64,000 bases of DNA from Archaeoglobaceae archaeon (GTDB lineage Archaea > Halobacteriota > Archaeoglobi > Archaeoglobales > Archaeoglobaceae). The DNA lies in the NCBI GenBank assembly GCA_027028145.1, contig JALVJV010000006.1:1-64000 (forward strand), read 5' to 3'. The stretch's first letter is position 1; each line of letters begins with the position of its first letter. Below, in pieces: positions 1-64,000 of the stretch. A program made the translations under genes and the position numbers. The notes under the pieces were generated by a model. The model saw only the letters and a program-made list of their open reading frames with translations. It made no database searches and was not told where the DNA came from.

Positions 1-117
1 TCCTACGGCAGCAGCTCCAATTCCGCTCTCACCAAGTCCAGCTCCAATTCCAGCCAATCCTACAGCTAAACCAGCACCAACCGCAATCAATCCCCTCGCA
101 ATCGCTTCTTCCGCCAT
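1..117 (-). CDS. atpK: A-type ATP synthase subunit K (c-ring proteolipid), second copy, partial at left edge
   Basis: Only the first 39 codons are in the window; the gene runs off the left edge. The visible residues are identical to residues 1-39 of the complete copy at 328-561: a short acidic start (MAEEAIARG) followed by the Gly/Ala-rich first membrane helix containing Glu30. The DNA is also identical, with positions 1-127 matching 445-571 base for base, including about ten bases upstream of the start. The protein would be a subunit of the membrane c-ring that carries H+ or Na+ during rotation. Such perfect identity points to recent tandem duplication or gene conversion. Whether the second half, including the ion-binding Glu of helix 2, is intact cannot be seen here. 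Confidence 0.85.
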   Translation of the reverse strand, partial: MAEEAIARGLIAVGAGLAVGLAGIGAGLGESGIGAAAVG

Positions 118-127
118 TCACACCACC
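1..127. repeat. Direct repeat, copy 1 (matches 445-571)
   Basis: Positions 1-127 are identical to 445-571, an offset of 444 bases. The identity ends at 128 (t here, c at 572). The left boundary lies outside the window, so the true length is unknown. The repeat carries the 5' part of the two atpK copies and their ribosome-binding region. Confidence 0.95.
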
Positions 128-137
128 TCCAAATAAA

Positions 138-326
138 TTAAATGTGTGGGACGAGATCCCACAGCCTATACCCGAACAGCAATATCAACACCATCAACGA
201 GAACCCCAACACCAGCCTCAGCGTGGACACTATCCAGTAATACTTGACGAACCTCTCTATGTTTTTGTCGCTTAACACCCTTTCCTCCATGAACCTCCTG
301 AACTTCTCTTCCCAGCCCTCGAACAT
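138..326 (-). CDS. Small single-span membrane protein between two atpK copies
   Basis: A 62-residue protein of unknown function. The N-terminal half is charged and amphipathic (MFEGWEEKFRRFMEERV). A hydrophobic segment at about residues 32-52 should span the membrane once, and the tail is short. The start codon follows the atpK stop after one base (TAAC-ATG), with no clear Shine-Dalgarno sequence, so translation is probably coupled to atpK. The next atpK copy begins 20 bases after its stop. Its place between two proteolipid genes suggests a role in or around the ATP synthase membrane part, such as c-ring assembly, but that is inference from position only. I do not recognise a family. Confidence 0.7.
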   Translation of the reverse strand: MFEGWEEKFRRFMEERVLSDKNIERFVKYYWIVSTLRLVLGFSLMVLILLFGYRLWDLVPHI

Positions 327-327
327 G

Positions 328-561
328 TTAGTGGAAGGCGAACATCAGTATGAATGCGATGACGAGACCGAAGATAACGATTGTTTCTGGGATAACTGTG
401 AACAGTATACCGAGACCGAAGAATCCCCTGTCCTCTGCAGTCGCTCCTACGGCAGCAGCTCCAATTCCGCTCTCACCAAGTCCAGCTCCAATTCCAGCCA
501 ATCCTACAGCTAAACCAGCACCAACCGCAATCAATCCCCTCGCAATCGCTTCTTCCGCCAT
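328..561 (-). CDS. atpK: A-type ATP synthase subunit K (c-ring proteolipid)
   Basis: Membrane proteolipid that forms the rotor ring of the archaeal A1Ao ATP synthase. At 77 residues it has the usual two-helix hairpin size. Helix 1 spans about residues 8-40 and is rich in Gly and Ala; the polar loop is AEDRG (42-46); helix 2 spans about 47-76. Glu59 in the motif PETIVIFGL is the expected ion-binding carboxylate. Glu30 in helix 1 and Thr60 next to Glu59 resemble residues that support Na+ binding in some relatives, but coupling ion cannot be decided from this alone. The gene follows subunit I in a leftward operon. The next ORF starts one base after its stop. Confidence 0.93.
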   Translation of the reverse strand: MAEEAIARGLIAVGAGLAVGLAGIGAGLGESGIGAAAVGATAEDRGFFGLGILFTVIPETIVIFGLVIAFILMFAFH

Positions 562-571
562 TCACACCACC
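445..571. repeat. Direct repeat, copy 2 (matches 1-127)
   Basis: This is the second copy of the perfect repeat at the window start and lies over the 5' part of the complete atpK gene. The repeat unit plus the interposed 62-codon ORF makes a 444-base period, which suggests tandem duplication of an atpK-plus-ORF unit. Confidence 0.95.
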
Positions 572-575
572 CCCT

Positions 576-2621
576 TTACTCCAAAAACTTCTTTATTCTA
601 CCAAACGGCTTATACAACACTCCACCACCCTCAAGGAACTTCGTGAAGAACTCTACGTAGTGCAATCTCAAGGACTGTAAGCCGGGATCGAGGACACCGA
701 GTATCAGATTTATCAGGTGACCTATGATAAGCACTATGACTCCGAGCACCGGTATGCACATTCCCTGCGGATCGATGAGTCCAACACCTATGAAGTTCAT
801 AACGAAGGCTATGTAGACCGAAGACAGACCTATAGCCAGAATTCTGGCGTAGCTGACGATCTGACCGAACCACGTCAGCAACTCGACCGCAAGTATGACA
901 CCCATCGCACCCATCTTTGGAACCTCAGCCATTACGAAGAGAACGAACCACACGAGTATCAGCGGCAGAGCGGCTAAGTAGAACATGTTCAGCCCCTGTT
1001 GCCATCCCTTCACTACTCCCGGCAATGGCAACGGCGGTATTCCGCTTCCCTCAGTTGGTCCGATTCCGAAGAAGTAGTGGAACACGCCCAAGTTATACGC
1101 GAATCCGAAGATTATGCAAGCCAAGCCAAGGACTCCGAGTATCCACGAACCCTTCTCGAGCATAGCCTCCTTGAAGCCGTGCTCCTTTAGCACGGTGTAG
1201 AAACCGAGCGCGAAGCCCCAGAGGATCTTGAAGATACCGACGACGATCGTTACGAACAGCAGAACCTTGATGCCCATTGGAGAAACTCTATCAAAAGCGG
1301 GCTCGAACCGGTTAATACCGATAGCATGGAGAATGGGCCACAGGAAGTGCCTGAATATGTCAATTTTACCCTCCTCTACGGATACGAACGGCCCGAAGCA
1401 TTCACCGTATATGAAACCGAAGAATATCGATACTATACCGGAATACAAGCCTATGTTGAGTAGTTTCTGCCAACCTTCGGTCTTGAAGATCCTCTTAAGG
1501 AACAGACAAAGAGCGGCGATGATCGCACCGTAACCAACGTCGCCGAGCATCGCTCCGAAGAACAGCGGGAAGAATATCGCCATTATTGCAGTGGGATCGA
1601 TCTCGTGGTATTTGGGTGTGGTGTAGGTCAGCGTTAGGATCTCGAAGTTTCTAACACCCGGCGGATTCGTAAGCTTCGTCGGCGGTTCGAATTCCTTGTC
1701 CTCGAGCTTTTCAACAGTAACCTTACCGTTCGTTTCGGATTCAACGGTAGACTTGAACTCGTCGAAGCTCTTCGCTGGAATGTAGCCGACTATAACAAAC
1801 GCATATTTCGAAACGAGCGACTTCAAAGGAAGCTCCGACTTTTCAAGTTCCATGCTAAGATACTCTTCAATTGCGAGCATCAGTTCAGCTTCTCTCGCCT
1901 TTAGATCTTCGATCTCCTTCTCAAGCGTTGAGATCTCATCCCTAAGCCTCGATATCTCGGAGTTTATTTCGGCTATTCTCGAATCGTAGTCTTCAATATC
2001 CGGAACAGTTACTTCTCTAAAGCCCAACTCCTGAAGAACCCTGTAAACCTCCTCAGCGTGCTCAACCCTTACGAAAACGGCAACGACGTATTCCTTACCG
2101 TAATCTTTCAGAAAGACCTCGTAGTCCGATGTTATGCTTTGAATCTTCGGCGAAGGGTCGGCTCTTATGAATCCGACGAAAGCCCTGATCGTTTTGTAAC
2201 CTTTAAGCAACTTAGGCGGAATACCCAAAGCCTTCAGAGGTTCTATGACCTTAAGCTCATCTTCAAGCGCTTTTATCTTTTCCTGAAGCTCCTTTATCTT
2301 GTCGATCTTAGCGCCGATCTCGGTTCGGTATTCCTCAAGCTTTCTATCGAGTTCGGCTTTGATCTCTTCTTCCCTATACTTCCTTCTCGGAATGAACTTC
2401 TCTGGGTCGAGTTTGAGGTATGAAAGGATGCTCCTCAGCTGAACCAAGCTCTTGGAGATAACTCCAGCTTTCTCGAACGGTTCACCGAGTTTGAAGTATT
2501 CATCCTCAACCGGATCCTCGATGTGTATGAGGTTGAGCCGATAGAGAATCTCGGATACCGTTTCGAAGTGATCTTTAGGTCCCACTACCGAGACCTTAAC
2601 CATCCTTTCCGGCTTAAGCAT
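576..2621 (-). CDS. atpI: A-type ATP synthase subunit I (a subunit)
   Basis: Stator membrane subunit that carries the ion half-channels facing the K ring. At 681 residues it has the family's normal length. The N-terminal half is cytosolic with long charged coiled coils, roughly residues 60-130 and 215-260, which contact the H subunits of the peripheral stalk. The C-terminal half (about 350-665) holds seven or eight hydrophobic spans. The motif [10 protein letters not shown] places the essential Arg at about residue 593, with a further Arg at about 652 in [12 protein letters not shown]. The start overlaps the end of subunit H by eight bases, so the two are probably translationally coupled. The rest of the A1 operon should continue left of the window. 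Confidence 0.96.
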
Positions 2622-2943
2622 ACTCGATCATCCCTATAAATTCTTTATATAAAAATTCAACAGCGTTTTGCAAATTCGCTTTACCCTTCGACTCAACCTC
2701 GGAAATCTCCTTACTGAGGGAGTTCCTTATCTCCTGCTTCTCCTTTTCAATTTCGGCTTTAGCCTTCTCTATTATTTCGGCTTTGATCTTCTCAGCCTCC
2801 TTTTCTGCATCTTCGATGATCTGCCTTGCCTTCATTTTAGCCTCGTTGATGATCTTCTTCTTCTCCTCCTCGGCTTTCTTGATGTCCTCTTCAACCTTCC
2901 TTTCAGCCTCCTTAATTTTTTCAAGAATCTCTGTTTTCTCCAT
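2614..2943 (-). CDS. atpH: A-type ATP synthase subunit H (peripheral stalk)
   Basis: A 109-residue, almost wholly charged Lys/Glu-rich protein predicted to be one continuous coiled coil, as expected for the stalk subunit (AhaH/NtpH) that pairs with subunit E and holds the A1 head to subunit I. The start chosen is the ATG at 2943 (MEKTEILEK), because GGTGATAG stands just before it. A longer in-frame reading to 2985 would run through an AT-rich palindrome and encode a low-complexity tail, so I rejected it. It is the first gene of the ATPase operon in this window. A TATA element is at about 3001-3010. Confidence 0.9.
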   Translation of the reverse strand: MEKTEILEKIKEAERKVEEDIKKAEEEKKKIINEAKMKARQIIEDAEKEAEKIKAEIIEKAKAEIEKEKQEIRNSLSKEISEVESKGKANLQNAVEFLYKEFIGMIEYA

Positions 2944-2961
2944 GTCTATCACCTTTGATTT

Positions 2962-2986
2962 ATTGTTGTTAATAATAATCAACAAT
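2962..2986. promoter_or_regulatory. Palindrome over the predicted transcription start of the ATPase operon
   Basis: The sequence is ATTGTTG, 11 bases, CAACAAT: two perfect 7-base inverted arms about a centre at 2974, with most of the central bases also symmetric. The TATA-like element at 3001-3010 predicts leftward transcription starting near 2979, inside this palindrome. That is a classic position for a repressor operator in archaea. It could instead form a hairpin in the 5' leader of the atpH message. The binding factor is unknown. Confidence 0.5.
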
Positions 2987-2997
2987 GCAACCGCTAC

Positions 2998-3028
2998 AAA
3001 ATATTTAAAATTTGCTATTTTTGCTATT
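2998..3028 (-). promoter_or_regulatory. Promoter of the A-ATPase operon with tandem TTTGCTATT elements
   Basis: The plus strand reads atatttaaaa at 3001-3010, a good TATA box for leftward transcription. Immediately upstream of it (3011-3019 and 3020-3028) lie two exact tandem copies of TTTGCTATT, AATAGCAAA on the coding strand. One copy of the same element abuts the TATA box of nuoH. The elements occupy the BRE/activator position. Confidence 0.5.
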
Positions 3029-3053
3029 TTAACGATTTATAATTCCGAAAAGT

Positions 3054-3290
3054 TCAACCACCACTGAAAGGCGGTAGCAAAGCGACGACGTCATCATCGT
3101 TCAACTTCCTGTTCAAATCGTCAACCTTACTGCAGTTTACAACGACCGTAACACGACTCAAGTGCGATCGAATTTCGGGATACATCTCAACCAGCTTCCT
3201 AAAAAGATCATCGATCGTATCTGCTCTTACTACGATCTCCCTTTCGCCGACGATTTCCCTAAGATTTGCGAACAATTTTACCCTCACCAT
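3054..3290 (-). CDS. MoaD/ThiS-family ubiquitin-like sulfur carrier protein
   Basis: A 78-residue beta-grasp protein ending in PPFSGG. The C-terminal diglycine is the hallmark of MoaD, the small subunit of molybdopterin synthase, and of archaeal ubiquitin-like SAMPs; both are activated by an E1-like enzyme at the terminal Gly. Sequence alone does not separate pterin-cofactor sulfur transfer from protein modification. A tungsten-type AOR is encoded at 15226-17070, so pterin synthesis is needed in this organism. The start overlaps the end of the beta-propeller gene by seven bases, which implies co-transcription. No MoaE or E1 gene is in the window. Confidence 0.85.
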   Translation of the reverse strand: MVRVKLFANLREIVGEREIVVRADTIDDLFRKLVEMYPEIRSHLSRVTVVVNCSKVDDLNRKLNDDDVVALLPPFSGG

Positions 3291-4174
3291 AGCTCCAAAT
3301 AACTCAAACTTTTTTCGTTCCCGACAAGCACGCCGGAATCACACAGCTTATATACCTTTCCGCCGTAAACCTTCTCATCGTTTATATAAACACCGTCGGA
3401 AGTCGCGATAGCAACCGAATCATCCAACATCTTGAGATCGAAAACGACGTTTTTGAGATCAAACGTTTTAACGATTTTACCGTTCAGATCGCATACGCTA
3501 ACCCTGTTCGACGAAGCAAAGGCAACGTAATCGCTATTTGCGGAAACTATCGGAGATTCCGCTCTTATCGACCAACCGAGGGTGCATAAGATCCCGTTAT
3601 CGTTAAAGAATACCGCCCAATCATCTACGACCAAAACCCCCTTAGACTTAAATTCGAACTCCCTTCTCTTTGGATAGACCACCACCGATCTACTACCGGT
3701 TCCAACCGCTAAGATATCGTCGAAATCCATGCTGATTACGAAATCGCCGAAATCCTCGCGATACACTTCTTCACCGTCTAAGCTGAATACCGATACCTTA
3801 TCGTTCATAAAACCGGAAACGACAGCCAACCCTTCTTCGGAAAGTCGAACAAACTTAACATCATCGGGTCTTTCCCAACAACTTAAAATCGAAATTCTCT
3901 GCCTTTTCCAAATCTCTCTTCCGTTTAGATCGAATACATACACCTTGCCATCAACGAAATCCGTCCCGACCGCAACGTATCCATCGCAAACGTCAACCGC
4001 AGTTACGTTGACGTCGTTAAAAGGACCCCTGTAATACGTGCCGATCAGCTTCTTCGACCATCTCAGTCCGCTGGAATCGAAGAGGAAAATCCAACCGCTC
4101 TCGCTACCGAAAGCGATGAAATTCCCGTCACATGATGAGCAGAGTATCGGATTGTCGAATCTGTAAGACCACAT
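3284..4174 (-). CDS. Beta-propeller (WD40/PQQ-like repeat) protein, function unknown
   Basis: A 296-residue protein made of repeated beta-strand units of the type 'VAVGTDFVDGKVYVFDLNG', each ending in an aromatic or hydrophobic, Asp, Leu/Ser, Gly turn. About six or seven blades are visible (for example DSSGLRW, DLNGREIW, SLDGEEVY, DLNGKIV). No signal peptide or membrane span is seen, so it is probably cytosolic and a protein-binding scaffold. I chose the ATG at 4174 because GTGATC, complementary to the 16S tail, stands four bases upstream. An alternative GTG start at 4183 would sit inside that site. It is paired with the MoaD-like gene. A role in cofactor biology is only a guess from position. 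Confidence 0.75.
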   Translation of the reverse strand: MWSYRFDNPILCSSCDGNFIAFGSESGWIFLFDSSGLRWSKKLIGTYYRGPFNDVNVTAVDVCDGYVAVGTDFVDGKVYVFDLNGREIWKRQRISILSCWERPDDVKFVRLSEEGLAVVSGFMNDKVSVFSLDGEEVYREDFGDFVISMDFDDILAVGTGSRSVVVYPKRREFEFKSKGVLVVDDWAVFFNDNGILCTLGWSIRAESPIVSANSDYVAFASSNRVSVCDLNGKIVKTFDLKNVVFDLKMLDDSVAIATSDGVYINDEKVYGGKVYKLCDSGVLVGNEKSLSYLELW

Positions 4175-4186
4175 AGAGATCACAAT

Positions 4187-4195
4187 AAAAAAAAA
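4187..4195 (-). terminator. U-tract terminator after the first YeiH gene
   Basis: Nine consecutive A on the plus strand give a run of nine U in leftward RNA six bases after the stop codon of the exporter gene at 4202. Archaeal RNA polymerase terminates efficiently at such tracts without a hairpin. The next gene starts at 4174 with its own GTGATC site, so some read-through is possible. Confidence 0.5.
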
Positions 4196-4201
4196 TGGAA
4201 T

Positions 4202-5638
4202 TTAAACTCTTGGTGCCCACAGCGGTAGCTTTTGCCATGCTATTGGTCCGAACACGTAGACGCTGAGTATGAATCCGAGTATTATTACGATAGTAGCACC
4301 TATGAAGAACGCGGCCCAAGGTCTCGCACCGAACTTCATGAACTCCCTGAACCTCGTGGTCATACCGATGCTGAAGAACGTGAATATGAACGTCCACGTC
4401 CTCATCGTCTTTATGGGCCCTATCAGGTTCGGTTTCATGTAGTGCATGTATTCGTATGGACTGGCGCTCATCGTTATCAGGGTCATTACGAACGATGCAA
4501 GCAGGAATCCGATGACGAACTTCGGGAATCTCCACCAGATCTCCATTGCGGAAGGTCTTGCTCCCGATTCCTCTACTTCCCATCTCGTCGTTGCAACGAT
4601 CGCCATAACGAATGCCCAAAGCCCTATCCAGATGTCTCTACCTATGACTTTCATCAACGTATACGCCCATATCGTAAGCTCATGAGCGTCTGCGGCTATG
4701 TTGCCGATGGTAATGGTCGGAGCTACGTGCGTTGCATACCATTCACCATACCACTCCGCCGCGGCGAAACCCGCAGCGTCAGCGAATTCCGAAGTTCCGA
4801 TCCAAGCTCCGGCTTCACCGGGATGCATCTGTATGCTCATCGCTATCATTGGCAGGAGGAATATGGCAATTATTGCCGCAACGATAACAGCGGCTATTCC
4901 GAAAACGTAGTCCTCTTTCTTAGCCCTTACGGCAGCGGCCATTGCGATCGATGCCGAAACTCCACAGACCGCACACCCGGCACCAAGAACCGCGGAAGTT
5001 CTCTTGTCTATGCCGAGATACTGCCCGACGTAGAAGACGACCAAGAAAGCCGTTATCGCAACAGTTGCCGCCTGTGCTATGACGTAAGGACCAGCCATGT
5101 ATATCAACGTGAACGGCAAAGTTGCACCGAGCAGAACGATACCAGTTTTTATGTAGTATTCAACTCTGAAACCGTCGTCCATCCACTTGGGGAATCTGAA
5201 GACGTTGCTGAGAATCAATCCGAGGATGACGGCAAGGATCGGCGGCTCCAAGTTGTAGTTGTGAACCCACTTGTTTGCCGCAACAACGAATATTATAACT
5301 GAAACAACGTAAACGAATGTAAACGACGGCAGAAATGTCTTCACTCTGAATCCCAAGATTTTACTGCTTATCGTAAACACCACTGCCCAAAACAGGTAGT
5401 TTATGACGTAACCGAGCCAGTTCTTGGAGAAGTAATCGACCACTTGCCCCCATTCCGTCCATTTACCCGGCGCTGAGACGGCTAAGAGTTTTAGGAAGTC
5501 TATGTTCTTCGTGTAGTAGCAGTATAGCGCTATTCCTATGACGATGAACGCCATCCATACTGCCCACCAGTCCTCTGTCTTCCATAGCGTTTGCCATCCC
5601 CTGACTACTTCTACTCTCTCTTCACCCCCTTCAGCCAT
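4202..5638 (-). CDS. YeiH-family (UPF0324, PF03601) membrane transporter, long form
   Basis: A 478-residue integral membrane protein with about 11-12 hydrophobic spans. It has the YeiH family signature in GAGCAVCGVSASIAMAAAV followed by the charged RAKKEDYVFG. The family is annotated as putative sulfate/sulfite exporters; taurine-degrading bacteria use relatives to export sulfite. It is longer than typical family members (about 310-350): an N-terminal extension has an early span (VWMAFIVIGIALYCYY) and Trp-rich loops. The start at 5638 is chosen for AGGTGTG upstream; the in-frame TTG at 5653 lies beyond that site. A second family member is at 7815-8756, with a regulator between them. Substrate is not shown by sequence. 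Confidence 0.85.
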   Translation of the reverse strand: MAEGGEERVEVVRGWQTLWKTEDWWAVWMAFIVIGIALYCYYTKNIDFLKLLAVSAPGKWTEWGQVVDYFSKNWLGYVINYLFWAVVFTISSKILGFRVKTFLPSFTFVYVVSVIIFVVAANKWVHNYNLEPPILAVILGLILSNVFRFPKWMDDGFRVEYYIKTGIVLLGATLPFTLIYMAGPYVIAQAATVAITAFLVVFYVGQYLGIDKRTSAVLGAGCAVCGVSASIAMAAAVRAKKEDYVFGIAAVIVAAIIAIFLLPMIAMSIQMHPGEAGAWIGTSEFADAAGFAAAEWYGEWYATHVAPTITIGNIAADAHELTIWAYTLMKVIGRDIWIGLWAFVMAIVATTRWEVEESGARPSAMEIWWRFPKFVIGFLLASFVMTLITMSASPYEYMHYMKPNLIGPIKTMRTWTFIFTFFSIGMTTRFREFMKFGARPWAAFFIGATIVIILGFILSVYVFGPIAWQKLPLWAPRV

Positions 5639-5667
5639 GATTTCACACCTCAATATTTATTTAGATA

Positions 5668-5718
5668 ATGACAGAAAACTTATCGATGTTGACCCGAAAA
5701 TTGTCATATTGTGTCAAC
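5668..5718. promoter_or_regulatory. Interleaved inverted repeats upstream of the first YeiH gene
   Basis: Two inverted repeats interleave in the 101-base gap between the regulator's stop and the exporter's start: ATGACA (5668-5673) with TGTCAT (5702-5707), and GTTGAC (5688-5693) with GTCAAC (5713-5718). Each arm shares a GAC/GTC core. They lie upstream of the predicted exporter promoter and next to the gene for a DNA-binding regulator, so they are candidate operator sites. Confidence 0.4.
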
Positions 5719-5739
5719 TTATAATAAAATTTTATTTAA

Positions 5740-7833
5740 TTATTCAAATATTGCTTTACCTTCCTCCGTTATCTCTAAAACTTTAGATCTACCGTATTTT
5801 ACCAGATTAATAAGGCCTTTACTTTTTAAAAGCTTGACTCTCTTCTTTACGGTGTTCCTTGACAGTCCGAGTTCATCCATAGTGTCCTTTATGGAAGGTT
5901 TTTCGCCGACTCTGTTTTTCATGTAAACGAACCTCAGCAGTTCATACAGTTCGGGTTGCAGTTTGACCTCCTTCCTCTGCAAAGGTTCACATTCGATTCG
6001 TAGTAGGGAATACCGCCTACCGTCGAACACATCGGGTTTGGCAACGAGTATAAGAACTCCCCTCCTCAATATGTAAAAGTCCTCCCTTAATCTTTGAATC
6101 AGAGATAGGAGGGAGTCGAAGTCGACCTTCGTTATCAAGTAGTCGAGCTCAAGAATGACAACGTTGTTCTTCTCCGGAAGGTTGGACAGCACATCCTCGA
6201 TTACATCAACATCCGGCGGAATCGAATCCTTACTCTTTCTTTCCGATAACCACAGCACCCTGCTGTTCGTAACCCCGACATCCTCAGGCAACTTTCTCGT
6301 TATAATAGTCCCCTTGAACCCCATTTTCGTCATATCGGCTAAAACTTCCAGAGCTACATCCATGCTATCGGTAAGATACAACCGACCGATGTCAACCCTG
6401 TATTTAAGCATCCTTCTGATCATCTCCATCTCAGACCTAACCTTATGAGTGGCGTCTCTGGCTATTACGGAAATTCCCGACAACCGACCGTTCTCGATAA
6501 TCGGCGAAACTGTCACTTCGACATCTATTATCCTTCCGTCCTTGCACCTCCTCTTCCCGTCGAAGGATATGCTCTGCAGGTTGCTCCTTATCTTTTGAAG
6601 GATGTGTTCGGTTTCGCTCCGTAGACCTTCCGGTAACAGCTCTTTTGAGTCCATACCTATAGCCTCGTGTTTCTTCCAGCCGAAAAGTTTCTCGGCACCT
6701 TTATTCCAGCTCGTTATCTTTCCGTTGAGGTCTATCGAATATATGGCATCCTGCGAATTTTCGACTATGTTAGCCAAGTATCTGAGCTCGGACGTCTTCC
6801 TTTCGAGTTCTTCATACGCTTTCCTCAATTTTTCCTCGCTCTTTTTCTTTTCCGTGATGTCCCTCATTATAGCTACGAATCCAGTTAACTCTCCGTTTGA
6901 GTTGTAGATGGCGGTCAGAGTCTGGTCCACAACTATCCTCCTACCGTCTTTAGTCAGCCTTATCGACTCTATATCTCTCGCGTAACCTTCAATCACAGCC
7001 TTTCTGAAGTTCTCTCTGCAAAGCTCACGCATATCCTCCGGCATCAAAACCGTGAAGGGCTTACCGATCATCTCCTCTGCAGTGTATCCAAACATCGCCT
7101 CCGCTCCTCTGTTCCAAGATACGATATTACCATCGACATCCAAGGACACGATGGCATCTATCGTATGTTCGGTTATCGCCGCAAGGTGCGCCATTCTCTC
7201 TTCAGCTTTCTTCTTGTCCGTAATATCCCTACCGATCCCTATGTAACCCACGAATCTGCCGTTTTCGTGCAAAGGATTTAAATTGAATTCGAAAATTCTG
7301 TCAGCGATCCGTGCTTCGAAACTTAGAGATTTTCCGTTCGGATCGGGCGTTTCGCTTACGAGCTCTTTTAAATTAGTTCCTATTATCTTTACTTCGCCGA
7401 ATATATCGTAAGCCTTTGCGTTCGTGAAAGTTATGTTCAGGTTCTCATCGGTTTCGAACACCCAATCGTTTAAATTTTCGATTAGATTTCTATACTTACG
7501 CTCGGTTTCTCTTAAGACTCGCTCTCTTTCGATCAATTCCTTTGCTACTTTGTTGAAGAAGTTCGCAACGTCTTCGAACTCGTCTCCGGTGTTTATATTC
7601 ACCTGAACGAACTTTCCGTTCAGCAGATGATCGAAACCTACTCTCAGCCTTTCCAGAGGATCGGTTATACTACCCGCGAGGAATACGGAGATACCCAAGA
7701 TTATTATTAAAACGTATAGGTTGTATGCCAAGGCGTAATCGGATGGTAAATACTGTATCACGGAATACAGGGCGATCGTTATAACCGATATTATCAGGGA
7801 AGCAACGACGATTCTCAGGAATATGGACCCCAT
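5740..7833 (-). CDS. Membrane-anchored HAMP/PAS/DUF835 sensor with C-terminal winged helix
   Basis: A 697-residue one-component regulator. Residues 6-26 and 34-54 are two membrane spans joined by a loop of under ten residues, so no external sensor domain is present. A HAMP-like segment (about 55-105) follows, then three PAS domains (about 112-225, 235-345 and 360-475). Next is a DUF835 domain (about 490-620; FKGTIITRKLPED, VLWLSE, VVILELDYLITKVDF). The C-terminal winged helix ends the protein (IKDTMDELGLSRNTVKKRVKLLKSKG). No histidine kinase domain or receiver is present. The start at 7833 has GGTGAT just before it; the in-frame reading to 7875 is not needed. It overlaps the end of the upstream YeiH gene by 19 bases, so the two are co-transcribed. 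It probably regulates the flanking exporters; the signal is unknown. Confidence 0.85.
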   Translation of the reverse strand: MGSIFLRIVVASLIISVITIALYSVIQYLPSDYALAYNLYVLIIILGISVFLAGSITDPLERLRVGFDHLLNGKFVQVNINTGDEFEDVANFFNKVAKELIERERVLRETERKYRNLIENLNDWVFETDENLNITFTNAKAYDIFGEVKIIGTNLKELVSETPDPNGKSLSFEARIADRIFEFNLNPLHENGRFVGYIGIGRDITDKKKAEERMAHLAAITEHTIDAIVSLDVDGNIVSWNRGAEAMFGYTAEEMIGKPFTVLMPEDMRELCRENFRKAVIEGYARDIESIRLTKDGRRIVVDQTLTAIYNSNGELTGFVAIMRDITEKKKSEEKLRKAYEELERKTSELRYLANIVENSQDAIYSIDLNGKITSWNKGAEKLFGWKKHEAIGMDSKELLPEGLRSETEHILQKIRSNLQSISFDGKRRCKDGRIIDVEVTVSPIIENGRLSGISVIARDATHKVRSEMEMIRRMLKYRVDIGRLYLTDSMDVALEVLADMTKMGFKGTIITRKLPEDVGVTNSRVLWLSERKSKDSIPPDVDVIEDVLSNLPEKNNVVILELDYLITKVDFDSLLSLIQRLREDFYILRRGVLILVAKPDVFDGRRYSLLRIECEPLQRKEVKLQPELYELLRFVYMKNRVGEKPSIKDTMDELGLSRNTVKKRVKLLKSKGLINLVKYGRSKVLEITEEGKAIFE

Positions 7834-8756
7834 ACTATCACCATCAGGAATACAACGGCGAACGCACACACCCATCCAGCGTAAGCCGCTATAAGCGGAT
7901 CAAATCTCATGCGTTGTATGTCCTTCAAACTAACGGAGAAACCTACGGAAGCTAAAGTAATCGAGAACGCTATCGTGGAAATCGGTCTGAGTATGTTCAA
8001 AATGTCATCCGGCAGTATGTAGCTGGAGAAATACGATAAAACGAGAAAAGCCGCTATATACCACGGAACGTAATACCTGTGTTCGGAGTAGTATATGGAA
8101 GCCAAGAACGCAATTATCGCTATGAGGGCTATCCTAACACCCTTAACCTCAAGCGCGTTCTTAACCACATCACCGCCGAACGGCTTGGTAGCAATTTCAA
8201 CGAGACCGGCTTGATGCAGGGTTGCACCGCAAAGGAAAGCGTATCTATCTAAAGGTATGGAAAAAACGTGCGACAGGTATGGTAACACCAAAGCTCCGGT
8301 TAATCCCACAATCGTTATGACGATTATCGCAGTTGAAAACTCCTCTTTTTTTGGTTTAACGAGCGAAGCAACTATTGCTATTGCAGATGCTCCGCATATG
8401 GCGGATCCGCAAGCTAATAAAAAAGACAATCTTTTATTCAAATTAAATATTTTACTGCTGAAGAAGTATACGGAGACCCACAGCAGGAAAGCGGACAGTA
8501 TCGCAATTACGACGAGACCATGAGGTATACCTCTGCTTAACCTTATGTTGGCACCATACATGGCGATACCGATCGGCAGGGTTACGGACAGAACCTTTCC
8601 AGCGTATCTCTTGCAGTCCTCACTAAAGAAGCCGTTCGCGAATATTCCAAAAATGAGGGCGAGAAACAATGCGTCGAGCGGTGGGTAAAAAACGCTCATC
8701 AGGTAAGCCAGAATGCCGCATACGATTACCGCGATCGTTACCTTCCATTCGCTCAT
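7815..8756 (-). CDS. YeiH-family (UPF0324, PF03601) membrane transporter, standard form
   Basis: A 313-residue membrane protein with about ten spans and the family's usual length. The signature is ACGSAICGASAIAIVASLV followed by KPKKEEF, matching the equivalent region of the longer paralogue at 4202-5638. A second conserved block is CGATLHQAGLVEIATKPFGG. The family is annotated as putative sulfate or sulfite exporters. Two adjacent ATGs (8759, 8756) are possible; GGAGG ends just before the first, so the second has better spacing. A TATA-like element lies at about 8791-8800. The gene is first in an operon with the membrane-bound regulator, which it overlaps at the 3' end. Confidence 0.87.
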   Translation of the reverse strand: MSEWKVTIAVIVCGILAYLMSVFYPPLDALFLALIFGIFANGFFSEDCKRYAGKVLSVTLPIGIAMYGANIRLSRGIPHGLVVIAILSAFLLWVSVYFFSSKIFNLNKRLSFLLACGSAICGASAIAIVASLVKPKKEEFSTAIIVITIVGLTGALVLPYLSHVFSIPLDRYAFLCGATLHQAGLVEIATKPFGGDVVKNALEVKGVRIALIAIIAFLASIYYSEHRYYVPWYIAAFLVLSYFSSYILPDDILNILRPISTIAFSITLASVGFSVSLKDIQRMRFDPLIAAYAGWVCAFAVVFLMVIVWGPYS

Positions 8757-8827
8757 CATACCTCCTCAGCCCTATTTATAAGGCGGACTCCTTTAAATAT
8801 TGCGGTGACACTTGCACAGAAAATGGA

Positions 8828-9832
8828 TCAAACGGAATACGCTTTGTAGCAGGTCTTACACACTTCGGGTAACTCTGGTATTTCGAAGTCGAATCCCGGA
8901 ACTACCGACAGCCTCCTTACGAACACGTTTCGAAATTCCTTATACTTTCTCCCGTTCCATATTTTCTTAAACTCAGTTTCTCTCAGATTTCCGAAATATA
9001 CTTTGGGAACTGTGATCTCTCTACCGAGGAACACCCTTCTTATTACATCGGATTTTGTCGGGAGGTGAAGGTAAACGCACGGTGCAATACGTCCGTCAAC
9101 AGTAACCAAGCAATTTTTAATCGGATTTTCCGCGCATACCAAACATTCCTCAAGCTTTACGGGTTTCACTACTACGTTCACTCCCGAATTTTTTGCCACT
9201 TTTTTGGCATCTTCCAAAATTCTCGTTAGCTCTCGATCTTCTTCATGTGAAAAGACCTTGAGTTCTTCCAAATCTTTTGATGGAACGTAATCCAAATTAT
9301 TAGCTATAACCTCACTCACTCCGTATTCTTTCGCAATTTTAATCAGTTCGGGTAAATTTTTGACGGTATTCTTCATCATTACTGTCGTAACGACGATTTT
9401 TGGGATTCCGTATTCCGACAGCAACCGAATCCCCTCAAGAATTTCGTATAAGTCGCATCCCCTAATTTTTCTATGCTCTTCGAGTTTCGGACTTGCGATA
9501 GATACCGCAACCAGATCTATCCCCGCGTTAGCCAATTCTCTCGCGAATTCTTGAAGAAGGACGCCGTTAGTCGTAATCCCCACCGAGCAACCTTCCCTTT
9601 TCGCGATCTCGATCATCTCGATTATGTTAGGATTGAGTAGCGGTTCGCCCCATCCTTGAAGGTGAGCGTATCTAAAGAGCTTGAAAGGAACGTTTCTAAA
9701 GGTATCCAAATCCATGTGCTCGTGTATCCAATCTTTTCGAAATATACTCTTAGGACACATCAAACAGTTCAGTTGGCAGTGTGTGGAAACCTCAACCTGA
9801 ACGCTACCGAGTTTTCTGCCGAACAATCTCAT
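8828..9832 (-). CDS. Radical SAM protein with SPASM-like C-terminal cysteines
   Basis: A 334-residue enzyme with the radical SAM cluster motif C19-x3-C23-x2-C26 (HCQLNCLMCPKS) and the SAM-binding GWGEPLLNP stretch. Further cysteines (CLVC, KNCLV, APCVY, and CKTC near the end) fit a SPASM or twitch domain binding an extra Fe-S cluster. Such enzymes modify peptides or proteins or mature metal cofactors. Some relatives serve tungsten oxidoreductases, and an AOR lies about 5 kb away, but the genes are not adjacent so this is a weak hint. The gene is probably leaderless and diverges from the exchanger at 9882. Confidence 0.85.
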   Translation of the reverse strand: MRLFGRKLGSVQVEVSTHCQLNCLMCPKSIFRKDWIHEHMDLDTFRNVPFKLFRYAHLQGWGEPLLNPNIIEMIEIAKREGCSVGITTNGVLLQEFARELANAGIDLVAVSIASPKLEEHRKIRGCDLYEILEGIRLLSEYGIPKIVVTTVMMKNTVKNLPELIKIAKEYGVSEVIANNLDYVPSKDLEELKVFSHEEDRELTRILEDAKKVAKNSGVNVVVKPVKLEECLVCAENPIKNCLVTVDGRIAPCVYLHLPTKSDVIRRVFLGREITVPKVYFGNLRETEFKKIWNGRKYKEFRNVFVRRLSVVPGFDFEIPELPEVCKTCYKAYSV

Positions 9833-9851
9833 AAATTAAAATAACGAAAGT

Positions 9852-9862
9852 GATTTATCTTA
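9852..9862. promoter_or_regulatory. Shared bidirectional TATA-like element
   Basis: gatttatctta lies midway in the 49-base gap between two divergent start codons (9832 leftward, 9882 rightward). Its centre (9857) is 25 bases from each, which suits leaderless transcription in both directions. One AT-rich box may therefore serve both genes. Confidence 0.45.
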
Positions 9863-9881
9863 ATTTCCCAAATCGCAAACA

Positions 9882-10859
9882 GTGATCGAGACGGTGGCAT
9901 CTCTGCTAAGCAGTATAGTGATGGTGTTTTTAGCCGCGATGCTATTCGTCAATACGGTCGAATACGTCGGTTGTAGATTCTCCTTAGGTTCTTCATTCAT
10001 AGGAGCCATAATTTCCCCCCTATTTACTTCATTCCCAGAAATGGTCGTGTTCTTGGTTGCCGTCTTCATCGCGAAAGAGGAAAGCATAGGGATAGGAACT
10101 ATATTCGGTCAGCCGTTCATGGCTTCGAGTCTTTCATACGGTTTGGTTGGGGTGGCGGCGGTAATCGGTTATCTACTGAAGAAAAGGGATAACCTGACTT
10201 TCAAGGTGGATAGATCTCTGATTATACCTTACGCATTCGTTACGATCTTTTTTCCCCTTACGATCGTGCCTTCGATAGTCGGTTTTCACAAGCTCTTCGG
10301 TCTGATATTTTTGGCATCATATTTCTACTACGTTTGGATGATGTATAAGAGGAAGCTCGCAGAGGTCATCGAAGAAGCCGACGATCTTTACATCTGCAGG
10401 ATAATTCCGTATCCAACGGTCAGCATAGTAATTCAGTCTTTGTGCTCTCTAATACTGCTTTACATAGGCTCCGAAAAGCTCGTCGAGTCTGTAAAGGAAT
10501 TGGCACTTCATACTGGAATGAGCGAAATGGGTTTGGCTCTCGTTATAGTTCCAGCGGCAACCGCGATCCCAGAAACGGTAAGTGCACTTATCTGGAGTTA
10601 CAGAGGAAAAGATACGTTGAGCATAGGGGCTTTGGTGGGCGAAAAAATTCTTTATTCGACCTTCTACCCGGGCTTGGGTTTGCTGTTGACTTCGTGGGTT
10701 TTGGACGACCACGCCTACATGAGCGTTATCGCAACTACGATAATTTCGCTCATTTTTCTGTATTACATCGAAAAACAGAGGTTGCCCATTTACGCTCTGT
10801 GCTTCGGCTTGATATTCTTCGTCGGCTATGCAGTTTTAGTGTTCATACTGCATATGTGA
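9882..10859 (+). CDS. Sodium/calcium exchanger family (CaCA) membrane protein
   Basis: A 325-residue membrane protein with about ten spans. The two alpha repeats are visible: GAIISPLFTSFPEMVVF near the N-terminus and ALVIVPAATAIPETVSAL in the second half. Each contains the acidic residue used for cation binding, and the second is followed by the typical SIGALVGEKI. The family exchanges Ca2+ or other cations for Na+ or H+. The GTG at 9882 would be leaderless from the shared TATA box. Alternatively GTGATC at 9882 acts as a ribosome-binding site for a GTG at 9894. The 3' end overlaps the convergent pyrC gene by 24 bases. Confidence 0.85.
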   Translation: MIETVASLLSSIVMVFLAAMLFVNTVEYVGCRFSLGSSFIGAIISPLFTSFPEMVVFLVAVFIAKEESIGIGTIFGQPFMASSLSYGLVGVAAVIGYLLKKRDNLTFKVDRSLIIPYAFVTIFFPLTIVPSIVGFHKLFGLIFLASYFYYVWMMYKRKLAEVIEEADDLYICRIIPYPTVSIVIQSLCSLILLYIGSEKLVESVKELALHTGMSEMGLALVIVPAATAIPETVSALIWSYRGKDTLSIGALVGEKILYSTFYPGLGLLLTSWVLDDHAYMSVIATTIISLIFLYYIEKQRLPIYALCFGLIFFVGYAVLVFILHM

Positions 10860-12056
10860 TCCCGTTGCTAACATTCCGAATCCCCTATCCACCAACACTT
10901 CCCCGTAATCCAAAGCCCTAACGCCCCTTACAAACACTACCTTCGGAAATATAGCTTCAAAGCCCTCATAAGGCGTCCATCCAGCTTTCGAGTGCAGATC
11001 TTCCGCTCTAATTTTTCTCACCTCGGAAAAATCGAAAACAGCTAAATTAGCATAATTTCCAATTTCTATTCCGGAATACATATCGAATCCGAAAATCTTA
11101 GCCGGATTTACTACGATCTTTTCAACTACCGTCTTAAGATCGATGATACCGTTTTTAACCAAGTTCAGCATAAGCGGATACATAACTTCCACTCCAGGAA
11201 ATCCCGGAGCACCGTTCTTCTTATCCTCAATCGTATGAGGTGCATGGTCAGATGCGATAACATCAACCTTATCGATGTTCCTCAAAAGCTCTATCCTATC
11301 CCGCTCGGATCTTAAAGGAGGATTAACCCTCTCGAACTTCACCTTTCCCTTGGAAAGCAGAAGGTGATGGGGCGTAACCTCAGCGAATGATCTGCGGTGA
11401 ATGATGTTCAGAGCTTCCGGAGTTGAGATGTGGCAGAAGTAGAACTTCCCCATTTCAACGCATCTTCTAACTGCTATTATTTCTGCCTCCTTCGGCCTTA
11501 CGGATTCGTCCCGAATTAGTTCCGCATCCTCCGCATGAACCGTGATCAACTTTTCGATACGATCCCTAACGGATTTGAGGGTTTCGTAGCTTACCTGCAT
11601 CGTCTTGTGCTGAAGGAAAACCTCGCCGACAGCGGGAATCCTAACATTTCGCTCTATTCTTTCAATTATCTTCTCGATCTCGCTCGAATTTTCCTCCGTC
11701 AAACCCAAATTGAGGGAGTAATCGACATAAGAAGTTCTATCAGCTTTTTCAATTCTCCTTAGATAATTTTTCTCATCAACTACGGGAGGTTTTGTATTCG
11801 GCTGATCGACAACAAGGCATATTCCTCCGTGCAACGCGGAAAGGGAACCGGATTCTATCGTTTCTTTGTAGCTCTCCTCGAAATCCCTAAAGTGAACGTG
11901 AACGTCCAATCCCGCTGGAAGAATCAAACCCTTAGAAACCTCAAATTTATCGTCCGAACGAATATCCTTGCGAATATCGACGATAACGCCGTCTTCCACA
12001 ACTATACAGCCTTCAACAATACTATTTTTATAAAAAAATTTACCGGAAATTATCAT
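10836..12056 (-). CDS. pyrC: Dihydroorotase
   Basis: Third enzyme of pyrimidine synthesis: cyclises carbamoyl aspartate to dihydroorotate. At 406 residues it fits class I dihydroorotases of the amidohydrolase superfamily. The metal-binding HVHFRD motif is at residues 53-58 (His53, His55). A later SDHAPHT motif carries the catalytic Asp, and the substrate-binding region NTKPPV is present. The carbamylated Lys seen in some members is not obvious; VGEVFLQHK is the nearest region. The start overlaps the nuoI stop as ATGA, so it is translated from the same message as nuoH-nuoI, an unusual partnership. Confidence 0.93.
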   Translation of the reverse strand: MIISGKFFYKNSIVEGCIVVEDGVIVDIRKDIRSDDKFEVSKGLILPAGLDVHVHFRDFEESYKETIESGSLSALHGGICLVVDQPNTKPPVVDEKNYLRRIEKADRTSYVDYSLNLGLTEENSSEIEKIIERIERNVRIPAVGEVFLQHKTMQVSYETLKSVRDRIEKLITVHAEDAELIRDESVRPKEAEIIAVRRCVEMGKFYFCHISTPEALNIIHRRSFAEVTPHHLLLSKGKVKFERVNPPLRSERDRIELLRNIDKVDVIASDHAPHTIEDKKNGAPGFPGVEVMYPLMLNLVKNGIIDLKTVVEKIVVNPAKIFGFDMYSGIEIGNYANLAVFDFSEVRKIRAEDLHSKAGWTPYEGFEAIFPKVVFVRGVRALDYGEVLVDRGFGMLATGSHMQYEH

Positions 12057-12613
12057 TCCTCAACACGATGCTTGACGAGTTCTATCTTGCCCTCCTCCGG
12101 GAACACCTCAAGGTAGAGCGTATGCTCCCTCTTTATCCTGACCCTTCCGTCCTTTTCAACGAATTCGACCACAGCTTCAACGTCCCCGATCTTCATGTCT
12201 GGCTTCTCGATGAGCTTTTCAGTTGGCGTCAGCATCTCATCCAGACTCTTATATGCGATGTCGTGGAACTTAGAGGCATGCATGGCTCCTTTTGAGCAAG
12301 TATCGACACAGAAATGGCAGAATATGCATTTCGCATAATCTACGCACGGGTAATACTTTCCGTTCGGTGCCAACTTCATCTGAATCGCGTTGGCCGGGCA
12401 TACGAACGCACACTGGAAGCAACTTATGCACTTAGTCGGATCGAACCTTATCAAACCTCTGAAGTTATCCGGATACTTCCTTCTCTCTCTGGGATACTGG
12501 ATCGTCATCCTATTGGGTGCGAAGACCTCCTCCAAACCCGTTTTTATAGCCATCAGATGACCCTTAATCTGATCGACGATCTTCATGCTCGGAAGTTCAA
12601 TCTTAAACGGCAA
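12053..12613 (-). CDS. nuoI: Complex I / F420H2 dehydrogenase subunit I (two 4Fe-4S ferredoxin)
   Basis: A 186-residue electron-transfer subunit (NuoI/FpoI/FqoI) with two 4Fe-4S clusters: C62, C65, C68, C72 (CISCFQCAFVCP) and C96, C99, C102, C106 (CIFCHFCVDTCS, Ser instead of the usual Pro at the end). It passes electrons toward the membrane quinone site. The start is TTG at 12613, directly after the nuoH stop, with GGGGGTGAT eight bases upstream. Whether the partner is an NADH, F420H2 or ferredoxin module cannot be told, since other subunits are absent from the window. Confidence 0.92.
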   Translation of the reverse strand: MPFKIELPSMKIVDQIKGHLMAIKTGLEEVFAPNRMTIQYPRERRKYPDNFRGLIRFDPTKCISCFQCAFVCPANAIQMKLAPNGKYYPCVDYAKCIFCHFCVDTCSKGAMHASKFHDIAYKSLDEMLTPTEKLIEKPDMKIGDVEAVVEFVEKDGRVRIKREHTLYLEVFPEEGKIELVKHRVEE

Positions 12614-13708
12614 TCACATCACCCCCGCAACTCTAAGGGCAACACTCAAGGCAAGCGATACTATTGAGATCGAAAGCAGATGGCTCCAGCTGAACTTCAA
12701 TGCCTGATCGAGCCTTATTCTCGGATACACCGATCTGAAGAACACGAAGATTCCCATGAGAACGAGAGTCTTGATGAATAGGTATATTACCGGCATTAGA
12801 TCGCCCAAAGCCGGAATCATCGGCCCATTCCAGCCGCCCAAGAACAGCAGTGAAAACAGCAAACACAGCAGATACAGCTTTTCGTATGCTAACGTCATAA
12901 CGATACCGAACATGATACCGCTGTATTCGACGAACGGCCCGAATGCTATCTCCTGATCCGCTTCGGGTATCTCGAACGGGAACCTTGATGTAGCCATGGC
13001 AACTGCGATGAAGAACACCAAGCATGCGAGCGGATTGAGGATTGCTCCCGGAATAGTCTGCTTCTGAACGATCGTGTAGAGATCTGTTGATCCATACGTC
13101 AGAACCATAGCCAGCACGGCTATTATGAACGGTATCTCGTATGCGAAATACATGAAAGCCTCTCTGACTGTTCCTATATACGCAAATCTGCTGTTGGTAG
13201 CCCAACCGATGCCCAAGATTATTACGGGGATCAAAGCGATAACGGCTACGATGAACGGAACGGCATAAGGAGTCTTTATAGCAACTACGGCTCCGGCCGG
13301 GATTACCAAGATCGGCAGTAAAGCGGGAATGAACGAGAGAATCGGAAACTGTATGAAGTATGCCTTGTGAGCGTCTCTGTGTATAATCACCTCTTGGAAG
13401 AAGTATCTCATACCGTCCGCAAGGGGCTGGATTATACCACCAATCGGACGAGAGACATCGAGGGGCCCGTATCTCCACTGAACTTTGGCGGTTAACTTTC
13501 TTTCGAACCATATTATTATCAGCAGTGCTAACATCAAGCCGACCAATCCGGGAAAGATCAGAATGGCGAAAGCCGGTCTCCACAAAATCAATGCGACGAT
13601 ATATTTGATCACCGGAATCTTAAGTAGCTTGGCGATTACTGGCTGAAGGATCGGTATGCTGACGAGATTTTTTGTAAAGATGCTGAACAAAGTGTTTAAC
13701 AGATTCAT
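12614..13708 (-). CDS. nuoH: Complex I / F420H2 dehydrogenase membrane subunit H
   Basis: A 364-residue membrane protein with eight or more spans, the quinone-pocket subunit that links the Fe-S arm to the membrane arm. Conserved regions seen include the early FERKLTAKVQWRYGP loop, RSPIGG-like SRPIGGIIQPLADG, and FEIPEADQEIAFGPFVEYSG, the acidic loop typical of NuoH. The start at 13708 has no Shine-Dalgarno sequence but a TATA element about 27 bases upstream, so the transcript is probably leaderless. Only H and I are here; the neighbouring genes are an HD phosphohydrolase and pyrC, so the complex is encoded at more than one locus. Confidence 0.93.
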   Translation of the reverse strand: MNLLNTLFSIFTKNLVSIPILQPVIAKLLKIPVIKYIVALILWRPAFAILIFPGLVGLMLALLIIIWFERKLTAKVQWRYGPLDVSRPIGGIIQPLADGMRYFFQEVIIHRDAHKAYFIQFPILSFIPALLPILVIPAGAVVAIKTPYAVPFIVAVIALIPVIILGIGWATNSRFAYIGTVREAFMYFAYEIPFIIAVLAMVLTYGSTDLYTIVQKQTIPGAILNPLACLVFFIAVAMATSRFPFEIPEADQEIAFGPFVEYSGIMFGIVMTLAYEKLYLLCLLFSLLFLGGWNGPMIPALGDLMPVIYLFIKTLVLMGIFVFFRSVYPRIRLDQALKFSWSHLLSISIVSLALSVALRVAGVM

Positions 13709-13728
13709 ACGGATTTGTCGTAATAAAT

Positions 13729-13748
13729 ATTTTTAAATTTTGCTATTT
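13729..13748 (-). promoter_or_regulatory. Promoter of nuoH-nuoI-pyrC with TTTGCTATT element
   Basis: On the plus strand tatttttaaa (13729-13738) is the TATA region, centred about 27 bases before the nuoH ATG. TTTGCTATT follows at once (13739-13747). The same nine bases, in the same place relative to TATA, occur twice before the A-ATPase operon. Confidence 0.45.
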
Positions 13749-13759
13749 ATCACGTTCGA

Positions 13760-14950
13760 TTAAAACAGTTCGTCCAACTTCTTCTGCTTCGGCATCCTTT
13801 CTATGTTGAAGAACCTTAGAGCCGCTTTTTTAACGTTTTCAACGAACTTCTTCTTAGTATATACACCCATCCTCCAAACATCCCTCTCAGCTATCTTAAG
13901 CGCTCTGACGAGAGACGAAACCTCCTCCAAACTCTTGAGTTCGTTGTCTATTCGAACGACCGCTTTAAACTCCTTTGCCTCTTCTATCGGCGGAATATCC
14001 ACTATGACGTTTCCCTCGTCAACTCCAGCCATCTCAGCTATTTCGGCTTCAGCCCTCTTCGGATTTATCCTCTGAACTTCCGTAATGTTTATCTTGTCGA
14101 TTCCGACGTATATCGCTCTCTTAAAGAGCTTCCTCGAATCTATAAGCCTCATCATTTCAGAGGGATATCCGTCGAGACTTCTCAGAAAAACAACGATATC
14201 GTAGTCGTCCATTCTGAGCAGATCCTCGGGTTTTAGGTATCCGTCCTCTATGCAGAACTCAACAGCCCTTTCAAACATCTTCCTGGCAATTCTGCAGACG
14301 TGGTGGAAGTAAACGGTGGGATACATCATATACCTCGATATCAGAAGAGATTCCGCCGCCTTAAGTCCGCCGGCTTCGATAACCATCCTCTTTCCTTCAA
14401 ACGTAATCTTATTCAGAAGTCGTGAGATGTCAAAGACTCCGTAGGCAACTCCGGTGTAGTATGAATCCCTAACCAAGTAGTCCATCCTATCCGCATCGAT
14501 ATCCCCGCTGACTATGTTGCATTCCGACTGTCCCTTGATGTGTTTAACTATTCTGCCAATTCTGAATCCGAGTTCGTTCAGAACATCCCTGATTTCGCCC
14601 CTCTTCAGAATCCTTTCGACATCCTCATGGGCTATTTTAAGATACCTGCTCAAGATAGCTTCGCTACAGTGGGAAAATGGTGCGTGTCCGATGTCATGCA
14701 AAAGGGCAGATGCCACGATCTCCCTCTTCTCATCCTCATCGGCATCCATCTTTTCGACCAATTGTCTCGCTACGTGCATCGTTCCCAATGAGTGCTCAAA
14801 TCTGGTATGATTTGCTCCGGGGTAAACGAGGTTCGCGAATCCGATCTGGCTTATCCTCCTAAGCCTCTGAAATTCCGGCGTATCGATTATCGCAATCAGC
14901 CAATCTTCAAGTCTAAGTTGCCCGTGGATCGGGTCTTGAATGAACTTCAT
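13760..14950 (-). CDS. HD-domain phosphohydrolase (dNTPase/SAMHD1-like family)
   Basis: A 396-residue metal-dependent hydrolase. The N-terminus DPIHGQLRLEDW, then TRFEHSLG (His53), LLHDIGHAPFSH (His85-Asp86, His94) and a later GDIDADRMDYLVRDSYYTG give the HD family metal ligands in order. Relatives hydrolyse deoxynucleoside triphosphates or other nucleotides; the substrate here is not known. A role in trimming dNTP pools would fit but is inference. The TATA element (about 14968-14978) is placed for a leaderless message. The divergent downstream neighbour is tRNA-Pro. Confidence 0.88.
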   Translation of the reverse strand: MKFIQDPIHGQLRLEDWLIAIIDTPEFQRLRRISQIGFANLVYPGANHTRFEHSLGTMHVARQLVEKMDADEDEKREIVASALLHDIGHAPFSHCSEAILSRYLKIAHEDVERILKRGEIRDVLNELGFRIGRIVKHIKGQSECNIVSGDIDADRMDYLVRDSYYTGVAYGVFDISRLLNKITFEGKRMVIEAGGLKAAESLLISRYMMYPTVYFHHVCRIARKMFERAVEFCIEDGYLKPEDLLRMDDYDIVVFLRSLDGYPSEMMRLIDSRKLFKRAIYVGIDKINITEVQRINPKRAEAEIAEMAGVDEGNVIVDIPPIEEAKEFKAVVRIDNELKSLEEVSSLVRALKIAERDVWRMGVYTKKKFVENVKKAALRFFNIERMPKQKKLDELF

Positions 14951-15046
14951 TGAAGATAATTTGCTCGACTAAGTATATATTTATTAGGATTTTATTAAAA
15001 TACTCATGCGATAGATTTTTTAAGCAATCTTCCCAAAATCGAACGA

Positions 15047-15120
15047 GGGGCCGTAGGGTAGCCTGGTTATCCTCCCGGCTTTGGGAGCCGGTGACCCGAG
15101 TTCAAATCTCGGCGGCCCCA
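15047..15120 (+). tRNA. tRNA-Pro (TGG anticodon)
   Basis: The cloverleaf is complete: acceptor GGGGCCG (15047-15053) pairs with CGGCCCC (15113-15119), with discriminator A at 15120. The anticodon stem CCGGC/GCCGG encloses TTTGGGA, giving anticodon TGG. The T arm is CCGAG-TTCAAAT-CTCGG. The CCA end is not encoded. No intron is seen. Confidence 0.97.
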
Positions 15121-15225
15121 CTTCGGTCTCCGAACTTTTCGGCAAGGTTGCACATTATAAAGGCTAGGAAGATTTCCTAAAGTCGACCGACGTGGATAAA
15201 ATTAAATTTTAAAAAAATTGTAACT

Positions 15226-17070
15226 CTACAGCTCTATTTCGAGTTCCTTCAGCTTCTCCGGCGTTGGAACTCCATCAACCCAACCTCTGAGCTTGTAGTA
15301 TTCCTCCTTCATCTTGTCGAGCTCTACCACATGCCCCTTCGCCGGTCCTTCCGGCATCGGCTCCTGCAGTAATCTCTTCGGCAGTGTATCATCTTTTCCG
15401 GTGAATCCATACTTGTTCATTATGACCCTCTCCAAGTTGTAGATACTCTCACCTATCCTCATCACATCCTCGGCACTCATGTCCCAGCCGGTGACGGCTG
15501 ATAACAGCTTAGCATAATCTTCGGCACCCAACGCGAACGTCGTAAACAGGCAGTTCACCGTCGAGTTCACGACGCACGTGAAGTCTTGGAACGCCTTCAC
15601 CCACTGAGCCTTTCCTTCTATCGTAAGAGGATCGATCTTTTCCGGCAGTCCGAGTATCTCCGGTGAGATCGTGTAGCCGGTGACGTGGCATCCACCTCTG
15701 TTTGCGGTAGCGTAAGTCAAACCGATGCCCTTTGCACCTCTCGGATCGTAAGCTGGCAACTCCAATCCTTTAACGCTCATCGAGAGGTCTGGAGCACCGA
15801 AGATCTCAGCCAACCTCTTCGATCCCAATGCAAGATACCTTCCGAATCCCGCTTTGTATGCAGTCCTCCATACCGCCTCAACCATCGCGGCGGCGTTTCC
15901 AAATCTGAGATCTAAGCCTTCTAGCACTTCATCCGGAATGTATCCCTTCTCTCTAAGCTCCATGGCACAAGCAATCGTCGATCCCATCGAAATCGTGTCC
16001 AATCCGAGTTCATCGCAGAGATGGTTCGCCTTTATGATTGCACCCAAGTCCATTACGCCAGTTGCGTTGCCCAACGCCCATATGGACTCATACTCCGGCC
16101 CTTCGGAGTAAAGGATCTGGAAGCAACCCTCCTTAACTGCGGTAACCCTTCCACAGCCTATGTGACAACCCCAGCAGGCTTTGTTCTTGATCAGATACTT
16201 CTCAGCAAGAGTCTCACCGCTGATCTCATCCGCTTTATCGTTTACGCCCGTCTGCCAGTTCTTATACGGCAGTATCCCGGCGTTGTTGATTATGTTTACA
16301 AGAATGGCAGTTCCATACTTCTTAAGCCCCTCTCCGGTTACCGGATTCGTTCTGACCTTCTCTATCGCCTCCTTCGAAGCTTCTTCAAACTCATCCGGCT
16401 TAGCAACCTGAGGCCTTTCATCTCCGCCGACAACTATAGCCTTAAGCTTCTTTGAGCCCATTATCGCTCCTACTCCCGTTCTTCCGGCCGCTCTGTGTTC
16501 ATCGTTCATTATACATGCAAAAAGAACCTGATTCTCGCCAGCAGGACCGATGCAAGCTACGCTGCACCTTTTTCCGGCTCTTTCCTTCAAAATCTTCTCT
16601 GTTTCAAATACGTTCTTACCCCATATGTCCTTAGCGCATCTTATCTCAGCTGTTCCGTCTAAAATTTCCAAATAAACCGGCTCTTCTGATTTACCCTCTA
16701 TTATTATCGCATCGAATCCAGCAAATTTCAGGAACGGACCCCATCTCCCACCGGAATTTGCGCTCGCGATCGATCCCGTTAGAGGAGATCTCAACGCCAT
16801 CACGTGGTATCTACCAGATTCCGGGAACCCCGCTACGCCAGTAGCCGGTCCTGTAGCGAAGATCAGAACGTTCTCCTCGCCAAACGGGTCTATGTCCCTC
16901 GGTGCGATACCCATCCTTTCGTAGGCTTTAAGATAATCGTATAGAATTTTTACCGCGTATCCCTTTCCGCCAAGGTATTTTTTGGCTATTTCCATGTCCG
17001 TAGGAACCGTCTTAATAGTTCCGTCGCTCAAGTTGACTTTCAAAATCTTACCCATATATCCGCCGCTCAT
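15226..17070 (-). CDS. aor: Tungsten-type aldehyde:ferredoxin oxidoreductase
   Basis: A 614-residue oxidoreductase of the AOR family, which oxidises aldehydes to acids with ferredoxin as acceptor and uses a tungsten bis-pterin plus one 4Fe-4S cluster. The cluster ligands C299, C302 and C306 (ACWGCHIGCG) are present, with a likely fourth at C507. The pterin-binding region SANSGGRWGP is at residues 103-112, and GPEYE is at about 324. Length matches the family. The start at 17070 is leaderless, with TATA at about 17092-17104. It stands alone between tRNA-Pro and the purine operon. Substrate specificity among AOR subfamilies cannot be assigned. Confidence 0.92.
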   Translation of the reverse strand: MSGGYMGKILKVNLSDGTIKTVPTDMEIAKKYLGGKGYAVKILYDYLKAYERMGIAPRDIDPFGEENVLIFATGPATGVAGFPESGRYHVMALRSPLTGSIASANSGGRWGPFLKFAGFDAIIIEGKSEEPVYLEILDGTAEIRCAKDIWGKNVFETEKILKERAGKRCSVACIGPAGENQVLFACIMNDEHRAAGRTGVGAIMGSKKLKAIVVGGDERPQVAKPDEFEEASKEAIEKVRTNPVTGEGLKKYGTAILVNIINNAGILPYKNWQTGVNDKADEISGETLAEKYLIKNKACWGCHIGCGRVTAVKEGCFQILYSEGPEYESIWALGNATGVMDLGAIIKANHLCDELGLDTISMGSTIACAMELREKGYIPDEVLEGLDLRFGNAAAMVEAVWRTAYKAGFGRYLALGSKRLAEIFGAPDLSMSVKGLELPAYDPRGAKGIGLTYATANRGGCHVTGYTISPEILGLPEKIDPLTIEGKAQWVKAFQDFTCVVNSTVNCLFTTFALGAEDYAKLLSAVTGWDMSAEDVMRIGESIYNLERVIMNKYGFTGKDDTLPKRLLQEPMPEGPAKGHVVELDKMKEEYYKLRGWVDGVPTPEKLKELEIEL

Positions 17071-17251
17071 CGAAACTTAGGTTAACGTGAGAGTATATAA
17101 TAATGATCCTACACAAAAAATTTCGATATGTATTTTTAGTAATATCGGAAGATTTCGCCTATGTCGATCCATCAGAATTCGGTATGGAGGTAATACAGTC
17201 TTTCAAATCGCAAATCAAAACGTTTATACCCTTGCCGTGTAACGCTCAACT

Positions 17252-17494
17252 ATGATTGCAGACGTCTATATCGAACTTAAGGAGGGCGTTGTCGATCCGG
17301 AAGGCGAAGCGACGAAAAAAGCTTTGAGACTTTTGGGTTTTAGAAAGGTTAAGAACGTTTCTACGAGAAAGGTTTTTAGAATAGAAATCGATGCGAAAAG
17401 CAAGGAGGAAGCCGAAAAGGAGATTAAGGAGATGTGCGAGAAGTTGCTCGCAAATCCCGTCATTCAGAATTACAGGATAGTTTGGATCGAATGA
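17252..17494 (+). CDS. purS: Phosphoribosylformylglycinamidine synthase subunit PurS
   Basis: An 80-residue protein that bridges PurL and PurQ in the complex converting FGAR to FGAM in purine synthesis and helps channel ammonia. The pattern IELKEGVVDPEGEATKKAL is typical. The start is leaderless: gtttatac at 17222-17229 is a TATA element 26 bases upstream. purL follows after nine bases. Confidence 0.95.
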   Translation: MIADVYIELKEGVVDPEGEATKKALRLLGFRKVKNVSTRKVFRIEIDAKSKEEAEKEIKEMCEKLLANPVIQNYRIVWIE

Positions 17495-17503
17495 GGTGTA
17501 TTT

Positions 17504-19822
17504 ATGAAGGCGAAACATCGCTATAAGAAGGTTGACGTTCCCTTCGAGCTTTACGAAATAGACGTTTTGAATGCTACCGACGATGAACTTGTTGCAATAA
17601 GCGAGGATTTGGGTTTAGCCCTAAATCTTGATGAAATGAAGAAGATTAAAGAATACTTCAAGAAGAAGGGGAGAAATCCTTACGATATCGAGCTTCAGTC
17701 GATCGCCCAAGCTTGGAGTGAGCACTGTTGCTATAAGAGTTCGAAGTGCTATCTGAGGGAGCATCTTTTTGGCATTGAGAAAGATTACGTCATATCAGCT
17801 ATAAAGGAGGATTCCGGAGTTGTGGAATTCGACGAAGAATATGCATATGTCGTTGCGCTTGAGTCTCACAATCATCCATCAGCAATCGAGCCCTACGGCG
17901 GAGCGGCAACTGGCATAGGTGGGATTCTTAGAGACGTTCTGTGCATGGGAGCTCAGCCCGTAGCCTTAATCGACCCCCTCTTCTTCGGTAGATTGGATAC
18001 GCCAGAAGATAGGATTCCGAAGGGGACGAAGCATCCACTGTATCTGCTCTACGGAGTAGTTGCCGGAATTAGGGATTACGGGAACAGAGTTGGAATTCCG
18101 ACCATTGCGGGCATGATCTTCTTCGACGATTCATACCTAACGAACTGCCTCGTAAACGTTGGCTGTATTGGGATAGTCAAGAAGAAGAACGTTGTTCCTT
18201 CAAAGGTTGGAGGAGTTGGGGATCTTTTCGTCTTAGCTGGAGGAGCTACTGGAAGAGATGGAATACACGGAGTAACCTTTGCCTCGGCAGAGCTTGATGA
18301 GAGCAGTGAAGAAGAAGCGAGAGGGGCAGTTCAGCTTGGGAATCCGATAATGAAAGAACCGCTCATCCATGCTTGCTTGGAAGTTGTCGAGAAGGGACTC
18401 GCTACTGGCATGAAGGATTTGGGAGGCGGTGGCTTAAGCTGTGTCATCGGAGAGATGTCCTTAGCTTCCGGCTGTGGCGCTGAAGTCTGGCTCGATAAGG
18501 TTCCGCTTAAAGAAGAAGGAATGGCGCCTTGGGAGATATGGATTTCTGAAAGTCAGGAGAGGATGATGCTAACCGTAAAGCCGGAGCATGTGGACGAAGT
18601 CCTATACATATTCCAGAAGTGGGACGTTCCGGCTACGGTGATAGGGAAAGCTACAGCGGATAGGATTTTGCGCATCTACTATAAAGGCTACAAGGTTTAC
18701 GAGATGGACATAGACTTCGTGGTTAAGGCTGTGGAATACTGCAGACCCTACGTTAAAAGGAAAGTTAGGGCTATCGATGAAACCTCTCCGCCCTCAAACT
18801 ACGCTAAAGTTCTTTTGGAGATGCTCGGTCATCCGAATGTAGCAAGTAAGGAGTGGGTTGTAAGGCAGTATGATCACGAAGTTAGAGCTTGCACGGTGAT
18901 AAAACCCCTTCAGGGTAAGATCAATAGAGAAGGACACGGCGATTGCGCGGTTATAAAGCCGACGGATTCATGGCGTGGGATTGCAGTTACGGCAGATGTT
19001 AATCCGTGGATGACGAAGATAGATCCATTCTGGGGAACTGCATCATCTTTTGACGAGATGGTTAGGAATCTCGTGGCCGTAAATTCGATTCCGCACAGCT
19101 TTGCAGACTGCTTAAACTTCGGAAATCCAGAAAAGCCGGAAAGGATGGGTGAATTCGTGGAATGCGTTAAGGCTTTGGGCTGGATGGCTAAGGGATTCGG
19201 ATTGCCCTGCGTCAGCGGAAACGTGAGCTTCTACAACGAAACTCCTTATGGCGCAGTAGCACCGACGCCGACGCTAATGGGGATAGGAATAGTTGAGGAC
19301 ATACGAAAAGCGGTTACTTCGAACTTTAAGGGTAAGGGCGAAGTGGTGTTGGTCGGAGAAACCCTTAAGGAGTTCGGAGGAAGCCTATATTGCGCTATAA
19401 CTGGGCAGAAAAGCACGATCGTGCCGAAAACTTCTCCGAGAAGGCTCAAAAAGTATGTAAATGCAATGCTCGAAGCGTTCAGGAGATTCAAGATTTACGC
19501 ATGCCACGATCTATCCGAAGGAGGCTTAGCGATCGCTTTGGCTGAGATGTGCATAGGAGGAGGAATAGGATGTTCTATAGACTTAAGCGGGCTTAAGGGA
19601 GAGGATTACGTGAAGCTGTTCTCCGAATCCAACACGCGATGGCTGGTGGAAGTTGAGAACGCTGAAGAATTCGTAAGATTTATGGCCGAAAGAGGAGTTA
19701 AAGCCTATCACATCGGCTCAGTTGAAGGGGATGAGCTTAAAATCAGGAACCTGCTTTCCATTTCCGTCGAGAAGCTCGATGATGCTTGGAGAAACGGATT
19801 GGTTAGATTTACCGGATGGTGA
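17504..19822 (+). CDS. purL: Phosphoribosylformylglycinamidine synthase subunit PurL (small type)
   Basis: A 772-residue synthetase of the small PurL class, which works with separate PurS and PurQ. It uses ATP and ammonia to turn FGAR into FGAM. The catalytic-region motif [13 protein letters not shown] is at about residues 66-78. Two AIR-synthase-like halves are visible with Gly-rich loops such as [12 protein letters not shown] and [16 protein letters not shown] lies upstream of the start. It overlaps purQ at the end. Confidence 0.96.
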
Positions 19823-19827
19823 TGCTT

Positions 19828-20661
19828 ATGGAGCTTGAGGAGATCAGGGTTGCGGTTTTGAGAATAGAAGGAACGAACTGCGAGGATGAAACGGTTAAGG
19901 CTTTCAGAAGTCTGGGAGTTTACGCTGAAGCCGTCCATTTAAAGCAGTTTTACAGCGATATGATCAGGGATGAGGAGCAAAGAAGCCTTTTCGATTACCA
20001 CTGCATAGTATTTCCCGGGGGATTCTCAGCCGGAGACTACGTTAGAGCTGGAGCAATATTCTCTGCGAGGGTTAAAAGCGTTCTTAAAAGGGATCTCGAG
20101 GAGTTCATAAGGGAAGGTTATCCCATCTTGGGAATATGCAACGGATTTCAGGTCTTGGCAGAGTTAGGAGCTCTGCCGGGATTCGATGAAGATAAGCCTC
20201 TAGCAGATAAGCCGGAAATGGCTTTGGGAATCAACGAATCGAATAGATTCGAATGCAGACCCACGTTTTTGAAGCACGAAAACGGCGGTAAATGCGTTTT
20301 TACGAGGAAAATCGGGAAGGGTAAGATGGTAATGTTTCCGGTTGCTCATGCGGAGGGGAGGGTGATCTTTCCGAGGGGTAAGGAGGAAGATTACTTGGAA
20401 AGGTTGAAGGAGAACGATCAGGTAGTCTTCAGATACGTCGATGAAAGGGGAAATTACGCCGGATACCCTTGGAATCCGAACGGCTCGATTTATAACATAG
20501 CGGGAATATGCAACGTTAAGGGAAACGTATTCGGCTTGATGCCGCATCCTGAAAGAGTTTTCTGGAGGTATCAGCATCCGAACTGGCTCGAAAACCCGGA
20601 ATCGCCCGGGGATGGAAGGGCGGTATTCGAAAGCGTGATCGAATACCTGAGGGAATTTTAA
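19828..20661 (+). CDS. purQ: Phosphoribosylformylglycinamidine synthase glutaminase subunit PurQ
   Basis: A class I glutamine amidotransferase of 277 residues that supplies ammonia to PurL. The nucleophile is Cys104 in GICNGFQ, and the His/Glu pair lies in GLMPHPERVF near the C-terminus. The start at 19828 (MELEEIR) is preferred because GGTGAT, overlapping the purL stop, sits four bases before it; in-frame ATGs at 19816 and 19822 would overlap that site. This is the last gene of the purSLQ operon. Its stop overlaps the end of a small leftward ORF. Confidence 0.95.
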   Translation: MELEEIRVAVLRIEGTNCEDETVKAFRSLGVYAEAVHLKQFYSDMIRDEEQRSLFDYHCIVFPGGFSAGDYVRAGAIFSARVKSVLKRDLEEFIREGYPILGICNGFQVLAELGALPGFDEDKPLADKPEMALGINESNRFECRPTFLKHENGGKCVFTRKIGKGKMVMFPVAHAEGRVIFPRGKEEDYLERLKENDQVVFRYVDERGNYAGYPWNPNGSIYNIAGICNVKGNVFGLMPHPERVFWRYQHPNWLENPESPGDGRAVFESVIEYLREF

Positions 20662-20786
20662 AGCTCGCTTAGTCTTTTTATTAACTCATCGATATCTTCG
20701 TAACTCCGATCGAGAACACTCTCGATTTTGCGGACTCTTTTTTTCTTGCGTCTTTTTTCGATAAATTTTAGCATCCAGTTCAGCAT
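20658..20786 (-). CDS. Possible 42-residue basic protein
   Basis: A short ORF reading leftward, convergent with purQ and divergent from 20870. The protein starts MLNWMLKFIEKRRKKKR and ends ESVLDRSYEDIDELIKRLSEL: an aromatic/hydrophobic start, a strongly basic centre and an acidic amphipathic helix. That composition looks more like coding than random sequence. No Shine-Dalgarno site is seen; a weak AT-rich element lies about 26 bases upstream. It is not in a family I recognise, so treat it as tentative. Confidence 0.35.
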   Translation of the reverse strand: MLNWMLKFIEKRRKKKRVRKIESVLDRSYEDIDELIKRLSEL

Positions 20787-20869
20787 GACGCTCGAACTAA
20801 TCGATATCGCATTAAGAATCCTTCGATTTTTGTCGCCAAGCTTTTTTTACTTTTTGCCGAAATTACACC

Positions 20870-21325
20870 ATGAACCCTCGGGAAATACTGAACAACCTCC
20901 TTACGGAAGATGGAAAGAAAAAAGCCGTCTGGATTCTCATAAAATCCGGATTTATGATAAGCTTGGATATTCAGCCGGAAGAGCCTGTTTTAGATAACGA
21001 TAAGCTTTCGGAATACGAGCTAAACGTCTTCGATACGATCGAATCCCTCATTTATGTGGACGAATACGAGCGGGCTTATCAGATCGCGGTGAATGCCATC
21101 AAAAACCTGATAAAATTCGGGAAGTATAAGAGCGCTCTCTACGTCTGCCAGATGATAGGTGACGAAATTCTTAGAAGGGAGATCCTCAGCGAAGGCTTGA
21201 AGTATTACGAAAGCAGAGGGGATTTTAGGAACGCCATGGATTTCGCGATCGCCCTTGGAGATGTCAACAAATATAAAACATACGAATATTTGTATAGGCT
21301 ATACAAAGAGATCTACGATCGATGA
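20870..21325 (+). CDS. Uncharacterised helical protein (TPR-like)
   Basis: A 151-residue, mostly alpha-helical soluble protein. Residues about 55-150 read as helix pairs with the periodic Tyr/Ala/Leu pattern of TPR-type repeats (YERAYQIAVNAIKNLIKFG, YKSALYVCQMIG, FRNAMDFAIALG). No catalytic motif is seen. A T-rich TATA-like element at about 20841-20850 would allow a leaderless message. The 3' end overlaps the convergent cmk gene by 13 bases. Function unknown. Confidence 0.75.
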   Translation: MNPREILNNLLTEDGKKKAVWILIKSGFMISLDIQPEEPVLDNDKLSEYELNVFDTIESLIYVDEYERAYQIAVNAIKNLIKFGKYKSALYVCQMIGDEILRREILSEGLKYYESRGDFRNAMDFAIALGDVNKYKTYEYLYRLYKEIYDR

Positions 21326-21837
21326 AACTCCAAAGCCTTCAGAATTATCTCAACTATCTCCTCCGGCTTGAAATGTTCGGAATTTATTGCCAAGTGATAT
21401 ATGCTGATGTCGTCGATATCGATGCTGTAAAACTTCTTATACCTCCTCTTTTCAAGCTCCTCCCTTCTTTTGGTCTCGTTCTTAACCCTCGCCAAATCCT
21501 TCCCTTCCCTCTGAGCAATCCTTCTGTATCTCACTTCCGGACTCGCGTATATCCAGACTTTAAACGCGTTCTTAACCATCCAGCCGGAAAGCCTACCTTC
21601 AACAACTACGTTATCCTCCCTTTCAGCCATATCCTTCTGCAACCTGTCTATGTAGAAGTCGATGTCAGGATTAGATTCCGCATACTTGCTGAACTCCTCG
21701 AGGGTCATACCCCTCTCTGCTGCGAGCTTTCTAAATATCTCTCCAGCGGAGATAAGCTTAAATCCCAGTCTTTCGGCTAAAAGCCTTGCTACCGTAGTCG
21801 TCCCGCTTCCCGGCGGTCCGGATATGGTTATCTTCAT
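21313..21837 (-). CDS. cmk: Cytidylate kinase (archaeal)
   Basis: A 174-residue P-loop kinase phosphorylating CMP/dCMP. It begins MKITISGPPGSGTTTVA, the archaeal Cmk P-loop with GTT in place of GKT. The lid region carries RYRRIAQREGK, and the Arg-rich stretch NETKRREELEKRRYKKFY is typical. The start at 21837 matches family N-termini; an in-frame ATG at 21846 adds three residues. It is the last gene of the long ribosomal/secY run, overlapping nothing essential of the EMC3-like gene. Confidence 0.93.
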   Translation of the reverse strand: MKITISGPPGSGTTTVARLLAERLGFKLISAGEIFRKLAAERGMTLEEFSKYAESNPDIDFYIDRLQKDMAEREDNVVVEGRLSGWMVKNAFKVWIYASPEVRYRRIAQREGKDLARVKNETKRREELEKRRYKKFYSIDIDDISIYHLAINSEHFKPEEIVEIILKALEFHRS

Positions 21838-21839
21838 AT

Positions 21840-22457
21840 CTACCATCCCAGCTTGATGACTTTTTTAATGACCTGTCCGATGAAAAACGAACATAGCAGA
21901 TACCAGAACAACCACCAAGGAATTACTATTACCGGATCGCTAACGTGGATTAAACCTTCGAAGGGAACGGTAACCATAAACTGACTTACACCGCTGTAAA
22001 ACCCGTGATAACCGTATTTTGCTATATTGTAGATCCTATACCAAAGCCAAACCCAGATGGGAATCGTTACCACGACAGTGTAGAACATCGACCTGAAGTT
22101 CATGGACATAAGTTCAGCCTGCAATGCGTTGATCTCATCCTTCTGACTTTCGAGTTGCTTAATCAAAAATTGGTTGTTCTCCTTAACGGCTTTCATATAC
22201 TTCTTCTGGAACTCCATAACCTTCTGCTGAATCTCCCTCATCCTCTTATAGTCAACCGTGAACTTCTGAATTAGGGTTGAGTATACGGCTGTGAATGCCG
22301 CAAGGATGAATATCACCACGTGAATCGGCAGGCATAGCAGTGGATCGAGCACATGAGATACCGCCTCCGCAAGTCCTATCCTGAACTTCGGGAAGAACAA
22401 TCCTATGAAGAAGGTTGCACCCAATATCATGAAAAATTTTTGGATTACGTCTTTCAT
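21840..22457 (-). CDS. EMC3/DUF106-family (Oxa1 superfamily) membrane insertase
   Basis: A 205-residue membrane protein with an early span, a second span at about 45-65, a charged coiled-coil segment (YKRMREIQQKVMEFQKKYMKAVKEN, read as two parts) and further spans at the C-terminal end. This is the layout of archaeal DUF106 proteins, Oxa1/EMC3 relatives that insert membrane proteins next to the Sec channel. It lies one base after secY, as is common in archaea. An adenylate kinase gene often found between them is absent. Confidence 0.88.
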   Translation of the reverse strand: MKDVIQKFFMILGATFFIGLFFPKFRIGLAEAVSHVLDPLLCLPIHVVIFILAAFTAVYSTLIQKFTVDYKRMREIQQKVMEFQKKYMKAVKENNQFLIKQLESQKDEINALQAELMSMNFRSMFYTVVVTIPIWVWLWYRIYNIAKYGYHGFYSGVSQFMVTVPFEGLIHVSDPVIVIPWWLFWYLLCSFFIGQVIKKVIKLGW

Positions 22458-22458
22458 G

Positions 22459-23961
22459 TCACTCCTCTCCCAAGAACTTTCTCAACATCGGGTGCATTTC
22501 GGTAAGTTGTTCCCTCGTCAAATCTTCGTAGAATGTATAAGCTATGCTGACCGCAAGCAGTAATCCCGTTCCGCTTACCTTTCCGACCGTTCCGAGCATG
22601 TTCGCTATCAGCGTAAGCAAACCGATCGCCGCACCGCCGATAACAGTAACCTTCGGAATGTATCTGCTCAGAACCTTTTCAAGGATCTTAGGATTCTTTC
22701 TGAATCCCGGAATCTGCAGTCCCGATTTCGCAATCTGCTCGGCAACGGTCTTGGCATCCATGCCAGAAGTTTCAACCCAAAATATAGCGAAGAGAATTCC
22801 ACCGACTATGAGTATAGTCGCATCTATTACCAGATGTAGGAGGATCATCCAGTCGGGCATGTTTGCAAAGTATGGTGCGTATGGATTTCTGGTCGGATCT
22901 TTAACCAACGCAGGAACCCAGTCGTATGGACTTCTCACCGGTGACAGCAGATACATCAATCCCGAGATCGGCTTTGAAGTTCCCGGAGCGTATTCGCCCA
23001 AAAACGTTATTCCGTGCTGGTAGAGAATCAAACCCAATATTATGATGTTCGCCTGCAGAGCTCTGACGAAGATCATCGGCAGAACGCTTGCGTATATCAG
23101 TTTTATCGGAAACCTCCCTCTCGCTCCCCTCACGAGAGTGTGAGCCAGAGGGATCTCGACCCTCGTCCCTTCAGCGAAAACGACGAGCAGAATTATGATG
23201 GTCGTAGTAATTAGAGCGAGGATACCTCCATCAATGAACAGGAACGCCAAACCCTTCAACGATAGGAGGTAGCTGACGGGATAGTGTGTGAATATATAGA
23301 ACAGTCTCGGAAAGATTCCCGGCGGTAGTCTTCCGGTCGGAGAGACCCAGTTGAAGAGACCTATGATTATAGCCTGAGATATGCTCGCTAAGATGAACAG
23401 GCTAACTCCACTGCCTATTCCCCACTTCGACACAACTTCATCCATGTATACGATTAAAACACCGCCGATAAACAGCTGGAGGAATATCAAGAAGGATATC
23501 AAACTTACCGGAACTCCAAGTCTATGGGCTAAATCGACGTTGGGTTTAAGGAAACCTCCCAATATCTGCGGAGCCGCTTCGAGTGCAATCATCACGAATA
23601 CCAAAAACCTCTGAACGTCCTCGTATGTGGCTCTATCATCCGGATTCGTTAAATCCAAACGTATTATTCCGGCTCCGACCAAAAGCTGGATGATTATAGA
23701 CGCCGTAACTATGGGACCTATACCCAGAGCAAGGATAGAACCCGCAGCACCAGCAAAAAACGCTCGATATTGAGCGAAAATATCAATGGAATGGGGAGAA
23801 AGACCGAAAACCGGAACGTTTGTAAGAATGAAATAGAGGAGGAGAATGCCGACGGTCCAAGCGAATTTTTCTTTAAACGGAACGTGCCTCTTCGGTCTTT
23901 CGACGGTTGGTATCTTTTCAAAATAAGGCTGAAGTTTCCTTAAAACATCGTTTATATCCAT
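22459..23961 (-). CDS. secY: Preprotein translocase subunit SecY
   Basis: The channel-forming subunit of the Sec translocon: 500 residues with ten membrane spans. Recognisable parts are the N-terminal PYFEKIPTVERPKRHVPFKEKF, the plug region after the first span, and the cytosolic loop AEGTRVEIPLAHTLVRGARGRFPIKL that contacts the ribosome. The start at 23961 is chosen because GGAGG lies seven bases upstream; an in-frame TTG at 23967 is too close to it. It follows uL15 by two bases. Confidence 0.97.
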   Translation of the reverse strand: MDINDVLRKLQPYFEKIPTVERPKRHVPFKEKFAWTVGILLLYFILTNVPVFGLSPHSIDIFAQYRAFFAGAAGSILALGIGPIVTASIIIQLLVGAGIIRLDLTNPDDRATYEDVQRFLVFVMIALEAAPQILGGFLKPNVDLAHRLGVPVSLISFLIFLQLFIGGVLIVYMDEVVSKWGIGSGVSLFILASISQAIIIGLFNWVSPTGRLPPGIFPRLFYIFTHYPVSYLLSLKGLAFLFIDGGILALITTTIIILLVVFAEGTRVEIPLAHTLVRGARGRFPIKLIYASVLPMIFVRALQANIIILGLILYQHGITFLGEYAPGTSKPISGLMYLLSPVRSPYDWVPALVKDPTRNPYAPYFANMPDWMILLHLVIDATILIVGGILFAIFWVETSGMDAKTVAEQIAKSGLQIPGFRKNPKILEKVLSRYIPKVTVIGGAAIGLLTLIANMLGTVGKVSGTGLLLAVSIAYTFYEDLTREQLTEMHPMLRKFLGEE

Positions 23962-23963
23962 AA

Positions 23964-24497
23964 TCAAGCCTCCAGCACGACTTTACCACCAGCCTCCTCA
24001 ATCTTCTGAATAGCTGTTTCGGTTGCCGACTGAACCTTAACTTCAACCGGCTTTGTGATTATTCCCCTTCCCAACAGCTTCACGTAACCTAATGCTGTCA
24101 GATCTACCGAATACCTATCGCCTTCCTTGCTCGCAAGCCCGAGCTCCACGAGTCTGTCTATTATCTCGTTGATGTCGTCAACGTTTATTTCTGGGCGAGA
24201 GTAGAGGAACTTGTAGGTGTAATCGTCAAGCTTTCCTTCCTCCTTAAGCCTTCTAAGAGTCTTTCTGTGAAAACTCTCAGCCTTATACTCCTGCTGAACG
24301 ACCTTAGGTCTCGTGAATCCGTATTTACCGAACTGGTAAAGTCCAAGCTTTGCGAGCTTTATGAACTTGAGATACTTGTGCTTGTGAACTCCAGCATTCC
24401 CCCTCCCTCCTCTACAACCAGCACCTCTGTTTCTCCTGTTTCTTCCCTTTCCGTGAGTTCTCGAACCCCTGAACTTCTTAACCTTCTTTTTCGGCAT
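23964..24497 (-). CDS. rplO: Ribosomal protein uL15
   Basis: Large-subunit protein of 177 residues. The N-terminus is a basic Gly-rich tail (SRTHGKGRNRRNRGAGCRGG) that reaches into 23S rRNA; the C-terminal fold ends in EEAGGKVVLEA. GGTGATC stands three bases before the ATG at 24497. This is the last ribosomal gene before secY. Confidence 0.97.
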   Translation of the reverse strand: MPKKKVKKFRGSRTHGKGRNRRNRGAGCRGGRGNAGVHKHKYLKFIKLAKLGLYQFGKYGFTRPKVVQQEYKAESFHRKTLRRLKEEGKLDDYTYKFLYSRPEINVDDINEIIDRLVELGLASKEGDRYSVDLTALGYVKLLGRGIITKPVEVKVQSATETAIQKIEEAGGKVVLEA

Positions 24498-24502
24498 GGC
24501 GA

Positions 24503-24967
24503 TCACCTCATCTTATACAACAGTTTGTTTATATCCTTTCCGTGATAACCCAAACTTCCCCTTGGGTAGTGCCACTTTATGTTTTTAAGTCCTCCCCTTG
24601 GTGGGTGCAACCTGAAAACCGGCTTTAAGTCCGGCAGATCTTTCAAGCTCGCCTTACCTTCAACTACCGCTTTTGCAAACTCCTCTATGGAATTATAGCC
24701 GGTCTTTTCCTTTACGTATTCATCCGTAAGCGGCTTATCGCCGATCAGTCTGCCTCTGTTCCTTAACAGCATTGCGAGGGTCTCCGCATCTATCTCGCCG
24801 AAGGCTACGTAATCCTTTACGACCTGAAGCATACCTCTGTATGAGGGCGTATCAGGAACAACGACGCAGTGATACCTCTTGTGCAATCTGAGCATCTTCA
24901 GAGTATCCCTTATCTTCCTGTGAACTCCAACCGTTCCTCTAACTCTGACCACGGCAAACAAAACCAT
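24503..24967 (-). CDS. rpmD: Ribosomal protein uL30
   Basis: A 154-residue protein of the long archaeal/eukaryotic uL30 type. The core begins [20 protein letters not shown]; the C-terminal extension carries [20 protein letters not shown] precedes the ATG at 24967. It lies between uS5 and uL15. Confidence 0.96.
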
Positions 24968-24972
24968 CGCTA

Positions 24973-25569
24973 TCACCTCTTTACGAACATCGTCTGCCTC
25001 AAAGCCTCGTAAGTTGCCTTTGCGAAGTTTATCGTCGTTTTCGTCTGCCCTCTCGTGAAAGTCCAGACATCCCTTACTCCAGCCAACTCCAAAACCTTCT
25101 TAGCTACTTTTCCGGCAACTATTCCCAATCCTCTCGGGCCGGGAATAAGCGTAACCCTAACGCTTCCCGCTGAGCCTGTGACTTTGAACGGAATCGAATG
25201 CGGCTCTCCGCAACCGCATTCCCAAGAACCGCAGCCCCTGTTTACTTTGAATATGTTGATCTTCGCGTTGTTTATAGCCTTCTGGATCGCCGGAGCTACT
25301 TGGGAAGCTTTACCAACTCCTACTCCAACGTAACCGTCCTTGTTTCCGACTACAGCCGTAACCCTGAACTTTGTCCTCCTACCGCTGTCTGTCATCCTCT
25401 GCACCATCGAAATCTCAAGAACCTCATCCTCCAAATCCGGAAGCAGTATATCTACGATCTCTGGCTCCTTCAACGGCAATCCGCTCGCCAAAGCTTCATC
25501 GATGGTCTTGATCTTTCCTTCGGCAACCAACTTACCCAACCTCGTCCTCGGAACCCAATCCTCTGTCAT
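24973..25569 (-). CDS. rpsE: Ribosomal protein uS5
   Basis: Small-subunit protein of 198 residues, important for decoding accuracy. The double-stranded RNA-binding region holds [17 protein letters not shown], and the C-terminal fold holds [18 protein letters not shown]. The two Cys-rich segments [12 protein letters not shown] are typical of archaeal forms. GGTGG precedes the start. It overlaps the end of uL18 by four bases. Confidence 0.97.
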
Positions 25570-26129
25570 GCTCCCACCATTATCTTTTCTTTAACTTCTT
25601 CAACATGCTGAGGTAATTCGGAAGGTTTCAAACCCCTCTTCTCATATTCGGTAAACCTTTCGGGAGCCATCTCGTAGTATTGCGCAATGTGCTCACCCCT
25701 GATGCGTGAATCATCCGGCAGAACTTCCGGGCTGTGCGGAACCTCCAATCCGGCTTCGACGGCCCCTCTGAGCACCGCGAACACTCTTCCACCCCTCGTC
25801 GGCGTATGCAACCCTATGTCGAGGACGGCTTCCTTGATCCCTTTCTCCAAAGCCTTCTTGCCGACGAGCAATCCCGTCAGATAGGCGGCTGGAGTGTTGT
25901 TCAGATCGCCCTTCCATCCGTATTTGGTGAGCATCGATGAGTCCACTCCCACTAAAACTCTGTCACCGTCGGGATGGTATTCTATAATCTGAGCGATGAC
26001 CCTTTTATTCGTAATCCTAACGACGAGTCTCGGCTTCCTCGATAGGAGTAGTTTCAGCCTCTTCCTGTAGTTAGTCTTGCCCTCCCTCCTTCTTCTGTAA
26101 GGAACCTTATATCTCGGACCTTTAGCCAT
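25566..26129 (-). CDS. rplR: Ribosomal protein uL18
   Basis: A 5S rRNA-binding protein, 187 residues, the longer archaeal/eukaryotic form with a C-terminal extension ([19 protein letters not shown]). The N-terminal [18 protein letters not shown] is strongly basic. It begins one base after the eL19 stop and overlaps uS5. Confidence 0.96.
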
Positions 26130-26130
26130 T

Positions 26131-26592
26131 TCACGCCACCTCTTCCTTCTTAATCAAACCCTGAGCTTCGAGATAAGCGTTCAGATGCGATACGCTCCTG
26201 AACTCCCCACCCTTCGCCTTCATGTAAAGCATCCTGTAAGTTCTCCTATCGATGATACCCTTATCCCTAAGATACCTCAGCCTCCTCCTCAAAGCTCTGA
26301 TCCTTAATATCCAAGCCTCCTTCCTCGAAAGCCTTGCAGTCTTCTTACCCTTCCTGCTTCCGTGTCCCCTTCTTCTGCCCTTCCTCTTCTGAGCCTTTAT
26401 CTTGTTGATTCTAACCCTACAAACCCCCTTAACGGGCTTCCTCTTTATGAGTCCCTGCTCGATTAGATTTCGTATATCCTCCTTCGTCGCGGCTGAAGCA
26501 ATCTCGTCCAATGCCGATGGATCGAACCAGACCCTGTTCATCCCACACTTCAAAATCTGAGCGGCTAAACGCCTCTGCAGTCTCAAATCCAT
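26131..26592 (-). CDS. rpl19e: Ribosomal protein eL19
   Basis: A 153-residue protein found only in archaea and eukaryotes. [18 protein letters not shown] begins the globular part, followed by the long basic helix with [19 protein letters not shown]. The start at 26592 is chosen over upstream in-frame ATGs because GGTGATGG lies just before it. Confidence 0.96.
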
Positions 26593-26597
26593 AACCA

Positions 26598-26996
26598 TCA
26601 CCTTGATGACGGATTGAGGATCTTGATACCCAACTCCTTAGCCTTCTCCTCGATCATCAACCTCTTCTTCATACCGACGGATGATGCAATCCTTACAGCC
26701 TGCCTCTCCGGATTGACCTTCTCCAAATCCTTAACGTTGTAAACCAACACCTCTTCGTAGCCGGACGGATGCAGACCTCTAACCGCTTTGGGCGATCCGA
26801 AGCCGATGCTGACGAGTATTCTGCCACTCCACTTTCCTCCTACTCTCTCCCTCCACTTGTTGTGCAGTCCCTTCGGTCTCCTCCAGCCCTTATCTCTCAA
26901 CCTGAGCTTCTTGTGGGCTTCGAAATGCCTGAATTCCGGCTTTCTCGCCTTCTGCCTTCTCCTAACCTTAAGCAGTCTCGCGATCTCCTTATCCAT
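26598..26996 (-). CDS. rpl32e: Ribosomal protein eL32
   Basis: A 132-residue archaeal/eukaryotic large-subunit protein. Recognisable are FRHFEAHKKLRLRDKGWRRP, a KGLHNKWR segment and VGGKWSGRILVSIGFGSPK. GAGGTGATGC precedes the ATG at 26996. It lies between uL6 and eL19 as in other euryarchaea. Confidence 0.96.
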   Translation of the reverse strand: MDKEIARLLKVRRRQKARKPEFRHFEAHKKLRLRDKGWRRPKGLHNKWRERVGGKWSGRILVSIGFGSPKAVRGLHPSGYEEVLVYNVKDLEKVNPERQAVRIASSVGMKKRLMIEEKAKELGIKILNPSSR

Positions 26997-27006
26997 ATGC
27001 ATCACC

Positions 27007-27546
27007 TCACTTCGGCTTCTCGACTATGTAAATCCCGTCCTGAAAAACTCTCGGATCCAACCTCTTGATCTTCGTAGCCTGTTCAAGGTTTGCAGCCGTC
27101 TGCCCGCACTCCTCCTTATCTATACCCTTAACCGTTATCTCCTGCCCCTTAATCTCGACCTTAGCCCTTCCCACTATTTTTGCCCTTCTGGGATGCTTCT
27201 CTCCTAGGAAGTTCTCTATTATGACTTCGTCACCCTCAACCCTGACCTTTATCGGGAAGTGAGCGTAAACCACCTTGAGCTTATACTCAAAACCTTCGGT
27301 AACTCCCTTAATCAGATTCCTTATATGCGCCCAGAACGTTCCGACCATAGCCTTAAGCCTTCTCCTGTCCTCCTTTGCGTAAATCCTGATAGCACCATTG
27401 GTTTTTTCGATGTAAACCCCTCTGAACTTCAGAAATCTGGAGTTCTCACCCAAGGGCCCTTTTGCCGTGATCGTGTAACCCTTTGCGGTGTCGCCTTCAA
27501 CAGTCACTTCCACGTTCTCTGGAATCGGAACGACCCTTTCTATCAT
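27007..27546 (-). CDS. rplF: Ribosomal protein uL6
   Basis: A 179-residue large-subunit protein near the factor-binding centre. The two-domain pattern starts [15 protein letters not shown], with [11 protein letters not shown] at the rRNA-contact loop. A longer in-frame reading to 27624 runs back over the uS8 gene; the ATG at 27546 has GGTGATGG and is the start used here. Confidence 0.96.
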
Positions 27547-27556
27547 GACCATCACC

Positions 27557-27946
27557 TCAGTAGACGTAAGCAAGTAGAACACCACCCAAACCGAGCTCTC
27601 TCGCCTCCTTTTGAGACATAACACCTTTGGTGGTGGATACGATCAATATGCCGAAATCTCTCGCCGGGAGATACCTCTTCTCGAACTTCTCGTATTCAGT
27701 TCTCTTCACAGAGAACCTCGGTCTAATAGCTCCGCAGTCGTTTATCCTTCCGCAGAGCTCCACGATGAACTTACCGCCTCTGTGATTTTCGACGTATTCG
27801 AAGCCCTTTATGTATCCGTGCTCCTTCATAACTTTGAGAACGTTACCTATGAGCTTCGAAGCCGGCTTAACTTCACACTTGTTCTTTCCGACTCTTTCGG
27901 CGTTCTTTATAGCGGACATCGCATCGGATAGCGGATCTACTGACAT
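27557..27946 (-). CDS. rpsH: Ribosomal protein uS8
   Basis: A 129-residue 16S rRNA-binding protein of the 30S platform. [18 protein letters not shown] begins the first domain; the C-terminal domain includes [25 protein letters not shown] precedes the start. It follows uS14 closely. Confidence 0.97.
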
Positions 27947-27955
27947 GCTATCACC

Positions 27956-28111
27956 TCACCAGAGCTTCTTAAATCCCAATTCCGAAGCAACCTCTCTAAA
28001 GCACTGCCTGCAGAGATACAACCCGTATTTTCTGATCAAGCCCCTCTTCCTTCCGCATCTCCTACACCTGTTCGCCCCTCTGCCGAACTTCTTCTTCTGT
28101 TCCTTCTCCAT
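27956..28111 (-). CDS. rpsN: Ribosomal protein uS14 (zinc-binding)
   Basis: A 51-residue protein that is easy to miss because of its size. It has the zinc ribbon C16-x2-C19 and C34-x2-C37 ([20 protein letters not shown]) of the archaeal type Z protein, which helps fold the 30S head. Two adjacent ATGs exist (28114, 28111). GGAGGTGG ends only two bases before the first, so the second has better spacing. The start overlaps the uL5 stop by one base. Confidence 0.95.
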
Positions 28112-28656
28112 CATACCACCTCCACGCCCAAACTCCTAAGCCACTCGATCGTTTCTTCTTTCGTTATCCTGTGCCTCTTTCCGATCTTGCTCCTGCACCT
28201 TCTCCTCCTTGCAACCCTGTAGCCTCTTCTCTTCAATACTACGCAGATGTCCATTCCGAAGATACCGATGTCGGGATCGTAATCAACTCCCGGCAGATCT
28301 ATGTGCTCGGCAATGCCGAAGGAGAAGTTTCCGTCGTTTATAGATCTCGCGCTGAGTTTGAACTCCTTAACCTTTAAAGCATCCATGAGGAACTTCATGG
28401 CCTTCTCTCCCCTAAGCGTAACCTTGACACCTATGGCTTCACCCCTTCTGATTCCGAAGTTCTTGATCGTCTGGGTTGCGTAGGTTATAGCTGGCTTCTG
28501 TCCGGTAAGCTGTTCGAGTAACTTCACAGCCCTCTTGTGTCTCTCTCCACTTTCTCCGACTCCGATGTTGATAACTACCTTGTCAATGAGGATCTCCCTC
28601 ATCGGGTTATCGTCCTTCTTTTTCTTCTCGGTTTTCTCAACTGCTACAGCCTGCAT
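28111..28656 (-). CDS. rplE: Ribosomal protein uL5
   Basis: A 181-residue protein that binds 5S rRNA and the P-site tRNA side of the 50S. The core begins [19 protein letters not shown] after an 18-residue Lys-rich leader, and includes [17 protein letters not shown]. An internal start at the Met before REIL is possible, but the ATG at 28656 is closest to the eS4 gene and has a G-rich upstream stretch. Confidence 0.95.
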
Positions 28657-28659
28657 TCT

Positions 28660-29361
28660 TTACACCCCCAGATCGATCACCGGTTTGTCGGAGTCCTTCT
28701 TACCGATCACGAACACGTAATCCTCAATCGTCGTGAACTCTCCCTTTTCCGATTCAACCGTAACTAAGTTCGGTGCCGAGCTTCTTACGATCTTGTAGTC
28801 CTTTATTCTACCGATCTCACCGGCGTGACCGCCGCCGGTAACCATCACCAAAGCTCCGATCTCGAACTTGAGGTGATCGATTATCTTCTTCTCCGGAATC
28901 GTCATCAGAATGCTGTCCTTCGTCTTGTATTCGTTTCCTGCAAGGATGTTCGTTCCGTCGAACAGATTCAACTGGATCTTGCCGCCTCTAACCATGGTCT
29001 TGTTAACTATCTTGTATAGCTTGACGTTGTCGTCCTCGATCTCTATCGGCACGTATCTTCCTTTTTCATCGAATACGATCCTGTAGCTCTTGTCGAGCTT
29101 GGGGATCTTGATCACGTCGAACAACCCAACGGGGAATTTGTAGTCCTTCCTCGGAACTCCATCGACGAGTATCTCGCCGGCGGCAATTATCCTCCTCGCC
29201 TCTCTTGCAGTATCGGCAAGCTGGAGGTAGTCCCTCACTATTATGAGCAGAGGAATGGCATACTTGTTGTGCGGCCCAGGCGAAGGCTTAACCACCCACC
29301 TTCCGCCGCTCTTCCTCGGAATCTTATACGTTTTCGGAGCGGACAACCTCTTCTGGTGCAT
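28660..29361 (-). CDS. rps4e: Ribosomal protein eS4
   Basis: A 233-residue archaeal/eukaryotic small-subunit protein. It has an S4-like RNA-binding segment (LADTAREARRIIAAGEILVDG), a central domain and a KOW motif (GALVMVTGGGHAGEIGRIKDY). The start at 29361 (MHQKRLSAPKTY) is preceded by GTGATG; upstream in-frame codons at 29367 and 29370 would overlap it. Confidence 0.96.
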   Translation of the reverse strand: MHQKRLSAPKTYKIPRKSGGRWVVKPSPGPHNKYAIPLLIIVRDYLQLADTAREARRIIAAGEILVDGVPRKDYKFPVGLFDVIKIPKLDKSYRIVFDEKGRYVPIEIEDDNVKLYKIVNKTMVRGGKIQLNLFDGTNILAGNEYKTKDSILMTIPEKKIIDHLKFEIGALVMVTGGGHAGEIGRIKDYKIVRSSAPNLVTVESEKGEFTTIEDYVFVIGKKDSDKPVIDLGV

Positions 29362-29366
29362 GGGCA

Positions 29367-29732
29367 TCACTTCCTCTCCAACATCTTCTTCCTAACCTCA
29401 TCAACCTCTCCCAACTCGATGATCATGACGTTCGAAGGGTGAATGGGGATGTAAACTTCCGTTCCGTCCGCCTTGGTTTGGGTTACACCGTCAACGTAAA
29501 TCCTGAGCTTCTTCATATCCACTTCGACAACCTTACCTTCGTGACCTTTGAATTCACCCCTCATTATCCTAACCTTGTCCCCCTTCCTGACTCTAATCGC
29601 CCTCTTTCCGTATTTCTTCCTGAGCTCTTTGGATAAAGTTGCATGAAGCAACCTATGTCTCTCGTGGAGCTTCGATGTCTTGAACAGCCATCTCCTCCAC
29701 TTCCTCGGCTGTTTTGATTTTGGAATCGCCAT
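29367..29732 (-). CDS. rplX: Ribosomal protein uL24
   Basis: A 121-residue protein that starts 50S assembly. The KOW motif is VRKGDKVRIMRGEFKGHEGKV (read as two parts), preceded by the archaeal N-terminal segment QPRKWRRWLFKTSKLHERH. GAGGTGGTT lies before the start. The stop overlaps the region just before eS4. Confidence 0.96.
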   Translation of the reverse strand: MAIPKSKQPRKWRRWLFKTSKLHERHRLLHATLSKELRKKYGKRAIRVRKGDKVRIMRGEFKGHEGKVVEVDMKKLRIYVDGVTQTKADGTEVYIPIHPSNVMIIELGEVDEVRKKMLERK

Positions 29733-29741
29733 ACAACCACC

Positions 29742-30140
29742 TCACACTATTATTGAAGCTATCGAACCTATCTTGGGAAACCTCTCCGCAGCTTCCCTCG
29801 CCACCGGCCCTCTTATCTCGGAACCCTTAGGATTTCCCTTATCGTCGGTGATTACAGCGGCGTTGTCTTCAAACTTAACGCGGGTTCCGTCCGGTCTTCT
29901 GTATTCCTTCCTCTGCCTGATTATAACGGCGTAGTGAACCTGCTTTCTGATGTCAGGCGTCCCCTTCTTCACGGTCACAACTACGATGTCCCCGACTCCC
30001 GCGGCCGGATACCTCCTCCTAACACCCTTGTAACCCTTAACTGCGATGATCTCAAGTTCTCTCGCACCGGTGTTGTCGGCACATACCAACCTCGCTCCTG
30101 TAGGCAAGCACCTCGGAACTTCAGCCCTGATCGCCTTCAC
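29742..30140 (-). CDS. rplN: Ribosomal protein uL14
   Basis: A 132-residue five-stranded barrel protein. [21 protein letters not shown] is the conserved N-terminal signature, here read as [12 protein letters not shown] and LEIIAVKG. The start is GTG at 30140, set by GGAGGTGG six bases upstream, and overlaps the end of uS17 by 20 bases. Confidence 0.96.
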
Positions 30141-30459
30141 GCTTAACCACCTCCACTATAACGAAGCTCTTCGTCTTGCTGATGGGTCTGCATTCCGCAA
30201 TAGTCACTATATCCCCCGGCTTGGCGTTTATGCAAGGCGGATTGTGTGCGTGGATCTTCGATCTCCTCTTCAGATACCTCTCGTATTTTTTAACGTATCT
30301 TATGAGCTCCCTTTCAACCACTGCAGTCTTCTCGTAAGTTTTGACGACCTTTCCGGTTAGAATCTGACCCCTAACCCTTAAATCCCCGTGGAACGGACAA
30401 TTCTTATCGTCGCATTCCCTTTCGGGCGGTTTGACGTCTATACCGATATCCTTCACCAT
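30121..30459 (-). CDS. rpsQ: Ribosomal protein uS17
   Basis: A 112-residue 16S rRNA-binding OB-fold protein. The archaeal N-terminal part [19 protein letters not shown] contains two Cys, and the core includes [18 protein letters not shown]. It overlaps the RNase P gene by seven bases at its start and uL14 at its end. Confidence 0.96.
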
Positions 30460-30752
30460 AACCTAACACCCTTCGCCCTTTTTAACATGAGTATTCCCTT
30501 CTTGATCCTATCTTCCGGCCTAAACGCTATCAGGTCGCCTTTTACCCTCAACACCTTTCCCCCGAATTTAACCCTGAAGGTTCTACCTTTCTTAACCACG
30601 ATTTTTAAACCTTTTTCCGTCTTGATCTTGAGGGTATTCATGGTTTCGTCGACCACGATACCTTTAATTCCGATCTCGGAAGGATTAGGAGAATCGACAA
30701 CCTCAACCTCCAATCCGATCCACTCGTGAGCTAAAATAAATTCTGGTCTCAT
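30453..30752 (-). CDS. rnp1: Ribonuclease P protein component 1 (Rpp29/Pop4)
   Basis: A 99-residue Sm-like barrel protein of archaeal RNase P, which removes 5' leaders from pre-t[23 protein letters not shown], then [13 protein letters not shown], is the family pattern. Its place between uL29 and uS17 is the standard archaeal arrangement. A translation factor SUI1 gene sometimes found here is absent. It overlaps both neighbours. Confidence 0.95.
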
Positions 30753-30946
30753 ACCTTATACCCTTCCTCCCTCAAAGCCGTCTTTATCCTCGCTATGTCC
30801 TTCCTTACATTCCTTATAGCCATGGGATTCTCCAAAGAACCTCCGGATCTGACCATAGTTCTGAGTCTGATGAGCTCCAATTCGAGCTCTCTCAACTTCT
30901 TCAGCTTCTCCTCCCTACTCATCTTTCTGATTTCGTCCATCTTCAT
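30749..30946 (-). CDS. rpmC: Ribosomal protein uL29
   Basis: A 65-residue two-helix protein at the peptide exit tunnel. IRKMSREEKLKKLRELELEL and RNVRKDIARIKTAL show the usual helices. The ATG at 30946 has GGAGGGTG seven bases upstream; the ATG at 30940 would be farther. It overlaps uS3 by four bases. Confidence 0.94.
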   Translation of the reverse strand: MKMDEIRKMSREEKLKKLRELELELIRLRTMVRSGGSLENPMAIRNVRKDIARIKTALREEGYKV

Positions 30947-31644
30947 TGTCCTTCACCCTCCTTACTTTCAGTCTGTTCAGCTTCGGTCTCAACCTGCTCT
31001 GCTGGAGCTTCACCCAAGATCTGGGCTTTCAGTGCTTCGAGTTCCTCCTTGCCGACCTCCTTCACCCTGAACTCGTCCGGAAGCTCAACGTCAGGCGGGA
31101 TTATTCGAACGCTTACGCCGTAAACACCCAACTTCTTGATGGCTATGTCGAATCCCTTTCTAACCAATTCGTAAGCCGGATCGCCCGTGTGTATCATCGT
31201 TCCAGCTACGAACTTCTCAGTTCTGGCTCTTTCGCTTGTCAGCTTACCGCTGATCTCTATCTCACAGCCCTTAGCTCCAGCCTCCATAATTCTGTATAGG
31301 AACCTGTAACCAGCTCTTCTGAAATACCATCCCCTCTCAAGTGCCCTTGCGAGAAGTGTAGCCATCAGCTGGGCGTTGAATTCCGGCTTCTCCACCTCGT
31401 CAACGCTTATCTGCGGATTGTCCAAGCCGAACTCCTTGAGCTTCTCCTGAAGCATCCTTATCCTTCTTCCGCCCTTTCCTATCACTAATCCCGGTCTTTC
31501 GACGAATAAGCTTACTTGAGTTCCCAAAGGCGTTCTCAAGATGTCGACTCCGCCGAATCCGGCGTTTCTCACTTCCTCTTTGAGCCACTCTTTAACTTGA
31601 AGCTTAGTTATCCTATCCCTTATGAACTTCCTCTCCACAGCCAT
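30943..31644 (-). CDS. rpsC: Ribosomal protein uS3
   Basis: A 233-residue protein at the mRNA entry site. It has a KH domain (VERPGLVIGKGGRRIRML) and a C-terminal domain (RIIPPDVELPDEF), with a Glu/Gln-rich acidic tail typical of archaeal forms. The ATG at 31644 (MAVERKF) has GGTGAG five bases upstream; a GTG at 31653 was rejected. Confidence 0.96.
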   Translation of the reverse strand: MAVERKFIRDRITKLQVKEWLKEEVRNAGFGGVDILRTPLGTQVSLFVERPGLVIGKGGRRIRMLQEKLKEFGLDNPQISVDEVEKPEFNAQLMATLLARALERGWYFRRAGYRFLYRIMEAGAKGCEIEISGKLTSERARTEKFVAGTMIHTGDPAYELVRKGFDIAIKKLGVYGVSVRIIPPDVELPDEFRVKEVGKEELEALKAQILGEAPAEQVETEAEQTESKEGEGQ

Positions 31645-31645
31645 G

Positions 31646-32113
31646 CTACTCACCCCTAACTTCGGCTACGAATTCTACAGTTGTAAGTTGCTGGAATTTA
31701 GGCGTAGCCCTTCCAAAGGCACGGGGCATATACTTCTTGATCACCCTACCCTTCTTAGCCTGAGCGTGGACTATCACGAGCTTATCAACATCAAGCCCCT
31801 TGTATTCGGCGTTTGCTTCCAGATTCTTCAGAACCTTCAGAATGAACTTAGCCGCCTTCTGCGGATACCTTCCCGCATACCACTTGTGAAGCCCGTGCTT
31901 ATGGGCAACCTTCTTCTTATACCTCTTGAACGGGATCGGTTTTCTCAGAGCTATAACGTCCTCCAAGATCTTCTTAGCCTCCTCGATCTTCTTTCCTCTA
32001 AGCTCTCTACAGATCTCCACAGCATGCTTGAAGCTTATCGGCATCTCGTAGCCCATAGCCTTTGCGGCTTTCGTCTCATCAGCCGGCTGATAGGAATACT
32101 TTATGCGAGCCAT
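31646..32113 (-). CDS. rplV: Ribosomal protein uL22
   Basis: A 155-residue protein lining the exit tunnel. It begins MARIKYSYQPADETKAAKA, and the C-terminal part contains VIVHAQAKKGRVIKKYMPRA, with the loop close to the tunnel constriction. The stop is directly before uS3. Confidence 0.96.
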   Translation of the reverse strand: MARIKYSYQPADETKAAKAMGYEMPISFKHAVEICRELRGKKIEEAKKILEDVIALRKPIPFKRYKKKVAHKHGLHKWYAGRYPQKAAKFILKVLKNLEANAEYKGLDVDKLVIVHAQAKKGRVIKKYMPRAFGRATPKFQQLTTVEFVAEVRGE

Positions 32114-32123
32114 TAGACCACCT

Positions 32124-32525
32124 CTACTTCAGCGGAACGAACTTACTGCTTCTCGTAGCTCCGACACCGGGGCCAGAGTGCTTTTCGAATCTTCTCGTTA
32201 GAGCGAACTCGCCGAGGCGGTGTCCTATCATTTCGGGCTTTATCTCAACTTTGACGAACTCCTTGCCGTTGTGGATGTAGATCGTCTTACCGACCATCTC
32301 CGGCAGAACTATCATATCCCTGCAGTGTGTTCTTGCCCAGCCCTTCTTCCTCAGCTTTCTTAGTAGCTTCAGCTCCTGCTCCGTAAACCCCCTCTTTATC
32401 TTCCTCCTCTCCCTTGCTGGCAAAAGCTCGGCTATCTGCTCCAAACTCATCTTCTGCAACTCTTCCAACGTGTAACCACGATACCTGAACTCCTTCGGAC
32501 GGGTTATCTTACTCTTCAGCGCCAT
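32124..32525 (-). CDS. rpsS: Ribosomal protein uS19
   Basis: A 133-residue 30S head protein of the archaeal form with an N-terminal extension ([16 protein letters not shown]). The core ends [20 protein letters not shown]. The start at 32525 follows GGAGGTGG. A TATA-like stretch at 32561-32570 upstream could be an internal promoter. Confidence 0.96.
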
Positions 32526-32560
32526 ACACACCACCTCCTAAACCGTTAGCATGAGACGAA

Positions 32561-32570
32561 TAAATATATA
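32561..32570 (-). promoter_or_regulatory. Possible internal promoter before uS19
   Basis: The 48-base gap between uL2 and uS19 is the longest inside the ribosomal run. The coding strand reads TATATATTTA here, which would start transcription at about 32539, just ahead of the GGAGGTGG of uS19. Position and composition fit a second promoter for the distal genes. Confidence 0.35.
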
Positions 32571-32573
32571 AAG

Positions 32574-33290
32574 TTACTTCCTGATACCTGTTCTCCTCGC
32601 GGCAATGCTTCCAACCTTCCTGCCGGGAGGAGCGTTCCTGCTGACGGTCTTAGGTCTTCCGACGTGCTGGTGTTTACCTCCACCGAACGGGTGATCCACC
32701 GCGTTCATCGCAACTCCCCTTACACGCGGCCACTTCGCGGCTTTGCTCTTCATCTTGTGGAACTTCTTACCGGCTTTTACGAACGGCTTATCCGTTCTCC
32801 CTCCTCCAGCGACGACGCCTATCGTAGCTCTGCACTTCGGATCGAGCCACTTGAGCTTACCGGAAGGAAGCTGAACGAGAACTCTATCTTCTTCGTGCGC
32901 GACGAGTATCGCATAAGTTCCGCTGGCTCTCGCAAACTTACCGCCATCCCCCGGCTGGTTCTCGATGTTGCATATCGGAGTTCCTTCGGGAATGTTTTTC
33001 AGATAAGTAGTGTTTCCGGGCTTTATTTCGACGTTTTCTCCGGCCTCTATTACGTCTCCAACTCCCAAGCCTTCTGTGGCGAGGACGTATGTAGTTCCAC
33101 CATCTGGAAGCTTCACCAACGCAACCGGCCCGTTTCTTGCAGGATCGTGCTCGATGTCTATGACTTCGGCTTTGATCGTTTCGCCGGGCCTAAACCTTAG
33201 ATGCTTTATCTCAGCCTTATACTTGTGAGACGGAGCCCTGTAAGTGGGAGTTCCCCTTCCACGGTTTTGGGAAATGATACGCTTACCCAT
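32574..33290 (-). CDS. rplB: Ribosomal protein uL2
   Basis: A 238-residue protein at the subunit interface near the peptidyl transferase centre. The signature [20 protein letters not shown] contains the conserved His cluster. It begins [20 protein letters not shown], as in archaea. Confidence 0.97.
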
Positions 33291-33300
33291 TCACACCACC

Positions 33301-33546
33301 TCAGAACACACCCAACTTCGAAAGTATCTCCTCAGCCGAATACTCCGGCTTAAGCTTTATGTAGGCTTTCTTCTCCCCTTTTGGCGTTATCAGCGTGTTT
33401 ACCTTCTCAACCTCGACGTTAAACAACCTCTCGATCTCCCTCTTTATGTCCGGCTTTTTAGCCCTTATATCGACTATAGCCGTCAAGACGTTCTTTTCAA
33501 GCAAGCTTACGGCTTTTTCCGTAACCAGAAAACATTTGATCAGCAT
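33301..33546 (-). CDS. rplW: Ribosomal protein uL23
   Basis: An 81-residue protein at the tunnel exit that docks SRP and other factors. [19 protein letters not shown] starts the fold, and [21 protein letters not shown] ends it (read as two parts). The ATG at 33546 has GAGGGG six bases upstream; that at 33552 has none. It overlaps uL4 by seven bases. Confidence 0.95.
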
Positions 33547-34298
33547 AACCATCCCCTCAGATGCTCTATAGCCGATTTAGTCCAAACGGTCAATCTTCCT
33601 GCATGACAACCGGGAGCGAGCAATTCTACGTTCAGATCTTTAGCTAAAACAACATCCACACCGGGCAGATTCTTCGCCGCCTTCATTACTCCTTCGTCTT
33701 TGCCTACCACCAAGAGCACGCTCTTCTTTTGCACATACCTTCTGCCTCTCCTCTTACCCTTACCAGCCCTAACCCTCTTGGTGTCGGCGGACCTCTCAAC
33801 ATCCGCATAAACACCTATGGCTTTGAATACCTCAACTACCTCCTTCGTCTTCTTTAAGGACTGCAGATCGTCGACGACTATCTTCGGCAATTCTCCTTCG
33901 AATACGTGGTTTCTCGCTTTGACAAGCTCAGGATTAGCCGTAGCCGCTATGGCTGAACGCAAAGCCTTTCTCATCTCCTTCTTGTTTATCTTCTCCGCCC
34001 ACTTCTTCTGCGGCTTAGGGGGATGAGCCCTCCTTCCGCCAACGGCTTGCGGAACTACAACGGCTCTGCTCCCTATCTTCCATCTTGGAACTCTTGCATA
34101 TCCGTAACCCGGACCCCAGTTCTCCCATGCGTAGTCGAGTCCAGCCAACGGATTCGGCCCGTAAGGTTGTCTTCTGTGGCTTTGAATTGCAAGGACGGCT
34201 CTCTTTATTATGTCCGGTCTGAACTCCTCCTCAAATACTTCCGGAAGTTTTATCTCCTCCACAACTTCACCCTTCAAACTCAACACCTTAGCGATCAT
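33540..34298 (-). CDS. rplD: Ribosomal protein uL4
   Basis: A 252-residue protein with a long loop into the exit tunnel. The loop sequence [20 protein letters not shown] and the following [11 protein letters not shown] region are diagnostic of the archaeal/eukaryotic form. The third ATG (34298) is chosen for spacing after GGTGATC. Confidence 0.96.
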
Positions 34299-34303
34299 CA
34301 TGA

Positions 34304-35302
34304 TCACCTACCCTGCTTCGAGGATGTGCTGATGTAGAGGACATTGATTCCCTCATAAACTACCTTCTGAGGTGGTCTGATCGCATCTCTCATCCTTATA
34401 AGCCTCTTAACCGGGCCGGGAACGCTACCGCTTACGAGCACGTAATCACTTCTAATCACACCGTAATGAACGAATCCGCCCTTTGGTGTGATCTCCTCCC
34501 CGTTTTCGCCGATCTTGATGATTCTCTTGTTGTATTCGGTTCTCTGGTGGAATCCCATCTGTCCGGCTTGCGGAACAGTCCATCTAACTCTGTGCGGAGT
34601 CCACGGGCCGAGGGTTCCTACTCTCCTGTGCTTAGAGCTCCTCGCATGCTTCGCATCCAATGTGATGACTCCCCATCTCTTCACCGGCCCCTGAAAACCT
34701 TTACCTTTCGTTATTGCTATAACATCTATCAGCGCTCCCTCCTGAAAGACCTCGGATATCCTTACTTCCTTTCCAAGCTTCGCTATTGCGTAATCGAGCA
34801 CCGCGTTGATGTCCGAGCCTCCGACCTTCTGTTCCATTACGTCTGGCACCTTCTTCGGAACTCCTGTGATCTTGTAGGGCTGGGTGTATGTTATAACCCT
34901 AACTTCGGCTATATCCTCGATCTCCCTCAGCTTATCTACATCCGGCGTCTTCTTCGGCAGGTTGAGCCTCCTGCCAAGATATTCGTCGAGTTCGTTCGTC
35001 CAAACCTCTCCGGCTATCTGCAAGCCGTAGGGGGTGTTCTTGTAAACCCTGATTCCCATAACCTTTAACGGCGGGCATTCGATCACTGTAACCGGCACAA
35101 CTATCTCTTCTCCGTAAGTCGGCGAGTTCTTCTTGTCGTCTATCATGATAACGTGGGTCATCCCAGCCTTGTAGCCGGCGAAACCCAACAGTTTAGGCTC
35201 TCCTTCGTAATCGGGCCAAGATCTAATGCGTGGAACGATACTGCTGGCTCTCTTTCTCGGACTGAATGCTAAAGATCCTCTCCTTGGTCTGCTATACTTC
35301 AT
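34304..35302 (-). CDS. rplC: Ribosomal protein uL3
   Basis: A 332-residue large-subunit protein of archaeal length. It begins [16 protein letters not shown], and the loop [12 protein letters not shown]-like stretch [18 protein letters not shown] reaches the peptidyl transferase centre. It overlaps the SPOUT methyltransferase gene by 11 bases. Confidence 0.97.
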
Positions 35303-36077
35303 CCAACCACCTCACCCAGTTCACTATCGCTAACGTAGCCAATACCGCCTCTTCCAATCTCACGGTCTCAACACCCTGCACGGGGATGGTATTCCAACAT
35401 TTAGCATCAAGCCTTATACCAAGCCTTTCGGCTATCTCAAATACCCCCTCCTCGGGGCTTCCGAATATTAGCGTTAGAGGGCTTTTCAACGTTTGCCTCA
35501 GATCATTCAGGCTTACCACTTCGCACTTACGCGATGTGACGACTACGTTATCTCTCCTAAGCACATCCTTAAGCTCGACCTTCCTAACTTTATATCCCCA
35601 ATACTCATCCGGTTCGGCTTCCTCAACTACCAACGGCTTCTTCGAACAGACCCTGACGGTCACGCGGGCGCCCCTCTTAAGCCGCTTTTTCGGCTTGAGG
35701 GACGCCAGGGCGTCGACACCTATATCCACCCAGCACGTGCCGTCAGGAGCAACCCGTCTAACGACCCCTTCTCTAATCTCACCGACTTTTAAATGTTTCG
35801 GCTTATGGGAAGGAATTCGCAGAGGCGGGAGAACACCGGCATACCGCAAAGAAGGCTTTATTGGAACGAGATACTTACGCAGATACTGGGGAGTCTCCAT
35901 GTATTCTAAGATGTCCTTGATTAAGTCGGATTCGTCTAACTTCGGATCGCGGTAGATGAGGATTTCGCTAACTCTGAAGATCGCACAAGCTCTCGCAATG
36001 ATCCCGACTTTAAACGTCTTGATCTTCGGATCTGTTTCGTTGATCAAGGCTGAAGAAGGTATGGCTATCGAGAGCAT
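35292..36077 (-). CDS. SPOUT-class RNA methyltransferase (PF02598 family)
   Basis: A 261-residue protein of the family that includes human SPOUT1/C9orf114, predicted RNA uridine methyltransferases. The N-terminal part begins [16 protein letters not shown], followed by [11 protein letters not shown] central OB-like insert ([19 protein letters not shown]) and the C-terminal trefoil-knot region with [18 protein letters not shown] and [18 protein letters not shown] give the SAM site. It heads the ribosomal operon; gtgtataaaaag at 36096-36107 is a TATA box placed for a leaderless start. Standard archaeal neighbour of uL3. Confidence 0.9.
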
Positions 36078-36143
36078 CGAATCGACTAATCGAGCCGTGT
36101 ATAAAAAGACTAACTGATGTCAGCACATCAAATTTCATTAAAG

Positions 36144-36839
36144 CTATCGGAGAGATACCAGTTTTCCACCGCTCTCAACCCTAAACCTTCCGAACTTCTG
36201 ACAGATATCGCTAAGTTGACATTCTATGTCGAATCTGAACGTGGTGTTGTCGAGGGTGCTTTCGTCCCTCTGAATCGTAATAAGAACGTCGTAGAGATCG
36301 GTAATGATGGTATCCATGTTCTGTGCGTTCAGATTCTTGAATCCGAACAACGTTATCCCGTCCGGCATTAGACTGTAGAGGTCGATCAACCTCTTCAGGG
36401 CATTTCCGTCGGAGAGCCCGGCGATTAGATACATAAAATCGCAGTCCAAGATTAAAACGCTGTCCGGCTTGATCTTCACCAAAAAGTCCCTAAGCCCCTC
36501 GAACTCCCTCTCCGGATCACCTTGCTTTATAAAGCCGAATAGATTCCCAAAATCACAGTCATCGTCAAGTCCTATTTTTATGAACTTTATTCGATCAAGA
36601 ACCATCGCCATTTCCGGATCTTTAAACATCAGATAGTTGGCTCTCCGTTTGAACTTGTAATAGTAACCTTCGGAATACAGAACGACATACACGTCTTTTT
36701 TCTTCGAGAAGTATGGAAGAATGTATTGGAAGATTATCAAGTCTTTTACAACCGGAGAATCGTATATTATCCTCGTTCTTAAGCTTTCAACTTCGTTCAT
36801 TATCTCCTCAAATCGAACGTAGGTATCCCTAAGTTCCAT
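36144..36839 (-). CDS. Degenerate RecA/KaiC-like protein (DUF257-like), copy 2
   Basis: A 231-residue soluble protein. The segment RTRIIYDSPVVKDLIIFQYILP (read as two parts) sits where a RecA/KaiC protein has its Walker A loop, but the Gly-x-Gly-Lys-Thr/Ser residues are missing. DSVLILDCDF resembles the Walker B strand, and DGITLFGF a later core strand. It is probably an inactive ATPase fold used in regulation or binding. It is a paralogue of the gene at 36894. The start is leaderless, with TATA near 36861-36870, and both genes share TTAGCATATG at the start. Function unknown. Confidence 0.7.
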   Translation of the reverse strand: MELRDTYVRFEEIMNEVESLRTRIIYDSPVVKDLIIFQYILPYFSKKKDVYVVLYSEGYYYKFKRRANYLMFKDPEMAMVLDRIKFIKIGLDDDCDFGNLFGFIKQGDPEREFEGLRDFLVKIKPDSVLILDCDFMYLIAGLSDGNALKRLIDLYSLMPDGITLFGFKNLNAQNMDTIITDLYDVLITIQRDESTLDNTTFRFDIECQLSDICQKFGRFRVESGGKLVSLR

Positions 36840-36893
36840 ATGCTAACTTTTGAAAATCTCCGATATAACCGTTTTGTTTTGCTTATTTTTTTC

Positions 36894-37631
36894 TCAAATA
36901 ATAGATTTCAGCAAACCGTTTTCGATCCTGAGCTTTCCGTGTCTATTACAACTGCCTCTAAACTGGCAGTCCACTCTAAAACAGAATGTCGAATCGTCGA
37001 ACGACTGTTCATCCTTTCGGACGTGAATCACGACATCGTAAAGGTCTCCGATCAAGTTGATTTCTGGGGAGGTGCAACAGGATGATCTAAATCCGAAAAG
37101 CGTTAATCCCTCCGGAAGTATGCTGAACATGTCGATTAGTCGCTTGAAAGCCTTTTTACCGATTGCGGTTAGGTAGTAAGCGACGCTACCGTATAAAATC
37201 AGAACGTCGTTTGAGCCGATATTTTCCAAATTCTTCATGAGTCCGTTAAATTCGTCCTGAAGATTACCCTGCTTAACGAATCCGACGAGTTCACCGAATG
37301 CGCATTCGTCCCTAAGACCTATCTTTATCACCTTCAGATTTTCAAAAGACCTTTCGAGCTCAGGCAACTTTTCGATGAGACTGCATATACGCTTTTTGAA
37401 CTTGTAGTAGAGAGCTTCGGAGTATAGAACCAAATACGTATCCTTGAATCTTGAAAAGTGGGGAATTATATACTGGAGAACGATCAGATCCTTCACCATC
37501 GCGGAATCGTAGATTATTCTCGTCCTATATCCGTCAAGCTCCGGCATAACATCTTCAAGCTTTACGTAGCTCAGTATGTGACTAACCGATTCCACGGAAA
37601 CATTATCATTATTATTACAATTAAGACCCAT
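36894..37631 (-). CDS. Degenerate RecA/KaiC-like protein (DUF257-like), copy 1
   Basis: A 245-residue paralogue of the next gene, with matching segments in order: RTRIIYDSAMVKDLIVLQYI, then DTYLVLYSEALYYKFKKR, IKIGLRDECAFGELVGFVKQG, DVLILYGSVAYYL, PEGLTLFGF and DLYDVVIHVRKDEQSFDDSTF (split). Walker A is likewise lost. The C-terminal region has Cys pairs (CQFRGSCNRHG) also kept in copy 2 (CQLSDICQKFG). TATA at 37650-37660 fits a leaderless start. The two genes probably have separate promoters, being 54 bases apart. Confidence 0.7.
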   Translation of the reverse strand: MGLNCNNNDNVSVESVSHILSYVKLEDVMPELDGYRTRIIYDSAMVKDLIVLQYIIPHFSRFKDTYLVLYSEALYYKFKKRICSLIEKLPELERSFENLKVIKIGLRDECAFGELVGFVKQGNLQDEFNGLMKNLENIGSNDVLILYGSVAYYLTAIGKKAFKRLIDMFSILPEGLTLFGFRSSCCTSPEINLIGDLYDVVIHVRKDEQSFDDSTFCFRVDCQFRGSCNRHGKLRIENGLLKSII

Positions 37632-37633
37632 AT

Positions 37634-37644
37634 GCTAAGTTAGC
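37634..37644. promoter_or_regulatory. GCTAAGTTAGC palindrome at the start of copy 1
   Basis: An 11-base perfect palindrome lies between the TATA box and the leaderless start of the gene at 36894-37631. Half of it (TTAGCATATG on the coding strand) is repeated at the start of the paralogue at 36839. It is a candidate shared operator. Confidence 0.35.
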
Positions 37645-37745
37645 AACAGACAATATTTAAAATTTATGGTTAACAATTCTAATTCAACGATCAAAATATA
37701 ATCTGTAAAATACAATCAGGCTTGCTTCAATTTTGCACGGTAAAC

Positions 37746-39380
37746 TTAGGACAGTCTCTTGACCATGTATTCGAACATCTTCCGATACCCAAATCTTCTG
37801 TAGTATTCTCTAACCCCCACCCCACTTATAACCGCGATCTTATCGTATCTCTCCTTCGCAATCTCCTCAGCCGTTTTGAGCAACTTCTCACCAAAACCTC
37901 TGTGCTGAAATGCTTCAGGCTCTTTTTCACCCAAAGGAACGGCTTTTCCGTAAACGTGCAGTTCCCTGATCAAAGCGCAGTCTTCGAGAACTTTTATGAA
38001 AGGCTCGTGCGGAAATCTGAGTCTTATGAAACCTATAAGTGCGTCATAGTCCGGAATCTCGAAGGAGATGAAATATTCGATACCCTTCGAAGCTCTGTAT
38101 TTTCTGATCACAAGCTCAGCTTTCTTTACGACGTCTTCGGTAATTCTGACACCCAAACGTCTAAGCTTATGTCCGACCTCCCTACACCTTATACATCTGC
38201 ATTCGTATCCCAATTCCCTCATTCTCTCGTGAACCAACTGCCTGATGTTCCCCTTATCGAGCCCGATGGCTTTTCCTACGGGAATATCTCTCTGAATCCT
38301 CTGCACCCTAACCCACTCCGGCAGATACCTCTTCGCCTTAGCTATCAGCTCAACAACCTCTTCGGTCGTGTAAGGCTCGTATTCACCCCGCTTATACATT
38401 TCATAGAGCTCTGTTCCCTCAACGACGAGGGTAGGATAGATCTTAAGGTAATCCGGCTTGAATCTCTCGTCTTCGAACAGAATTTTGAACATCCTCAAAT
38501 CCCTCTCGAAGTTCGAACCCGGTAGTCCGGGCATTACGTGATATCCAACCTTGAAGGCGGAATCCCTAAGCAGTTGAGTCGCTTTAACGGTATCTTCAAC
38601 GTCGTGTCCCCTCTTGATCTTCTTCAAAACGTCGTCATATACGCTCTGAACTCCCAACTCTACTTTCGTTCCCCCGTAGCGAAGCATCTCGATTATATGC
38701 TCCTCCTTTGCGTAATCGGGACGGGTTTCGAAAGTTATACCTATACATCTCGCCTTAGCTCTCTCATTCTTTCTCTTGGCTTTCTCCAAGTCCGTTTCGA
38801 TCTTAACCCTCTTCCTCCCGAAGACGTTTAGTGCGTTGAATATTCCGAGCATGAACCACTCCTTGTAGTTCTTAGCCCTCGCCGGAAAGGTTCCGCCCAT
38901 CACTATTATTTCAACCTTATCGACGTCGTGTCCTATCTCAGATAATTCGGTAAGCCTCGCAAGAACCTGCTTAAAAGGATTGTATCCGTGCTGAGCTCCT
39001 CTTTGAGCGGCGGGCTCTAAGCCTATATAGCTTTGAGGAGTTCCCTTCTCAACACCGCCCGGACACATAAGGCACCTTCCATGCGGGCACGGAGCTGGAG
39101 AAGTCATCACGCTAACGACGGCAACTCCGGAAATAGTTCTGACCGGTTTGAGCCTTAAAATGGAACGGAGTTCTTCGTATCCATCTTTACCTTTCCAAAA
39201 TTTAAGAACGTCCGCATCGCTCGGAAGTTTCGGCAGACGATACTTTCTGCTAACCTTCTTCTTTATCTTCGCTATCTCCTCCTTAGACTTAGGTTTTTGC
39301 TTTATTATGATCTCGGCTATCTCGATACATGCTTTCCTGAATTCTTCATTCAACGTCGTTTGGACGGTGGTCATTTTCAT
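37746..39380 (-). CDS. elp3: Elp3, tRNA wobble-uridine carboxymethylation enzyme
   Basis: A 544-residue single-subunit Elongator enzyme that installs cm5 on wobble U34 of tRNA using acetyl-CoA and radical SAM chemistry. The radical SAM cysteines are in APCPHGRCLMCPGG. The central SAM domain (ELGVQSVYDDVLKKIKRGHD, split) and a zinc-binding region (YECRCIRCREVGH) follow. A C-terminal GNAT acetyl-CoA domain (HRGFGEKLLKTAEEIA, YYRRFGYRK) ends the protein. TATA at 39403-39411 predicts a leaderless start at 39380. Divergent from rqcH. Confidence 0.95.
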   Translation of the reverse strand: MKMTTVQTTLNEEFRKACIEIAEIIIKQKPKSKEEIAKIKKKVSRKYRLPKLPSDADVLKFWKGKDGYEELRSILRLKPVRTISGVAVVSVMTSPAPCPHGRCLMCPGGVEKGTPQSYIGLEPAAQRGAQHGYNPFKQVLARLTELSEIGHDVDKVEIIVMGGTFPARAKNYKEWFMLGIFNALNVFGRKRVKIETDLEKAKRKNERAKARCIGITFETRPDYAKEEHIIEMLRYGGTKVELGVQSVYDDVLKKIKRGHDVEDTVKATQLLRDSAFKVGYHVMPGLPGSNFERDLRMFKILFEDERFKPDYLKIYPTLVVEGTELYEMYKRGEYEPYTTEEVVELIAKAKRYLPEWVRVQRIQRDIPVGKAIGLDKGNIRQLVHERMRELGYECRCIRCREVGHKLRRLGVRITEDVVKKAELVIRKYRASKGIEYFISFEIPDYDALIGFIRLRFPHEPFIKVLEDCALIRELHVYGKAVPLGEKEPEAFQHRGFGEKLLKTAEEIAKERYDKIAVISGVGVREYYRRFGYRKMFEYMVKRLS

Positions 39381-39459
39381 TTGTATGTGGGTAATACCGA
39401 GCAGTATATAACGTTGCTGAGGGTCAAAACTTCATAAATACGTGGGTAGATCGGAGAGC

Positions 39460-41382
39460 ATGAAATCGATGTCGGCAGTAGATATTAAGGCTTGCGTGAG
39501 GGAACTCGAAGATGAAATAGTTGGAGGCAAAGTTGAGAAGGTATATCACTATCCTCCCGACGAAATCAGAATCAAGCTCTACGCTAACGGGAGAAAAGAT
39601 CTTATTGTTGAAGCCGGGAGAAGGATTCATCTCACGAAGTTTCCTAAGGAGAGTCCGAGGTTCCCTTCAAGCTTCGCGATGCTCTTAAGGAAGCACTTGG
39701 AAGGCGGGAGGATCGAATCGGTAGAACAACACGACTTCGATAGGGTCGTGAAGATCAAAATAGAGAGGAAGGACAGTAAAAAATACCTTATAGCCGAACT
39801 CTTTTCGAAGGGAAACATCATTCTGACTGACGAGAATTTTAGGGTTATAATGCCTTTAAAGCACGAATACGTTAAGCCCGGGGAGAAGTATTCGTTCCCG
39901 GAGCCTCGACTGACGCCTTTCGATTTAAACGAACAGATCTTAGCGGAGATATGCAAAAGCGAAAGTAGGGAAATAGTTAAGGTTCTTGCGACTAAATGCG
40001 GGTTGGGTGGGCTTTTTGCTGAGGAAACTTGCTTAAGGGCTGGAATAGACAAGAAGAAGAAAAGTAACGAGCTGAGCGATGACGAGATCAAATTAATCGT
40101 CAAAACGATTAAAGATATCTTCGAGCCCGTTGTGAGGGGTGATTTTAAACCGCACATCGTGGTTAAAGATGGAGAATACATCGATGTCCTTCCGATCGAA
40201 CTGAAAATATATGAAGGCTATGAGAAGAGGAGATTCGAAAGTTTCAACGAAGCGCTCGACGAATTCTACTCGAAGCTGATAATCGAGTCCGCTGAGAAGG
40301 CTGAGAGGGAGGAAAGCGAAGAACTGAGGAAGCTTAAGAGGAGGCTCGAAATCCAGTTTCAAACAAAGGAGAAGCTTGAGAAGGAGATGGAAAAATACAG
40401 ACGTATCGGAGATCTGATCTACGAAAACTATGCATTGGTGGATAAGATAATCAAAGCATTCAGGCAAGCCATGGAAAAACTGCCGTTTGAAGAAGTAAAG
40501 AAGAAAGCTAAGCAAATTAAGATCGTAAGGGATGTTAAGCCGGAAAGCGTAACAATAGAGCTCGAAGGCTACGCTGTCGAATTAAATCTAAGCAAGAACA
40601 TTCACGAAATTGCGGATGAATATTACGAAAGGTCGAAGAGGGCTAAGGAGAAGCTTGAGGGATTGCTTAAGGCTATAGAGAAAACGAAGGAGGAGATGAA
40701 GAAAGTTGAGGAGCTTGAAGCGAAGAAGTTCGTTGCGAGCGTTAGAATAGTTAGAAGGAGGGAGTGGTTCGAACGCTTCAGGTGGTTCATAACGAGCGAC
40801 GGATTCTTGGCTATAGGCGGAAGAAACGCCCAGATGAATGAAGAGATAGTCTCGAAGTATATGGAGGACAAAGATCTTTTCTTCCACACCCAAACACCGG
40901 GAGCTCCGGCTGTAATACTTAAGAGGGGTCAGGAAGCTCCTGAAACTAGTTTGCTTGAGACCGCTCAGTTCGCGGCCATCTACTCCTCTCTCTGGAAGGA
41001 AGGGAAATACAGCGGGGAAGTTTACTACGTCTTGCCGGAGCAGGTTAAGAAATCGGCTAAGGCTGGGGAGTATCTGCCGAAGGGATCGTTCTACATAGTT
41101 GGAAGGAGAAACTACATTACGGTAGAGCTTTCGTGCGGGATTGGAGTTGATCTGAAAAATCTCAGAGTTATGGGAGGTCCGATTTCAGCTGTGAGGAAGT
41201 ATTGCGACTACTACGTCGAAATCGAAATAGGCGACAAATCTCCGAACGAACTCTCGGTCGAAATCGCCTCAAAGCTGGCTAAGATGGCTAAGGATGAGGA
41301 GAAACATTTGGTGAGGAGCATAGCGACTCCTGATGAGATAATGAAGTTCCTACCTCCGGGAAGGTCGAGAATTAAGGAGTGA
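39460..41382 (+). CDS. rqcH: RqcH/NEMF family ribosome quality control protein
   Basis: A 640-residue NFACT-family protein (Rqc2/NEMF/RqcH) that binds split 50S subunits with stalled peptidyl-tRNA and recruits tRNA to add C-terminal tails. NFACT-N is at about residues 1-170 (VEKVYHYPPDEIRIKLY, FPSSFAMLLRKHLEGGRI). A helix-hairpin-helix region follows, then long coiled coils at about 280-420. The NFACT-R domain begins after WFERFRWFITSDGFLAIGGRNA (split) and has HTQTPGAPAVILK. The start at 39460 is chosen for GGAG upstream; ATG at 39469 is an alternative. Confidence 0.93.
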   Translation: MKSMSAVDIKACVRELEDEIVGGKVEKVYHYPPDEIRIKLYANGRKDLIVEAGRRIHLTKFPKESPRFPSSFAMLLRKHLEGGRIESVEQHDFDRVVKIKIERKDSKKYLIAELFSKGNIILTDENFRVIMPLKHEYVKPGEKYSFPEPRLTPFDLNEQILAEICKSESREIVKVLATKCGLGGLFAEETCLRAGIDKKKKSNELSDDEIKLIVKTIKDIFEPVVRGDFKPHIVVKDGEYIDVLPIELKIYEGYEKRRFESFNEALDEFYSKLIIESAEKAEREESEELRKLKRRLEIQFQTKEKLEKEMEKYRRIGDLIYENYALVDKIIKAFRQAMEKLPFEEVKKKAKQIKIVRDVKPESVTIELEGYAVELNLSKNIHEIADEYYERSKRAKEKLEGLLKAIEKTKEEMKKVEELEAKKFVASVRIVRRREWFERFRWFITSDGFLAIGGRNAQMNEEIVSKYMEDKDLFFHTQTPGAPAVILKRGQEAPETSLLETAQFAAIYSSLWKEGKYSGEVYYVLPEQVKKSAKAGEYLPKGSFYIVGRRNYITVELSCGIGVDLKNLRVMGGPISAVRKYCDYYVEIEIGDKSPNELSVEIASKLAKMAKDEEKHLVRSIATPDEIMKFLPPGRSRIKE

Positions 41383-41495
41383 AGAAGTGGATGCTTCATG
41401 GCGGAGAGGTCTGGAAGTTCGCTTTTCACAAAAAGCATACGCCACCTTCAAGGCGAGTCAGATGATTTAAATAGTCTTAATACTAAATCTAAGTC

Positions 41496-42425
41496 ATGCT
41501 TCCGAAGTTTATATTTCAAGCCGAGGAGAATTTGGTCGAGAAGCCTTGGGGTGGGAATTACATTGCGAGGCTTAAGGGAATTGAAGCCGGGAATATCGGG
41601 GAATCTTGGGAGTTTTCCGCTCATCCCTCAAGACCCTCAAAGGTTGCGATCAATGGCGTTGCTCAGCTTACCGATCTGATCGCAAAGTTCAAGGATGAAA
41701 TTATAAATGGATTCGAGGAATTCCCGATTCTTGTTAAGATAATAGATGCGAATGAAGATCTGAGCGTTCAGGTTCATCCTTCGGAAGAACAGGCTAAGAT
41801 GCTCGGGGAAAAAGATCACGGAAAGCCCGAGGCGTGGGTTGTGCTCGATGCGGATGAGGGGGCGAAAATATATCTGGGGTTTAAGGAAGACGTTGAGCCG
41901 GAGGAGTTCAGGAAGGCAATAGAGCGAAACGAGAATATTTTAGAATATCTCAACGCGATAGAGGTTAAGAAGGGCGACGCATTCTACATCCCAGCCGGAA
42001 CCATCCACGCTTTGGGGAGGGGTGTTAGGGTTTTGGAGGTTTCCACGAACTCAAACATAACCTACCGAATATACGACTACGGAAGGGGTAGAGAGCTCCA
42101 CTTGGATAAGGCTTTCAAGGTTCTGAACTTCAAGAAGATGAACGTTGAAGAGTTGAGGCAAAAACCGAAAAGGTTGGACGGATTGATGAGGTGCATAGAC
42201 GCTCCTTTCTTCAAGGTAGACAGAATAATCACAGATGTAAAGATATCGAAGGATACTTTCCAAATTCTTCTGTGCGTAAACGGTAAGGTCTCGCTTAAAA
42301 GCGATTCCGATGTTGTTGAAGTAACAATGGGGAAGTCGGTTCTAATTCCAGCGATAACGAAGGAATACGAAGTTGAGATCGAGGAGGATGCCGAAGCCTA
42401 TGTAGTCTCCCCTGCCAAAATTTAG
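41496..42425 (+). CDS. manA: Mannose-6-phosphate isomerase, type I
   Basis: A 309-residue cupin-fold zinc isomerase interconverting fructose-6-P and mannose-6-P for glycan precursors. Zinc ligands are in SVQVHPSEEQA (His), KPEAWVV (Glu) and GTIHALG (His). It begins FIFQAEENLVEKPWGG, as bacterial type I enzymes do. TATA tttaaata at 41466-41473 gives a leaderless start. The 113-base gap before it holds only this promoter. Confidence 0.92.
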   Translation: MLPKFIFQAEENLVEKPWGGNYIARLKGIEAGNIGESWEFSAHPSRPSKVAINGVAQLTDLIAKFKDEIINGFEEFPILVKIIDANEDLSVQVHPSEEQAKMLGEKDHGKPEAWVVLDADEGAKIYLGFKEDVEPEEFRKAIERNENILEYLNAIEVKKGDAFYIPAGTIHALGRGVRVLEVSTNSNITYRIYDYGRGRELHLDKAFKVLNFKKMNVEELRQKPKRLDGLMRCIDAPFFKVDRIITDVKISKDTFQILLCVNGKVSLKSDSDVVEVTMGKSVLIPAITKEYEVEIEEDAEAYVVSPAKI

Positions 42426-42465
42426 CAAAAGATTTAAAAGATGTATCTCAGATTGGTTTGGTTAC

Positions 42466-43707
42466 ATGGAGGAGTTAAAGCTTGTAGAACTACTGCTGAC
42501 GGCGGAAATATACAACAGATACAACGAGCTAACTGAGGACGACATACCCAAAGAAATTAGAAAACTTTTATATAATAAAGGTGGAATAAACAGACCGGTC
42601 GTCGTCAAATACGATACGGCGGTAAAATACATCGGAGGGAGGATAGAGAACGTAATAAAATCGATACCGTTCGTAGATTATAATACCTTCACCAAGCAGA
42701 TCAAGCTCACATCCTTTGAGATCGCCACTAAGTGGTTTGCGCAAAGGGGACTCGATCTTATAAAGAGAAACCCCGTTCTGGCTTTCTACTACCAGAATTA
42801 CGATTCCTTGAACGTTTCGTATGAGGAGGCGAAGAAGCTCAACCAGCCGAAATACAGCGATAGGGAATGGCTGAGAAGCGTTCTGGCTGAGCTCGAGAAG
42901 AATCCGGAAACGGCTGAGATGCTGGGATTGGTCAGAGTTTATTCGCCCGAAGACATAAGGGTCGACTTGGGAGATGTGGCTTTAAGCGATGAGCAGGTTG
43001 AAGAAATAAGGAAGATAGAGATCGCATTAGAGGAGAGGGAATTTCTGAAGAGGATAGGCTTAACGGACATAGGAAAGCTACTTTTCATAGGTCCTCCGGG
43101 AACTGGGAAGACAACTACTGCGAGAGCTCTAAGCAAGAAGCTCGGACTTCCGCTCGTTGAAGTGAAGCTGTCGATGATAACGTCACAGTATTTGGGTGAG
43201 ACTTCGAAGAACATCGAGAAGGTATTTGAGATCGCAAAGATGCTAAGCCCGTGCATCCTGTTTATAGACGAATTCGACTACGTTGCGAAGACGAGAACGA
43301 GCGACGAGCATGCCGCTGTTAAGAGAGCCGTGAACACCCTACTCAAGTCGATAGACGAGATCAACTTAGTTGAGGATGGTGTGATACTCATCGCCGCCAC
43401 GAACCATCCAAGCCTGCTGGATCCCGCTGTTTGGAGGAGATTCGATAAGATAGTCGAATTCCCCGAGCCTTCGGAGAAACTCAGAAAGAGGATATTCGAG
43501 TTGGCGTTAGCCAGAGTTCCGGGTGATTTCAACATAGACGAGCTCGTATCTCTTACAGATGGGTTTACAGGAGCGGAGATAAAGCTCGTTGTGAGAGAGG
43601 CGGTTCTCAAAGCTCTACTCGATGGAAGAAAGGAGATAACGCAGGATGATCTTATCAGGGCTATAAACGATGTCAAGGGCAGGTTGAGGCTCAAATACTC
43701 CTATTAG
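42466..43707 (+). CDS. AAA-family ATPase with unassigned N-terminal domain
   Basis: A 413-residue AAA protein. Walker A GPPGTGKTT is near residue 207, Walker B ILFIDEFD at about 265, sensor 1 ATNHPS at about 308, and an Arg finger pair in WRRFD. It is most like the proteasome-activating or FtsH-type AAA core. The N-terminal 150 residues are not the coiled coil or OB fold of PAN, and I cannot assign them, so it may act on a specific substrate. It is likely co-transcribed with the HisG-like gene, 11 bases downstream. Confidence 0.87.
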   Translation: MEELKLVELLLTAEIYNRYNELTEDDIPKEIRKLLYNKGGINRPVVVKYDTAVKYIGGRIENVIKSIPFVDYNTFTKQIKLTSFEIATKWFAQRGLDLIKRNPVLAFYYQNYDSLNVSYEEAKKLNQPKYSDREWLRSVLAELEKNPETAEMLGLVRVYSPEDIRVDLGDVALSDEQVEEIRKIEIALEEREFLKRIGLTDIGKLLFIGPPGTGKTTTARALSKKLGLPLVEVKLSMITSQYLGETSKNIEKVFEIAKMLSPCILFIDEFDYVAKTRTSDEHAAVKRAVNTLLKSIDEINLVEDGVILIAATNHPSLLDPAVWRRFDKIVEFPEPSEKLRKRIFELALARVPGDFNIDELVSLTDGFTGAEIKLVVREAVLKALLDGRKEITQDDLIRAINDVKGRLRLKYSY

Positions 43708-43718
43708 GAGGTGTTCGA

Positions 43719-44627
43719 TTGAAAGTCAAGATCTATTTTCCCGACGGGCACTTGGAAAAGCCGGTCTGGAACGCTCTCGTTGAAGCCGGCTACAAGCTTG
43801 CAAAGAGCGAGAGGGGATATTTGATCGACGTGGATCATCCGAACATAATTTTTAAACAGGTTAGACCGCAGATAATGCCGTTCTACGTTTCCATGGGTAA
43901 AGGAGACGGCGGTTTTACCGGAGAAGATATACTTGAAAACGCTAAGCTGAGGCACGATCTGAGCAACGTCGTAGTTTTGGACAGACTTCCGTTTAGACCG
44001 ACGAAGTTGGTCGTCGCGATTTCGGAGAAGATGTATCCAGATGTCAAGACGATCGAAGATTTCAAGGAAGTTGTTGGCAATAGACCGGTTCTCTTCGCTT
44101 CTGAATTCCCGGAGCTTGCAAGGGAATACGCAAAGAAAGTCGGGCTTAACGCTATCGTGTTCGATCCGATCGGAAAGACGGAAGCCTCTCTTCTTCCTCC
44201 GAATCCGGAAGCCGATCTGATCTTAGAAATCACGGAATCGGGAACAACGCTGAGAGAGAACGGTTGCAGGATAATAGATGTCGTCAAGGATCCAGTCTAT
44301 TCAGTTTTCATAGCTAACAAGAGTTCGTTCGAAGATCCTGAAAAGAGGAAGATAATGGAGAACCTCGTAACGGACGTGAGAGAGGTTTTGGAGTCCAAGA
44401 ACCTTGTTAGTCTGTTTTTCAACGTTCCGAATGAGGAGGACATACAGCCGATAATCGATTTCCTGACGAGCGAAGGATTCGATCCGACCGTTTCAAAGCT
44501 TGCGAAGGGAGGAGTGGCTATACACATAATCTTGGACAGATCGAGGGTCAAATTCCTAAAACCTAAGCTGAGAGAGCTCGGTGCTAAGAGGATAGCTACG
44601 GCTCCGGTTATAACGTTCGGTGATTAG
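43719..44627 (+). CDS. HisG-like protein (ATP phosphoribosyltransferase, long form or paralogue)
   Basis: A 302-residue protein with the HisG long-form layout: two periplasmic-binding-like lobes and a C-terminal ACT-like regulatory domain (about residues 230-302). Family marks are GDGGFTGEDILENA, EFPELAREYAKKVG, EASLLPPNPEADLILEIT, SGTTLRENGCRIID and PTVSKLAKGGVAIHII. The usual N-terminal KGRL phosphate loop is replaced by FPDGHLEKPVW, so it could be a divergent paralogue rather than the histidine-pathway enzyme. The start is TTG, set by GGAGGTG five bases upstream. It follows the AAA ATPase, with no other his genes in the window. Confidence 0.7.
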   Translation: MKVKIYFPDGHLEKPVWNALVEAGYKLAKSERGYLIDVDHPNIIFKQVRPQIMPFYVSMGKGDGGFTGEDILENAKLRHDLSNVVVLDRLPFRPTKLVVAISEKMYPDVKTIEDFKEVVGNRPVLFASEFPELAREYAKKVGLNAIVFDPIGKTEASLLPPNPEADLILEITESGTTLRENGCRIIDVVKDPVYSVFIANKSSFEDPEKRKIMENLVTDVREVLESKNLVSLFFNVPNEEDIQPIIDFLTSEGFDPTVSKLAKGGVAIHIILDRSRVKFLKPKLRELGAKRIATAPVITFGD

Positions 44628-44676
44628 CTCTTCCGTAACCAAAAACTTATTTATCGGTAACCCCAAACTCATATGA

Positions 44677-44760
44677 GCGGGGGTTGCCGAGCCAGGAAAA
44701 GGCGCGGGGCTTAAGACCCCGTCCCGAAGGGGTCCGCGGGTTCAAATCCCGCCCCCCGCA
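44677..44760 (+). tRNA. tRNA-Leu (TAA anticodon)
   Basis: Acceptor GCGGGGG (44677-44683) pairs with CCCCCGC (44753-44759), discriminator A at 44760. The anticodon stem GGGGC/ACCCC-type arm encloses CTTAAGA, anticodon TAA. A long class II variable arm (GTCCCGAAGGGGT region) fits leucine. CCA is not encoded. A TATA-like cttatttatc lies just upstream. Confidence 0.95.
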
Positions 44761-44762
44761 TT

Positions 44763-45125
44763 TCATAGTTTAATCAAAAGCCAACCGTTCTTAACCTTCG
44801 GAAATCTTATGAGAACGAAATCGCCCCTAATCCTTTCGCCTTCAAGCCTGAACTTTATCTTATCCTCAGTTCTATCCAAAAGCTTGTATTCGCCCTTATC
44901 CCAGATCAGAACCTTTCCCTTTCCGTAACCTGCTGGAATTATTCCCTCGAAATCCATATAATCTATTGCATGATCCTCAGTCTGAATCGCAAGTCTCTTC
45001 TCTCCTCTTTTCCCCGGAATCCTCCGCAAAGCCCAGCTTTTGGCAACACCGTCCATCTCAAGTCTCAAATCGTAGTGATGTCCAGCCCTTTCTGCAAAAT
45101 GTTCCTGAATTACGAATCTTGGCAT
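44763..45125 (-). CDS. Stand-alone DNA ligase D 3'-phosphoesterase (PE) domain protein
   Basis: A 120-residue protein equal to the PE domain of bacterial LigD, here without ligase or polymerase domains. It trims 3' ends of DNA breaks (3'-phosphate and ribonucleotides) using Mn2+. Conserved residues are in GHHYDLRLEMDG, SWALRRIP, and TEDHAIDYMDFEGIIPAGYG. Stand-alone PE proteins occur in several archaea. No Ku or ligase gene is in the window. It is convergent with tRNA-Leu. Confidence 0.9.
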   Translation of the reverse strand: MPRFVIQEHFAERAGHHYDLRLEMDGVAKSWALRRIPGKRGEKRLAIQTEDHAIDYMDFEGIIPAGYGKGKVLIWDKGEYKLLDRTEDKIKFRLEGERIRGDFVLIRFPKVKNGWLLIKL

Positions 45126-45189
45126 CTAAGAGACGTTAGATCGAACAAGATTAAGTTTTTGTCTTACAGCGAACAATAAAAAAATAAAA

Positions 45190-46350
45190 TTAAAGTTTGT
45201 CAAACGTGATGATCTTGACGTTCGTGGGAATCTTAACAACGTTACCCAACCTAACCCCAACTAAATAGCCTATATCTTTCTTCGCCGCTATATCTATCAA
45301 TCTTTGCGTAATCACCCCATCGAACACTATGCTCGACGTTTTTGTGTTGTCCGTCTTGAGGATTCTAACCAAATCCCTCACCGGCACCTCCTTGATCACA
45401 TCGAGGTTCTTATCCAGCAACCTCGCTATGAGTTTCCCTTCGACCGCCTCCTTATGCCTCTTCAGAACCGTCATGAGATCCGGCTTATCCGACTTCTCCT
45501 TAACCTTCTCCTCCTTCTTTATGCCCCTCACTATGTGCAACTGCTCCACCGGAATCTTATTTCTTAGAGCCTTGATTATCTCCTTCTGCGTTAGATCCTC
45601 AACCCCCTTACCTTCAGGAGCTCTCGCTACATAGTCTATATCTGCAACCTGCAGAAGCTCCTTCAGTATCAGATCTCCACCCCTGTCACCGTCCAAGAAA
45701 GCCGTTACGGTCTTCTTCTTGCAGAGCTCTATTATAGTCTTAGGAATGTTCGTTCCCTCCACGGCGATAACGTTCTTAATTCCGTGCCTGAGAAGATTTA
45801 GAACGTCGGCTCTTCCCTCCACGATTATTATAGCATCCGATTCATCTATCGCTGGCCCAGCTGGTAACTTGTCCTCTCCGTATTCTATGATCTCCTCAGC
45901 CCTCACAGCCTGTCTTACCAATTCCACTATCTTTTCCGATTCTATTTCCGGCTCCTCGAATAGCTCTCTCAGGATATCCTTAGCCCTCTCGACTATTTTT
46001 TTTCTCTTGCTCGCCCTTACGTCTTCTATCTTGGTCACTCTTATCCTCGCCGAGCACGGTCCAACCCTTTCGATCGTTTCGAGTGCTGCAGCTAATATGG
46101 CTGTTTCTATCTTGTCCAAGCTTGATGGAACCTTTATCTCTCCGAAACTCTTTCCGCCTCTGCTCTCTATCTTAACCTCAATTCTCCCGATCCTTCCGGT
46201 CTTCTGCAACTCTCTAAGGTCTAAATCATCGCCCAACAAACCTTCGGTCTGCCCGAATATAGCTCCAACGACGTCAGGTTTCTCAACCACCCCATCCGCA
46301 ACGATTTCAGCATGGATGAGGTATTTCGTTGTATCCGCTGGCGCCTTCAT
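45190..46350 (-). CDS. dnaG: Archaeal DnaG (toprim-domain) protein
   Basis: A 386-residue archaeal DnaG. The toprim core has [16 protein letters not shown] (catalytic Glu) and [10 protein letters not shown] (DxD). In archaea this protein binds the exosome cap and may also act as a primase. The start at 46350 is preferred: GGAGG lies eight bases upstream, within the reading from 46365. No exosome gene is in the window. Confidence 0.93.
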
Positions 46351-46423
46351 TGTTTTCGCCTCCATCTCTGTTTTTCGAACAATAGATGTTAAACGCCTAT
46401 TATAAATAGTTATTTGTCATCCG

Positions 46424-47368
46424 ATGGAGTGGATGGATCTCGCCAAGGTTGCGCTCGAAACGTTCGAACTTCTGGAGATGGTCGTTCCTATAATGTTTGT
46501 AGGTCTCTTAGCCTCGAATATCTTCTTTTCTCTGCCTCAAGTTAGGAGGTTCATAGAGCCGATCGACAGGCTAACCTCATTTGCAAATCTGAGATGCGGA
46601 AGCGTAGTTTTGGCATTCTTCGCCCATCCGATTGCCGGACTTTCCGTGCTTTCCGATCTATACCGCAAGGGGACTTTGAGAGAGAACGAGGTAACTGTTA
46701 TATTTCTGATCTCCTTAATTCCCAGAACAATCCGAATAATCCTTATGTTCTTAGCTCCGATAGCCTTTTCGGCTTTGGGATTTTTCTTGGGACTAATCTA
46801 CGCATCTCTTGAATTGATTTCAAGGTTAGGTGCAATATTCGTGGGAATTCTGCTCGGAAGGAGACTCGTTGAAGACGGTTGTATTGTGGAATCGGATAAT
46901 TTAGATGGAGTTACGATTAAAGAAAGCGTAGTGAGATCGATAAAACTATTCTTCAGAACCTTAGTGGTGTTCGTTCCCTCGGTTTTTGTGGTAATGCTTT
47001 TACTCGATCTGGGGTTTCTGAACGTATTGAACGGGATGTGCAAACCCTTCATGAATACGTTCGGCATTCCGACCTCCGGATTGATAATAATAGCCGCCGG
47101 AACTTCGAGCATGGTTGCCGGAATCGGTGTAGCCGGATCCCTGATATCCAAGGGGGCAATCGACGGGTTTTCCGCTCTCGTTTCGATATTCGTAGCATCC
47201 ATGTTTCACGGCATCGTCGAATGCCTGAGGAGATCCCTCCCCCTTAACATCTCGTTCTTCGGTAAGTTGGGGATCAAGCTAACTCTGATAAACTTAGCCG
47301 TGAGGGAGGTAGCATGCGTAGTCGCACTGGCGATCCTACTGACGCTCCACCATGCAAACTTGATTTAG
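46424..47368 (+). CDS. Nucleoside-recognition (Gate) domain membrane protein
   Basis: A 314-residue membrane protein with about eight spans in two inverted halves. The motif pattern CGSVVLAFFAHPIAGLSVLSDL and LIIIAAGTSSMVAGIGVAGSL (split) resembles Gate/nucleoside-recognition proteins. Substrate unknown; related archaeal proteins are annotated as conserved membrane proteins only. A TATA element (tattataaata, 46399-46409) fits a nearly leaderless start. It converges on the small gene at 47365 with a four-base overlap. Confidence 0.75.
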   Translation: MEWMDLAKVALETFELLEMVVPIMFVGLLASNIFFSLPQVRRFIEPIDRLTSFANLRCGSVVLAFFAHPIAGLSVLSDLYRKGTLRENEVTVIFLISLIPRTIRIILMFLAPIAFSALGFFLGLIYASLELISRLGAIFVGILLGRRLVEDGCIVESDNLDGVTIKESVVRSIKLFFRTLVVFVPSVFVVMLLLDLGFLNVLNGMCKPFMNTFGIPTSGLIIIAAGTSSMVAGIGVAGSLISKGAIDGFSALVSIFVASMFHGIVECLRRSLPLNISFFGKLGIKLTLINLAVREVACVVALAILLTLHHANLI

Positions 47369-47604
47369 AATATCCACGGCAAAGAGAAGCTTACGACGTT
47401 GATCACGATGCTAAGAATTGCCCCCTCCCTGACGTCTATCCTCGCAATCTTCGATATCACAGCCGATTCGATGCAGACTACTAAGATCTCAAGCGGAACG
47501 AACGAATACCTGTAGCTCAGAACAGCAGAAAGCACGAGGAAGAAGATCGGATAAGATATGACGTTCGCGATTAAAACGCTTAAAAGGATCCTCTTGACGT
47601 TCAA
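47365..47604 (-). CDS. Small membrane protein (79 residues)
   Basis: A protein with two or three predicted spans (ILLSVLIANVISYPIFFLVL, ILVVCIESAVISKIA, AILSIVINVVSF) and a conserved-looking IARIDVREG loop between them. The start is TTG at 47604, which overlaps the stop of the 45-residue ORF as TTGA, so translation is coupled. I do not recognise a family. The gene pair may encode a two-component small membrane complex, which is inference. Confidence 0.6.
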   Translation of the reverse strand: MNVKRILLSVLIANVISYPIFFLVLSAVLSYRYSFVPLEILVVCIESAVISKIARIDVREGAILSIVINVVSFSLPWIF

Positions 47605-47738
47605 CTTCCTAAAGAGTGCGTAGCTGGAACGAATTCGATCAGCATAGTTATAGCTAACAGCGTAAGTAGGACGAATACGCCGAATGTAAGCTGATCATAA
47701 AACGTTTTAGGATAAACGTCTGCGAGAACCTTTTCCAT
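47601..47738 (-). CDS. Small single-span membrane protein (45 residues)
   Basis: The ORF starts at the ATG 47738 (MEKVLADVYPKTFYDQ) and has one hydrophobic segment at about residues 18-37, with a short polar tail. TTTTATTC on the coding strand (47760-47767) lies 26 bases upstream, placing a leaderless start exactly at the ATG. This supports it as a real gene despite its size. It is coupled to the 79-residue ORF. A longer open reading to 48194 is antisense to icd and was rejected. Confidence 0.55.
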   Translation of the reverse strand: MEKVLADVYPKTFYDQLTFGVFVLLTLLAITMLIEFVPATHSLGS

Positions 47739-47804
47739 TGCGTTGCATCGGAAGCCGAAGAATAAAAGGTTAACTATTTTAAGACCAATTTGCAAGCTCG
47801 AATC

Positions 47805-49040
47805 ATGTTTGAGAAGATCAAGCCACCGGAGGAAGGGGAAAAGATAAGGTATGAGAACGGAAAGCTGATAGTTCCCGATAATCCGATCATTCCATACATA
47901 GAAGGCGACGGGATCGGAAGGGATGTCGTTCCGGCGGCGTTGATGGTTCTCGATGCGGCGGCTGAGAAGATAGGAAAGGAGATAGTCTGGTTCGAAATAT
48001 ACGCTGGAGAGAAGGCATACAAGCTCTACGGCAATTATCTTCCCGAGGATACGCTCAATGCAATCAGGGAGTTCAGAGTAGCCCTGAAGGGGCCTCTTAC
48101 AACTCCCGTCGGAGGCGGATACAGGAGTTTGAACGTAACGATCAGGCAGGTTTTGGATCTCTACGCTTGCGTTAGACCGGTTTACTATCTCCAAGGTGTT
48201 CCGAGTCCTCTTAAGAATCCCGAAAAGGTCAATCTCGTAATCTTCAGAGAGACTACCGAAGACGTTTACGCTGGAATCGAATGGCAGAAAGGCAGTCCGG
48301 AAGCGCTAAAGGTGATAGAGTTTCTCGAAAGGGAATTCGGAATTAAGGTTAGAAGGGACTCTGGCATAGGTTTGAAGCCGATAAGCGAGTTCGCTACGAA
48401 GAGAATTGTCAGGCTCGCGATAAAATACGCGTTGGAGAACGGAAGAAGGGTCGTAACGCTTGTGCATAAGGGAAACATAATGAAATACACCGAGGGAGCT
48501 TTCAGGGAATGGGGATACGAGGTTGCCAAGGAGGAATTCGGAGATCGCGTTATTACCGAGGATGAGCTGTGGAACAATTACGGTGGAGAACTACCCGAGG
48601 GCAAGATTCTGATCAACGATAGAATTGCGGACAACATGTTCCAGCAGTTGCTTACCAGAACGGCAGAATACGACGTGATAGTTACGCCTAATCTGAACGG
48701 AGACTACCTGAGCGACATGGCGGCCGGGCTTGTTGGCGGACTCGGTATAGCTCCCGGTTCGAATATAGGGGATGGAATGGGTGTGTTTGAGCCCGTTCAC
48801 GGATCCGCTCCGAAGTATGCCGGACAGAACAAGGTAAATCCGACTGCAGAGATTCTAAGCGGAGCTCTGATGTTCGAATACTTGGGCTGGAAGGAGGGGG
48901 CAGAACTGATAAAGAAGGCCGTGGAGATGACGATAAAGAGCAAGATCGTAACCTACGATCTCCACAGGCACATCGGCGGAACTTTGGTCGGAACTAAGGA
49001 GTTCGCAAAAGCGGTAGTTGAGAATCTGCAATCTCTTTAA
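47805..49040 (+). CDS. icd: Isocitrate dehydrogenase (NADP-type)
   Basis: A 411-residue decarboxylating dehydrogenase giving 2-oxoglutarate. Family marks are [39 protein letters not shown] (the Ser and Arg that bind isocitrate), and [19 protein letters not shown] for metal binding. The start at 47805 is leaderless (TATA about 47771-47780); a TTG at 47790 was rejected. It diverges from the small membrane gene pair. Confidence 0.94.
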
Positions 49041-49144
49041 TTTTATTGTATAATGGAAATACATGATTTTAGCATTTAATTATTATTTAATTATTTTTAT
49101 AATTCGTGTGAGCTACCGATGCTCCAAAATCAGAATAATAAAAA

Positions 49145-49203
49145 GAGTCAGCACCGTATGCCCCTCGTCACAGCCGGTCGGATACCCGCTTGATCATCAC
49201 AAC
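49145..49203 (-). ncRNA. Candidate C/D box guide RNA, second of a tandem pair
   Basis: Read leftward: C box GTGATGA (49200-49194), a 12-base guide, D' box CCGA (one mismatch to CTGA), a 6-base spacer, C' box GTGACGA (one mismatch), a 13-base guide, D box CTGA (49151-49148). Six U residues follow (49144-49139), a natural terminator. The box spacing is that of archaeal 2'-O-methylation guides. Guides would pair with 5'-AUACCCGCUUGA and 5'-CACCGUAUGCCCC; the targets have not been searched. Confidence 0.55.
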
Positions 49204-49262
49204 TCAGGCTATCGGGAGATCCTCATTCCGGCTCCGATGAGAGATGTTTCATCATCCGAGCC
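49204..49262 (-). ncRNA. Candidate C/D box guide RNA, first of a tandem pair
   Basis: Read leftward: C box ATGATGA (49255-49249), a 12-base guide AACATCTCTCAT, D' box CGGA (one mismatch), a 6-base spacer, C' box ATGAGGA (one mismatch), a 12-base guide TCTCCCGATAGC, D box CTGA (49207-49204). It abuts the second RNA, three bases away. The region can also form an imperfect 11-bp hairpin (GGCTCGGATGA with TCATCGGAGCC), so it could be another structured RNA. The 374-base gap between icd and nrdD is otherwise noncoding. Confidence 0.55.
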
Positions 49263-49288
49263 TACGTATTAGCGAAGGATTGATAAGC

Positions 49289-49320
49289 GTTATTTAGTAT
49301 AGATGTTATTTAGTATAGAT
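49289..49320. repeat. Two exact tandem 16-base repeats
   Basis: GTTATTTAGTATAGAT occurs at 49289-49304 and again at 49305-49320, followed by a partial third unit (tatttata). On the minus strand each copy holds ACTAAATA, a TATA-like sequence suitably placed to drive the guide RNA pair. On the plus strand they are about 95-125 bases before nrdD and could be operators. Confidence 0.6.
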
Positions 49321-49414
49321 TATTTATATAATATATATTTTAAGCTTTATTTCGTCTGTAACAAATGTATAATTGAGGACAAATTTTAAAACTTCTAACT
49401 CCCCATCTTTGATT

Positions 49415-52400
49415 ATGGCTAATACGGACTTTAGCGATACCGAATTCGACCATAACAAGGAATTTCTGACCGTTAGAACTTCTCGAAACACTATTGAACG
49501 ATTCGACAGGGATAAGATTGTAAAATCACTTGTTAAAGAGACCGGCATTCCTAAGGAGGTAGCAGAGGAGATTGCATTAGATGTCGAAAACACGATAAAA
49601 AAGCTCAAACTCAAGTTCATTTCAGCCCCGCTTATCAGAGAGATAGTTAACGTGAAGTTGCTCGAAAGGGGTCTTGAGGACGCGAGAAGGGATTACACGA
49701 GGCTCGGTCTTCCGGTTTACGATACGACCCAGATCATAGAGAAGGGTATTAGGGAGAACGCAAACCTTCAGCACAATCCGGAAACGATCCACAAGCACGT
49801 TGCGGATTGGGTAATGAAAGAATACGCCCTGCTTAAGGCTTTGCCCCTGCATTTGGCAGATGCTCACATGCGCGGGGAGATTCACATTCACGATCTCGAG
49901 TATTTCGTCACCCGTCCTTACTGCTTCCAGCACGATCTCAGATGGTTCCTGAAGAACGGTTTAAGGGTTGACGGAACCGGAGAGAATACGGCAGTTGCTG
50001 GACCCGCTAAGAATGCTGAGGTTGCGATTCTTCATGCCGCAAAGGCTTTAGCTGCGGCACAAACCAATTTCGCCGGTGGGCAGGGTTTGGACTTCTTCAA
50101 CGTCTGGCTCGCACCATACATGGCCGGAAAGACATACAAGGAGATAAAGCAGTTGGCTCAGATGTTCGTTTATGAGATGAGCGTGGATCCCGATACCGAA
50201 CTGATAGTTAGGAAGAACGGAAGGGTTGAAAGAGTAAGGATAGGAGAACTCGTTGACGGCTGGATGGAAAGGAATGCCAAGAATGTCAAGGTGTTCGGCA
50301 GAAACGAGGTTCTGCTTATAGATGATGATTTGGAGGTTTTGACCTGTGATGAAAACGGGGTTAGATTTGCAAAGATTACAGGAATGAGCAGGCATAAGAG
50401 CGATCACATACTCGAAATAAAGACGGAGAGAGGTATAAATATAAAAGTTACCGGACATCATAGCCTTTACGTTATCAGAGATGGCAGGCTTAAGGCTGTA
50501 AGGGCTGAAGATCTAAAGGTTGGGGACGAAATAGTATTCGCGTTCCCTGAAGTTGAACTCGATGTCCCTTACATAAACATATACGAGGCGTTTAGGGACA
50601 AGGACTACGCAAGATCTTTCAGGGTTACGAACTTGGCGAAGGTTGCCGAAAAGGTGGGTAAGGAGAACTTCATGAAGTTCTTGGGAATAGACTCTTGGAC
50701 GTTCAACGAGATAATGGAAGGCAGAAGGACGATATCGTTCAGAGATTTCGTCAAACTCGTCGAGCGCTTCAACCTTAGCTTGGATGACATAGCAGAAGTT
50801 CTGATAACATCTTCAACGCACTCAAAGAAGAAATACTATCTACCGATGAAGCTCGAAGTTAGTCCGGAATTCTTAAGGCTTGTAGGCTACGTCATTGCAG
50901 ACGGTTACTTCAATTCGAGCGACGAAAGTATGGGTGTCGGCTTGGCTTTGGGCAACGAAGAACTCGTTGAGGATGCGAAAGCTTGCGTTAGAAAGGTATT
51001 CGGAAACGATCCGTTTGTGGATAAGAGAGAGTGGAACATAAGGTTCGGTGGAAGGCTTGGAGTTAAGCTGTTCTTGGATATCCTCAAGATAGGCAGATAC
51101 GATCACGAGAGGAGAATCCCGGCTTGGATGTTGCTTTTGCCCAAGGATAAACTTGCGGAGTTACTCAAAGCATACTTCTCCGGCGACGGTTACGTAACGA
51201 ATTCAACAGCAAAGTTCGTTGGCTGTTCTACCGTCAGTGAAGGTCTTAAGGACGACATAGTATTCGCTTTGCTCAGATTCAGAATACTTCCGACCATCGG
51301 GGAATACGAGAAGGAGTGCGGAGAAATAAAAGGTGTCAAAATCAAGTCCGCAAGAAGATACTACGTCATTAGGGTGTTCGATGCCTGCACATTTGCAGAG
51401 ATAGGATTCCAGTGTTCGGCTAAGAACGAAAAACTGATGGCTATGACGGATGGCTCAACACTGTTTACCCTAAGGATTACATCGATAGAAAGGAAGGAAG
51501 GAGAGTTCACGGTTTACGATATAGAGGTCGACGGAACGCATAGATTCATTGGATCTAACAGATACTGCGCCGTATTTTCGAATTCTCAGATGTATGTTGC
51601 AAGGGGTGGACAAAGCCTAGGTAAAGACGAGCTGGTATATGTTATAGAAAATGGAAAATGCAGAGTCGTTGAGATCGGCAAGTTTATCGATGAGTTGATC
51701 GAGAATAGCAATAATGTTATCAGGAGAGGCAATACAGAGATTGTTTACCTCGATAGAGATATTTACACGATTTCTGTGAACACCAAGACTGGAAAGACCG
51801 AGCTTAAGAGGGTATATGCGGTTTCAAGGCACAAGCCGAGAGGAAAAGTCTACAGAATAGTGGGTAAGGATGGAACATCCGTAGTGGTAACTGAAGATCA
51901 CTCGCTATTCAACTATAACGAAAGGGGAGAACTCGTTCAGGTTAAGCCTTTGGAGATGAGGCACATAGTCAGAACTTTCGACAGTCCATTTGGGGTGATA
52001 TACAAGCTCGGAGATTACATAGAAACGGGTTACAAGAGAGCAGAACGAAGTTCAAGACAAAACGACATTCCTGAGAAGTTGAAGATTACCATCGAGCTCT
52101 GCCAGTTCTTCGGTCTGTTTGTAGCTGAGGGTAGCTACGGCACGAACGGAATCAGAATTGCTACGAAAGATGAGGATGTAATCGAGTTCGTAAGGAACTT
52201 CGTCAAAAACTTAAATCCAAATATATCGGTCGGCTATAGAGACAATTCCGTCTGCTTCGTCAACAAGGGCTTTTACGAATTCGTTAGGAGTATGGTAAAC
52301 TGCAGAGCGGAAAACAAGAATATCCCCGACTTCGTGCTCAACGGAGATAAGATAATAAAGCTTGCATTCCTCGGTGGTCTGATAAGCGGAGACGGCTACG

Positions 52401-54247
52401 TCAGCAAAGACGGAAAGGTGCAGATATACACGACTTCCAAGCAGTTGTTGGGACAGTTGCATCTGCTACTTTCAAGCTTGGGATTCCTTTACACGGTCAA
52501 ACTTAAGAAGAAAGGTGAAGTTTTGAAGATAAATGGTAAAGAAACGAGGAGAAACTATGACTGCTATATAATCGAGATTTCAAAGGAGTATGTTAAAGAG
52601 ATAAAGCCGTTCGTTATATCAAGGGCTAAGAGGGAAAGGATAAGGGACTGCAACAAGAACATGTTCCCAATGGACTACAGAGTCGTTAAAGGTTATTTGA
52701 GAAGGCTATGTGTAAGAAAACCATACAGAGATCACTCTTGGAAGTCAAACGGAAGGAGGCTGAAGTTCGGAACACTTGAAAGGATTGGAGAGCTAAATCC
52801 GCACTTAACACAAGTTATCGAGAGGTTGAAGAGGAACGTTCCGGTTGAAATTAAGGAAATTAGAGAGATCGAATACGATGGTTACGTTTACGATCTCAGC
52901 GTCGAAGACAACGAGAACTTCATAACCGCTTTCGGAATACTCTGCCACAACACCGTATTCAGCGACATCGACATCGAGTATGGAGTTCCGAAGATCTGCC
53001 AAGACTTGCCTGCTGTCCTGCCGGGCGGAGTCGTTAAGGATTCGATTACCTACGGAGACTTCGAAGAGGAGGCAATAGCGTTCGCCAGAGCTTTGACAGA
53101 GGTTTACTTGGAAGGAGACTACGTCGGAAAGCCGTTCTTCTTCCCCAAGCCGAACTACAAGCTGAGGAGGGAGTGCTTCAAGAAGGATGGGTTCGATGAT
53201 TTCATGATCTTAGTGCATAAAGTTGTAGCGAAATACGGATCTCCATACTTCCTGAACCTATTGGCGGGTTATCTGCCAGATAACGTATTCGCTCAATGCT
53301 GTAGGCTCGTTCTCAGCCCGGACAATACGGATTGGGAGGATTTCAAGAACGGTTGCATGAGGACGGGTAGCTTGCAAGTGGTCACGATAAACCTACCGAG
53401 GATAGCCTACGAATCCCAAGGGAACGACGAAAAGTTGTTCGAGTTGCTTGAGGAGAGAATGAAGCTCGCGAGGGAAGTCATAGAGATCAAGAGAGAGATA
53501 ATAATAAAGAGGATGAAGCAGGGAGCTTTGCCCTTCCTAACGCAGGATGTAAACGGTGAGCCGTATTACAGAGTCGACAAGGTCGTAAGGTCGATAGGTT
53601 TCGTCGGGTTGAATGAGATGCTCAAGGCACACACCGGAGAAGAACTACACGAGAGCAAGGACGCTTGGAGATTCGGGCTTGAAGTGATCAAGAGGATGAT
53701 GGATTTAGCGATGGAGTGGTCGATGGAAACGGGTCAGAGATGGGTCATAACGCAAACTCCGGCAGAATCTGCGGCTCACAGACTTGCGTTGCTCGACCTC
53801 AAGGAGTTCAACGGAAAAGCTGTCGTGCAAGGAGACGTTAAGACCGGAGCGGTCTATTATACAAACAGCTCGCACGTCAGAGTGAGTGCAGACGTTCCGC
53901 TGTTCGAAAGGTTGAAGATCGAAGGAGCGTTCCATCCCCTCTGCAACGGAGGTATGATGGCTCACGTTTGGATAGGCGAAAGTGCACCGAATCCCGAATT
54001 GCTTTGGGAGCTTACGAAGAAGATCGCTACAAGGACTCTCGTCGGCTACTGGGCTTACACGAAAGACATGACGTTCTGCAGAAGCTGTAAGAGGCTCAGT
54101 GGTGGAATTAAGAAGAGTTGTCCGTTCTGCGGAAGCAAAGACATCGAGTGGTATTCGAGAGTCACCGGCTATTATCAGAGGGTCAGCGGTTGGAACGACG
54201 GCAAAATAAAGGAGCTCTTCGACAGAAAGAGGGTTAATTTGGGTTGA
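49415..54247 (+). CDS. nrdD: Anaerobic (class III) ribonucleoside-triphosphate reductase with two inteins
   Basis: The glycyl-radical enzyme that makes dNTPs without oxygen. The precursor is 1610 residues; removing two inteins leaves about 696, the normal size. An ATP-cone is at residues about 15-110 (TVRTSRNTIERFDRDKIV). The catalytic barrel follows, with GCMRTGSLQVVTINLPR. The C-terminal zinc ribbon CRSC...CPFC comes next, then the radical loop RVTGYYQ (Gly at about 1585 of the precursor, 671 mature). The start at 49415 is leaderless, with ttttaaa at 49384-49390; the TTG at 49373 lies upstream of that box. The activase NrdG is at 55201. Confidence 0.96.
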   Translation: MANTDFSDTEFDHNKEFLTVRTSRNTIERFDRDKIVKSLVKETGIPKEVAEEIALDVENTIKKLKLKFISAPLIREIVNVKLLERGLEDARRDYTRLGLPVYDTTQIIEKGIRENANLQHNPETIHKHVADWVMKEYALLKALPLHLADAHMRGEIHIHDLEYFVTRPYCFQHDLRWFLKNGLRVDGTGENTAVAGPAKNAEVAILHAAKALAAAQTNFAGGQGLDFFNVWLAPYMAGKTYKEIKQLAQMFVYEMSVDPDTELIVRKNGRVERVRIGELVDGWMERNAKNVKVFGRNEVLLIDDDLEVLTCDENGVRFAKITGMSRHKSDHILEIKTERGINIKVTGHHSLYVIRDGRLKAVRAEDLKVGDEIVFAFPEVELDVPYINIYEAFRDKDYARSFRVTNLAKVAEKVGKENFMKFLGIDSWTFNEIMEGRRTISFRDFVKLVERFNLSLDDIAEVLITSSTHSKKKYYLPMKLEVSPEFLRLVGYVIADGYFNSSDESMGVGLALGNEELVEDAKACVRKVFGNDPFVDKREWNIRFGGRLGVKLFLDILKIGRYDHERRIPAWMLLLPKDKLAELLKAYFSGDGYVTNSTAKFVGCSTVSEGLKDDIVFALLRFRILPTIGEYEKECGEIKGVKIKSARRYYVIRVFDACTFAEIGFQCSAKNEKLMAMTDGSTLFTLRITSIERKEGEFTVYDIEVDGTHRFIGSNRYCAVFSNSQMYVARGGQSLGKDELVYVIENGKCRVVEIGKFIDELIENSNNVIRRGNTEIVYLDRDIYTISVNTKTGKTELKRVYAVSRHKPRGKVYRIVGKDGTSVVVTEDHSLFNYNERGELVQVKPLEMRHIVRTFDSPFGVIYKLGDYIETGYKRAERSSRQNDIPEKLKITIELCQFFGLFVAEGSYGTNGIRIATKDEDVIEFVRNFVKNLNPNISVGYRDNSVCFVNKGFYEFVRSMVNCRAENKNIPDFVLNGDKIIKLAFLGGLISGDGYVSKDGKVQIYTTSKQLLGQLHLLLSSLGFLYTVKLKKKGEVLKINGKETRRNYDCYIIEISKEYVKEIKPFVISRAKRERIRDCNKNMFPMDYRVVKGYLRRLCVRKPYRDHSWKSNGRRLKFGTLERIGELNPHLTQVIERLKRNVPVEIKEIREIEYDGYVYDLSVEDNENFITAFGILCHNTVFSDIDIEYGVPKICQDLPAVLPGGVVKDSITYGDFEEEAIAFARALTEVYLEGDYVGKPFFFPKPNYKLRRECFKKDGFDDFMILVHKVVAKYGSPYFLNLLAGYLPDNVFAQCCRLVLSPDNTDWEDFKNGCMRTGSLQVVTINLPRIAYESQGNDEKLFELLEERMKLAREVIEIKREIIIKRMKQGALPFLTQDVNGEPYYRVDKVVRSIGFVGLNEMLKAHTGEELHESKDAWRFGLEVIKRMMDLAMEWSMETGQRWVITQTPAESAAHRLALLDLKEFNGKAVVQGDVKTGAVYYTNSSHVRVSADVPLFERLKIEGAFHPLCNGGMMAHVWIGESAPNPELLWELTKKIATRTLVGYWAYTKDMTFCRSCKRLSGGIKKSCPFCGSKDIEWYSRVTGYYQRVSGWNDGKIKELFDRKRVNLG
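50180..51583 (+). mobile_element. NrdD intein 1 (468 residues, LAGLIDADG endonuclease)
   Basis: The intein begins with Ser (SVDPDTELIVRKNGRVERV) after extein ...FVYEM and ends ...CAVFSN, followed by Ser of SQMYV. The splice N block is thus Ser1, block B is TGHH (50450-50461), and the last residue is Asn with Ser before it instead of the usual His. LAGLIDADG-type motifs LVGYVIADGYF (about 50880-50912) and YFSGDGYV (about 51170-51196) keep their acidic residues, so the homing endonuclease may be active. It is an in-frame, self-splicing element. Confidence 0.9.
51614..52951 (+). mobile_element. NrdD intein 2 (446 residues, LAGLIDADG endonuclease)
   Basis: It begins with Ser (SLGKDELVYVIENGK) after extein ...YVARGGQ and ends in GILCHN, followed by Thr of TVFSDIDIEYG. 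Block B has TEDH (about 51890-51901), and the terminal His-Asn is canonical. Endonuclease motifs FFGLFVAEGSYG (about 52108-52143) and FLGGLISGDGYV (about 52369-52404) are present; the first has Glu in place of Asp. Only ten extein residues separate it from intein 1. Confidence 0.92.
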
Positions 54248-54352
54248 TTATTACATAATTTATATATTATGGATAGGTTGAAAAGATGAAACTGTTTGGT
54301 AGTTAGGATATTTAAAGCATGCACAATGCAACATCACGACCAACTGCTTTTA

Positions 54353-54877
54353 TTACAAACCCATTTCTCTTTTTAGTTTTTCGTTCAGCTTCGAATACGA
54401 TATCGCGTAAGGTATTATCAGGAGAAAAATCGGGATCAGTAAAAGATAGAACCACCAAGCAAGTTTCCCCATCTTAATGCATTCGAACATTCCGATCTCA
54501 AGCAGAAGCAAACACAGTCCGAGTTCGAGTGAAAACACCAATAAAAATTCAAAGTATTTATTTATCGCTGTAACTCTTTTTTCCTCATCGAGCTTGCTCA
54601 AATCGATCGGAACGTTTAGAAGTTTCCACGTTCTAAATCTGTAACGGGTCAAAATCAAAATAGTAATCTGAGCCATGGAAAACAGAAACGGCATGATCAG
54701 TATCCAGTCCTTGCTACCGTATCTGTCCGGTTTTCCGCCGAAGCTGAAGTGAGTCGGGATCACTTCGGGTAAAATCAGATAGTAGTAAAACGCAACTAAG
54801 AACATCAAAATAACAACGAGAGCGTTTCCTACGACCAGCAACCGCCCCTTCTCACTCAATTCTTCGGATGTCAACAT
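54353..54877 (-). CDS. DUF1648-family membrane protein
   Basis: A 174-residue protein with about four spans. The first span ends in LPEVIPTHFSFGGKPDRYGSK, the DUF1648 signature (Pro-x-x-Ile-Pro-x-His-Phe...Gly). Bacterial relatives include SdpI-type immunity or signalling proteins; here the function is unknown. The start at 54877 is chosen because a TATA box (TTTTTTATAG on the coding strand, about 54898-54907) lies 26 bases upstream; the reading to 54934 overlaps the neighbouring promoter. It sits on the opposite strand between nrdD and the glutaredoxin gene. Confidence 0.75.
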   Translation of the reverse strand: MLTSEELSEKGRLLVVGNALVVILMFLVAFYYYLILPEVIPTHFSFGGKPDRYGSKDWILIMPFLFSMAQITILILTRYRFRTWKLLNVPIDLSKLDEEKRVTAINKYFEFLLVFSLELGLCLLLLEIGMFECIKMGKLAWWFYLLLIPIFLLIIPYAISYSKLNEKLKREMGL

Positions 54878-54947
54878 CTTCAATACCAAACTATAAGCTA
54901 TAAAAAATTTCAGCAAAATTTTAAATCCAACCACTCAAAACCGAAGC

Positions 54948-55196
54948 ATGAAACTAATAGTATTCACGAAAAAGGACTGCCCGCAGTGTCCAAACGCCAA
55001 AGCCATAGCAAAAGAAGTTGCCGAAGAACTCGGACTCGAATACGAGGAGATTGACATCGAGAAAGATCTCATCACGGCATTGCAATACAACGTGGCTTCA
55101 ACACCTTCCATCGCTTTCGGAGAGGAAGTTCTGTTCAGAGGAGAGGTTCCCACGAAGGAACGGCTCAAAGAGGAAATTCTAAAGCTTATGAAGTGA
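54948..55196 (+). CDS. Glutaredoxin/thioredoxin-like protein
   Basis: An 82-residue thioredoxin-fold protein with the redox pair Cys11-Pro-Gln-Cys14 (KKDCPQCPNAK) and the cis-Pro in STPSIAFG. It begins the operon with nrdG (gap of four bases), so it probably serves as the electron donor or redox partner of the anaerobic reductase, an inference from context. aattttaaatcc at about 54917-54928 is a TATA box for a leaderless start. Confidence 0.85.
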   Translation: MKLIVFTKKDCPQCPNAKAIAKEVAEELGLEYEEIDIEKDLITALQYNVASTPSIAFGEEVLFRGEVPTKERLKEEILKLMK

Positions 55197-55200
55197 TAGT

Positions 55201-55905
55201 ATGCTCTTAGGCGGAATTTTGGATCTATCAACCGTTGATTTTCCCGGAAAACTTTGTTCGGTTGTCTTCTTCGCCGGATGTCCGTTCAGATGTCCATACT
55301 GCCAAAACCATCGACTCCTGCAGGGAGGTATGAGTGTCGAAGTTGATCACATCGTTTCGGAAATCAAGAGGAACTTTCTAATCGATGGTGTGTGTTTTAC
55401 CGGCGGAGAACCGCTGATGCAGAACTTGGATGAACTGAAAGATTTAATTTCGAAGCTGAAGGATTTGGGATTTGCCGTAAAGATAGACACGAACGGCTAT
55501 TATCCGGAAAAACTCGCTGAGATAGTTGATCTGATAGATTACGTGGCGTTGGATTTCAAAACCACACCAAAGAATTACCCGAAGCTCACGGGCAAGGAAG
55601 ATTCTGCAGAGAGAGTTCTCGAAACCTTAAGGATTCTATCGAGTTCGGGAGTGGAATTCGAAGTAAGAACGACGGTCGTTCCGACGATAGTTGACGAGAT
55701 TACGGTTAAAGAGATAGCCGAGATCTTATCCGATTTTGGAGTGAAGCTTTACGTCTTGCAACAGTTTAGAAATGAGGACGTTCTCGATGAGAATTTTAAG
55801 CAGATTGAACCGTATCCGAAGGATTATTTAATCGAACTCGGAAAGCTTGCAAAGAGTTACGTTCCGAAGGTTTTGGTTAGGTGTGAGGGAGAGGAGGAGG
55901 TTTGA
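55201..55905 (+). CDS. nrdG: Anaerobic ribonucleotide reductase-activating radical SAM protein
   Basis: A 234-residue radical SAM enzyme that generates the glycyl radical on NrdD. The cluster cysteines are C27, C31 and C34 (AGCPFRCPYCQNH), followed by FTGGEPLMQ for SAM binding. The N-terminus GGILDLSTVDFPGKLCSVVFF is typical of archaeal NrdG. Its neighbours support the assignment over pyruvate-formate-lyase activase: nrdD upstream and thyX directly after, with no gap. Confidence 0.9.
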   Translation: MLLGGILDLSTVDFPGKLCSVVFFAGCPFRCPYCQNHRLLQGGMSVEVDHIVSEIKRNFLIDGVCFTGGEPLMQNLDELKDLISKLKDLGFAVKIDTNGYYPEKLAEIVDLIDYVALDFKTTPKNYPKLTGKEDSAERVLETLRILSSSGVEFEVRTTVVPTIVDEITVKEIAEILSDFGVKLYVLQQFRNEDVLDENFKQIEPYPKDYLIELGKLAKSYVPKVLVRCEGEEEV

Positions 55906-56625
55906 ATGGTTAAGGTCAAACTTTTGAGATACACCCCGGATGGAGTAAGGTTGGTAGCCCAAGGTTGTAGAGTCAGCGGAATACCGGAAGGCTTGAGCGA
56001 TGAGGAAATCGTCAGAATGGTAGTTGAGAACGACTACACGAGTGCGATAGAGCACATCTACTTCACCTTCGACATATCCGAAATGAGCGTTGCGATAAGC
56101 AGGGAGTTGCTCGAACATAGGATCGCAAGCCACACAGCGAGATCGACGAGATACAACGTCGAGAAGGATTTCGGCTACGTAATCCCTCCGACGATCGACG
56201 GAGATGAAGAGCTCGTGGAGATGTTCAAGGAGGCCATGGAATCCGCAAGACAACACTACGCCAAAATCTTCGAGAAGATGCTCGAAAAGGGCTATTCGAA
56301 AGCCGAAGCTTTGGAGGCATCCCGTTACGTTTTGCCGATGGCAACTCACACTCACTACATTTGGACGATCAACGCCCGATCGCTCATAAACTTCTTGGGC
56401 TTGAGGTTGTGCAAGAGAGCCGCTCCAGAAATAAGAGAACTCGCACAGAAGATATACGACATCGTAGTCGAGATATATCCGGAGATATTCAAAGACATAG
56501 GTTGCAGAGGATACAACTTGGGCTTATGTCCGGAAAACGAAGCCCGACCCAAGGATTGCCCGTTCAGAGCTAAAATACCGACTAAGAAGGAGATTAAAGA
56601 TAGCTGGAAGAAAAAAGATAAATAA
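55906..56625 (+). CDS. thyX: Flavin-dependent thymidylate synthase ThyX
   Basis: A 239-residue enzyme methylating dUMP to dTMP with FAD and methylene-folate or an archaeal equivalent. The signature is normally RHRx7S; here it is E70-H71-R72-x7-S80 (LEHRIASHTARSTRY), so the first Arg is Glu. The remaining fold is clear (EASRYVLPMATHTHYIWTIN, split; SLINFLGLRLC). It completes the deoxynucleotide cluster. The 3' end has extra Cys residues (GLCPENEARPKDCPF). Confidence 0.88.
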   Translation: MVKVKLLRYTPDGVRLVAQGCRVSGIPEGLSDEEIVRMVVENDYTSAIEHIYFTFDISEMSVAISRELLEHRIASHTARSTRYNVEKDFGYVIPPTIDGDEELVEMFKEAMESARQHYAKIFEKMLEKGYSKAEALEASRYVLPMATHTHYIWTINARSLINFLGLRLCKRAAPEIRELAQKIYDIVVEIYPEIFKDIGCRGYNLGLCPENEARPKDCPFRAKIPTKKEIKDSWKKKDK

Positions 56626-56866
56626 TTTTTATTTTTATAAATTAAATTTACAGCGCTTAATAACCGTCATAATTTATTTTTAACATTATTATTTATTAAT
56701 TTTAAATGCTTGGTTATAGCACAGCAAGGTAAAAATCCATAAATATTAAAATTGAACATCTACCGTCGTTAAGAAAAGGTAATAATTTAGACTGAAGAAT
56801 AGGCAAACGTCGAGGAAATATTTAAATAGTGTCGATCTGGATAAAATTCGGGCGGAGGTGTTTCGA

Positions 56867-58840
56867 ATGTCCAAAACGATCGAATCTCTGATGAAAGTTG
56901 AGGAAGTATACGAACCGCCGGCAGAATTTAAGGAGAAGGCTTGGGTTAAGGACGAATCCATTTACGAAAAAGCGGAGAAGGACTGGATCGGCTTTTGGGA
57001 TGAGATTGCAAAGACCGAGATCGAATGGTTTGAGCCTTACAAGAAGGTTCTCGATGATAGCAACGCACCCTTCTACAAGTGGTTCGTCGGCGGTAAGATC
57101 AACATAACTCACAACTGCCTTGACAGGCACGTTAGGACTTGGAGGAAGAACAAAGCCGCTATAATCTGGCAGGGTGAGCCGGAAAACGAGAGAAGGGTTC
57201 TCACTTACTACGAGCTATACAGAAGGGTCTGCAGGTTCGCCAACGCGTTGAAGAGCTTGGGAGTGAAGAAGGGAGACAGGGTTACGATATACATGGGAAT
57301 GGTTCCGGAGTTAGTAGTTGCCATGCTCGCGTGTGCGAGAATCGGTGCTATTCACAGCGTAGTCTTCGGAGGATTCTCAGCTACGGCACTCAGAGATAGA
57401 ATTAACGACGCTCAGGCTAAAGTCGTAATCACGATGGACGGATTCTACAGGAGGGGCAAGGTAGTCGAGACAAAGAAGATCGTAGATGACGCTTTGGAAG
57501 ATGCCCCGAGCGTTAAGTATGTCGTAGTTTACAACAGGCTTGGAATGGATGTGAACATGGTCGAAGACAGAGATCTCTGGTGGCACGACATCCAGTATGG
57601 AGTATCTTGGAAGTGCGAGCCCGAAGTTATGGATTCCGAAGATCCGCTGTTCATACTCTATACATCGGGAACCACCGGCAAGCCGAAGGGTGTTCTGCAC
57701 GTTCACGGCGGTTATAACGTTGGAACACACATAACGACGAAGTGGGTGTTCGACCTCAAGGATGAAGACATATACTGGTGCACCGCCGACATAGGCTGGA
57801 TTACCGGTCACAGCTACGTCGTTTATGGGCCGTTGAGCAACGGTGCGACGGTTCTGATGTATGAGGGAGCCCCGGACTATCCTCAGCCGGACAGATGGTG
57901 GAGCATAATCGAAAGATTCGGCGTTACGGTATTCTACACCGCTCCCACTGCGATAAGATACTTCATGAGGCTCGGCGAGGAATGGCCGAAGAAGCACGAC
58001 CTCAGTAGCTTAAGACTGCTCGGAACTGTCGGAGAGCCGATAAATCCGGAAGCTTGGAAGTGGTTCTACAGAGTAATCGGAGGAGAAAGGTGTCCGATCG
58101 TCGACACGTGGTGGCAGACAGAAACCGGAATGCACCTCATCACACCGTTGCCGGGAGTTACGAAGCTCAAGCCCGGTTCCGCAACGAAGCCTTTCCCCGG
58201 CATAAAGGCGGAAGTTTGGGATGACGACGGAAATCCGTGCCCGCCTAACGTTGGAGGTAAGCTCGTAATTACGAGACCGTGGCCGTCGATGCTCAGAACG
58301 CTCTGGGGCGATCCGGACAGATACATAAAGACCTACTGGAGCGCGTTCAAAGGCAAGCTCGTATACTTCACCGGAGACGGTGCGAGAATCGATGAAGACG
58401 GCTACTTCTGGATAATGGGCAGAATAGACGATGTCTTGAACGTCAGCGGACACAGAATCGGAACGGCCGAGCTCGAAAGCGCTCTCGTCGCTCACAAGGC
58501 AGTTAGCGAGGCGGCGGTTATCGGAAAGGCTCACGAGATCAAGGGAGAGGTGCCGGTAGCTTTCGTAGTTCTCAAGGAGGGCTACGAACCATCGGTGGAG
58601 CTGAAGAAGGAGCTTAAGGAGTGGGTCAGAAAGACGATCGGTCCGATTGCGGTTCCAGACGACATAATATTCGTCGAGAAGTTGCCGAAGACGAGAAGCG
58701 GAAAGATAATGAGGAGAGTTCTGAGGGCCGTTCTTTCCGGACAGCCGCTCGGTGATGTAACGACGTTGGAGGATCCGAAAGCCGTTGAAGAGGCGAAGAA
58801 AGCTTACGAAGAGATAAAGAAGGCGATGGAAAGGCAATAA
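56867..58840 (+). CDS. acs: Acetyl-CoA synthetase (AMP-forming)
   Basis: A 657-residue ligase forming acetyl-CoA from acetate, ATP and CoA. Motifs are [19 protein letters not shown] (AMP-binding), [10 protein letters not shown] and the C-terminal [11 protein letters not shown] with the catalytic, often acetylated, Lys. Trp in [10 protein letters not shown] is typical of acetate specificity. The start at 56867 follows GGAGGTG; a TATA box is at 56817-56826. The 241-base gap before it is AT-rich, with no gene or RNA that I can recognise. The acetate transporter follows by 25 bases. Confidence 0.95.
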
Positions 58841-58865
58841 TCTATTTTTTTAGGAGGGATCTCTT

Positions 58866-59408
58866 ATGGAGAAAGATTGGGCTAATCCGGCGGTAGTCGG
58901 TCTTATGGGCTTCGCTTTAACGACGATGGCAACCGGCTTGCACGTCATGGGCTACTGGGGAGCCGGACCTACGTTGGCTCTCGCCCTCGCATTCGGAGGA
59001 ACTGCGCAGTTCATTGCCGGAATAATAGACATGAAGAAAGGGAACATATTCGGCGGATCGGCGTTCATGTCCTACGGAGCATTCTGGTGGGCGGTATTCA
59101 TAAAGGACATAATACTGCCGACGTTTGGCATCAAGGTCGGAGCCCTCGGAAACGCAGGGTTCGCACTGATGTGGTTCCTGTTTACGTTCGCATTCATGAT
59201 AGCATCGTTCAGAATAGGCAAACTGCTCTCGGCGCTCTTCGTATTGCTGTGGATCGCGTTCGGTCTGCTCGTAGCTCTGCCGATCGGACTCGTTCCGGCG
59301 AAACCCGTAGGCTTTGAGATATTCATAACCGGACTCTTGGCTTGGTATATAGCCATGGCCGAACTCGTTAACACCGTATACGGCAGGGGATTACTACCCC
59401 TTTCCTAA
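58866..59408 (+). CDS. GPR1/FUN34/YaaH-family acetate transporter
   Basis: A 180-residue membrane protein with six spans. The N-terminal signature NPAVVGLMGFALTTMA and the later AMAELVNTVYGRGLLPL are family marks of succinate-acetate permeases (SatP). The pairing with acs makes acetate uptake the natural role. GGAGG stands before the start. Such a pair is used by acetate-oxidising organisms. Confidence 0.92.
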   Translation: MEKDWANPAVVGLMGFALTTMATGLHVMGYWGAGPTLALALAFGGTAQFIAGIIDMKKGNIFGGSAFMSYGAFWWAVFIKDIILPTFGIKVGALGNAGFALMWFLFTFAFMIASFRIGKLLSALFVLLWIAFGLLVALPIGLVPAKPVGFEIFITGLLAWYIAMAELVNTVYGRGLLPLS

Positions 59409-59456
59409 TTTTTCTTAAGACAAAAATTTTTATTCCCCGGCGTTTATTCGCAGTGT

Positions 59457-59981
59457 ATGGATCCGACCGTTGTAGTTATAGACTTTCAAGAGAGGTTGGC
59501 TCCGCACGTTGTAGACATCGATTACATCGCGAAGAATTTGGTAAAATTAATAAAATTTTGCAAGCTGATGGATATTCCCGTTGTCGTTACCGAGCAGATC
59601 AAGCTCGGATCGACCGTGAAAGAACTCAGAGATGTCTTGGGCGAATTTGAACCGATACGGAAGATCAGTTTCAGCTGTTGTAAAAACGAAGAGTTTTTAA
59701 AGGTCTTGGGAGAACTCAAGAGACGGGAAATCGTGCTTACGGGTTTGGAAACGCACATATGCGTTCTACAGACAGCCTTGGATCTCCTCAAGCTGGGTTA
59801 CGAGGTATACTTGGCTGTTGACTGCACGGGATCGAGAAAAAAGCTCGACAGAGATGTAGCGATACAGAGAATGGCTTTCGAAGGTGTAAAGCTAACCACG
59901 GCTGAAACGTTCATATACGAACAGACCGTATCGGCAGATACGGAATTGTTTAAGGAGATACTAAACATAGTTAAGGAATGA
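59457..59981 (+). CDS. Isochorismatase-like hydrolase
   Basis: A 174-residue cysteine hydrolase. The catalytic triad residues are Asp9 (VVVIDFQE), Lys69 (PIRKISFS) and Cys102 (LETHICVLQ). The family includes isochorismatases and nicotinamidases; lacking clear metal-site motifs, the substrate is unknown. A T-rich TATA (about 59423-59432) suggests its own leaderless start. It is followed after six bases by a DUF1646 permease. Confidence 0.85.
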   Translation: MDPTVVVIDFQERLAPHVVDIDYIAKNLVKLIKFCKLMDIPVVVTEQIKLGSTVKELRDVLGEFEPIRKISFSCCKNEEFLKVLGELKRREIVLTGLETHICVLQTALDLLKLGYEVYLAVDCTGSRKKLDRDVAIQRMAFEGVKLTTAETFIYEQTVSADTELFKEILNIVKE

Positions 59982-59987
59982 CCGGAT

Positions 59988-61067
59988 ATGCTGGTCGAGA
60001 TCGGGTTGGCGGTTATACTCCTTCTCGTCCTGATTCTACCTTTTAAAGTAAGGGCGGTTGAGGAAAACCTGGAGCTGTTCTTTCTCACTATGGGTATTCT
60101 GTCCGTTACGATATCCGGACTCTGGAGTAGGGAACTCGTTATAGACGCACTAAGGGAGCCGGTATGGTTACCGAATACGCCCGTTCCGATAGGCATATTC
60201 CAAGTCGTTCTCGTATTCGGCTTGGTAGTATACAGATACGGAAGTGCAATATACGGAAACCTGCATAAGATCGTTAAGAAGTTGGGTTTGAAGTTTTTCG
60301 CCTTCCTTATGGTGGTCATACTCGGACTCGTATCGAGCGTTATATCTGTGATAGTAACAGCCGTTATCCTTTCGGAAATCGCGGCCATTCTCCCGGTTGA
60401 CAGACTGAGAAAAATTGAATTCGTTGTAATCGCCTGCTTTTCCGTAGGATTGGGAGCCGTTTTAACTCCAATAGGCGAGCCCCTCGCAACCATAGCGATT
60501 TCAAAGCTTAAAGTTCCACCGTATAACGCCGACTTCTTCTTTCTGTTCAGACTTTTGGGAATATACGTGATTCCGTGTATAATCGCGCTCGGGATCTATG
60601 CCGGATATAGGATTAAGGGAAACGAGAAGATGGACGTTGAAGAAATCCCGGAATACACCGAAACGCTCAGAACGGTTGTAGTAAGAGCGATTAAAGTTTA
60701 CGTCTTCGTCGCCGCACTAATTCTGCTCGGAACAGGATTATCACCGCTCGCAACTTTGGTGTTCGAAAGGATTCCTCCCGAAGGGTTGTATTGGCTAAAC
60801 ACAATTTCAGCCGTGCTCGATAACGCTACACTTGTAGCTGTCGAAATAGAGCCAACGCTTTCGCTTACCCAGATAAAATGCGCGTTGATGAGTCTACTGA
60901 TTTCGGGCGGTATGCTAATACCGGGCAACATTCCGAACATAGTTGCCGCCGGAAGGTTGGGTATCAGAATGAAGGAGTGGGCAAAGATAGGCGTTCCGAT
61001 AGGTATCGTATTACTGCTCGTTTACTTTTTCATTCTAACGCTTGAGATCCATACGTTCGGATTTTAA
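59988..61067 (+). CDS. DUF1646-family membrane permease
   Basis: A 359-residue protein with about ten spans, of the DUF1646 family in the ion transporter superfamily. Marks are VGLGAVLTPIGEPLATIAIS and ISGGMLIPGNIPNIVAAGR, which resemble the paired hairpin/NxxN-like elements of anion permeases. Substrate is unknown; co-transcription with the hydrolase suggests transport of its substrate or product. The gap to the convergent glnK (61068-61107) is a T/A-rich terminator. Confidence 0.82.
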   Translation: MLVEIGLAVILLLVLILPFKVRAVEENLELFFLTMGILSVTISGLWSRELVIDALREPVWLPNTPVPIGIFQVVLVFGLVVYRYGSAIYGNLHKIVKKLGLKFFAFLMVVILGLVSSVISVIVTAVILSEIAAILPVDRLRKIEFVVIACFSVGLGAVLTPIGEPLATIAISKLKVPPYNADFFFLFRLLGIYVIPCIIALGIYAGYRIKGNEKMDVEEIPEYTETLRTVVVRAIKVYVFVAALILLGTGLSPLATLVFERIPPEGLYWLNTISAVLDNATLVAVEIEPTLSLTQIKCALMSLLISGGMLIPGNIPNIVAAGRLGIRMKEWAKIGVPIGIVLLLVYFFILTLEIHTFGF

Positions 61068-61107
61068 AAATTTTTAAAATTAAATAAATTAAATAAAATA
61101 GAAAACC
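61068..61107. terminator. AT-rich bidirectional terminator
   Basis: The 40 bases between the convergent stops hold T5 and T4 runs on the plus strand (aaatttttaaaatt) and A-rich repeats giving U-tracts leftward (aaataaattaaataaaata). There is no GC hairpin. This fits hairpin-free termination by archaeal RNA polymerase in both directions. Confidence 0.45.
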
Positions 61108-62614
<1,507 letters not shown>

Positions 62615-62754
62615 AACCTCAGACGCGCATATGATGTTTTTAAAAATTTTTAACAAAATGTCCTAAAGATTCATAATTTTTCATAGTTAGAACCACAAGT
62701 CTAAAGATTTTGGCTAAGCTCGTATTGAGTGATTGGCACAACTATCATCGAAAA

Positions 62755-62764
62755 ATATTTAAAA
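62755..62764 (+). promoter_or_regulatory. TATA box of the ilvB leader
   Basis: atatttaaaa is centred 27-28 bases before the ATG at 62787. That spacing predicts transcription beginning at the A of the leader ORF, so the leader would be translated as a leaderless message. From this box to the ilvB start is more than 120 bases, far too long for a leaderless ilvB. Confidence 0.6.
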
Positions 62765-62786
62765 TTAGCAACACCACTGCAAAACA

Positions 62787-62846
62787 ATGCCTAAATTCAT
62801 CCCAATTCCAGCCATTCTCGTATCCCTTTTGGTATTGGTAGAGTAA
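62787..62846 (+). CDS. Branched-chain-rich leader peptide upstream of ilvB
   Basis: A 19-codon ORF encoding [19 protein letters not shown]. Ten of 19 residues are Ile, Leu or Val, and eight of nine in the run ILVSLLVLV. The promoter places the RNA 5' end at its ATG. Its stop is 40 bases before ilvB, with a hairpin and T-tracts between. This is the layout of attenuation leaders such as bacterial ivbL, whose control codons match the product pathway. It may instead be a tiny membrane protein by chance composition. Confidence 0.6.
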
Positions 62847-62851
62847 ACTAT

Positions 62852-62872
62852 CCCGCTTTTTTGGCGGGTTTT
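62852..62872 (+). terminator. Putative attenuator hairpin with T-tracts
   Basis: CCCGC (62852-62856) pairs with GCGGG (62864-62868) around the loop TTTTTTG, and TTTT follows. The loop T6 is itself a possible hairpin-free termination tract. An alternative short hairpin, GGTAG (62837-62841) with CTATC (62848-62852), would overlap the first stem base. A further stem, CCAATTCC (62802-62809) with GGTATTGG (62831-62838), covers the leader codons. All stems are short for a thermophile. Confidence 0.5.
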
Positions 62873-62886
62873 CTTGGGGTGGTTCT

Positions 62887-64000
62887 ATGCGTGCTGCGGA
62901 TGCGATCGTCAAGGCTCTGGAGATGGAAGGCGTCGAGCACATATTCGGGATTCCCGGAGGTGCAATTCTGGAAGTTTACGACGCGCTATACGATTCGGAG
63001 ATCGTCCACATTCTTACGAGGCACGAGCAAGCGGCTGTGCACGCGGCTGACGGATACGCGAGGGCTACCGGAAAAGTCGGAGTTGCTTTCGCAACATCTG
63101 GCCCGGGAGCGACCAACACGGTTACCGGCATCGCAACTGCATACATGGATTCCTCACCGCTCGTTGTTATGACAGGGCAAGTGCCGAGAGCTATGATAGG
63201 CAACGACGCCTTCCAAGAAGCTGACACAACCGGCATAACGATGCCGATAACGAAGCACAACTACCTCGTCACAGACGAGAGACAACTGCTCAGAATAATC
63301 AAGGAAGCTTTTCACATAGCTTCAACCGGAAGACCGGGCCCGGTTCTAATAGATCTGCCGAGAGATGTGACGATGGCTGATATAGAGTTCGATTATCCCG
63401 ATAAAGTCGATCTGATCGGTTACAAACCCAAGATCAAAGGACATCCGAAGCAGATAAAAAAAGCTGTCGATATGATAATGCAGTCCGAAAGACCGATAAT
63501 ATTGGCTGGAGGTGGTGTCAGACTTTCCAACGCGCATGAAGAAGTGCTGAAACTTGCCGAAACCATACCGGCTTTCGTAGTCACGACGCTGATGGGCAAG
63601 GGGGCGATTCCGGAAACCCATCCGCTTTGCTTGGGCTTCATCGGAATGCACGGGACTAAATACGGAAACTACGCGGTAATGGAGGCTGATCTCATAATAG
63701 CAATAGGATGCAGGTTCAGCGACAGAACCGTCGGGAAGTTTTCGGAGTTCGCTCCCGAGGCTAAGATAATCCACATAGACATAGATCCGGCTGAGATCGG
63801 TAAGAACGTCAGGGTGGACGTGCCGATAGTCGGAGATGCCAAACTGATACTGCAAGAGATGATCAAGATGATAAAGACCAAGCAGAGGAAAGAGTGGTTC
63901 GAAAGGGTTGATAAGCTAAAAAGGAAGTATCCGCTGAAGTATAATCGGGACGAAAACGTCATAAAACCTCAGTTCGTCGTCGAAAAAATATACGAACTAA
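62887..64000 (+). CDS. ilvB: Acetolactate synthase large subunit (partial, cut by the right edge)
   Basis: Thiamine-diphosphate enzyme that starts isoleucine and valine synthesis. About 371 codons are visible. It begins [20 protein letters not shown], with the ThDP-activating Glu in [17 protein letters not shown], then [11 protein letters not shown] and the Gln-bearing [17 protein letters not shown]. The FAD-binding central domain follows ([15 protein letters not shown]). The C-terminal ThDP domain is outside the window. GGGGTGG five bases before the ATG is the ribosome-binding site; unlike first genes nearby it is not leaderless, which fits the leader upstream. Confidence 0.95.

Follow-up and report, generated by a model that had tools for sequence, protein, structure and literature searches.

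A membrane-tethered PAS-DUF835-winged-helix regulator, its candidate operator and two PF03601 transporters in a conserved cassette of Archaeoglobaceae

Introduction

Little is known of how archaea that respire sulfate move sulfate and sulfite across their membrane, or of how they regulate this traffic. The window analyzed here, a 64,000-nucleotide stretch of the genome of a heat-loving archaeon of the Archaeoglobaceae, contains a regulator gene (REG) between two transporter genes (SHORT and LONG), which raises the question of what this regulator controls and which part each transporter plays. The initial annotation had read the locus as a likely pair of YeiH exporters with a dedicated sensor.

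Organization of the locus

Pfam searches confirm the gene set of transporter, regulator and transporter, all encoded on the minus strand. The initial annotation did not describe PROP, which is included in the following list of features (window coordinates).

3284-4183, minus strand: PROP, a beta-propeller-like protein that follows type-A LONG (weak propeller matches)
4202-5653, minus strand: LONG, a PF03601 transporter, PSE_2-like, with about 97 additional N-terminal residues (Pfam, 157 bits)
5669-5673: TGTCA, an inverted copy of the array motif
5669-5685, minus strand: segment directly following the array on its downstream side, with the TGTCA above and a TATA-like stretch (CGATAAG), a putative promoter element judging by its position
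5686-5716, minus strand: triple direct-repeat array, TGACACAATATGACAATTTTCGGGTCAACAT, the proposed REG operator, between REG and LONG
5740-7875, minus strand: REG, with two transmembrane segments, a HAMP-like linker, three PAS domains, DUF835 (inactive KaiC-like) and a winged helix
7815-8759, minus strand: SHORT, a PF03601 transporter, PSE_1-like, 314 aa, overlapping REG (Pfam, 179 bits)
8790-8808, minus strand: CACCGCAATATTTAAAGG element upstream of SHORT, found by eye

Two of the gene starts deserve comment. REG likely starts at M15 (7833), because homology among the 27 aligned REG proteins begins at this residue of the window protein. With this start, the overlap of REG with SHORT spans 19 nt rather than 61 nt. 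LONG probably starts at the ATG at 5638. The CACCGCAATATTTAAAGG element, a probable part of the SHORT promoter, resembles by eye the CACCGCAATTTTTATTT found upstream of SHORT in three other loci (L053, L057, L058). The CACCGCAATWTTTA-like element common to the window copy (8790-8808) and these three loci may be SHORT's own promoter or another operator.

Both transporters belong to PF03601, scoring well above its cut-off of 24.5 bits, and count as members of the wider PSE family. A strict YeiH label does not apply, as SHORT (215.3) and LONG (88.6) both fall below the TIGR00698 (YeiH) cut-off of 232.6. The predicted structure of LONG (pLDDT 86.5) matches the fold of sodium-proton antiporters (NapA/NhaP), SbtA and PIN over residues of about 97-472 (Z 12-13.5). 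Sequence searches of the PDB with SHORT and with a LONG profile returned no matches.

Domain architecture and predicted fold of REG

Pfam places both the PAS domains (163.8 bits, in three stretches) and DUF835 (PF05763, 66.6 bits against a curated cut-off of 33.1) above threshold, in agreement with the domains first proposed. HTH_24 remains slightly under its cut-off (20.5 versus 21.9 bits). Two results nevertheless support a winged helix: the predicted fold, and a profile comparison with solved structures, in which the REG C-terminus matches A. fulgidus AF_1382 (E 4.6e-4). The 20 Pfam families listed for REG at E <= 0.1 include neither HisKA nor HATPase nor a receiver domain, in line with the kinase-free architecture originally proposed, and on this count REG does not belong to the two-component proteins. 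Paired N-terminal hydrophobic segments about 10 residues apart are found in 27/27 REG proteins, which bears out the two membrane spans with a tiny loop. The linker is HAMP-like in its position and pattern, and no Pfam HAMP appears among the reported matches. REG thus carries a transmembrane region and a DNA-binding domain in one chain free of phosphotransfer domains, as is characteristic of transmembrane one-component regulators.

For the module from DUF835 to the helix-turn-helix, structure prediction (mean pLDDT 83) yields a KaiC-like fold followed by a MarR-type winged helix. More specifically, the DUF835 part of the model matches FlaH (Z 14.0 over 140 residues) and also KaiC, and its end matches MarR/MntR-type DNA-binders (Z about 13 over 70-74 residues). 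With PF05763 above cut-off and a RecA/KaiC-like predicted fold, REG can be placed among the DUF835, inactive KaiC-like proteins. No Walker A motif (GKT/GKS) is present in REG residues 481-640, in line with the listing of DUF835 as an inactivated KaiC in the relevant part of an earlier study (PMC5847659). The RNT.Kkr residues in the recognition-helix region are strongly conserved. Further conserved positions, considered with a view to possible redox or heme sensing by the PAS domains, are W138, W254, W390, W400 and C629 (27/27 REG proteins), as well as H237 and C286 (23/27); they speak neither clearly for nor clearly against such sensing.

Conservation of the cassette across genomes

PF03601 is present in 34 of the 59 genomes of the class. 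We took 46 stretches around the PF03601 matches and mapped the relatives of the window genes, leaving out before counting a 131-aa REG fragment at a contig end (G022, L059) and partial PF03601 fragments. The linkage of transporter and regulator proved to be conserved, with 27 REG genes in 23 Archaeoglobaceae genomes. SHORT lies immediately upstream of 24 of the 27, and an intact LONG immediately downstream of 25. The two REG loci without an intact adjacent LONG are one at which the contig ends (L060) and one in which LONG is split into two overlapping frames of 204 and 324 aa (G001, L040, 5546-7068). This split is a frameshift or sequencing error, and the gene was kept out of the LONG gene counts while the genome was entered as LONG-bearing in the genome-level tables. 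REG was not found outside the Archaeoglobaceae: of 176 genomes searched across the phylum, 15 gave a match at 1e-20, all of them from this family.

LONG occurs in two types, type A (54-99% identity to the window LONG) and type B (about 28%). By a distance rule, PROP follows 15 of 17 type-A and none of 16 type-B LONG genes; in L036 it is present as well, its start having been called too early. In seven loci (L042, L046, L048-L051, L064), REG and type-B LONG are separated by a conserved protein of 75-78 aa, which has a single hydrophobic segment and an N-terminus resembling a zinc ribbon with four cysteines. In L041, a type-A LONG itself begins with a fused ribbon of similar kind.

SHORT is inherited with REG, while LONG is exchanged

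Among 43 high-quality genomes, SHORT and REG are both present in 19 and both absent in 24 (43/43 concordant). The only exceptions in all 59 genomes are G039 and G043, both incomplete. Pairwise distances within the 22 complete cassettes correlate closely between SHORT and REG (r 0.98), and far less between either of them and LONG (r 0.48). For type A, the SHORT-REG correlation is 0.993, against 0.848 and 0.875 for the two correlations with LONG; for type B it is 0.976, against 0.338 and 0.310. This pattern suggests that LONG is exchanged between its two types. Gene overlap and joint transfer alone might give a high SHORT-REG correlation. In genus g12, SHORT and REG are not adjacent, yet in 4/4 genomes the two share cassette relatives among their nearest. 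We ascribe part of the SHORT-REG co-evolution to overlap and joint transfer, with shared function as the simplest reason for the rest.

This bears on the proposed exporter pair. Two PF03601 transporters do accompany one regulator, but they are not alike: the operator array stands at LONG, SHORT tracks REG, and LONG is exchangeable. One could still picture two parallel sulfite or sulfate exporters under a redox- or sulfur-sensing regulator, with no sensory role for SHORT. Both proteins are PF03601 members, SHORT retains the core motif CGxSAI, which is conserved in its relatives, and YeiH alone confers sulfite resistance in Salmonella (PMC12880088). Such a scheme is at odds with the position of the array before LONG and not SHORT in almost all genomes, and with SHORT following REG, not LONG, in both presence and evolutionary distance. 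Furthermore, LONG occurs without SHORT in four dsrA genomes (G015, G017, G036, G038), while the only genome with the reverse is G022, in which contigs break off. We consider parallel exporters fairly unlikely. Since SHORT co-occurs and evolves with REG while LONG is exchangeable, SHORT is more likely the partner of REG than a spare exporter.

Association of LONG with dissimilatory sulfite reductase

With dsrA defined by E < 1e-80 (present in 33/59 genomes), LONG and dsrA occur together in 27 genomes, LONG alone in three (G004, G031, G056), dsrA alone in six (G016, G018, G021, G022, G043, G054) and neither in 23 (p 5.6e-8). The corresponding counts in high-quality genomes are 21, 2, 3 and 17 (p 3.8e-7). 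In genus g13, the cassette is present in one of two dsrA genomes and in none of the eight others. That LONG tracks dsrA supports a role in sulfur oxyanion transport. The suggested link to sulfur is further strengthened by Salmonella, where YeiH is the chief determinant of sulfite resistance and is controlled by YeiE, a regulator that binds sulfite (PMC12880088).

Alternatively, the ligand of LONG could be a carboxylate or a different divalent oxyanion, for instance molybdate, and the link of LONG to dsrA would reflect shared ancestry. In Desulfovibrio vulgaris, the PSE gene DVU0543, whose neighbors encode a histidine kinase and a response regulator, shows a molybdate phenotype, its loss being beneficial under molybdate (PMC10102598). 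The LONG model also matches the citrate carrier CitS (Foldseek). Against this, the dsrA association holds within genus g13, and molybdate is itself a sulfate analogue. We regard a ligand of this kind as unlikely.

In a scan of named genomes with the LONG profile, the best 80 of 578 confirmed relatives, at roughly 45-60% identity, come from Nitrospirota, Desulfobacterota, Gammaproteobacteria and others; the bacterial relatives include lineages that are not obviously sulfate-reducing, which speaks against a sulfur-oxyanion carrier. Within these 80, genes of one family, whose representative is a sigma-54 response regulator, lie at most three genes from LONG in 15 of the 72 loci with a parsed LONG, and the neighbors include Tll0287-HAMP histidine kinases. 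Taken together with the D. vulgaris experiments, these neighborhoods suggest that a dedicated sensor for LONG-type carriers is recurrent and that the regulators differ between bacteria and archaea. In six Nitrospirota loci (L110, L112, L118, L119, L143, L159), a conserved gene block on the opposite strand (clusters c8, c9, c10, c13, c14) follows LONG.

A candidate operator upstream of LONG

The array has the consensus TGACR-N5-TGACR-N7-TGACRAYAT, followed by the TATA-like stretch, and its TGACR sites are in phase, with spacings of 10 and 12 bp. The repeats first noted at 5668-5718 are real: with the consensus relaxed to fit the window copy, the window holds one match (5686-5716) where 0.05 are expected. 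We scored the 15 core positions over 660 bp around each LONG start, with 60 shuffles per locus. An array with at most 2/15 mismatches lies upstream of 21 of the 25 REG-adjacent LONG genes, whereas shuffles average 4 to 5; for 19 of the 21, 0/60 shuffles were as good, and for the remaining two, 1/60. Three of the four misses (L043, L053, L065) are spacing variants by eye. The fourth belongs to the first of the G020 cassettes (L058, REG at 7002), which lacks an array and counts against operator control of LONG. Eight LONG genes have no adjacent REG. Among them, L067 has an array by script, and L070 (G040) has a perfect one when scored from the corrected LONG start. Over all 33 LONG loci, a rank test of the raw script values gives p 0.0028, weakened in part by the mis-called start of L070.

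A whole-genome search, covering 47 of the 59 genomes, found 46 matches with at most two mismatches, compared with 14 for a reversed control pattern. At one mismatch or fewer, 21 of 24 matches lie upstream of LONG, and all 11 perfect matches do. The window's own genome has a single match, the window copy. The other three matches at this level lie upstream of SHORT in G014, before a secreted protein in G020, and in G026, a genome without REG, where the one-mismatch match is background. As G014 is the only genome with such an array before SHORT, autoregulation is not general. In genus g3, TGTCA repeats, the array motif reversed, stand upstream of SHORT (L049, L050, L051) and suggest autoregulation there. 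The G020 protein, preceded by a one-mismatch array at G020:C1:1636819-1636849 (L177/L178), has a Tat signal, a C_GCAxxG_C_C domain and CxxCH motifs, and resembles a split-Soret-type cytochrome.

The array follows REG, also in trans

A REG profile search of 17 genomes located the REG of G040 on another contig and also detected REG in G043; no REG ortholog was found by this search in G015, G017, G031, G036, G038 and G056. The array precedes LONG in 23/23 genomes with REG and LONG, compared with 1/7 with LONG and no detected REG (Fisher 1.2e-5, a value that overstates independence, the genomes being related). The one exception, G039, is 76% complete. In G040, the array stands at LONG although REG lies elsewhere, and the sequence after the G040 REG is free of it, as expected for an operator and a regulator that acts in trans.

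Because the array is coupled to REG, is kept when the two are unlinked and has nearly no other copies, we take it as very likely that REG binds the array and controls LONG. This fits the earlier idea that the regulator acts at the repeats, and likewise the notion of a dedicated regulator. The conserved array and its coupling to REG point indirectly to operator binding and regulation from the membrane.

Another protein could bind the array, with REG signaling to it from the membrane and not contacting DNA itself. REG is indeed membrane-tethered, and its C-terminal winged helix lies just under the Pfam threshold. The presence of the array follows REG even when unlinked, however, RNT.Kkr is conserved, and the predicted fold matches operator-bound MarR-type proteins, making a separate binder highly improbable. 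The array abuts the TATA-like stretch and might instead belong to a general promoter or to a global regulator independent of REG. We regard this as extremely improbable: each REG genome has about one copy, none of the 47 genomes searched has a perfect copy in another place, and the array is lacking from the LONG promoters of the six REG-less genomes.

A model for the cassette

As a whole, the locus is best explained as a self-regulated transport cassette, a reading that we consider probable. The N-terminal hairpin and HAMP-like linker of REG would take up a signal at the membrane, the three PAS domains and the inactive KaiC-like DUF835 would relay it, and the C-terminal winged helix would bind directly to the three in-phase TGACR sites immediately upstream of the LONG promoter. 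SHORT, whose gene overlaps REG and is co-inherited with it, would most likely serve REG as its partner in the membrane, letting it read transport or ligand. What REG regulates would be LONG, together with PROP for type A, and LONG itself would be an elevator-type sulfur-oxyanion carrier, most likely for sulfite or sulfate. Direct DNA binding, the identity of the sensing protein, the ligand, the sign of the regulation and the direction of transport are inferred in this model. Linkage, operator and regulator role are well supported by the comparative evidence computed here, namely the conserved cassette and array, the REG-array coupling including in trans, the co-inheritance of SHORT and REG, the dsrA association and the folds.

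We give a low probability to a more specific reading, in which SHORT and REG form a transporter-coupled sensor of sulfur-oxyanion supply that sets LONG expression from the membrane, and LONG is a main dissimilatory sulfate/sulfite carrier of the Archaeoglobaceae, possibly for uptake. Four dsrA genomes in which LONG occurs but SHORT and REG do not would fit, as would the high expression reported for AF1617-AF1619 (PMC3949148) and the benefit of PSE-gene loss under molybdate in D. vulgaris (PMC10102598). SulP transporters were not found in Archaeoglobus in a survey of sulfate transporters, which would fit as well; YeiH goes unmentioned in the part of that survey drawn on here (PMC5840216).

The cassette supplies a specific regulator and two transporters, along with a candidate operator of 31 bp that has one main target in each genome. 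If true, the model would provide a clear example, in archaea, of regulation from the membrane at an identified site, and DUF835 proteins would gain a plausible function.

Comparison with known systems

In the open-access literature searched, we found no prior description of the cassette. The AF1617-AF1620 genes of A. fulgidus presumably correspond by position to the REG locus of G001. AF1617-AF1619 are reported as multi-transmembrane and highly expressed, and a regulatory tie with the adjacent PAS gene AF1620, possibly an 'unknown regulatory complex', was suspected (PMC3949148). The arrangement of multi-transmembrane genes beside a PAS gene is the same as in the cassette; the relevant part of that report gives no further analysis. 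SHORT and LONG match PSE_1 and PSE_2, which have 9 and 11 transmembrane segments, the longer with two extra N-terminal helices; the family description, as far as cited here, mentions no pairing of the two with each other or with a regulator (PMC8396727).

In the YeiE-YeiH system of Salmonella, as in the cassette, a PF03601-family transporter has a dedicated transcription regulator, there in the context of sulfur stress. YeiE, in the portion of the work cited, is a soluble LysR protein that binds sulfite (PMC12880088), whereas the cassette has two transporters and, in place of a LysR gene beside the transporter, the membrane-tethered PAS-DUF835-winged-helix REG. The DVU0539-DVU0545 region of the sulfate reducer D. 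vulgaris likewise places a PSE transporter under adjacent signaling; its operon contains a kinase and response regulator and universal stress proteins in the accounts used here (PMC10102598, PMC3333781), in contrast to the one-component REG.

One-component regulation from the membrane is reportedly found in ArnR of Sulfolobus. REG shares this mode with the archaeal transmembrane transcription regulators treated in the relevant part of PMC10269533. It differs from them in that its membrane part is N-terminal and its DNA-binding part follows three PAS domains and an inactive KaiC-like domain, and in that a candidate site and target are defined for it here.
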